NCBI GenBank assembly: GCA_947486405.1
Contig: CANKTL010000005.1
Span: 1-34,045 of the forward strand
Direction of reading: 5' to 3'
DNA: 34,045 nucleotides
Source: a bacterium
GTDB taxonomy: Bacteria > Margulisbacteria > Marinamargulisbacteria > CANKTL01
In this document: in pieces, positions 1 through 34,045 of the stretch
Position numbering within the stretch: position 1 is the first letter of the stretch
Layout: every line of letters starts with the position of its first letter
Program-made: the position numbers and the translations under genes
Notes under the pieces: generated by a model
The model's database searches: none
The model's input: only the letters and a program-made list of their open reading frames with translations
What the model was told of the DNA's origin: nothing

Positions 1-491
1 AGCACCAATGCCGATTGATACTTCTTGTTTCTGTCTATTTTTTCCACACCAAAAGATTGGATAATGCCTGGATCCCCATTAAATAACCCCAGAATTTCAG
101 CCTCATGGAGCACTTCCAACGGATTTACCCCTCGCTGAAACTTAATGACAACGGTGTTTTCAACTCCATAATCACTCAATCGGCGCCCAAAAAAGAGATT
201 TTGATACTCAGGGTGAACTGTTCCTTTCGCAATCACGAACCGAGGTCCGTCTGCGAAACCCAAGCTAGTCTGAGACCCGCTTGCTTCTGTGATATCGAGG
301 TTGGCCAAGCTAAATCGATCAAAAAGACTCGCGGAACTAGAGCTGTCCGATCCACCTAAGCCCTCTGGCAATGGCGGAGAAGCCGAAGCGGAGGATGATG
401 GAGACGCCGAGTTGAATTTACTACCTATCGTTACTTGTCGGCCCCCCGGTTTTGACAGATCAAGTAGCGGCGGTAGGTCAAATCGAAACAT
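1..491 (-). CDS. N-terminal part of a Ser/Thr protein kinase-like protein, truncated by the left window edge
   Basis: Reverse complement reads from ATG at 491 without a stop to base 1: MFRFDLPPLLDLSKPGGRQVTIGSKFNSASPSSSASASPPLPEGLGGSDSSSS...GRRLSDYGVENTVVIKFQRGVNPLEVLHEAEILGLFNGDPGIIQSFGVEKIDRNKKYQSALV. VVIK (beta3 Lys), HEAEIL (alphaC Glu) and PGIIQSFG resemble a kinase N-lobe. AGGAA lies upstream of the ATG. Not in the ORF track, probably because it has no stop inside the window. Confidence 0.6.
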   Translation of the reverse strand, partial: MFRFDLPPLLDLSKPGGRQVTIGSKFNSASPSSSASASPPLPEGLGGSDSSSSASLFDRFSLANLDITEASGSQTSLGFADGPRFVIAKGTVHPEYQNLFFGRRLSDYGVENTVVIKFQRGVNPLEVLHEAEILGLFNGDPGIIQSFGVEKIDRNKKYQSALV

Positions 492-648
492 CTTTTCATT
501 TCCTAAAACAATAAAAAATAAGCCCCATATACTACGAAATTTCCTCGTAATTGTCGAATAAATCGTGTTGCTTGAGATAAAATTTAAGTTTTCCGTGCTT
601 TCGAGGTACACTTAAAGAAGTGAGCCCAAAACCCTGGAGGAAAACGAA

Positions 649-1053
649 ATGACTGTAAATTCCGAAATACTAAGTGACGATTTTTGGGTACGCGAACTAG
701 TTGTGTTATTGGAAAAAAGTGGATTCCATAGCATTAAAGCGGATTACCCGCACACTCCCTACGGCGCTCCTAAGCGAATTTATGATTCTGCGCCCATGAT
801 CACCGCAACTGATAAACGCGATCGGTTTTGCATCGTTGAAATCACTGATCAAATTCAATTCGAAACCTTGGCTTTTAAACAACGGTGGCAGGATTTCGCC
901 AAGTATGCGAATCATCACCACACCCAAATCTTGCTGTTTGTTCCCAAAGGCTTAGATGAAAAGGCCGCCAAAACGTGTAAAAAGTTTGGCATTGCAGAAC
1001 AGTTTTCTCGAATTAAAGGATTTTTAGAGCCTCAGGTTCAACCGACTGCCTAA
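649..1053 (+). CDS. hypothetical protein, 134 aa
   Basis: Complete ORF with strong SD (ctggagg) 8-10 nt before the ATG; no family recognised with certainty. Confidence 0.75.
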   Translation: MTVNSEILSDDFWVRELVVLLEKSGFHSIKADYPHTPYGAPKRIYDSAPMITATDKRDRFCIVEITDQIQFETLAFKQRWQDFAKYANHHHTQILLFVPKGLDEKAAKTCKKFGIAEQFSRIKGFLEPQVQPTA

Positions 1054-1130
1054 AGGGCAATGCGCCCGATGGTAAAAACCAGATGATTCTCCGTAATCAT
1101 TTGCCCTATATGGCGCGGGTTTTTACCATC
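1054..1130. repeat. Complex inverted-repeat element between convergent genes (possible pseudoknotted RNA or bidirectional 3'-end structure)
   Basis: Perfect 13-bp arms gatggtaaaaacc (1068-1080) / ggtttttaccatc (1118-1130); inner hairpin atgatt (1083-1088) / aatcat (1095-1100); also agggcaa (1054-1060) / ttgccct (1101-1107) and gcgcc (1062-1066) / ggcgc (1112-1116). Confidence 0.6.
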
Positions 1131-1211
1131 CATAGCAGCGGGACCGGAGATCGTCGATGATTGCCAGTTCCCCCAGCTATTACTTCCCCCTACCGATTAC
1201 TTTTAAACCCG

Positions 1212-2483
1212 TTAGATGCCTTTTTTGCCGATGTCGCGTCGGAAGTGCATCCCCTCAAAATGGATCTCGCTAATAGCAGCGTAGGTTTTTTGAATGGCCG
1301 TGGCCAATGAGTGATCAGTGCCGACCACCCCCAAGACACGGCCGCCTTTGGTAATCAACTGGCCGTCCTGCAGCGTGGTCCCTGCTTGAATAACGTGAAC
1401 GTCGGGGTCACTTGTGCGGCTTATATCGCCGTCGATTGGCTTGCCTGATTCAATATCGCCGGGATAACCTTTCGCGGCCAGCACGACACATACCGCGGCA
1501 TCGTCCCGCCACTCGATGGGCTGCTGAATCAAGGTTTGGGTGACGATTGCGTTTAATATATCAATCAGGTCTGTTTTGAGCCGTGGCACCACAACTTGGG
1601 TTTCGGGATCGCCAAATCGTACATTAAATTCAATAACCTGAGGGACTTCATTATCAATCATGAGCCCTGCGTACACGATGCCCTTATAAGCGATATTCTC
1701 TTTGGCCAGTCCAGCTAGCAAGGGCGCAAGCACCTGTTCGTGAACCCGCTGTAAAACCTTAGGGGTGACGATTTTGGCCGGGGAATAAGCCCCCATGCCA
1801 CCGGTATTGGGTCCTGTATCGCCGTCAAACACCGCCTTATGGTCTTGGGCTGCGACCATAGGCACAATGGTTTTTCCATCAATAAAGGCCAAAATAGAGG
1901 CCTCTTCTCCTTTTAAAAAATCCTCAATGACGACTAACTTTCCTGCATCCTTGAATTTTTGATTCACTAACGCGTCCTTGAGTGCTGATTCTGCAGAATC
2001 AAAATCCGCGGCGACCGTTACGCCTTTGCCGGCCGCCAAGCCATCGGCCTTAATAACAATCGGAAAGTTGTTCTTTTCTTTGATGTAAGAAACGGCTTCT
2101 GCGTATTCGGTAAACGCCGCACTTTTGGCGGTAGGAATACCGTGACGAATCATAAACGCTTTCGACCAGTTTTTTGATCCTTCTAGCTGGGCGCCTGCCT
2201 GAGAGGGGCCCACGATTTTAAGGCCTTGTGATTCGAAGCGATCAACGATACCCGCCACCAACGGTCCTTCGGGCCCAACCAAGGTTATGTCGATAGATTC
2301 TGATTTCGCAAAGGCCAATAGGGCGGGGATATCACTTTCTGAAATTGGCACATTTTTACCGTATTGGGCTGTCCCAGGGTTACCGGGTGCAATAAATAGC
2401 TGAGTGAGTTTAGGACTGCTGGCGAGCTTACGCGCCAGAGCATGTTCGCGGCCACCTGATCCGATTAATAGTAGGCGTGTCAT
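1212..2483 (-). CDS. purD: Phosphoribosylamine--glycine ligase
   Basis: MTRLLLIGSGGREHALARKL start, ATP-grasp motifs (VIKADGLAAGKGVTVA, DHKAVFDGDTGPNTGGMGAYSP, EFNVRFGDPETQ). The track ORF extends to 2513; the conserved N-terminus starts at 2483. Confidence 0.97.
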   Translation of the reverse strand: MTRLLLIGSGGREHALARKLASSPKLTQLFIAPGNPGTAQYGKNVPISESDIPALLAFAKSESIDITLVGPEGPLVAGIVDRFESQGLKIVGPSQAGAQLEGSKNWSKAFMIRHGIPTAKSAAFTEYAEAVSYIKEKNNFPIVIKADGLAAGKGVTVAADFDSAESALKDALVNQKFKDAGKLVVIEDFLKGEEASILAFIDGKTIVPMVAAQDHKAVFDGDTGPNTGGMGAYSPAKIVTPKVLQRVHEQVLAPLLAGLAKENIAYKGIVYAGLMIDNEVPQVIEFNVRFGDPETQVVVPRLKTDLIDILNAIVTQTLIQQPIEWRDDAAVCVVLAAKGYPGDIESGKPIDGDISRTSDPDVHVIQAGTTLQDGQLITKGGRVLGVVGTDHSLATAIQKTYAAISEIHFEGMHFRRDIGKKGI

Positions 2484-2493
2484 AATAAAGTGC

Positions 2494-2523
2494 AACTTAG
2501 CATTCGTGTTCAAAACTGGTCAA
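2494..2523 (-). promoter_or_regulatory. Putative purD promoter
   Basis: Minus strand TTGACC-N18-TAAGTT, followed by 10 nt and the purD ATG. Confidence 0.45.
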
Positions 2524-2619
2524 CAAATGGGCGCTAAGTGATGTTTGTTAATCATCACCTTTATGTGTTAAAATCGAATTATTACGGTTGGTTGCAGGTG
2601 AATTTTGAGGAGCACATTT

Positions 2620-3537
2620 ATGGCAAATGATTGGGCCTATATTCTAAAATTGATGCGTGAAGGGGAAACCGAGCAAGTCAAATTTTTTGGTCGTATGATT
2701 ACTGACCAACTATTGGGTGCCGCAATATCATCACTTGCTAATACCAGTGGCGGTCTTATTGTCATCGGTATCGATGTAATTAATTATCACCTTGTGGGGT
2801 CGCCGGTTGAATTAAACTGGATTCATAAAGCGGTTTTATCGCAATTGGAACCCCCTATTAACATCCGAATCGACCGCATTAAGCGAGATGAAAAAGAACT
2901 GATTATTATTCACGTGCCGTTGGGTGCGGACCCGCCGTACCGATTCCAATCACACACCTACGTGAGAGAAAAGAACGTCACTCGTGAGGCCACGTCGCAG
3001 GAGTTATCGGAACTTAAACCCCGTGCTTTTGCCAAAATTGCCAATCAATCTCATGAATTTTGGCTAGTCCATCCCCCTGAGGCATTGGATGAAAACCGGT
3101 CCGACGAACTCTCGGACTCAGTGATTGAGGAGCCCGTAGGTAGCCGCACGCCGTTATTGGTTGAGTTGGTCCCTGATGCACCAGAACCCGAATCAGAACC
3201 TGAATTGGACGCGGAATCCGAACTGGAATCAGAATCAGAGTCGCATCCCCTAGTAATCTCAGCAGGGCCGATTACCTTGAACTCACGCCAAAAGCAGGCG
3301 GTGTCGTTTTTAAAACTCAACGGTAGTATCAAAAATATGGAGTATCGGAATTTGTATCAGGTCTCTCATAAAACCGCCCACCTCGAGCTAGTCGATTTGG
3401 TTGCGCACGGGTATCTATTGACCCAAGGTAAGGGCCGAAGTACTTGCTACGTTCTGACTTCCTCCGCGCATGATTTAACGACGCCTGAGTCATTGCCTTC
3501 GTCGGTTGAATCCGCCGTGGTTCCTATCTCAGCGTAG
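2620..3537 (+). CDS. AlbA_2 (Schlafen-type) domain protein with acidic linker and C-terminal winged-helix-like region
   Basis: GETEQVKFFGRMITDQLLGAAISSLANTSGGLIVIGID resembles AlbA_2/divergent AAA-4; E/S/P-rich linker; C-terminus RQKQAVSFLKLNGSIKNMEYRNLYQVSHKTAHLELVDLVAHGYL resembles wHTH. SD gaggag precedes the ATG at 2620; upstream TTGTTA-N18-TAAAAT (2545-2574). Confidence 0.75.
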   Translation: MANDWAYILKLMREGETEQVKFFGRMITDQLLGAAISSLANTSGGLIVIGIDVINYHLVGSPVELNWIHKAVLSQLEPPINIRIDRIKRDEKELIIIHVPLGADPPYRFQSHTYVREKNVTREATSQELSELKPRAFAKIANQSHEFWLVHPPEALDENRSDELSDSVIEEPVGSRTPLLVELVPDAPEPESEPELDAESELESESESHPLVISAGPITLNSRQKQAVSFLKLNGSIKNMEYRNLYQVSHKTAHLELVDLVAHGYLLTQGKGRSTCYVLTSSAHDLTTPESLPSSVESAVVPISA

Positions 3538-4630
3538 CGTCCCAATCTTTGAATACAGGTTCGTATCCCACGGCTGTGAGATGCGACTGAATTGTGGCAA
3601 GTGGTCGGTGGTCGGTGGTTTCGAATTGCGCCTCTTCATCGAAGCCAGAGTATCCGCCAGGTGACGTCATGGATTCGGCCGACATCTGGGTGATTCCCAA
3701 TGGGAGTAAATGATCGCGAAACTCAGCCCGTTCTCGGGTTGAAAGGGAAATCCCGATATCGGGAAACATGAGCCTAAACGCCAGAATAAATTGGGTGACT
3801 TCAGCGTCGGAGATCAAATATTTAGGTGAGAAATCTTGAAACACTTTTGTGATTCGCGGAAAACTGATCCCCAACTTACTTTTCCAATAATGGCGATTTA
3901 AATACATGAGATGACTTGCAATTGATAATGCTTCATAGCGCCAATCGTAAAGGCCCAGTAGCGCGCCAATATTCATTTTTGGAAAACCGGCCTTGCCGCC
4001 ACGATCTGGCGTATCAAGCCGGTAGCCAAACTCCTTTTTTTTACCTGAAAGGTGATACTTGCTATACGAGTCAGGGTGATAGGTTTCTTGGTACACGGTC
4101 AAACTATCCGTTCCTGCGCCAATGAGGTGATGATAATCGATTTCTTCCATTGGCTGTACTTCGATCCCAATTGAAGAAAAATAGGGCGCCAAAATCTGGA
4201 CCGCATTTGCAATATACTCAGTGCCCACTTTTCGCTGGGCTTCGCCAGTGAGCACCAGAAGATGGCGAAATCCTTTACTAGCTAACAGGATGCCTTCGGC
4301 GCGTATTTCATCGGCATTCAGCGTGCGGCGTGGAAATTTGTTGGCGACGCTAAATCCACAATACGTACAGTTGTTACTGCATTCGTTCGAGAGATACATT
4401 GGAATAAACAGTTGCATAACCTTGCCAAACCGCTGGACCGTGAGCTGGTGGGCCCGCTGAGCCATCGTTTCAAGGTGACCTTGTGCCGCCGGGCTGATTA
4501 GCATCGAGAAACGGGCCAAATCGGTGCCGGTTGCGAAAATGGCCCGTTTTACATCGTCGCTTTGATAGGATGCCGATCGATCCTGCCAATAGGCCATTTC
4601 GTTGGGATCGAATTGCGTTGAAAAACTCAT
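3524..4630 (-). CDS. thiH: 2-iminoacetate synthase (radical SAM)
   Basis: CSNNCTYC radical-SAM cluster motif, [32 protein letters not shown] overlap with upstream thiG. Confidence 0.94.
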
Positions 4631-5406
4631 TTTCGGAGAAAGCCGGTGAGCGGTGAAGACGCTACCGCGTGTTGAGACACTGATGGCAAGCCAGACACAT
4701 AGGCCAATCTGCCGGCCTTTACCGCATCTTTAAATGCGATGGCCATCCCTATGGGATCTCTGGCCGTGGCGATGGCTGTGTTAACTAGCACTGCATCCGC
4801 ACCTAGCTCCATTGCGGCAGTGGCATCGCTGGGGGCACCTAGTCCGGCATCCACAATCACAGGAATAGTCGCCTGCGCAATAATGAGCTTTAAGAACGTG
4901 CGGGTCTCTAGCCCCAAGTTGGTACCAATGGGGGATCCGAGGGGCATCACTGACGCGCATCCCACTTCCTCGAGCCGCTTGGCCAATACAGGATCGGCAT
5001 GAATGTAGGGCATGACCACAAACCCGTCTTTCACCAATTGTTCGCACGCTATTAGGGTTTCGATGGGGTCTGGCATTAAATGGTTGGGTTCGGGCGAGAT
5101 TTCCACCTTTACCCAATTGGAAACATTCGCCTTTTGAGACAATTTTGCGATTCGAATTGCTTCAATCGCATTTCGTGCCCCAGATGTGTTGATCATAAAG
5201 ATATAGTCGGAGGGATTAATAATTGAGATAAAGGGATCATCCTGGGGGGCGTCTAAATTCACGCGACGTACGGATGTAGTGACGATTTGAGCAGCAGACG
5301 CCACAATAGAGTCTCGCATAAGATCATTAGATGCATATTTTCCGGTTCCCAAAATTAATCGGGACGAGAAGGCTTGTCCTGCAATCGTAAGTAACTCGTG
5401 TGTCAT
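4627..5406 (-). CDS. thiG: Thiazole synthase
   Basis: [69 protein letters not shown]. Confidence 0.96.
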
Positions 5407-5465
5407 TTCGCCTTCAACTATATGGAATCTTCGTAGGCCCGTAAAGCTTGCTATAATTTGACTTA

Positions 5466-5915
5466 ATGCGGCGCTTATTAATTTTGACGCTTCTGATTCT
5501 GGTCACGGCGATCCCAGTGGGTGCGGCTGACGTTATCGCCTGGAACGGGGGATGGCCGAAACCATCGATCACTGTGAATGGTCAAATTTATTACTTAGAT
5601 CAAATCGACAGTGGTGGAATGAAGATACTCACGGACTTGTACCGTGATGACCCTGAGTTACTCCGATATTTAGAGAATGCTAAAACTAGAGGGAAATGGC
5701 AGGCCATCTTGGGTAGTGTGGGTACCGGCATGGTTGGCACAGACGTTGCCTTGATGTTAGTTAACATCGGGTCGGCCGGGACATTGTCGTTTGTAGGCGG
5801 AATTGTGTTGATCGGAATTCCCTATGTTTTTCCTTATTCCCACTATGACATTATTCGTCAAAGCGTTGATCTATATAACGAACGTCATAGAATTCCAGAA
5901 TTAACGAGTCGTTAG
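5466..5915 (+). CDS. Hypothetical secreted/membrane protein
   Basis: Signal peptide [21 protein letters not shown] and one hydrophobic segment. Extended -10 TGCTATAAT (TATAAT 5452-5457) lies 8 nt before the ATG. Confidence 0.75.
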
Positions 5916-8225
5916 AATTTGGTATCCTTGTCCGTCCGTTTTGATCGTAATGGCCCCTGATCGGTCGGTGCGGTAAGTGAGGATATGCCTGGCATCGAGC
6001 CGTTGAATCGTCGCCGGACGGGGATGCCGGTATCGATTGAAACTACCGCAAGAAATCACCGCGATTTTTGGATTCACAGCGTCTAAAAAGGGGGCGCTGG
6101 ATGATGTTAGTGAGCCATGATGGCCGACTTTTAATACCAAAGACCGCAATTTTTTACCGTAGGCGTCAACCAACCATTGTTCTCGTTCATGTTCCAGGTC
6201 GCCTGTCAGTAATGCCGAAAATTTGTCTTTTTCCAGTTTCATTACAATCGAATTGTTGTTTTCGTTTTTATCTATGGGTAGTCCCTTGATCGGATGAAAT
6301 ACCGTAAGTTGGGTATTCCCATGCAGACGAATATGTCGAAATCCCATTTCATTTTGGTTAAGGCGATTTCGAATTTCCAAATAATGACTCAATATTTTTC
6401 GGTCTGAGCGCCGATTCACCAACAATGTGCCAATTGCAAATTGACCAGCTACTTCAGCCAATCCACCATAGTGGTCTTTATGCGTGTGGGTGACCACTGC
6501 CAAATCGATTCGGTTGGTACCTTTGGCGCGCAGGGTCTGGGCGATAACACGTCCGCCAAAAATACTGGGGTCCCCATTGGTTGGTGTAAACCGACTATCT
6601 CCAAAATCCACCATCACATACTGTCGGTATCCGATGTTAATGAGGGTAGCATCGCCTTGGCCAACGTCTAAAAAAGTTAGTTCCAGTGGCAACTCGGAAC
6701 CCAAGCTCGTCGAAAAATGCCAAATCAACCCAATACCTATGAAACCGGTGATGATTGTAAGCCGACGAGGAAGGGTTTTGGCCAACTCGCTACCTAACGA
6801 CAGAATGGCGATATAGTAAAACCCAATTAATAGCGACGGAGGCTGACGGATATAGGTGGGTACGGGCTGCAAATTACTAAAAAACAGCGCAATTTTCATG
6901 ATAGCGACCAATCCCAATAAACAGAATTCAAATAAAATTTGGGCAAAGGGGGCCCAGATCCAATACGAGAACGTGGCAATAAATCCGACAATGACCAGCC
7001 ATTCGGCGCCCAATACCACACAAAAATTGGCCGGGATGCTGACCCAGGAAATTTGGTTGAAGTTATAGATTGAAATGGGAATCGTGAGTAAAAAGGTGGC
7101 CAAGGTCGTCGTAAGAGTTGTGCGGATCCATCCCGGGATGCGAGGTGGGATTTTTTGGCCAATGGCAGGAGCCAGATATAGCAACGCAATCGTCGCCAAA
7201 AACGATAGTTGGGCGCCGATATCCAAAACGGCTTGAGGTCGAATCAAGATCAGAATGATGGCAGTGAGCGCGAGTTTGTTGGTCCAATGCGTGTTACGCA
7301 AATTAAGCGCAATAATCATTGATATTTCGGTGGTGACAATCGCCCTAAAAATGGAAGGGCCCCCGCCGGTTACAAAATAGAATCCCACATTGACCACTGT
7401 AATAACGGAAATCAACACCCGAGTGTTGGGAATCAAAGGACGCAGAGTTAGTGTTAAAAATCCGGAAATCAACGCCACCTGGGCACCAGACACGACCAAT
7501 AAATGAGTGAGACCCAGGGTTCGAAACATTTGGGAAATGTCCGCGGGCAGGGAAATGCCATAGTCGCCAAAAATGAAGCTACCTAGTAAATCGTCATAGG
7601 GGTGGGGAAGAGCTTTATGGTGGACGGCCGCTAAGTGTTGTCGAAATCTACTGGCTTGGGCAGGCAGATGCCACTGAGGCGCTTTTTGGACGAGAATGAG
7701 TTGTTCTGCTCGTACCGTGCCGACTATTTTGTTCAGTTTCAAATAGGAACGGTAATTGAATTCCCCGGGGTTTCGAACGGCCGGAACAGGTCGCCATTCG
7801 CCATCAATCTGAAACTGATCGCCATTTACAGGTAACGGATTTAGCGATGCTTTTGTGGTAACCAAAATGCGCTGGTTTTGAGGCGTCGTAGCTAAAATTC
7901 GAAGCCCCCATGGGTTACGATCTACAGAAATCACCCGAACTGTCGTATGAATGGAGCCTGAGCGATCAAATTGGGAAGCAGGCGCTGGCTCGTAAAGCCG
8001 AAGGATCGTGGTGATGATGATAATCACCGCAAATAAGATCCGCCATTGGCCAGGTGTGAATAGGGCCAGAATTACACATAGTATCGCGATGACACCGAAT
8101 CCAAGCTGTATTGAAAACATCGTCGATACTCCGACACAAATCAGTAAGAGTCCTGCGACCACGACCGAAAAATAGGTGTGGATGTATCTCTGCATGTGCT
8201 CAAATGATGTCGTAATAAAATTCAT
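5901..8225 (-). CDS. comEC: ComEC/Rec2 DNA-uptake channel protein (N-terminal, Competence and metallo-beta-lactamase domains in one protein)
   Basis: GLTHLLVVSGAQVALI, multiple TMs, LDVGQGDATLINIG, VVTHTHKDHYGGL, LKVGHHGSLTSSSAPFLDAVNPKIAVISCG. The true start may be the internal ATG at 8195. Confidence 0.93.
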   Translation of the reverse strand: MNFITTSFEHMQRYIHTYFSVVVAGLLLICVGVSTMFSIQLGFGVIAILCVILALFTPGQWRILFAVIIIITTILRLYEPAPASQFDRSGSIHTTVRVISVDRNPWGLRILATTPQNQRILVTTKASLNPLPVNGDQFQIDGEWRPVPAVRNPGEFNYRSYLKLNKIVGTVRAEQLILVQKAPQWHLPAQASRFRQHLAAVHHKALPHPYDDLLGSFIFGDYGISLPADISQMFRTLGLTHLLVVSGAQVALISGFLTLTLRPLIPNTRVLISVITVVNVGFYFVTGGGPSIFRAIVTTEISMIIALNLRNTHWTNKLALTAIILILIRPQAVLDIGAQLSFLATIALLYLAPAIGQKIPPRIPGWIRTTLTTTLATFLLTIPISIYNFNQISWVSIPANFCVVLGAEWLVIVGFIATFSYWIWAPFAQILFEFCLLGLVAIMKIALFFSNLQPVPTYIRQPPSLLIGFYYIAILSLGSELAKTLPRRLTIITGFIGIGLIWHFSTSLGSELPLELTFLDVGQGDATLINIGYRQYVMVDFGDSRFTPTNGDPSIFGGRVIAQTLRAKGTNRIDLAVVTHTHKDHYGGLAEVAGQFAIGTLLVNRRSDRKILSHYLEIRNRLNQNEMGFRHIRLHGNTQLTVFHPIKGLPIDKNENNNSIVMKLEKDKFSALLTGDLEHEREQWLVDAYGKKLRSLVLKVGHHGSLTSSSAPFLDAVNPKIAVISCGSFNRYRHPRPATIQRLDARHILTYRTDRSGAITIKTDGQGYQILTTR

Positions 8226-8245
8226 TAATTATAAAATACATTCCT

Positions 8246-9085
8246 TTGTCTAAAATAAATGGAATTGCAATTTGCGCCAAGTTTTCTTATATTGGCGTCG
8301 TGGTTCGTTTTATTTTTGTGCTTCAACATGCGCTTAGTAGCGCTGTGGGCTTTTTTGCCCGAATTCCGATTCCATCTCCCTTGCGGAAGATGGTTTACGC
8401 CCCATTTATCTGGGTAACGGGTATTCATCCCAAAGAAGCTGAAAAACCGGTCTTAAAATATTCATCGATTGACAATCTTTTTACCCGCTCGCTCCATGCG
8501 AACCTTCGTCCAATTGCACCTTCAGAATGGGTATCACCTTGCGACGGGCGTATCCTGGACTTTGGGCCTGCCGATGAACGCCAAGTCATTCACGTCAAAG
8601 ATCAGGCCATTTCAATTGCGTCGTTTTATCCCAAGTTTAAAGTGGCGCAGTATATGGTGATTTATCTATCGCCCAAGGACTGCCACCAGGTGATGATGCC
8701 GGCAGATGGCTTAGTTCAGTCCATTCAGTTTTTCCCAGGTGGCTTAAGCACCGTTAGGCCCAGTTATGTGGTTGCTCATCCTGAAGTTTTATTTAGAAAC
8801 GCACGGTTGAATTTCAATCTGGAAATGAATTCGCGGCAGGCAACGATGATCATGGTGGGGGCGTTAAATGTCTCCTCGGTTTCGACCCCATTTTCCAAGC
8901 AACAGCGGTTGCCGCTAAGTCACCCCTCTAAAGAAATGTTAGTGAAACAAGAGGTACCTAAAGGGGATCGAGTGGGTACATTTCATTTGGGATCCACTGT
9001 TGTGTTGCTGTTTGAGCATCCCATTGCTTTCAAACGTGATTTTGCGCCCGGATACCGAATCGTTTTTGGCGAAGCACTAACTTAA
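8246..9085 (+). CDS. psd: Phosphatidylserine decarboxylase proenzyme
   Basis: YSSIDNLFTRSLHANLRPIA, VSPCDGRI, YLSPKDCHQVMMPADG, LGST self-cleavage motif at 8987-8998. TTG start uncertain. Confidence 0.93.
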   Translation: MSKINGIAICAKFSYIGVVVRFIFVLQHALSSAVGFFARIPIPSPLRKMVYAPFIWVTGIHPKEAEKPVLKYSSIDNLFTRSLHANLRPIAPSEWVSPCDGRILDFGPADERQVIHVKDQAISIASFYPKFKVAQYMVIYLSPKDCHQVMMPADGLVQSIQFFPGGLSTVRPSYVVAHPEVLFRNARLNFNLEMNSRQATMIMVGALNVSSVSTPFSKQQRLPLSHPSKEMLVKQEVPKGDRVGTFHLGSTVVLLFEHPIAFKRDFAPGYRIVFGEALT

Positions 9086-9105
9086 CGCTTTTTTATTTTA
9101 GTTTG

Positions 9106-9135
9106 TTGTCAAAATACTAAAATTTTTAGTAAGAT
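9106..9135 (+). promoter_or_regulatory. Putative tRNA-Asn promoter
   Basis: TTGTCA (9106-9111)-N18-TAAGAT (9130-9135), 17 nt before the tRNA 5' end. Confidence 0.55.
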
Positions 9136-9152
9136 AAAAAACGTTATTGCGT

Positions 9153-9227
9153 TCCCCTGTAGCTCAGTGGCAGAGCAAGCGGCTGTTAACCGCTGGGTCG
9201 ATGGTTCGAATCCGTCCGGGGGAGCCA
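9153..9227 (+). tRNA. tRNA-Asn (anticodon GTT), CCA encoded
   Basis: Acceptor tcccctg/cggggga, D-arm gctcagtggcagagc, anticodon loop ctGTTaa, T-arm gatggTTCGAATccgtc, discriminator G plus CCA; followed by a T-run. Confidence 0.96.
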
Positions 9228-9294
9228 CTTTTTTCTTCCTGTTTGATATAATTAAACTCAGTTTCTGACTCAGTTTTAAAAGGGAGATATTTTT

Positions 9295-9669
9295 ATGCAA
9301 ATTGTTACTTCAATCGGTGCGCGTGTTCTATTTTCAGTGCCATTTTTTGTATTTGGTGTTATGCATTTGGCCATGGGGCCGATGATGGTGGGTATGGTCC
9401 CCCATTTTTTACCTGGTGCGGTTTATTGGGTTTACTTTACCGGAATTTGCATGGTGGCCGCTGCATTGGCAATCGTCACAAAAAAGCAGGCTGTATTGGC
9501 ATCCCAGTTGTTAGCAGTATTGTTGGCTGTTTATATTGTTTTTGTGCATATTCCCGGCTTAATGATTCCGGCAATGAAACAAATGACCTTGGTTATGATG
9601 TTAAAGGATATTGGATTGATTGGCGGTGCACTTGCTTTTGCCGGCATTTTTGAGTCTGAGAATCCGTAA
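9295..9669 (+). CDS. Small DoxX-like integral membrane protein
   Basis: Four hydrophobic helices, DoxX-like N-terminus (RVLFSVPFFVFGVMHLAMG). SD aaaagggag and extended -10 TGATATAAT (TATAAT 9247-9252) upstream. Confidence 0.65.
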   Translation: MQIVTSIGARVLFSVPFFVFGVMHLAMGPMMVGMVPHFLPGAVYWVYFTGICMVAAALAIVTKKQAVLASQLLAVLLAVYIVFVHIPGLMIPAMKQMTLVMMLKDIGLIGGALAFAGIFESENP

Positions 9670-10818
9670 TTGAAGAAAACCCCGAAAGCGCTACTGGTAT
9701 TTGAGGGCGGCAATGCACCGGGTTATTCGGCGATTGCGGCGTCGTTATCGGAAGAAGGAAGTAAACGGGGTATTGAAATTTATGCGGCCTACGAGGGATT
9801 TCGGTCACTAACTGGTGACAATTTGCAGGAGTATCGCATTGTACGGCTGGTCCACACTCAAAGGCAGGCCTACGCCGTTAATTCCAAGAAGATGCCGGCC
9901 ATCTCCACGTATAAGACGTTTCATGATGGGGGATCACAGTTTAGGTCGGAGCGGTATCCGCTGTTTAAAGAGCCTAAAAAATTAGCGGCGGCTACGCAAT
10001 TTGTTAAAAAGCTCGGGGTTACCCATCTCATTGGAATTGGTGGGAATGGGACCTTGGCCGGCATTCGCCAATTGAGTGACCGTTTGGATGTGCAGGCTGG
10101 ATTTATGAACGTGTCAGTCGACAACGATATTTTTGGCGACTTATCCATTGGGTATTTAACGGGTGCCGAAAAAGGCGCAGAAATTTGCCATGGCCTGTTT
10201 AATGATGCCTATACCCATAAACGCATTTATTTTTTGGAGATGATGGGCCGAGAGTCAGGTCGGCATGCCCTGATGTCTGGCGCAGCAAGCCGGGCTCATT
10301 TAATCATTTTGCCGGGATTTAATTTATCTGACAAAATTTTGAAAGAAATTGCGTCGGCACTGAACAAAGAAAATCATGCCCTTATCGTAGTCGCTGAAGG
10401 ATATGCCCGTGAGGCAAGATCCTCGCTGGCTGTTCCAATGAATGCTGCCGACTATTTTAAATCTCAGCTGGAAGCTCGTAATTTGAAGGAAGGGCCGACC
10501 CGCCGTGTCGTATCTGAATCATATAGCCGATATATTCGGGGCGTGGAACCCCTATTTTTAGAAATAGCGATGGCCTCTCTAAAGGCCCATGCCTTGTTTA
10601 ATGGGTTTCAGGCTGGCTTAACTGAAATAATGCCGTACTATTTGGGAGAATATGACCAAGGCATTCGAAAATTTTCGGAAATTCGCTCGAGTAATCAAAT
10701 TGACCTAAATTACATCGACTTAATCGACCGTTTTCAAATTCCATCACTGAGAAAGTATGTGGTAAAAGAATTTAAAGAGACCTGCGATATGCAATTTGTG
10801 TGCCCGGTAACCTATTAA
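9670..10818 (+). CDS. Divergent 6-phosphofructokinase-family protein
   Basis: FEGGNAPGYSA, LIGIGGNGTLAGIRQLSDR, VSVDNDIFGDLSIGYLTGAEKGAE, LEMMGRESGRHAL, SESYSRYIRGVEP align by motif order with PFK. TTG start immediately after the upstream stop. Confidence 0.8.
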   Translation: MKKTPKALLVFEGGNAPGYSAIAASLSEEGSKRGIEIYAAYEGFRSLTGDNLQEYRIVRLVHTQRQAYAVNSKKMPAISTYKTFHDGGSQFRSERYPLFKEPKKLAAATQFVKKLGVTHLIGIGGNGTLAGIRQLSDRLDVQAGFMNVSVDNDIFGDLSIGYLTGAEKGAEICHGLFNDAYTHKRIYFLEMMGRESGRHALMSGAASRAHLIILPGFNLSDKILKEIASALNKENHALIVVAEGYAREARSSLAVPMNAADYFKSQLEARNLKEGPTRRVVSESYSRYIRGVEPLFLEIAMASLKAHALFNGFQAGLTEIMPYYLGEYDQGIRKFSEIRSSNQIDLNYIDLIDRFQIPSLRKYVVKEFKETCDMQFVCPVTY

Positions 10819-10820
10819 GT

Positions 10821-11627
10821 ATGCGAATTCCGATAGTTTCCTTTGTGGAATTGAAGGCAGGGCGGGTTGCTTATCGAAAATATGGCTCGACTGGACCTAA
10901 TGTGGTGATTTTGCCAGGTTTATTTGGCTCAGGCGATAACTGGCATCGTATTGCCGATGCGTTGGCAAATGCGGCTCAAATTTGGTGCTTGGACCTGCGC
11001 AATCACGGCGATTCATTTCATGCTGCCACCATGTCCTTCTCGGAAATGGCCCAGGATGTTGCCGAATTTTGTCACAAGCTGGATTTAACAAATATAGTTT
11101 TGATCGGTCACTCAATGGGTGGCAAAGCGGCCATGGCAGTGGCACTTGGAAATCTTGGATCGATTGCACGCTTGATCATTGTTGACGTGGCACCCAAAAC
11201 TTATCCCAAATGGCACCAAAAATTTTTGGATATGATGCTGGCGACTTCTCTCTCTGATTTTGAAAATCGGTCGGCATTGGGGAGCTATTTTGCCGAGAAA
11301 TCCGGAGATCCGATCACCAGTCAATTTCTACTTAAAAATGTGATTACCGAGGGGGGTAAAATGAAGTGGCGCATCGATATAGCCGCAATTAACACCAGCT
11401 ACGATTTAATTTCATCGTTTCCCGACTACTCAACTACTTCCGATTGCTCCGCCACTTTTGTGAGTGGCGAAAAAAGCGAATACCTTCGCCCACAGGATCA
11501 CGCCGGGATTAGGCGACTGTTTCGCAATGCAACATTTTTTCAGATTGCGAATGCGGGTCACTGGGTACAGGCCGATCAGCCTGTAGCGCTTACGGCGGTT
11601 GTTAAAACCTGCCTAGCGGGTTTGTAG
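10821..11627 (+). CDS. Alpha/beta hydrolase (YbfF-like esterase family)
   Basis: VVILPGLFGSGDNWHRIADAL, CLDLRNHGDS, LIGHSMGGKAAM, C-terminal NAGHWVQADQP. The track start is 10800; ATG at 10821 follows the PFK stop. Confidence 0.88.
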   Translation: MRIPIVSFVELKAGRVAYRKYGSTGPNVVILPGLFGSGDNWHRIADALANAAQIWCLDLRNHGDSFHAATMSFSEMAQDVAEFCHKLDLTNIVLIGHSMGGKAAMAVALGNLGSIARLIIVDVAPKTYPKWHQKFLDMMLATSLSDFENRSALGSYFAEKSGDPITSQFLLKNVITEGGKMKWRIDIAAINTSYDLISSFPDYSTTSDCSATFVSGEKSEYLRPQDHAGIRRLFRNATFFQIANAGHWVQADQPVALTAVVKTCLAGL

Positions 11628-11984
11628 TGCCGTTTGAATAATTTGAATCATGGCGGCCTGCACAGCCGGGTGCTTGCCAACAGGAGGTAGTTGATTCAAT
11701 ACCACCGATGGAAATTTGACTCTTGTATCTCGAATTTGAGCAGGGATATCATGGTCCACATGTCCTCCATCGGCCATAAATAAGGGGAGTACTTCAATTT
11801 CATTGCACCCAGACTCAATCAACTGGACGACGGCTTCCTCAAGAGTAGGGGAGGCGAGTTCCATAAAGGCCAAGATGACAGCTTGACCCGGAAGCGCTGC
11901 GGTCACTTTTTCCATAAAAGTCCCAAAAACGTTTCGCCATTTGGGATCTCGGCTACCATGTACAATTAAAATCATTCCGCGCAT
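11613..11984 (-). CDS. CbiX/SirB-type small chelatase-like protein
   Basis: MILIVHGSRDPKWRNVF, LASPTLEEAVVQLIESGCNEIEVLPLFMADGGHVDHDIP. SD AAAGGA precedes the ATG at 11984. Confidence 0.85.
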   Translation of the reverse strand: MRGMILIVHGSRDPKWRNVFGTFMEKVTAALPGQAVILAFMELASPTLEEAVVQLIESGCNEIEVLPLFMADGGHVDHDIPAQIRDTRVKFPSVVLNQLPPVGKHPAVQAAMIQIIQTALQTR

Positions 11985-11994
11985 TTCTGATCCT

Positions 11995-12525
11995 TTATAT
12001 AGAGCCACTTGCCTTTAGAAATAAAAATATGATGACGCCGGTAACCGATACATATAACCAGACGGGATATGTGTATCGGGCTATTTTTTTGTGAAATTCG
12101 AATTGACGGGTAATGGCAAACGCCAGCGTTGTTAATATGAGCGGGACCACAATCGCTGATAACACGATGTGGCTCACCAAGATTAATAAATACACCACTT
12201 TGATCACACCGTTACCCACAAAATGGGAGTCGCCATGCGCATAGTGATGAATGGTGTAGCCGATAAAAAACAAGGTCGAAAAAAAGGTGGCTGCAGCCAT
12301 TGATATGCCGTGTTTGACTTTATTTCCGGCCTTAATAGCAACAATTCCAGTGATAATTGAGAGGGTTGCAGCTGCGTTCATGCCGGCATTCAGTGCGGGT
12401 AAAAATGCGAGGGAGTGCGTCATTGCGACGCCATTTTTGAAATAAACCAGCCAAACTAAAAAAGTCACCACAGCAACGCTCAAAAAGCCAACTAACGCAT
12501 ATATTCGATAATTCCACTGCTGCAT
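11995..12525 (-). CDS. DUF420 family membrane protein (YozB/CtaM-like)
   Basis: LPALNAGMNAAATLSIITGIVAIKAGNKVKHG, FIGYTIHHY, LVSHIVLSAIVVPLILTTLAFAITRQFEFHKKIARYTYPVWLYVSVTGVIIFLFL match the DUF420 pattern. Confidence 0.85.
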   Translation of the reverse strand: MQQWNYRIYALVGFLSVAVVTFLVWLVYFKNGVAMTHSLAFLPALNAGMNAAATLSIITGIVAIKAGNKVKHGISMAAATFFSTLFFIGYTIHHYAHGDSHFVGNGVIKVVYLLILVSHIVLSAIVVPLILTTLAFAITRQFEFHKKIARYTYPVWLYVSVTGVIIFLFLKASGSI

Positions 12526-12528
12526 CAG

Positions 12529-12557
12529 TTGTTCCTTTCAGGTGGGGGGTCTATAAT
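12529..12557 (+). promoter_or_regulatory. Putative promoter of the MFS gene
   Basis: TTGTTC-N17-TATAAT, 17 nt upstream of the ATG at 12575. Confidence 0.5.
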
Positions 12558-12574
12558 CCAAGCTCGAGTGTATT

Positions 12575-13762
12575 ATGGGTCGAATTAAATCTATCTTCAA
12601 GTCTCCATTGTTTATTTTGTATTGGATCGTCGCATCTGAGCTGATTGGGTTTGGCATGATCATTCCAGTACTGCCTCAGATTGTGACCCGCTTTCAAACA
12701 AGTGGCGTTGCCATTGGTGTCCTATTGGCGTCTTATTCGTTGGTTCAATTTTTTGCGGCCCCGATTTTGGGTAGCTTATCTGATACGTACGGACGCAAAC
12801 CGATTTTGGTTCTGAGTAAGGTCGGCTCAATGTGCGGATACCTAATATTTGCGGTGGCTTCGTCATATGGTCTTTTACTGCTCTCTCGGATTGTAGATGG
12901 CCTTTCAGGAGGTAACATTTCAGTTGCACGTGCGTATGCGGCGGATGTAACTGGCACCGAGGAGCGATCAAAAGGTATGGCAGTAGTTGGTATTGGGTTT
13001 GCCACCGGCTTTATTATAGGTCCGGCGTTGGGTGGGTTTTTATATGGTGCTCAAACGGGATTTTTGCTTCCCGGTTTGGTTGCGGCGGGGTTGTCTCTTG
13101 CGTCGGCCATCCTGACCATCTTGTTTTTGCCTGAATCGAATACTCGTACAACGACAGAACCGGTATTGGCCCGATTTTCGGCCTTGCCCAAATTTTTTTC
13201 GAGCCGCTTGATCTCTACTATTCTGTTTATTCAACTGGGTTATATGGTGGTATTTTCCGGTTTTGAAACTAGTATTTCGGTCTTTATGCAGCGTGCCTTT
13301 TCATTTACTGAGCAACATACCAGCATGATGTTTTTGTATCTTGGGATATTGGCGCTACTGTTTCAAGGGTATTTTTCGCGAAAAAAAGTGGGAAATGTTC
13401 AGGTGATGATTGTGAGTGGACTGGGCATCGGTATGTTGAGCTTTGTCGGAATTGCGGCCGCCCGTCATATTCCCGGCCTATTGGCCGCGCTGGCGCTTTT
13501 ATCCATTGCGATTTGCTTGGTTAATGTGTTTTTACCCGCTTATTTTTCATCTCAAGTTGATCCGGATAGCCGTGGTTTGGCCATGGGCGTATTTGAATCG
13601 ATTGGAAGCATTAGCCGTGTTATCGGTCCGATTCTGGTTTATTTCGCATTTTTTCATCACCTGCGTCTCGCTTATATATTGTTTGCATTGGTTTTCGGAA
13701 TCGCGTCGATTGTTTTCTGTCTTTTATCATTTCAAAAAGTTTCCCAAACGCTTCGAAATTAA
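12575..13762 (+). CDS. MFS transporter (DHA1/TetA-like drug efflux family)
   Basis: 12-TM pattern, GSLSDTYGRKPILVLS loop motif, RIVDGLSGGNISVARAYAADVT. Confidence 0.9.
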   Translation: MGRIKSIFKSPLFILYWIVASELIGFGMIIPVLPQIVTRFQTSGVAIGVLLASYSLVQFFAAPILGSLSDTYGRKPILVLSKVGSMCGYLIFAVASSYGLLLLSRIVDGLSGGNISVARAYAADVTGTEERSKGMAVVGIGFATGFIIGPALGGFLYGAQTGFLLPGLVAAGLSLASAILTILFLPESNTRTTTEPVLARFSALPKFFSSRLISTILFIQLGYMVVFSGFETSISVFMQRAFSFTEQHTSMMFLYLGILALLFQGYFSRKKVGNVQVMIVSGLGIGMLSFVGIAAARHIPGLLAALALLSIAICLVNVFLPAYFSSQVDPDSRGLAMGVFESIGSISRVIGPILVYFAFFHHLRLAYILFALVFGIASIVFCLLSFQKVSQTLRN

Positions 13763-13763
13763 T

Positions 13764-13792
13764 TTGTCTTTAATTGATGATATCGATATAAT
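13764..13792 (+). promoter_or_regulatory. Strong putative sigma70-type promoter of the sugar-uptake operon
   Basis: TTGTCT-N17-TATAAT directly after the MFS stop; then a leader of about 43 nt with SD AAGGAG before the ATG at 13842. Confidence 0.65.
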
Positions 13793-13841
13793 GCTCGGCT
13801 CTATTGTCTCCAAAATAGAAAAGACTTAAGGAGTTGTCGAA

Positions 13842-15230
13842 ATGATTGAAAAAAATTCAAAGTTTATACAGGTTGGGCTTGCCCTTGCCGCATTTTCGAT
13901 GCTCAGCGGCTCACAAGCCTTTGCAAAGCGCTTGGATCAGGCAGCAGCAGCCCCTGCAGCAGGGAGCGCAAAAAACGTTAAAGTTATTCGGATGTGGGTT
14001 ATGCCTAATTCTCCCCGTCCTGTTAAAGACCTCGAAAAGTTATTAAAAGGGTTTGAGAAAACTCATCCCGGAATCAAGGTTGAAGTGACTTCAGTAGATT
14101 GGGGTGCGGCGTTAACCAAGCTCACAACTGCGGCTATTTCAAAACAGGCGCCGGATATTGCACAGTTAGGAACCACCTGGGTTGGCGTTATTTCAGCGAC
14201 CAATGCACTTGAGGATCTAACACCACGGGCAAAAGCAATGAATGCGTCGCAAATATTTTTACCGGCCTCCTGGTCGACCGCTGGATTGCAGGGCTCTAAT
14301 AAAGTCACCTCTATTCCGTGGTTTGTAGATGCCCGCGCGCTGTATTTTCGCACAGACGTTTTTCGTAAATTGAAGCTGACCAAGGCCGATGTGGATGATT
14401 GGGCAAAATTTGAAGCGACTTTAAAGAAAATTAAAGACGCGAAGTTGGTAATCAACGGTGTCGAAATTGAACCATTGGGCGTGCCCGGTAAAAATGACTG
14501 GAACGTGCTACATAACGTAGCGCCCTGGATTTGGGCTTCTGGTGGCGATTTTATTTCTCCAGATTTGAAAACTGCGGCGTTTACCACACCAGCCAGCAAA
14601 GAGGGTGTGAAATTTTTTATCGGCCTGGCTGCAAAGGGATACATTCCTCGTAGTAGCTTAGAGCTGAATACGGCTCAGGTTGCGGCTAAATTTAACGAGG
14701 GTGACTACGCGATGTATTTCGATACACCTGCTCAAATTAAACTTTTGGAAACTCCTTATGAAAAAGGCGGTGCCGGCGGGTCGTTGACTGCGCAAAATTA
14801 TGATGTTGCGCTGTACCCCAAGGGGCCTAAAGGTCGGTTTACCTTCTTTGGTGGATCTAACCTCGCCATTTTCAAGTCCTCAAAAAATAAAGATGAGGCA
14901 TGGCAGGTTATTCAATATCTGACTTCAAAAGAAGCTCAGTTGTCATATGCAGAAACCACCGGCTTTATTCCGGCACGAAAAGATTGTTTTGAAGATCCTT
15001 ACTTCACGAAAGATCCGAAACGAAAAATCTTTACTGAGGCTATTAAATATGGTCGAACATATCCAACGATTTCAGCGTGGGGGCCGGTTGAGCCTATCCT
15101 AATGCGGCACATCGGTATTATTTGGGATAATGCGGCCGGTGTGTATGGTAAATATTCCCCGAAAATTGTGGACTCGCAATTGGAAAAGACCCGAAAAGAA
15201 GTTAATACCCTGTTGAAAGATAGCCGATAG
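13842..15230 (+). CDS. Carbohydrate ABC transporter substrate-binding protein (family 1), periplasmic
   Basis: Type I signal peptide (no lipobox Cys), LLKGFEKTHPGIKVEVTSVDWGAALTKLTTAAISKQAPDIAQLGTTWVG, NEGDYAMYFDTPAQIKLL. Confidence 0.93.
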   Translation: MIEKNSKFIQVGLALAAFSMLSGSQAFAKRLDQAAAAPAAGSAKNVKVIRMWVMPNSPRPVKDLEKLLKGFEKTHPGIKVEVTSVDWGAALTKLTTAAISKQAPDIAQLGTTWVGVISATNALEDLTPRAKAMNASQIFLPASWSTAGLQGSNKVTSIPWFVDARALYFRTDVFRKLKLTKADVDDWAKFEATLKKIKDAKLVINGVEIEPLGVPGKNDWNVLHNVAPWIWASGGDFISPDLKTAAFTTPASKEGVKFFIGLAAKGYIPRSSLELNTAQVAAKFNEGDYAMYFDTPAQIKLLETPYEKGGAGGSLTAQNYDVALYPKGPKGRFTFFGGSNLAIFKSSKNKDEAWQVIQYLTSKEAQLSYAETTGFIPARKDCFEDPYFTKDPKRKIFTEAIKYGRTYPTISAWGPVEPILMRHIGIIWDNAAGVYGKYSPKIVDSQLEKTRKEVNTLLKDSR

Positions 15231-15233
15231 CTG

Positions 15234-16178
15234 ATGGCAACCGTTTCATTAAAAACACGAGTCTATAAGAATCGTCACGCGTACTACTTCATTTTACCAA
15301 CGCTCTTGGGGATGTTGTTAATCCATTTTGTGCCGATGGTGCAGGCGGTATACATGTCGTTTTTAGGCCTCAATCAAAATACGATTGGGTTGTATTTGGC
15401 CGCGCCTTTTGTTGGGTTCGAACATTACAAGGACATCTTATTTAATCCGGATAGCTTGATTCGAATATCAGGCTTGTCCGAGGCGGCGCGAAACACGTTT
15501 ATTTATACGATAGTCGTTACTTTTGGGACCATTTTTGTGGGTCTGATTGTGGCTTTAATGCTTAATCGTAAATTTAAAGGTGTTGCTGTTTTTCGGACCT
15601 TGTTTATTCTCTCGTGGGTGGTGCCTCAATATGTTACCGGCTTGCTTTGGAATTTTATGTGGCAGCGAGACGTAGGAATCGTGAATTATATTTTGGTAAA
15701 CGTCACGGGATTGCTTAACGAGAAGCCTTTTTGGTTGATCGGACCCAACACGCTTTGGGCGATTATCATTCCAACGATTTGGCGCGGCTGGCCGTTCAAT
15801 ATGATTATGTTGTTAGCAGGCCTTCAAAATATTCCTGAAACCTATTATGACGCTGCCAAAATCGACGGTGCGTCCACATTGCAGCAATTCCGATATATTA
15901 CTTGGCCGCTATTGAAGCCAGTGTGGGCAATCCTGATCTTCTTTGGCCTAATCTTTAATGTGTACTCATTTAACATCGTCTATATGATGTTTGGTCTTGG
16001 TGCCGGGTATCCTGGCGAGTGGGGCGACTTGTTGATGACCAATATCTTTAGAGCGACGTTTTCAGCTTGGCGTTACGGTGCGGGTGCAGCAGCCTGTGTT
16101 ATTTTGATGATTTTGATGATTACCATTGTCTTAATTTGGGATCGAATATTCCAAGATGAAATTACGGTGCAAAAATGA
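15234..16178 (+). CDS. Carbohydrate ABC transporter permease, MalF type (CUT1)
   Basis: Six-TM pattern and EAA loop YYDAAKIDGASTLQQFRYITWPLLKP. Confidence 0.94.
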   Translation: MATVSLKTRVYKNRHAYYFILPTLLGMLLIHFVPMVQAVYMSFLGLNQNTIGLYLAAPFVGFEHYKDILFNPDSLIRISGLSEAARNTFIYTIVVTFGTIFVGLIVALMLNRKFKGVAVFRTLFILSWVVPQYVTGLLWNFMWQRDVGIVNYILVNVTGLLNEKPFWLIGPNTLWAIIIPTIWRGWPFNMIMLLAGLQNIPETYYDAAKIDGASTLQQFRYITWPLLKPVWAILIFFGLIFNVYSFNIVYMMFGLGAGYPGEWGDLLMTNIFRATFSAWRYGAGAAACVILMILMITIVLIWDRIFQDEITVQK

Positions 16179-17980
16179 AATCCAATAAAGTTAGAAAAGT
16201 TGTTAAGCGTGTAGTAATAGACTTTTTCATGGTGGGGGCGCTCATCACTACGTTATTCCCCATTTTTTGGATGGTATTTACCTCTTTAAAAAGCAACAAT
16301 GATATTTTGGTGGGGCATATGGGTTTTACTCGGAAGGCCAACTCGATTTCGACTATTGTGAAGGCGGGTGACAAAATACATTTTGGGTCGGAAGATGGAT
16401 TTATTGGCCAGGTCAATTCAGATAACACTATCAAGTCTATTTTCGATGTTCGCAAATATCGGGGAATGAGCGCGGTTCAAAAGGATGGTAATATTCTTTT
16501 TTCCCATTCCTACGGCGTTTCCTCAATCGACCCGTTTACAGACAAGCAAAAATTGTTAGTGGATTATGAGAATGTGCCATGGAAGTATCGCCACAATATC
16601 CGATCAACCAAAATTGTGAGTGTGAATGGTAAATTTTATGTGGGCAAAGTGCTGGTAAAAACAGAATCTGAAGAAGAGACTAGCTATAAGGGTGCCGAGG
16701 GGTTTGAGGGACTGCAAGTATTTAATGAAAGCATGCGCGCCATTGGCTCTTTAGACACGGCCGACAACTTATTGTCGACCACGATTTATGACATGCAATC
16801 AGATGGCCAGTATCTTTGGATTGCCCAACCTGGTGGTGTTAGCGTGTTGGATCCAGCGACAGACAAAGTTATTGCCCAATATACAGAAGAAGATGGATTA
16901 ACGGTTGAGTCCATTAAGTCCATTTCAATCGTGGGCAAGCTTGTATATGTAGCGGGCTTGAATAAAGTGTTTAAGATTGATTTTGAGGCGGATAAGGTAA
17001 CGGCACTGTTGCTGCCTCCTGTAATTCCACAAATCAACGCGATTGTTGCTGATTCTGAAAATGTATTTATTGGATCATCGAATGGATTTTACGTTTTTGA
17101 TCTTAAAAATGATCAAATACTTACCAAGTATCGAGATCAGGACGTGTATTGGAATATCCGATCAATGCGTATTGATGGCAATGATATTTGGATTGGTACC
17201 GATAACGGTACCGTTATAAAATTGGATAAATCGGATGATTATCAAGTGGGCTTTCGGGCACAAATTCGAACTGGAGCCTATGATATCCGGTGGGAAAATT
17301 ACCTGGATATGTGGGAAAATATTTCCTTCGGTACCTATCTGAAAAATTCGATTCTGATTTGTTCGATTACTGTTCTTTTTTCATTGGCCCTTTCAACAAT
17401 GGCGGGTTATGCATTGTCCCGGTTCCGTTTTCCGGGGTCGGTATTGTTTTCAACCTCAATTTTGTCGGTCAACATGATTCCGATGCTGTTGTTTTTAATT
17501 CCTGTATATTTAATGTTTATTAAAATCTATGATGTAACGGGTATTCAATTTATCGGAACATATGCGGGAATTGTATTTGTTTATTCTACCTTTTTCGTTC
17601 CGATGAGTATTTGGATCTTGCGATCATTTTTTGTGTCCATTCCAATTGATATAGAAGAAGCGGCCCGAATCGATGGCTGTTCGCGGTGGGGCGTATTTTG
17701 GCGAATTGCGCTTCCGTTGGCGGCGCCGGGCATTATTGCAACTGGTATCTATTTGTTCTTAGTGGCGTGGGATGAGTTGATGTTTGCGACGATTTTGTTG
17801 CCGCAAGAAAACTCGTTCACAATTCCACTTGGAATTAAATTGTTTATAGGTAACCACCAGAACCGATTCGACTTGATAATGGCGGCCTCAACTGTGGCCA
17901 CCTTACCAGTGTTGATTTTGTTTTTCTTGGTCCAAAAATGGTTTATCAAGGGATTAACTGCAGGCGCTGTAAAGGGATAA
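16175..17980 (+). CDS. Carbohydrate ABC transporter permease, MalG type, with a large extracytoplasmic beta-propeller-like insertion
   Basis: TM1 DFFMVGALITTLFPIFWMVFTSLK, then about 320 residues of WD/Reg_prop-like repeats, then NYLDMWENISFGTYLKNSILIC and a normal MalG core with EAA loop IEEAARIDGCSRWGVFWRIALPLAAP. ATGA overlap with the MalF gene. Confidence 0.93.
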   Translation: MKSNKVRKVVKRVVIDFFMVGALITTLFPIFWMVFTSLKSNNDILVGHMGFTRKANSISTIVKAGDKIHFGSEDGFIGQVNSDNTIKSIFDVRKYRGMSAVQKDGNILFSHSYGVSSIDPFTDKQKLLVDYENVPWKYRHNIRSTKIVSVNGKFYVGKVLVKTESEEETSYKGAEGFEGLQVFNESMRAIGSLDTADNLLSTTIYDMQSDGQYLWIAQPGGVSVLDPATDKVIAQYTEEDGLTVESIKSISIVGKLVYVAGLNKVFKIDFEADKVTALLLPPVIPQINAIVADSENVFIGSSNGFYVFDLKNDQILTKYRDQDVYWNIRSMRIDGNDIWIGTDNGTVIKLDKSDDYQVGFRAQIRTGAYDIRWENYLDMWENISFGTYLKNSILICSITVLFSLALSTMAGYALSRFRFPGSVLFSTSILSVNMIPMLLFLIPVYLMFIKIYDVTGIQFIGTYAGIVFVYSTFFVPMSIWILRSFFVSIPIDIEEAARIDGCSRWGVFWRIALPLAAPGIIATGIYLFLVAWDELMFATILLPQENSFTIPLGIKLFIGNHQNRFDLIMAASTVATLPVLILFFLVQKWFIKGLTAGAVKG

Positions 17981-18003
17981 CAATGAGAAAGGCAGGAAAT
18001 AAT

Positions 18004-19647
18004 ATGAAATTAAATAAATGGTTAGTATTAGGATTGGTCTGTGCAATGGCGATCGGAGTAGGGGCCTGCGCGGCAAAAAAAGAAGAAGAAGTGAAATCTC
18101 ACACGGTTTACTTTGGATTGTTTCGTGAAGGCGCGCCCGCCAAAATGTATAAAATCCAGGACTTCGAAAAAGAATATGGCCGTAAACCTCAAATGATTAT
18201 GTGGTACTTGGACTGGAGTCAGCCGTTTCCAGCTCAAAACGCAAAAAACGTTATTGACTATGGATCGGTGCCGGTTGTGATTTGGGAACCATGGATTTGG
18301 GGCGATGAACAAGCCATTAAGCTTCAAAATATTGCTGACGGCGAATGGGATACCTACATCAACGCTTGGGCCAAAGGTGTAAAAGACTTTAAATACCCCA
18401 TTTTTATTCGGTTTGCGCACGAGTTTAATATCGAAGGATATCCGTGGTGTATCGTGAACAACAATCAAGATTATGAGCTATACATTGAAGTATTCCAAAA
18501 GGTAGTAAAAATGTTTCGGGCAGCAGGTGCGAATAACGCTTTGTTTGTTTGGAACCCAATGAATTATTCATATCCAACTGAATCATGGAACGACTATCTA
18601 AAAGCCTATCCAGGTGATGAATATGTCGATTGGATCGGCATTGACGGATATAATTGGGGAACTGCCCAAACGTGGAGCGATTGGCAAACATTTGAACAAG
18701 TGTTTGTAGAGCCGGTTCGAATCCTATCTACCAATTTCCCCAACAAGCCGATTATGTTGGCTGAGTTTGGAACCGCAATTGATGGTGGTGACAAAGCACA
18801 GTGGTTTGCTGAAATACCGGCCTATCTTCAATCTACAATGAAAAATGTACACGCTATCTTGTACTTTGACATTAAAAAAGAAACAGATTGGCGTATTAAC
18901 AGCACCCCAGAATCTCAAGCTGCATTCAAAAAGATTATGGCTAATCCCGTATTCGACGCGAGTGTCGATGATATACCGACCCTAAAGGTCAATAACTTAA
19001 CCGCCCTTGAGAAAAAATCGGTGGATATTAAAAAAGCCAAGTCGGCGCCTACCATCGATGGTGACTTGGGCGAATGGGGTAAGGCTGAAGCCTATGTCGT
19101 AAAAGGGTTTGACCGCATTACTTCCGGAGCACCTAAATGGACCGGTGACAAAGACCTTTCTTCGGAAGGCAAGTTTATGTATGACTCTGATAACTTCTAT
19201 ATCGCAATCAAAGTAACCGACGATAAGCCATTTAAGGTTAACAAGAAAGATGCGGATATTTGGAACGCCGATGCAGTGGAAATTGCGATGTCGACGGACT
19301 CAACATTGGATCCTAAACGAAACCGTTATCTTCGAAACGATTTTCAAATCGGAATATCTCCTGGAGACAATGGAAGCGCGCCGATGGTATGGAGCTGGCA
19401 GTTACAAAGTCAGATTTCAGGCGCGAAAGTGGCCACCAAAAAAACAAGCGATGGCTATATTTTAGAGGTATCAATCCCGTGGTCTGGGTTACGCACGGTA
19501 GCGCCTAAATCCGGCCAAACCGTTGGCTTCACGTTTGCGATCGATGATGCTGATGATGCCGATGACCGTGAAACTCAGCAAGTCTATAGTGGAGATAACC
19601 TCTTCTATAAAGATCCATCTGTGTGGGGAACTGCGACGTATAAATAA
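18004..19647 (+). CDS. Lipoprotein with GH26-like glycosidase domain and C-terminal CBM9-like sugar-binding domain
   Basis: Lipobox VGAC; FIRFAHEFN (candidate acid/base Glu), LFVWNPMN, DWIGIDGYNWG, IMLAEFGTA (candidate nucleophile Glu); C-terminal APTIDGDLGEWGKAEAYVV...MYDSDNFYIAIKVTDD...ADAVEIAMS. The track start is 17938; ATG at 18004 precedes a clean lipoprotein signal. Confidence 0.85.
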   Translation: MKLNKWLVLGLVCAMAIGVGACAAKKEEEVKSHTVYFGLFREGAPAKMYKIQDFEKEYGRKPQMIMWYLDWSQPFPAQNAKNVIDYGSVPVVIWEPWIWGDEQAIKLQNIADGEWDTYINAWAKGVKDFKYPIFIRFAHEFNIEGYPWCIVNNNQDYELYIEVFQKVVKMFRAAGANNALFVWNPMNYSYPTESWNDYLKAYPGDEYVDWIGIDGYNWGTAQTWSDWQTFEQVFVEPVRILSTNFPNKPIMLAEFGTAIDGGDKAQWFAEIPAYLQSTMKNVHAILYFDIKKETDWRINSTPESQAAFKKIMANPVFDASVDDIPTLKVNNLTALEKKSVDIKKAKSAPTIDGDLGEWGKAEAYVVKGFDRITSGAPKWTGDKDLSSEGKFMYDSDNFYIAIKVTDDKPFKVNKKDADIWNADAVEIAMSTDSTLDPKRNRYLRNDFQIGISPGDNGSAPMVWSWQLQSQISGAKVATKKTSDGYILEVSIPWSGLRTVAPKSGQTVGFTFAIDDADDADDRETQQVYSGDNLFYKDPSVWGTATYK

Positions 19648-19649
19648 AC

Positions 19650-20423
19650 GTGTCGACGCGGGGACTGCTGTCATTTTTGGTAATCGTTGGGTTGGGAGTA
19701 ATATTACTCCCAACCTCCTTTTTTGCGGCATCCAAAAGAGATATTATTTTCCCCTTTGTTTTAGATCGCTTTGAAGATGGTGACATTCGCTACAATCCTG
19801 AATGGTTTACATTTGGAAATTTAGCGGTGACTGCTGTTCCTGCTGTGCCGGAAAATGAGAAAGCCCCGAAGAAACACGTTTCGTGGTGGGCTGCGACTAT
19901 CAGCTGGATAAAGGAGTCCCAGCGGCCGAAGGCATTCGCGCCTTCATCGGTGTTGGTTGTTGACCCAGTCAACGGACGCTATGTACTCAAGATGGAAGGC
20001 CTGGGTAAAGATTGGTTTGTGGGCGGCGTTGGTACGTATCTGGGCATCACTGCGGACAACTTTTCGTTTTTTTACCTTCGAATTCGGGGATTTGGTCCGC
20101 AATCGGGTCGGCTTCAAATCGAATTGTTTGATGATGACAATCAAAACTTTAAATTAGAACAGAATGCAAAATCACATTATGAGCCTATGTTTGATGATAA
20201 ATTTGTCTATTTGATTGATGTGACCTGGGCCGGCTGGAAAGACGTTTTAATTCCATTGAATCGATTTAGAGACATGAATTCATCAGTAGGAAACAACGTC
20301 ATGGACTTTAACCAAAATGGCGCGTCCGGGGGTCTGTTGCAAGTTCAGTTGGTGGGTTTAACTCCCGATGGCAAGCCAATTGGCCGATTCTCGGTAGAGG
20401 TGGATTCCATAGAGTTTCGTTAA
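19650..20423 (+). CDS. Secreted CBM11/galactose-binding-like protein
   Basis: GTG start 2 nt after the upstream stop; signal peptide LLSFLVIVGLGVILLPTSFFAAS; VLDRFEDGDIRYNPEWFTFGN resembles CBM11-type N-termini; C-terminal beta-rich GRFSVEVDSIEFR. Confidence 0.65.
   Translation: MSTRGLLSFLVIVGLGVILLPTSFFAASKRDIIFPFVLDRFEDGDIRYNPEWFTFGNLAVTAVPAVPENEKAPKKHVSWWAATISWIKESQRPKAFAPSSVLVVDPVNGRYVLKMEGLGKDWFVGGVGTYLGITADNFSFFYLRIRGFGPQSGRLQIELFDDDNQNFKLEQNAKSHYEPMFDDKFVYLIDVTWAGWKDVLIPLNRFRDMNSSVGNNVMDFNQNGASGGLLQVQLVGLTPDGKPIGRFSVEVDSIEFR
19690..19724 (+). terminator. Intrinsic-terminator-like hairpin with T-run, lying inside the coding region of 19650..20423
   Basis: Perfect palindrome GGTTGGGAGTAATATTACTCCCAACC (19690-19715), then TCC and TTTTTT (19719-19724). 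Confidence 0.65.
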
Positions 20424-20504
20424 CCTTACTTTTATTACTCTCCTTGAACCATGATTGTAAATCTCATAATATATATTATGCGACATACAGTCTGGATTGT
20501 CAGC

Positions 20505-20702
20505 CTAGGGCTGAGAGGCCCTCTCTTCGATCCAGATGCGGATTAACTTTTGGTATGGGATTTCCTCTTGTGCGGCGATCGCCTTGATTCGATGGATTAA
20601 ATCTTCATCCAGTCTAATGGATATCAAACGTTTCGCTTTCTTCTTCTTTGATTGTTTTGAATCGTTACCTCCTGTTAGGTAAACTTGAATTGCTTTAGCC
20701 AT
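20505..20702 (-). CDS. Ribbon-helix-helix (CopG/BrnA-like) DNA-binding protein
   Basis: ISIRLDEDLIHRIKAIAAQEEIPYQKLIRIWIEERASQP; overlaps the 3' end of pth by 8 nt. Confidence 0.75.
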   Translation of the reverse strand: MAKAIQVYLTGGNDSKQSKKKKAKRLISIRLDEDLIHRIKAIAAQEEIPYQKLIRIWIEERASQP

Positions 20703-21291
20703 CTGTTTGATTTTCTGTAGCCAATGAGAAGCTATTGGCTTGCGCCATGGCCAAATTTAAGGTGCCGGTGATCCAGGTGCTAACGGCGGATACACAGTGC
20801 TTTTGAATCTCTGGGATCTTGGATTCTTCATTGGCTGAGAAACTCCCTAGTACAAAATCGGACAAATCGCCCTGGGCTGGCTTGGGGCCAATTCCGACTC
20901 GCAGTCGTGGGAATTGGGTGTCGCCACCGGATTCATGAACAATGGACTTCATGCCGTTGTGGGTACCGGCGCTGCCAGAGGGCTTCATAAGCAGGCGGCC
21001 AAACGCGATGTCGATGTCATCATAGATGACTAAGCAGTCGCTGAGCGGTAATTTGTAAAACTGCGCGGCACCAATCAGCGATTTGCCGGACAAATTCATA
21101 TAGGTTTGAGGCTGAATGAGGAAAATTTTTTCTCGTTTATAGGTGCCCGCAAATAACTTGGCTTGGTGCTTGTTTCCAGATGCACTTAATTCAAGGGCTG
21201 AAACAAGGGCATCTCCTATCCTAAATCCGATATTATGCCGGGTTTTATGATATTCTGATCCTGGGTTACCTAAACAACAAATAAGCTTCAT
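20695..21291 (-). CDS. pth: Peptidyl-tRNA hydrolase
   Basis: MKLICCLGNPGSEYHKTRHNIGFRIGD, FLIQPQTYMNLSGKSL, LVIYDDIDIAFGRLLMKPSGSAGTHNGMKSI, RLRVGIGPKP. Confidence 0.97.
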   Translation of the reverse strand: MKLICCLGNPGSEYHKTRHNIGFRIGDALVSALELSASGNKHQAKLFAGTYKREKIFLIQPQTYMNLSGKSLIGAAQFYKLPLSDCLVIYDDIDIAFGRLLMKPSGSAGTHNGMKSIVHESGGDTQFPRLRVGIGPKPAQGDLSDFVLGSFSANEESKIPEIQKHCVSAVSTWITGTLNLAMAQANSFSLATENQTDG

Positions 21292-21347
21292 GATATCGCT
21301 TTCATTATAAGTATCTTTCACTATAAAGAGTAGGAGGACGTTTCAGC

Positions 21348-21863
21348 GTGACAACAATGGAGAATTTGGTGGATGTTACGATTCAGTTTTTACCTGAACT
21401 AACAGCGGTTTTATCTGACTTTTCAGTTCCAATATTAGCAAAAAGCTTGGTGCCGTCTGCCAAACGTCCTGAAATTGTTTTTTCTAACTTTGGAAAACGA
21501 AATACTGAAAATGGCGTTATTTATGTGCTTCGGATCGCTCATAAGGTCATTCATTTGGCTGAAAAAAAGGGGGATGTCACGCACGAAATGCGCTATGAGC
21601 TAACTGGAAATCGCCTGGTCTTGAATGGTCAGGAAATGGGAAATTTGGTAAAACGGCATGTCGCTGAACGGATTCAGTCGATCCTGTTAGATGTAATAGC
21701 GAGTAAAGCGGGTATTTACGCCAAGACTCCCCTCCTCGGCACTACGCTGGGTGTTGAGGTTAGAAAACGTAAGGGTACGCCAAAATTGATTAAAAAGAAG
21801 GGTGTTTCTGATGAACTGGAAAGTGAGCAATATTTCGCTGGAGAAACTCAACAGCACCGTTAA
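21348..21863 (+). CDS. Hypothetical protein, 171 aa
   Basis: SD aggagga upstream; long ORF without recognised family; GTG 21348 or ATG 21357 start. Confidence 0.65.
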   Translation: MTTMENLVDVTIQFLPELTAVLSDFSVPILAKSLVPSAKRPEIVFSNFGKRNTENGVIYVLRIAHKVIHLAEKKGDVTHEMRYELTGNRLVLNGQEMGNLVKRHVAERIQSILLDVIASKAGIYAKTPLLGTTLGVEVRKRKGTPKLIKKKGVSDELESEQYFAGETQQHR

Positions 21864-22239
21864 AAACACCCTGGCAGAAGTGCTAGGGATCGAGTATGTC
21901 GGCTTTGGTGACACCTATTTGTTGGCCAAGATGCCGGTCGATTCTCGGACACATCAGCCCGCGGGGTTGCTGCACGGTGGTGCCAGCGTGGCATTGGCGG
22001 AAACCATTGGTAGCCTTGGTGGGTATTTGATGATGCCTGAGGGTGAATACGATGTGGTGGGCCTGGATATCAATAGCAATCATATTCGGGGTGTGACGTC
22101 AGGCTATGTTTTTGCCAAAGCCTGGCCCCTTCATGTGGGCAAAGTAACGCAGGTATGGCAGTGTGAGATTCGGGACGACTCTGAAAAATTGGTTTCGGTG
22201 TCTCGGCTTACTGTGATGAATCTGAAACGAGCTGCTTAA
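21811..22239 (+). CDS. Hotdog-fold acyl-CoA thioesterase (PaaI/MenI-like)
   Basis: QPAGLLHGGASVALAETIGSLGGYL, GLDINSNHIRGVTSGYVFAKAWPLHVGKVTQVWQCEIRDD. Confidence 0.92.
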   Translation: MNWKVSNISLEKLNSTVKNTLAEVLGIEYVGFGDTYLLAKMPVDSRTHQPAGLLHGGASVALAETIGSLGGYLMMPEGEYDVVGLDINSNHIRGVTSGYVFAKAWPLHVGKVTQVWQCEIRDDSEKLVSVSRLTVMNLKRAA

Positions 22240-23521
22240 ATAGTTTGTTATCGCCAAATGAGGCAGTTAGATCCACATATCTGCGATTAAGCAGTTGAGC
22301 ATCGGGCTCTCGTTTGGCATATTCTATTGCTTTTTCTTGATTTTTTTCGGCAACGGCATCCCAAAAAAGAGCCACATTGGCAGTCCGATCCAAGCCAATA
22401 CTCTGAAATTCGGTGTCAATTTTTCGGGCATTTTTGCGGGCGTTTTGGGCCAAGTAGTGAGCCACTAGTTTGGAATTGAGTTGACGAATACCGGCTTTTA
22501 CCAGAATGGGGTCGCTGGTCTCATATTTAAACAGTTCAGCATATAGGCTGAGAATGATGTCCGCTCTATTTGATTTTATACAGGAAGGTGCGATTGTGAG
22601 TGCAATTTTAATTTTATCTTCCAGAGCAATTGGCTCTGTGATGCCACTTTGAATACTTTGTAGATACTGATCCGCAGTGGAGCTGCGTTGAGTTTGCATC
22701 AAAATGGGCACCAGAATGCTTTGGGCCACCAGTTGGTTCTTTTTATCGGTCGAATCACCCGCCCTTCTGGAGATTTCGGTTTCGATAGCTTGCTTTGATG
22801 CCGACGGAATTTCGTCGTTTCCGATAATTAGGGAGAGGGCCCACAATTGTTCAATAACAGTGGGCAGTGTGCCAATGGCCAGCAGGGCTTTTTCCCCGGA
22901 ATTTGCCTTTGCCCAAGCTAGAGCCCGGATTGTCGTGTATTCCTTTTTGATATTCGTGGACGGACATTCTGCAATTAGTGCCGGCGTGGGATTAACCTGG
23001 GCCAATACATTGATTTTGATTAAGGGATCTTGAATGCTGCGCCACAGGTCGGTATCAAAGCGGCCTTTGGGTAATGTGCATGTGCCGGTCACGATATCGG
23101 CCAAAAATCGGTCTTTGTTGAGGCTGGGTTCCAGGCTGGTAACATAGAGTGCCGCTAGTTTATATAAGGCAGCGGCGGAATTGGGGTCTGGAATCTGCTG
23201 ATAGGCCTTTGCTGCAGCGACCTCCATTGCAACAATATTGGCGGTATCACTTTGCTCGGCGATGGCGGCCTCATACCGGCTGAACAGGGATTTGAGTTGC
23301 TTTGCATTTAATTTCGAGTCAGTAGCAAGGGAGAAATAGGTTGAAAATAGGGGGGCTGTACCCGCAGCTTTGAATTCAGTTGCTGCGGTTTCTAAAACGT
23401 TATCTATCCCCTCTTTTGTATAGCGGGCTTCATATAGTTTGAGTTCAGTACTGCCGGAATACACGGACGTAGAAAATCCGGCAACCAACAGACCCACAAT
23501 CGCAATACGCGTAAATTTCAT
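22208..23521 (-). CDS. Hypothetical secreted alpha-helical (TPR-like) protein
   Basis: Signal peptide MKFTRIAIVGLLVAGFSTSVYSGS followed by helical repeat-like sequence. Confidence 0.7.
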   Translation of the reverse strand: MKFTRIAIVGLLVAGFSTSVYSGSTELKLYEARYTKEGIDNVLETAATEFKAAGTAPLFSTYFSLATDSKLNAKQLKSLFSRYEAAIAEQSDTANIVAMEVAAAKAYQQIPDPNSAAALYKLAALYVTSLEPSLNKDRFLADIVTGTCTLPKGRFDTDLWRSIQDPLIKINVLAQVNPTPALIAECPSTNIKKEYTTIRALAWAKANSGEKALLAIGTLPTVIEQLWALSLIIGNDEIPSASKQAIETEISRRAGDSTDKKNQLVAQSILVPILMQTQRSSTADQYLQSIQSGITEPIALEDKIKIALTIAPSCIKSNRADIILSLYAELFKYETSDPILVKAGIRQLNSKLVAHYLAQNARKNARKIDTEFQSIGLDRTANVALFWDAVAEKNQEKAIEYAKREPDAQLLNRRYVDLTASFGDNKLFKQLVSDSSQ

Positions 23522-23530
23522 CCTACTTCA

Positions 23531-25189
23531 TTATATTTCAGGATCAACAGCTGCGATCATTTGTCGGCGACCGATACCAAACGCAATTGGGGTCACTTTG
23601 AGTCCTGGTGCAGCCTGGCGGCGTTTGTATTCGTTGTGAATAATCTTTTGAATCACCCATTTCACGGTGGAATTCGGGTGACCAGACGCCACTATTTGAG
23701 AGACAGAGCGCCTTTTCTCGATATACTGGATCAAGATGTCATCCAGAATATGATATTCAGGCAATGTATCTTGATCGGTTTGATTAGGGCGAAGTTCAGC
23801 TGAAGGCGGCTTGGTTAATGTAGATACCGGTATTAGCGGACGATGAGCGTTTATGTCATCTGCCAACTTGTAGACTAGGGTTTTGGTGACGTCTGCCAAT
23901 ACTGAGAGCGCCCCACACATATCGCCGTATAGCGTGCAGTACCCAACTGCCAATTCGCTTTTATTGCCGGTTGAAAGTAATAAATATCCAAATTTATTTG
24001 CCAGCGCCATTAACAGGTTCCCCCGTACGCGTGCTTGGATGTTTTCTTCGGCTATATTGGGTTTCGTGCCCTCAAAAAAGGGATTAAGGCTAGACTCAAA
24101 TTGAACAACGATCGGGTCAATATCGATCACGTCGATTTGAATGCCCAATGCTACAGCTAATTCTTTGGCATCGATTACTGAGTGTTCAGAGGAATACCGA
24201 GATGGCAGTGCCACTCCCACAACATTGTCAGGACCTAAGGCCTCTGCTGCGAGGCATGCGACTACGGCTGAATCGATGCCACCGGACAATCCCAAAATCG
24301 CTGTATCGAAACCGGTTTTTCTAAAATAGTCTCGGATACCCAATACCAAGGCCTGATGCAACGATTCAATTTCGTTGATCGACTCAAAATCAGTAGGTAA
24401 GGTCAAATGGCGATCAATGGTTTGAACGGATTCAGTAAAAGTAGGTAATGCCCCCAATACTTTGCCGGATTCATTAAGCGCGAAACTACCGCCGTCAAAG
24501 ATGAGTTCATCATTGGCGCCCACCTGGTTGACGTAAATGTAGGTAATCGGAACTTGGGCCACGTGGGATTGAAAAATTTCATGACGAATATTGATTTTGC
24601 CAGTCTCAAATGGCGATGCGGCAATTGAAATCAACAGGGTAGTCCCCTCTTTCGCCAGTTCTTGCAGGGGATTGTCGGTATAGTGAACGCTACTGTGCCA
24701 ATATTTTTTATTGCTCCAGGCGTCCTCGCAAATTAGGATCCCAATTTTTTCACCTTTGAAATCGATGGGTTTCCAGGCCGTTGCCGGCTCGAAATACCGC
24801 AGCTCGTCAAAGACGTCGTAGCTGGGCAACAGCCCTTTGTGCTGGATACCAATAGTTTTGCCGTTTGAAATGATAAATGCGGAGTTATATAACCGCTTCC
24901 CGCCGGCATTGGGATTTAGGCTAGGGGCGCCAATGATGATCCCCATTGTGGGATATAGCGTCGATATCTTTGACTCAATCACTGCAATTGCTTGCGTGAC
25001 CTGAGTAATGAAGTCGGTTCGCTCTAATAAGTCGCGTGGGGGATATCCTGTAATGCAAAGCTCAGGAAACACAACGAGGTCAGAGCGATCGTTGGCGGCT
25101 TGTTTACAGGCTTGGCGAATCAAATCCACGTTATTTGGAATGTCGCCAATGATGGGGTTTATTTGAGCTAAAGTAATTCGATTAATCAT
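23531..25189 (-). CDS. nadE: Glutamine-dependent NAD+ synthetase
   Basis: Nitrilase-like N-domain (VVFPELCITGYPPRDLL, LICEDAWS) and synthetase domain (LGLSGGIDSAVVACLAAEALG, STGNKSELAVGYCTLYGDMCGALSVLADVTKTLVY). Confidence 0.97.
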   Translation of the reverse strand: MINRITLAQINPIIGDIPNNVDLIRQACKQAANDRSDLVVFPELCITGYPPRDLLERTDFITQVTQAIAVIESKISTLYPTMGIIIGAPSLNPNAGGKRLYNSAFIISNGKTIGIQHKGLLPSYDVFDELRYFEPATAWKPIDFKGEKIGILICEDAWSNKKYWHSSVHYTDNPLQELAKEGTTLLISIAASPFETGKINIRHEIFQSHVAQVPITYIYVNQVGANDELIFDGGSFALNESGKVLGALPTFTESVQTIDRHLTLPTDFESINEIESLHQALVLGIRDYFRKTGFDTAILGLSGGIDSAVVACLAAEALGPDNVVGVALPSRYSSEHSVIDAKELAVALGIQIDVIDIDPIVVQFESSLNPFFEGTKPNIAEENIQARVRGNLLMALANKFGYLLLSTGNKSELAVGYCTLYGDMCGALSVLADVTKTLVYKLADDINAHRPLIPVSTLTKPPSAELRPNQTDQDTLPEYHILDDILIQYIEKRRSVSQIVASGHPNSTVKWVIQKIIHNEYKRRQAAPGLKVTPIAFGIGRRQMIAAVDPEI

Positions 25190-25247
25190 ACAAACCTTTA
25201 ATATAACAGAGAAATTCGATGAAATTTAATTTTTTGCGTTTCGATAA

Positions 25248-25333
25248 ATAGGTGTAAGTCCCCTTTGCGGGTTAGCTTTCACGAAAGTTCCCCCTTTCTT
25301 GATGACCAACCACCGGCTAACCCGCACCCCTAT
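25248..25333. repeat. Long inverted repeat / putative structured RNA between the S8 protease gene and nadE
   Basis: Perfect 10-bp arms gcgggttagc (25267-25276) / gctaacccgc (25316-25325); outer ATAGG (25248-25252) / CCTAT (25329-25333); internal small hairpin ctttcacgaaag. Confidence 0.5.
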
Positions 25334-25339
25334 CCCCAT

Positions 25340-27613
25340 TTACTTAACTGCAATCTTTATTCGCTTGGTCTTTTGTTGACCATCTTCAGAGGTTACCGTA
25401 ATCACGGCAAAATATACACCTGAAGGTACAACTGAACCGTCGTCGGACTTCCCCGTCCAGACAATTTCATTGTAGCCTGCAAAAATCGATTCGGATATCT
25501 GGGTTACTTTTTCAAAATAGCGGCTCCAAATTGAAATCTCGACTTTTCCGTTGCGACTGGATTGAAACGCGATTTTGGTTGATTGAATTTGTGGAGAAAA
25601 CGGATTGGGATAATTGAGGATTGTGTTGCCACCATTCGGGCCATTCAATGTCAAGGTGGTGTTAGATAGAGTCGAATTTAGGATAAGGGTGAATTCTTTC
25701 GGATTTCCTTTGGTATCCTGAACCGTGATGCGAACGGTGACGCTGCTCGTCGCAATCGAGTCTGGAATAGGAATGCTAAGGCGACCGGCTGCAAAGGTCA
25801 CGCCATTTTGGATGATTTCATCATTAACGCGCACGATAATCGAGTTGGTCGCAATGCCCGAATAGTCATTGATCGTCACAGAAATCGAGTTTCCTACTTC
25901 GACAAAGTCATGGTCTTGGATGGCGCTTGAAATACTAGGTCCGCTCAAATCGCTGAGCGTGATTTGATACACGCCTGATGCTGGCACCACCACCGAGTTG
26001 CTTGGATTCGAATCATTTGCCTCAATCGTGTAGTCGATTTTCTGAACATTTTGAGTGGTGGTGATATAGCCGGTGAAGCTAGTTCCGCTACGGGTCATTG
26101 AGCTGTATTTCCAATCGGAAATCGTAGATTCAGTGATTTCCCGATATTTGACTCGCCCTCGCGGCGGCAATACGTCGGACAGGTTGTCCGATATTGTTGC
26201 GGATACGGTGATGGCTTGCTCCGCAGTTGCGCCGGTTAGTGGAATGTGGGAAATGGCGGGTGGAGAAGCGTCGAAATATGCCAGAGCTGATAGCGCATCG
26301 ACGACGCCATATCCGGTTTGGGGGGAATGAGCACCTGTATATCCTTGCGTGGTTGCCATCAGTGCGTTTTTTATATTTGCACTGGGGTATTTGCCTAAAA
26401 TTAGTGCCGCAATACCCGATACGATAGGCGTGGCTAGTGATGTGCCTGTTGCGAATACATATCCGTTAGGCAAGGGATCCGTGCCATTTTCAGCCACATA
26501 CCCAGTTGTGAGGATGGCTTCGCCGGGAGCAGCGACGGCCACATTTTCGCCATAGTTGCTAAATGATGAAAATCGGTTTTGAGAACTGACTGATGATACT
26601 GTAAAAACACCAGGAAGTGAGGCCGGAATAAAGTCATTGTCCTCGATATTGATACCGGGAGATCCATTTCCTGCCGCAGCGACCACCAAAACGTTATTTG
26701 AAATGGCATACTCGACCGCGTCATCCAGGCAAAATTCTAAACAGCGTTCATCGCCCACTCCGCCCAGACTGAGATTAATAATTTTAGCGCCGTTATCGGT
26801 GGCATACACAATGGCGTTATATAAGCCGGCGGTATCAAATTCCCCATCAACTCCCCCGCTCGTGTGGACGGCGTATCCAGCCCTCAGTGGCATGATTTTG
26901 GTGTTTCCCCCTACTCCTTTTATTCCCTTATCGTTGTTGTGCTCAGCTGAAATAACCCCACTGACTTCAGTTCCATGGCCCACCCGGTCGGTTGGGTCAC
27001 CGTCTTCGGTTGTGTAGTCTTCATAGCTTAAGCGTTGAAGAAGACCCGGGCCGGATGTCACAAAGTCCCATCCACGCCAGTCATCAATTTTCCCGTTATT
27101 GTCATCATCAATATTATTGGACGGAATCTCACCCGGATTATTCCAAATTTTATTTTTTAAATCGTCGTGATCAAAATATATGCCGGTGTCAATTACCGCA
27201 ACAAAGACATCAGAATTACCTGATGATATTTGCCATGCTTCGGGGAGATTGAGCTGGGCCAAATAATTTTGACTCACCGAAACCGGGTCTGTTTGCCCGG
27301 TTTGCTCCATCCGAATAACATAGTTGGGCTTGGCCCACAAAATTTCAGGGGACTCTTTTAATTGGGCAACTATTTGGGGCACATCAATCTCGGAATTAAA
27401 AAAAAGCCGATAAATCAGATTTTGGCTTTGTGCATGAGATTTTACCAAGGCGATTGCTTCGGCACGATATGGGGGTAATTCGGAAAATACAGCCGGTGTT
27501 TTCTGCGTCAAGGGAACGGCAACTTTAACGATTAATTGGTTGGGAACGAAGGCAGTTCCAAAAGTCGGAATCGCTGAAACGCTCATCAATATAAGTAAAG
27601 CAAGTACCCGCAT
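25340..27613 (-). CDS. Secreted subtilisin-like (S8) serine protease with C-terminal FlgD-Ig-like domain
   Basis: Catalytic motifs AVIDTGI, GHGTEVSG, GTSLATPIVSG; prodomain PNQLIVKV...WAKPNYVIRM; C-terminal LNYPNPFSPQIQSTKIAFQ...WTGKSDDGSVVPSGVYFAVI. Confidence 0.93.
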   Translation of the reverse strand: MRVLALLILMSVSAIPTFGTAFVPNQLIVKVAVPLTQKTPAVFSELPPYRAEAIALVKSHAQSQNLIYRLFFNSEIDVPQIVAQLKESPEILWAKPNYVIRMEQTGQTDPVSVSQNYLAQLNLPEAWQISSGNSDVFVAVIDTGIYFDHDDLKNKIWNNPGEIPSNNIDDDNNGKIDDWRGWDFVTSGPGLLQRLSYEDYTTEDGDPTDRVGHGTEVSGVISAEHNNDKGIKGVGGNTKIMPLRAGYAVHTSGGVDGEFDTAGLYNAIVYATDNGAKIINLSLGGVGDERCLEFCLDDAVEYAISNNVLVVAAAGNGSPGINIEDNDFIPASLPGVFTVSSVSSQNRFSSFSNYGENVAVAAPGEAILTTGYVAENGTDPLPNGYVFATGTSLATPIVSGIAALILGKYPSANIKNALMATTQGYTGAHSPQTGYGVVDALSALAYFDASPPAISHIPLTGATAEQAITVSATISDNLSDVLPPRGRVKYREITESTISDWKYSSMTRSGTSFTGYITTTQNVQKIDYTIEANDSNPSNSVVVPASGVYQITLSDLSGPSISSAIQDHDFVEVGNSISVTINDYSGIATNSIIVRVNDEIIQNGVTFAAGRLSIPIPDSIATSSVTVRITVQDTKGNPKEFTLILNSTLSNTTLTLNGPNGGNTILNYPNPFSPQIQSTKIAFQSSRNGKVEISIWSRYFEKVTQISESIFAGYNEIVWTGKSDDGSVVPSGVYFAVITVTSEDGQQKTKRIKIAVK

Positions 27614-27683
27614 TATAAATCGATATTTGAGTCTAACCTAAATTGCACCTTTTTAAAATCGGATGATATGATGCCAATCGATT

Positions 27684-28472
27684 ATGAAAAACAGAACCAT
27701 TGTTTCGTGGAACGTTAACGGTGTTCGGGCCTGTGCCAACAAAGGCTTTTTAGATTATCTCGCTGCCGAATCTCCGGATGTTATCTGTTTGCAAGAAATT
27801 AAGGCGATGGAAAGTGATTTAGTTGATCATTTGGCGATGCCGTCGGGGTATTATTCGGTATGGGTATCGGCTGAAAAAAAGGGCTATAGCGGAGTCGCTA
27901 TTTTATCTAAGCAGAAGCCGATTAATGTTGTTTCCGGTTTTGGGATTCCGAAATTTGATTCTGAGGGTCGGGTCGTAATGGCCGAATTTGAGGAGTATTG
28001 CGTATTTAGTGTTTATTTTCCGAATGGTCAGCGGGGTGACGATCGTCTTGCTTACAAAGGAGAGTTTTATCAGGCCTTTTTTGATTACTGCGATGACCTA
28101 CGCCGAATTGGAAAACGTTTAATTATTTGTGGCGATTACAATACTGCCCATAGCGCCATTGATCTGGCACGGCCTCGGGAAAATGAAGGCGTTTCGGGGT
28201 TTTTGCCGATTGAACGCGAGTGGCTGGATGCGGTCGTTGACCGCGGATATGTGGATACCTTTCGCCACTTTCATAGTCAGCCTGCGGAGTATTCGTGGTG
28301 GTCGTATCGGGCCAATGCGCGGCGAAATAACGTTGGGTGGCGGATTGATTATGTCTTTGTGTCAGACGACGTGATGCCACTGGTGTCCGATGCCTTTATT
28401 CAACAAGGGATTATGGGGTCTGATCACTGCCCAGTCGGTGTTAAAATTTCGGTTTCTGCACCCAACGCTTAA
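27684..28472 (+). CDS. xthA: Exodeoxyribonuclease III
   Basis: IVSWNVNGVRACANKGFLDYL, DVICLQEIKA, GYSGVAILSK, ICGDYNTAHSAIDLARP, GWRIDYVFVS, GSDHCPVGV. Confidence 0.95.
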   Translation: MKNRTIVSWNVNGVRACANKGFLDYLAAESPDVICLQEIKAMESDLVDHLAMPSGYYSVWVSAEKKGYSGVAILSKQKPINVVSGFGIPKFDSEGRVVMAEFEEYCVFSVYFPNGQRGDDRLAYKGEFYQAFFDYCDDLRRIGKRLIICGDYNTAHSAIDLARPRENEGVSGFLPIEREWLDAVVDRGYVDTFRHFHSQPAEYSWWSYRANARRNNVGWRIDYVFVSDDVMPLVSDAFIQQGIMGSDHCPVGVKISVSAPNA

Positions 28473-28474
28473 TC

Positions 28475-29146
28475 ATGGCCGAGTCTAAAACGGCAAAAAA
28501 GCGCAGGGGCTTAATTATATTTGACCGATTGGTAACTACTTACGGTGTGCCGCCGGCCTTTTTAAATCATGAAACGCCATTTCAATTGCTGATTGCCACG
28601 ATTATGTCGGCCCAATGTACGGATGCCCGAGTGAACATGGTCACTCCTGCCCTATTTGCCGAGTTTCCTGATGCTCAATCGATGGCAAATACAACACCAG
28701 AGGCCATTTTTCACCATATTCGTTCGGTGAGTTTCGGTAATACAAAATCCAAAAATATCGTTGCCACCGCAAAAAAGATAATGACCGAGTTTGCTGGAGA
28801 ATTCCCAACCACTCTTGATCAACTGATCACCTTACCCGGTGTGGGGCGAAAAACGGCCAATGTCGTATTGGGCCAGGCGTTTCAAGAACCCGGGATCACT
28901 GTTGATACGCACGTTAGACGACTGTCGGGGCGCCTCGGGTTTTCCAAGGCGCTTCAACCTGAAAAAATCGAGCAAGACTTAATGGTAGTTTGGCCCAAAG
29001 AAACCTGGACCGATTATTCGACGGTCCTGATTTTGCACGCCAGATCAAAATGCACAGCACGAAAGCCAAATTGCCTTCAATGCCCAATAGCGAATTTGTG
29101 TCCCAGCGCCGGACTATATCTATTGCCTTTGCGTCGGAATGGCTAG
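28475..29146 (+). CDS. nth: Endonuclease III
   Basis: TIMSAQCTDARVN, HhH LPGVGRKTANVVLG, VDTHVRRLSGRLG, 4Fe-4S CTARKPNCLQCPIANLC. Confidence 0.96.
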   Translation: MAESKTAKKRRGLIIFDRLVTTYGVPPAFLNHETPFQLLIATIMSAQCTDARVNMVTPALFAEFPDAQSMANTTPEAIFHHIRSVSFGNTKSKNIVATAKKIMTEFAGEFPTTLDQLITLPGVGRKTANVVLGQAFQEPGITVDTHVRRLSGRLGFSKALQPEKIEQDLMVVWPKETWTDYSTVLILHARSKCTARKPNCLQCPIANLCPSAGLYLLPLRRNG

Positions 29147-30490
29147 TTGATTCAAGATCGTGTCGGTAGGAATCAATGAATCGTGGCCATCGCTCCATTT
29201 TAAAAACCAGGCATAATTGCCCACGGGTTTTGGCGGTTCGAGCGCCGTTAATGTATCTGGAATTGCCGCCGCATCCACCATTACTTCTTGGGTCCATTCA
29301 TTGATGCAGTGTGCACATTGGCAGCCGGCGCGGAGTGTTTTTGCTGAAACGGTCCCTATGCTCTCGCCATCGCGCGTAATGCGAATTAAGCGTCCCTCAT
29401 CACAGGATTCAACATTAACAAGGGCCTTACCCTCATGCGTAATTTTTGCCACTTCCCTTACAACGCTCTGACTCAGCGCCCAAAACGGATTACTGTCGCT
29501 TTTGCCGTCTAAAATCACACTAATCGGCAATCCTTCATCGGCCCCTTCTGAAATCTGCGGCATGAGTGGTACTTCAAAACTAGCTGCGATTCCAAATTGG
29601 CGTTTCAGTTTTTCGGTTACATTATTGGCCCCAAACAAATAATGTTTTTTGTCGCAATTGTCGCACACAAAATAACTCATGTTTTCTACGACTGCGATTG
29701 CCGGAATCTTGAGCGATCCGAACATTTGGATCCCTTTTTCCACGTCAATAAAGCTAACATATTGAGGAGTTGTCACGATGACTGCGGCTGTAATAGGAAC
29801 TAGCTGAGCCAGCGTAAGTTGAATGTCACCGGTGCCAGGGGGTAAATCTAGGATGAGGTAGTCCAAATGGCCCCAATCTGTACCGGTTAATAGTTGGTTA
29901 ATCACCTGAGACACCATCGGGCCGCGCATCATGGCCGGGCCAGGGTTGTCAGGATCTTGAACATATCCGAATGACATCAATTTAACGCCGTTTTGAACCA
30001 CGGGCATGAGCAGGTCTTTTTTGAATTGGATGGGCTGCGGATTAATTTTGACCATTACCGGCAAACTTGGGCCATAGACGTCGGCATCAAAAATCCCCAC
30101 TTCCGCCCCTTGCTGAGCCAAGCTAAATGCCAAATTAACCGCCACCGTCGATTTTCCAACGCCACCCTTGCAACTGGACACCGCAATGATGTGGCGAACA
30201 TGAACCAGCCCATTTTGCTTGGCTTCGATGCCAGCCGTTTTTTTAGAGGCCCCCATCTCGATTGCCACATCAGTTACCCAAGGGAGTTCTCGAATGGCGG
30301 TTTCGGCCTCTCGTTGAAACATATCTTTTACTGGGCAAGCAGGCGTTGTGAGTTCAATTCGCAGCGATACAGCGCCGCCTTGAATCTGAAGGTTATGAAT
30401 AAATCCAAGCGTGACGATATCCTTGCCCAAATCGGGGTCAATGATGCGGGAGAGTTGGGTTAAAATCTGGGTATCTTGGGGGTTGCTCAT
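29120..30490 (-). CDS. mrp: Mrp/ApbC-type P-loop Fe-S carrier ATPase with N-terminal DUF59 (MIP18) and C-terminal DUF971 (HCF101-like architecture)
   Basis: DUF59 DPDLGKDIVTLGFIHNLQI; P-loop SSCKGGVGKSTVAVNLA; MSYFVCDNCDKKHYLFG; DUF971-like LIRITRDGESIGTVSAKTLRAGCQCAHCINEWT. Confidence 0.93.
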   Translation of the reverse strand: MSNPQDTQILTQLSRIIDPDLGKDIVTLGFIHNLQIQGGAVSLRIELTTPACPVKDMFQREAETAIRELPWVTDVAIEMGASKKTAGIEAKQNGLVHVRHIIAVSSCKGGVGKSTVAVNLAFSLAQQGAEVGIFDADVYGPSLPVMVKINPQPIQFKKDLLMPVVQNGVKLMSFGYVQDPDNPGPAMMRGPMVSQVINQLLTGTDWGHLDYLILDLPPGTGDIQLTLAQLVPITAAVIVTTPQYVSFIDVEKGIQMFGSLKIPAIAVVENMSYFVCDNCDKKHYLFGANNVTEKLKRQFGIAASFEVPLMPQISEGADEGLPISVILDGKSDSNPFWALSQSVVREVAKITHEGKALVNVESCDEGRLIRITRDGESIGTVSAKTLRAGCQCAHCINEWTQEVMVDAAAIPDTLTALEPPKPVGNYAWFLKWSDGHDSLIPTDTILNQLAIPTQRQ

Positions 30491-31812
30491 TATGAAACGA
30501 CGCGTCCCCGAAGCAAATTCGGGGAGGCTCCTTCAATGGCCAAATTAACGGTTTGACCCAATGCCAGTCCATCTACAAACGGAAACGAGGTGATGATTCC
30601 GCCGTCGGTTCTGCCCCGCACGGCTTCACTGTCACGCCGCGTGCCAATTTGATCAATGAGCACGGACTCCACTGACCCGATATAACTTTCGTGCCGCTCT
30701 AACGAAATATCTTTTTGAATCTCGATGAGTCGCATAATGCGATCAGTTTTTACTTCCTCGGAAACATCGTCTGGAAATTGTTTAGCGGCCCGGGTAAGCG
30801 GTCTTTCGGAATATTTAAAAATAAAAGCAGAGTCAAATTTCACGGCTTTGATTACGTGTTCCGTGTCTAAATACTCGGCTTCGGTTTCAGTAGGAAAACC
30901 CACGATAATATCGGTGGTCATAACGACACCAGGAATGGTTTTGTACACTTGATCAGCCACTTCTAAAAATTCCGCTTGATTGTATGTTCGGTTCATTTTA
31001 TCTAAGACGCGATCATTACCTGCTTGTAAGGGCAAATGGATCTGCTTACAAATATTCTTTCGTTCGGCCATCAATTGAAGTAAAGGTAGCGGGAAATCTT
31101 TGGGGTGCGGTGAGGTAAATCGAATACGCTCGATTCCGGCCACATCACTCACTTTTTCCATCAAATCCACAAATCGATCGTCTTCATACCGATATGAATT
31201 CACGTTTTGACCCAATAGCGTCACTTGCTTGTAGCCAGCGTCTACCAGGCGATTGACCTCTTCAATGATGTTTTGCGGCTCACGGCTGCGTTCGCGACCT
31301 CGGGTATAGGGAACGACACAAAAGGTACAGAAATTATTACAGCCGCGCATAATTGCCAGCCACGCGTTGACGCCATCGTTCCGGCTGGGTTCGATATCGG
31401 AATACGTTTCCATTTCGGAGAGTGTTACATCAAAGCTTTTTTTGCCGGTTTGATATAAATCATGAATTAACGTGGGGAGTTGTTTGTAGCTGTCGGGACC
31501 GGCAATAAAGTCGATCTTGAGCTTGGGATTATCCAGTAACTGCTGGCGAAAATTAGTGGCCATACAGCCTAAAATACCAATTTTGACATCTTTCCGTTCT
31601 GAGCTGTGAATAATTTCGTGAATGCGATTAAACACTTTTCGGTTGGCGTTATCACGTACTGAGCACGTATTGAGCATCACCACGTCGGCCTGAGTTTCTT
31701 TATCAACCAGCTGAAAGGCGTTGTTTTTTAAAATAGACTTAGCCAGCTCAGAATCATATTCATTCATCTGGCATCCATAGGTTTCAATAAAAACTGTTTT
31801 CGGCGACGTCAT
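30490..31812 (-). CDS. miaB: tRNA-2-methylthio-N6-dimethylallyladenosine synthase
   Basis: ETYGCQMNEYDSE, LNTCSVRDNA, IMRGCNNFCTFCVVPYTRGRERSR, HLPLQAGNDRVLDKMNRTY, C-terminal TRAM-like region. Confidence 0.97.
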   Translation of the reverse strand: MTSPKTVFIETYGCQMNEYDSELAKSILKNNAFQLVDKETQADVVMLNTCSVRDNANRKVFNRIHEIIHSSERKDVKIGILGCMATNFRQQLLDNPKLKIDFIAGPDSYKQLPTLIHDLYQTGKKSFDVTLSEMETYSDIEPSRNDGVNAWLAIMRGCNNFCTFCVVPYTRGRERSREPQNIIEEVNRLVDAGYKQVTLLGQNVNSYRYEDDRFVDLMEKVSDVAGIERIRFTSPHPKDFPLPLLQLMAERKNICKQIHLPLQAGNDRVLDKMNRTYNQAEFLEVADQVYKTIPGVVMTTDIIVGFPTETEAEYLDTEHVIKAVKFDSAFIFKYSERPLTRAAKQFPDDVSEEVKTDRIMRLIEIQKDISLERHESYIGSVESVLIDQIGTRRDSEAVRGRTDGGIITSFPFVDGLALGQTVNLAIEGASPNLLRGRVVS

Positions 31813-33098
31813 AGCAGCAGTCCGTCCATGTCTTCAGAATTACAAGCTACTAATTTTACAGGTAAAATCTGATTCGTTAAATCTCTACCTGATTTGACCT
31901 TAACTTTAATAAAGTTTCGCGTCAGGCCTACCCAATGGCCTTTTTTGGATTGTTCAAATAAAACATCGGCTTCCTGGTTCAGATATTTACTGTGGTAAGT
32001 GAATCGTTTGGTTGCACTTAAGAGGCGCAGGTCCTCGGATCGGCGTTTGATAACGGTGGGTGCTACCTTGTTTCCGAATTTTCGGCTGTGGGCCAAGCTG
32101 CGCTCGGAATAACTAAAAACGTGAAAATATGCCAAGGGCAATTGGCTCATCAGGGCCATTGTTTCGGCATGCTGCTCATCGGTTTCACCTGGAAACCCAG
32201 TGATGATGTCGGTACCGATGCACGCCAGGGGCAGTCGATCAGTGATTGCCTGGAGGCCGTCTACGAACTCTTGAATGGAATATCTGCGACGCATCGCCGA
32301 TAAAACGGCGTCAGTGCCGCTTTGAATCGGAATGTGGAAATAAGGGGTTAATACAGAATCTGGGCCAATTAGATTTAATACTCGATCTGGAATGGTTGTG
32401 GGCTCGATGGATGAGATGCGAAGCCGCTTTAATCCTGAAATGGAGTTAAGTTCCTCAACTACATCTGCAAACCGGTAGGCCTCATCTTCGTAAGTACCGA
32501 TATTCACACCCGTCAGCACCAATTCCTGATGCCCACTTGCCACTAACGTGCGGGCTTCGGTCATGATGTCCGTAAATGAACGCGAGCGAGCAGGGCCACG
32601 GGCAAATGGAATAATGCAAAATGAGCAAAAATTGTCGCAGCCATCCTGAATTTTAAGGTTGGCTCGGCAGTGATGGCGGTCTTGATCGGCTGTTGGCTGA
32701 GTAAATACTTCAGTTGAAAACTTGGGCATATGGACACTGGCATCGTCACTAGATTCACCGCTCTCAATGACCGAGAGCAAATCCATCTTGCCCTGATTCC
32801 CCACGATCCACTGCACATTTGGCAGTTCAGCGAGGGCCTCTTTCTTCACCTGCGACAAACACCCAATCAATGCGATTTTAACCTCAGGGTTTTCGCGCAC
32901 CAACCGATTAACCAGCCTACGAGTATCTTTGTCGCTGTTTTCAGTAACGGTGCAGGTATTTACCACACAAATATCGGAAGACGAGGTGTCATTCACCACG
33001 TTATATCCACCATTAGCAAACACCGATTCTAGTGTGGCCGTTTCAGAGGCGTTTAACCGACATCCCTGGTTTAAAAATGATACTTTCGATTTAAACAT
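31809..33098 (-). CDS. mtaB: Threonylcarbamoyladenosine tRNA methylthiotransferase
   Basis: SFLNQGCRLNASET, VVNTCTVTENSDKDTRR, IQDGCDNFCSFCIIPFARGPARSR, HIPIQSGTDAVLSAMRRRY. Confidence 0.93.
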   Translation of the reverse strand: MFKSKVSFLNQGCRLNASETATLESVFANGGYNVVNDTSSSDICVVNTCTVTENSDKDTRRLVNRLVRENPEVKIALIGCLSQVKKEALAELPNVQWIVGNQGKMDLLSVIESGESSDDASVHMPKFSTEVFTQPTADQDRHHCRANLKIQDGCDNFCSFCIIPFARGPARSRSFTDIMTEARTLVASGHQELVLTGVNIGTYEDEAYRFADVVEELNSISGLKRLRISSIEPTTIPDRVLNLIGPDSVLTPYFHIPIQSGTDAVLSAMRRRYSIQEFVDGLQAITDRLPLACIGTDIITGFPGETDEQHAETMALMSQLPLAYFHVFSYSERSLAHSRKFGNKVAPTVIKRRSEDLRLLSATKRFTYHSKYLNQEADVLFEQSKKGHWVGLTRNFIKVKVKSGRDLTNQILPVKLVACNSEDMDGLLL

Positions 33099-33117
33099 GC
33101 TTCAGCAAGACTATCTT

Positions 33118-33166
33118 AAAATAGGCCAGATGCGCAATTTCTCGTCCCGCGCAGCTGGCCTATTTT
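33118..33166 (-). terminator. Putative terminator hairpin downstream of the 33166..34044 gene
   Basis: AAAATAGGCCAG (33118-33129) / CTGGCCTATTTT (33155-33166), extended by TGCGC/GCGCA (33131-33135 / 33149-33153) after one mismatch. Confidence 0.65.
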
Positions 33167-34044
33167 TAATTGTCGGATGAGAAGAAGCGTCCGAAGTTGA
33201 TGGGACTACTCTTTTTGTCGATCTTCAATTTACTAAGGTCATTTACAAATTGATTGATATCTCGGATGCCTTGCGCGCGATAACTTTCATCGCCAAACCA
33301 GCGTTGTTTGGCATCGGGCGACGCGATGGCCTCGCTAAGCTGAGAGGCCAATTGCTGTGCCGCTGATATCCGTTTTGTTTCGGTGACGGACTCTTCAACC
33401 AAGGTTCGCCAAGCGGAATTCAAAACTTCTGAAATCTCTGGTTGATTTCCTGCATAAAAATTCCAGTAAGCCATTAATATTTTCTTGGCATCGGCACTGA
33501 CTTCAGACGCAATCAGGTGGTAATAAAAAAACAATTTTTCACCCCAAGGCGAAAACGGAAAATCACGCGACAATTCTTTGCAAATGTCTAAAACGTGGGT
33601 ATGAACATAATTGGACCAAATAACCATATCGGTTTTTGGAATGACGGCGCGGCAAGTTTCATAGACGTGACCCGCTGAGAACAATAGAAATTGGCTGCTC
33701 CAAGGAGCGGGCGCGGAAGGACTGCTCATCCCTGCTTTTTCGCCAAATAAATAATAGGCCAATTCGTTTAAAATAAAGCGACGGTGGGCGCCTGATAACG
33801 TGATTTTGGTCGGTGTTTCACAATTTTTGATGTACGCACTTAATAAAGGATGGCAATCTTCTTTTCGATTGAGATATTGAATCAGCGCGTGAGCGTACAT
33901 CCGTAGCAACACCGAACTTTGGTGAATCGGGTAAGTGACATTAAAGTCTTGTTTGTCAGCGCGGGACCAAAACTCACACTTCTCACCTGCTTGGAGATAC
34001 CCTTTTCCATCAAAAAAACGAAAATAGATGGTGTGATCGCTCAC
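33166..34044 (-). CDS. Hypothetical protein, possibly continuing beyond the right window edge
   Basis: Long ORF reaching the window edge; GTG at 34044 may not be the true start; no family recognised. Confidence 0.6.
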   Translation of the reverse strand: MSDHTIYFRFFDGKGYLQAGEKCEFWSRADKQDFNVTYPIHQSSVLLRMYAHALIQYLNRKEDCHPLLSAYIKNCETPTKITLSGAHRRFILNELAYYLFGEKAGMSSPSAPAPWSSQFLLFSAGHVYETCRAVIPKTDMVIWSNYVHTHVLDICKELSRDFPFSPWGEKLFFYYHLIASEVSADAKKILMAYWNFYAGNQPEISEVLNSAWRTLVEESVTETKRISAAQQLASQLSEAIASPDAKQRWFGDESYRAQGIRDINQFVNDLSKLKIDKKSSPINFGRFFSSDN

Positions 34045-34045
34045 A

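Follow-up and report, generated by a model that had tools for sequence, protein, structure and literature searches.

A terminator-like hairpin within the signal-peptide codons of a CBM11-like gene, behind the ABC importer and GH26 genes of one operon

Background

The locus described here raises the question of what a hairpin with the features of a Rho-independent terminator does within the first codons of a gene for a secreted protein: it may end the transcripts of the genes lying upstream, it may be kept from folding by ribosomes translating those same codons, as a first-pass annotation of the sequence had suggested, or it may do neither. The locus lies in a window of 34,045 nucleotides (the whole stretch of DNA analysed) from an uncultured Margulisbacteria-like bacterium, whose genome of 0.98 Mb is 67% complete. 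The relevant features, by position, are the following.

13764-13792: promoter-like site, upstream of the ABC importer genes
13842..17980, + strand: ABC sugar importer (solute-binding protein, permease, permease with an inserted beta-propeller), start of the transcription unit
17938..19647, + strand: GH26 + CBM9 protein, final gene ahead of the hairpin, stop TAA at 19645-19647
19645..19652, + strand: TAA-AC-GTG, GH26 stop and next start 2 nt apart, no Shine-Dalgarno before the GTG
19650..20423, + strand: downstream ORF, 257 aa, Sec-type signal peptide and CBM11-like beta-sandwich, codons 14-25 overlapping the terminator
19690-19715, + strand: perfect 26-bp palindrome GGTTGGGAGTAATATTACTCCCAACC, RNA stem with a 4-nt loop
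19716-19724, + strand: UCC spacer, then U6 run, TCCTTTTTT (TCC TTTTTT), one-directional

Results

The hairpin and its tail

The palindrome and the T6 run behind TCC are present exactly as first annotated. At the RNA level the stem consists of 11 Watson-Crick pairs, or 12 with the flanking G-U pair 19689/19716, six of them G-C, closed by a loop of 4 nt: it is a stable, GC-containing stem of at least 5 pairs with a short loop, as expected of a terminator. The surrounding 101-nt region folds with an energy of -34.7 kcal/mol (z -3.8), a value reached by none of 200 shuffled sequences, and no T-run was found on the opposite strand of the hairpin. Between the GH26 stop and the stem lie 42 nt, and the stem begins 40 nt into the next ORF, counted from its GTG.

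The first-pass annotation had called the site a textbook terminator following the GH26 stop. A terminator-type hairpin is indeed found there, but "textbook" is too strong, as the U6 run is 3 nt off the stem: the d'Aubenton-Carafa formula (cut-off 0) gives it a provisional score of -8.8 or, with the other choice of stem end, -21.5, and the negative value is due to the UCC separating stem from U6. Termination is thus expected to be partial, and may be weak.

Comparison with chance

Two null models were used. In the first, the encoded peptide was kept fixed and synonymous codons were drawn according to the genome's own usage, derived from a 203 kb sample with a G+C content of 0.48; only 8 of 20,000 such codings fold as stably as the native hairpin region, which shows that the hairpin is not a by-product of the peptide. 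In the second, codons were shuffled within the ORFs of this genome, and stems of at least 12 pairs followed by at least 6 T out of 7 were counted: 8 were found in 44.6 Mb (about 0.2 per Mb), so that about 0.006 T-tailed long stems are expected in coding sequence of the window's length, even before requiring a position just after a stop codon. The hairpin is a real feature, neither a chance product nor an echo of the encoded peptide. Causation could equally run the other way, an existing terminator having been captured by the ORF.

Within ORFs, long stems lacking T-tails are about as frequent as in shuffled sequences. This agrees with a reading in which the hairpin has no terminating function, being a chance or neutral structure in a fast-evolving signal peptide, which most polymerases read through; the negative provisional score, the unconserved sequence and length of the signal peptide, and the lack of the stem in relatives point the same way. 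It would, however, require a 12-pair stem and a T6 tail to coincide by chance just past the last stop of the ABC/GH26 genes, which is very unlikely, and we consider this reading rather unlikely.

The coding side: signal peptide and CBM11-like domain

The GTG at 19650 is the first usable start of the downstream ORF, the reading frame being closed upstream by a stop at 19641-19643. A start behind the hairpin was considered and rejected: the next in-frame ATG, GTG or TTG is the GTG of codon 60, downstream of the conserved motif FEDG...EW (residues 41-52), and its use would leave the protein without a signal peptide. As there is no usable in-frame start between the stem and codon 60, the stem falls in translated sequence, if the product is secreted like those of its relatives. 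Residues 1 to about 27, MSTRGLLSFLVIVGLGVILLPTSFFAAS, form a plausible Sec-type signal peptide, as judged by eye; the initial proposals of a GTG start with a signal peptide, and of a terminator hairpin placed within its codons (codons 14-25), are supported. The residues assigned to the stem needed a partial correction: it does lie within signal-peptide codons, but the palindrome itself encodes GLGVILLPT, while SFF belongs to the tail.

No Pfam match was found for the downstream protein alone; CBM_11 is matched by 14 of the 15 aligned members of its family. The predicted structure (mean pLDDT 73, low in the signal-peptide region) features a helix at residues 6-18 and a beta-sandwich from residue 36, and its best match among solved structures is the CBM11 of Clostridium thermocellum Lic26A-Cel5E. 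The signal peptide thus precedes the stem and the mature domain follows it. The product is a secreted CBM11-like protein. Among family members the signal peptide is conserved neither in sequence nor in length.

No Shine-Dalgarno sequence was found upstream of the GTG at 19650. Such sequences are in use in this genome: at least 4 matched bases are found at 57 of the 130 best starts, compared to 8% of internal ATGs, a gap somewhat inflated by the different ways in which the two sets of starts were chosen.

Operon context and termination in this genome

ABC importer, GH26 and CBM11-like genes all run in one direction, and the hairpin lies between genes of a single ABC-importer transcription unit. 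It is not found in an intergenic region after the solute-binding-protein gene, since it follows GH26 and overlaps the next ORF. A search between the hairpin and the body of the CBM11-like gene revealed no promoter-like site; the gene accordingly appears to depend on read-through, in support of what had been proposed from the sequence.

Two neighbouring genes deserve mention in their own right. In the MalG-like permease (16175-17980; PF00528 at residues 407-593), the first transmembrane segment is followed by a beta-propeller-like insertion of ~300 aa, with weak PorZ, Reg_prop and PQQ matches, which is an odd architecture for an importer subunit. On the minus strand, a small CopG/RHH antitoxin-like ORF (20505-20702; PF12441, E 7e-10) shares 8 nt with the 3' end of pth; no toxin gene was seen beside it.

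Clear intrinsic terminators are very rare in this genome, only two being recognized by strict criteria in the 203 kb sample, which contains many operon ends. The sole other clear U-tailed long stem in the sample is intergenic (L147, 15370-15409) and has a provisional score of 13.1 to 51.6 by the same formula; on account of this second terminator, intrinsic termination is probably in use in this genome. The genome also encodes Rho, and this, together with the paucity of clear cases, indicates that intrinsic termination may be a minor route. A looser scan, admitting imperfect stems, returned 443 hits and was uninformative. Elsewhere in the window, a near-perfect 18-bp inverted repeat (94%; 33118-33166, with ends AAAATAGGCC) lies between minus-strand genes and is possibly a two-way terminator.

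The presence of Rho and the length and stability of the stem would also suit a hairpin chiefly shielding ABC-GH26 mRNA against exonucleases at its 3' end, the end itself being made downstream by Rho or by processing. Such a role would not need a U6 run placed for release, and is in any case compatible with termination; as the main function it is very improbable.

A repeat element or a DNA operator was rejected: the 18-bp core of the palindrome is present in a single copy in the 0.98-Mb genome, in a search allowing up to 3 mismatches. Sugar operons often have palindromic operators, and perfect dyad symmetry would suit a site that acts as DNA, not as RNA, and is bound by a sugar-operon regulator; yet no second copy is found within 3 mismatches, the region upstream of the operon included, the palindrome is unusually long for an operator, and the one-sided T6 run would be left unexplained. 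This reading is barely credible.

Comparison with relatives

The order GH26-CBM9 followed by a CBM11-like gene is kept in 16 relatives, one of which (G063) was counted by eye, its contig ending there; the named relatives are Margulisbacteria (WOR-1, Saganbacteria). No U-tailed hairpin is found at the GH26/CBM11-like junction in 15 of the 16 relatives with that gene order, and in nearly all of these 15 the next gene begins no more than about 60 nt on, usually preceded by a strong, AGGAGG-like Shine-Dalgarno (by eye). In the remaining relative (G068), an intergenic intrinsic terminator is located at stop+32, near the distance seen in the window; its provisional score ranges from 27.2 for the core stem down to -5.8 for the most extended one. 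A promoter-like TTGACC-18-TATATT lies downstream of this terminator, and such a succession suggests that in the G068 lineage the second gene has probably been separated from the operon. Distant GH26 genes with no CBM11-like neighbour (L083, L084, L085) are followed by strong hairpins, at stop+14 to stop+74. Taken with the G068 terminator, these place the window hairpin at the usual GH26 operon-end position.

None of the relatives compared shares the stem itself. Lack of conservation had been indicated in the first-pass annotation as evidence against its proposal, and the result goes in that direction; it carries little weight, since these relatives are at class or phylum level only, and thus says little about selection in this lineage. 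Scanning named genomes for the downstream protein revealed no close relatives, nor did a viral scan, and whole-genome searches gave nearest relatives no closer than the same class.

Other arrangements were noted 3' of GH26. In G002 (L044/L069) two CBM11-like copies lie in succession, the first anchored in the membrane and overlapping the end of GH26, the second secreted; the pair is a local duplication within the family. In G067 (L046), where the contig ends after GH26, no CBM11-like gene is seen behind it, and two further hairpins are present, one of which, located at the contig end, is the perfect palindrome ATCAACAGAATTAATTCTGTTGAT.

Discussion

Hairpin and U-run probably constitute a partial Rho-independent terminator, which ends most ABC-importer/GH26 transcripts and lets a fixed fraction of polymerases through to the CBM11-like gene. 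We infer that, in vivo, polymerases would mostly be released at the U-run, setting the 3' end of the ABC-importer/GH26 transcripts, while the CBM11-like gene, ancestrally co-transcribed with GH26, would receive only those reading through; its translation would be weak, probably by re-initiation at the GTG 2 nt past the GH26 stop, and the read-through fraction would be set chiefly by the hairpin and its imperfect U-tract, ribosomes having a minor role. The terminator reading is weakened by the 3-nt gap between stem and U-run, by the negative score, and by the lack of any relative sharing the stem.

Both halves of this proposal have experimental precedents. Terminators do work when placed in the first 100 bp of an ORF (PMC4824070), and terminators within ABC-importer operons have been shown to set expression ratios (PMC9045158). 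In the latter study, on cellulolytic Clostridia, stem-loops with variable U-tracts in sugar ABC-importer clusters, similar to the one described here, let part of the polymerases through and so set how much the flanking genes are expressed relative to each other, with measured termination of 20.7-96.1%. The Clostridia terminators are, however, intergenic and located after solute-binding-protein genes, whereas the putative terminator in the window lies downstream of GH26 and within the following coding sequence.

Whether ribosomes on the early codons could prevent hairpin formation, as initially proposed, may be judged from a closely similar geometry. In E. coli, lambda tR2 terminates maximally when it lies more than ~27-30 nt behind a stop codon, where the terminating ribosome no longer reaches the stem (PMC4824070); with its stem 42 nt past the stop, the window site lies beyond that reach, and ribosomes terminating on GH26 should not interfere. 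In construct W48 of the same study (lambda tR2 and the start of ninA), the terminator follows the stop by 48 nt and lies 30 nt into a second ORF, which is translated, compared to 42 and 40 nt here; translation of that ORF lowers termination by only ~10%, because the leading ribosome has still to catch up with the polymerase. In W48, an experimental arrangement in E. coli, the terminator is strong and the ribosome-binding site genuine, while the window features an imperfect U-tract and no visible Shine-Dalgarno. The proposal is poorly supported.

A translation-controlled attenuator would work by a ribosome, starting at the GTG or re-initiating after GH26, covering the 5' arm of the stem, so that CBM11-like expression tracks translation. 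The 2-nt spacing between stop and start permits re-initiation, and the entire stem is translated if the GTG is the start. The principle works in constructs such as the Terminator Operon Reporter, based on the in-frame terminators of Wright and Hayward, which are switched off by ribosomes (PMC4879669), and in the pil1 leader of Streptococcus gallolyticus, where a translating ribosome can disturb the folding of a stem-loop terminator (PMC3894217). The reporter shares with our site in-frame placement within a coding sequence, but there the ribosome has translated a whole gene and is close behind the polymerase, whereas the window stem starts after only 13 codons; the leader peptide of pil1, with its variable repeats, and its separate downstream gene have no counterpart here.

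Gene purine content (50.6%), in a genome encoding Rho, resembles that of species in which transcription and translation are predicted to be coupled, since lack of purine excess together with Rho goes with coupled rather than runaway transcription (PMC13323073). Coupling is thus generally plausible in this genome, which does not rescue ribosome control at codon 13. Over such short distances, ribosome control needs polymerase pausing, as in pyrBI. The leader peptide, pause site or antiterminator pairing typical of trp, pyrBI and pil1 attenuators was not found, and the RNA preceding the stem folds leaving the 5' arm unpaired. Ribosomes starting at a GTG lacking a Shine-Dalgarno would come late and seldom. 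Rfam searches gave only sub-threshold matches, mostly on the opposite strand, and the stem is missing in relatives. A ribosome switch is possible and is not favoured: attenuation of this kind is quite unlikely, and it is more doubtful still that re-initiating ribosomes of the upstream gene decide, at an intrinsic terminator within the signal-peptide codons of the second cistron, the transcription of its secreted partner. Fixed partial read-through is the simpler explanation. Were ribosome control true, the site would be a minimal attenuator with no leader peptide.

Transcripts ending at the U-run would contain a GTG-started ORF with no stop codon, on which re-initiating ribosomes would end in rescue; the absence of a Shine-Dalgarno may limit this cost.

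The hairpin is an ordinary device, found in an unusual place. It illustrates cleanly, in a natural sequence, how an RNA element can shape the codons that contain it: a terminator is accommodated in the hydrophobic core of a signal peptide, the U-run spelling Phe-Phe. By acquiring a terminator, an operon can demote the gene at its end, whether the terminator lies within that gene, as in the window, or ahead of it and together with a new promoter, as in G068.
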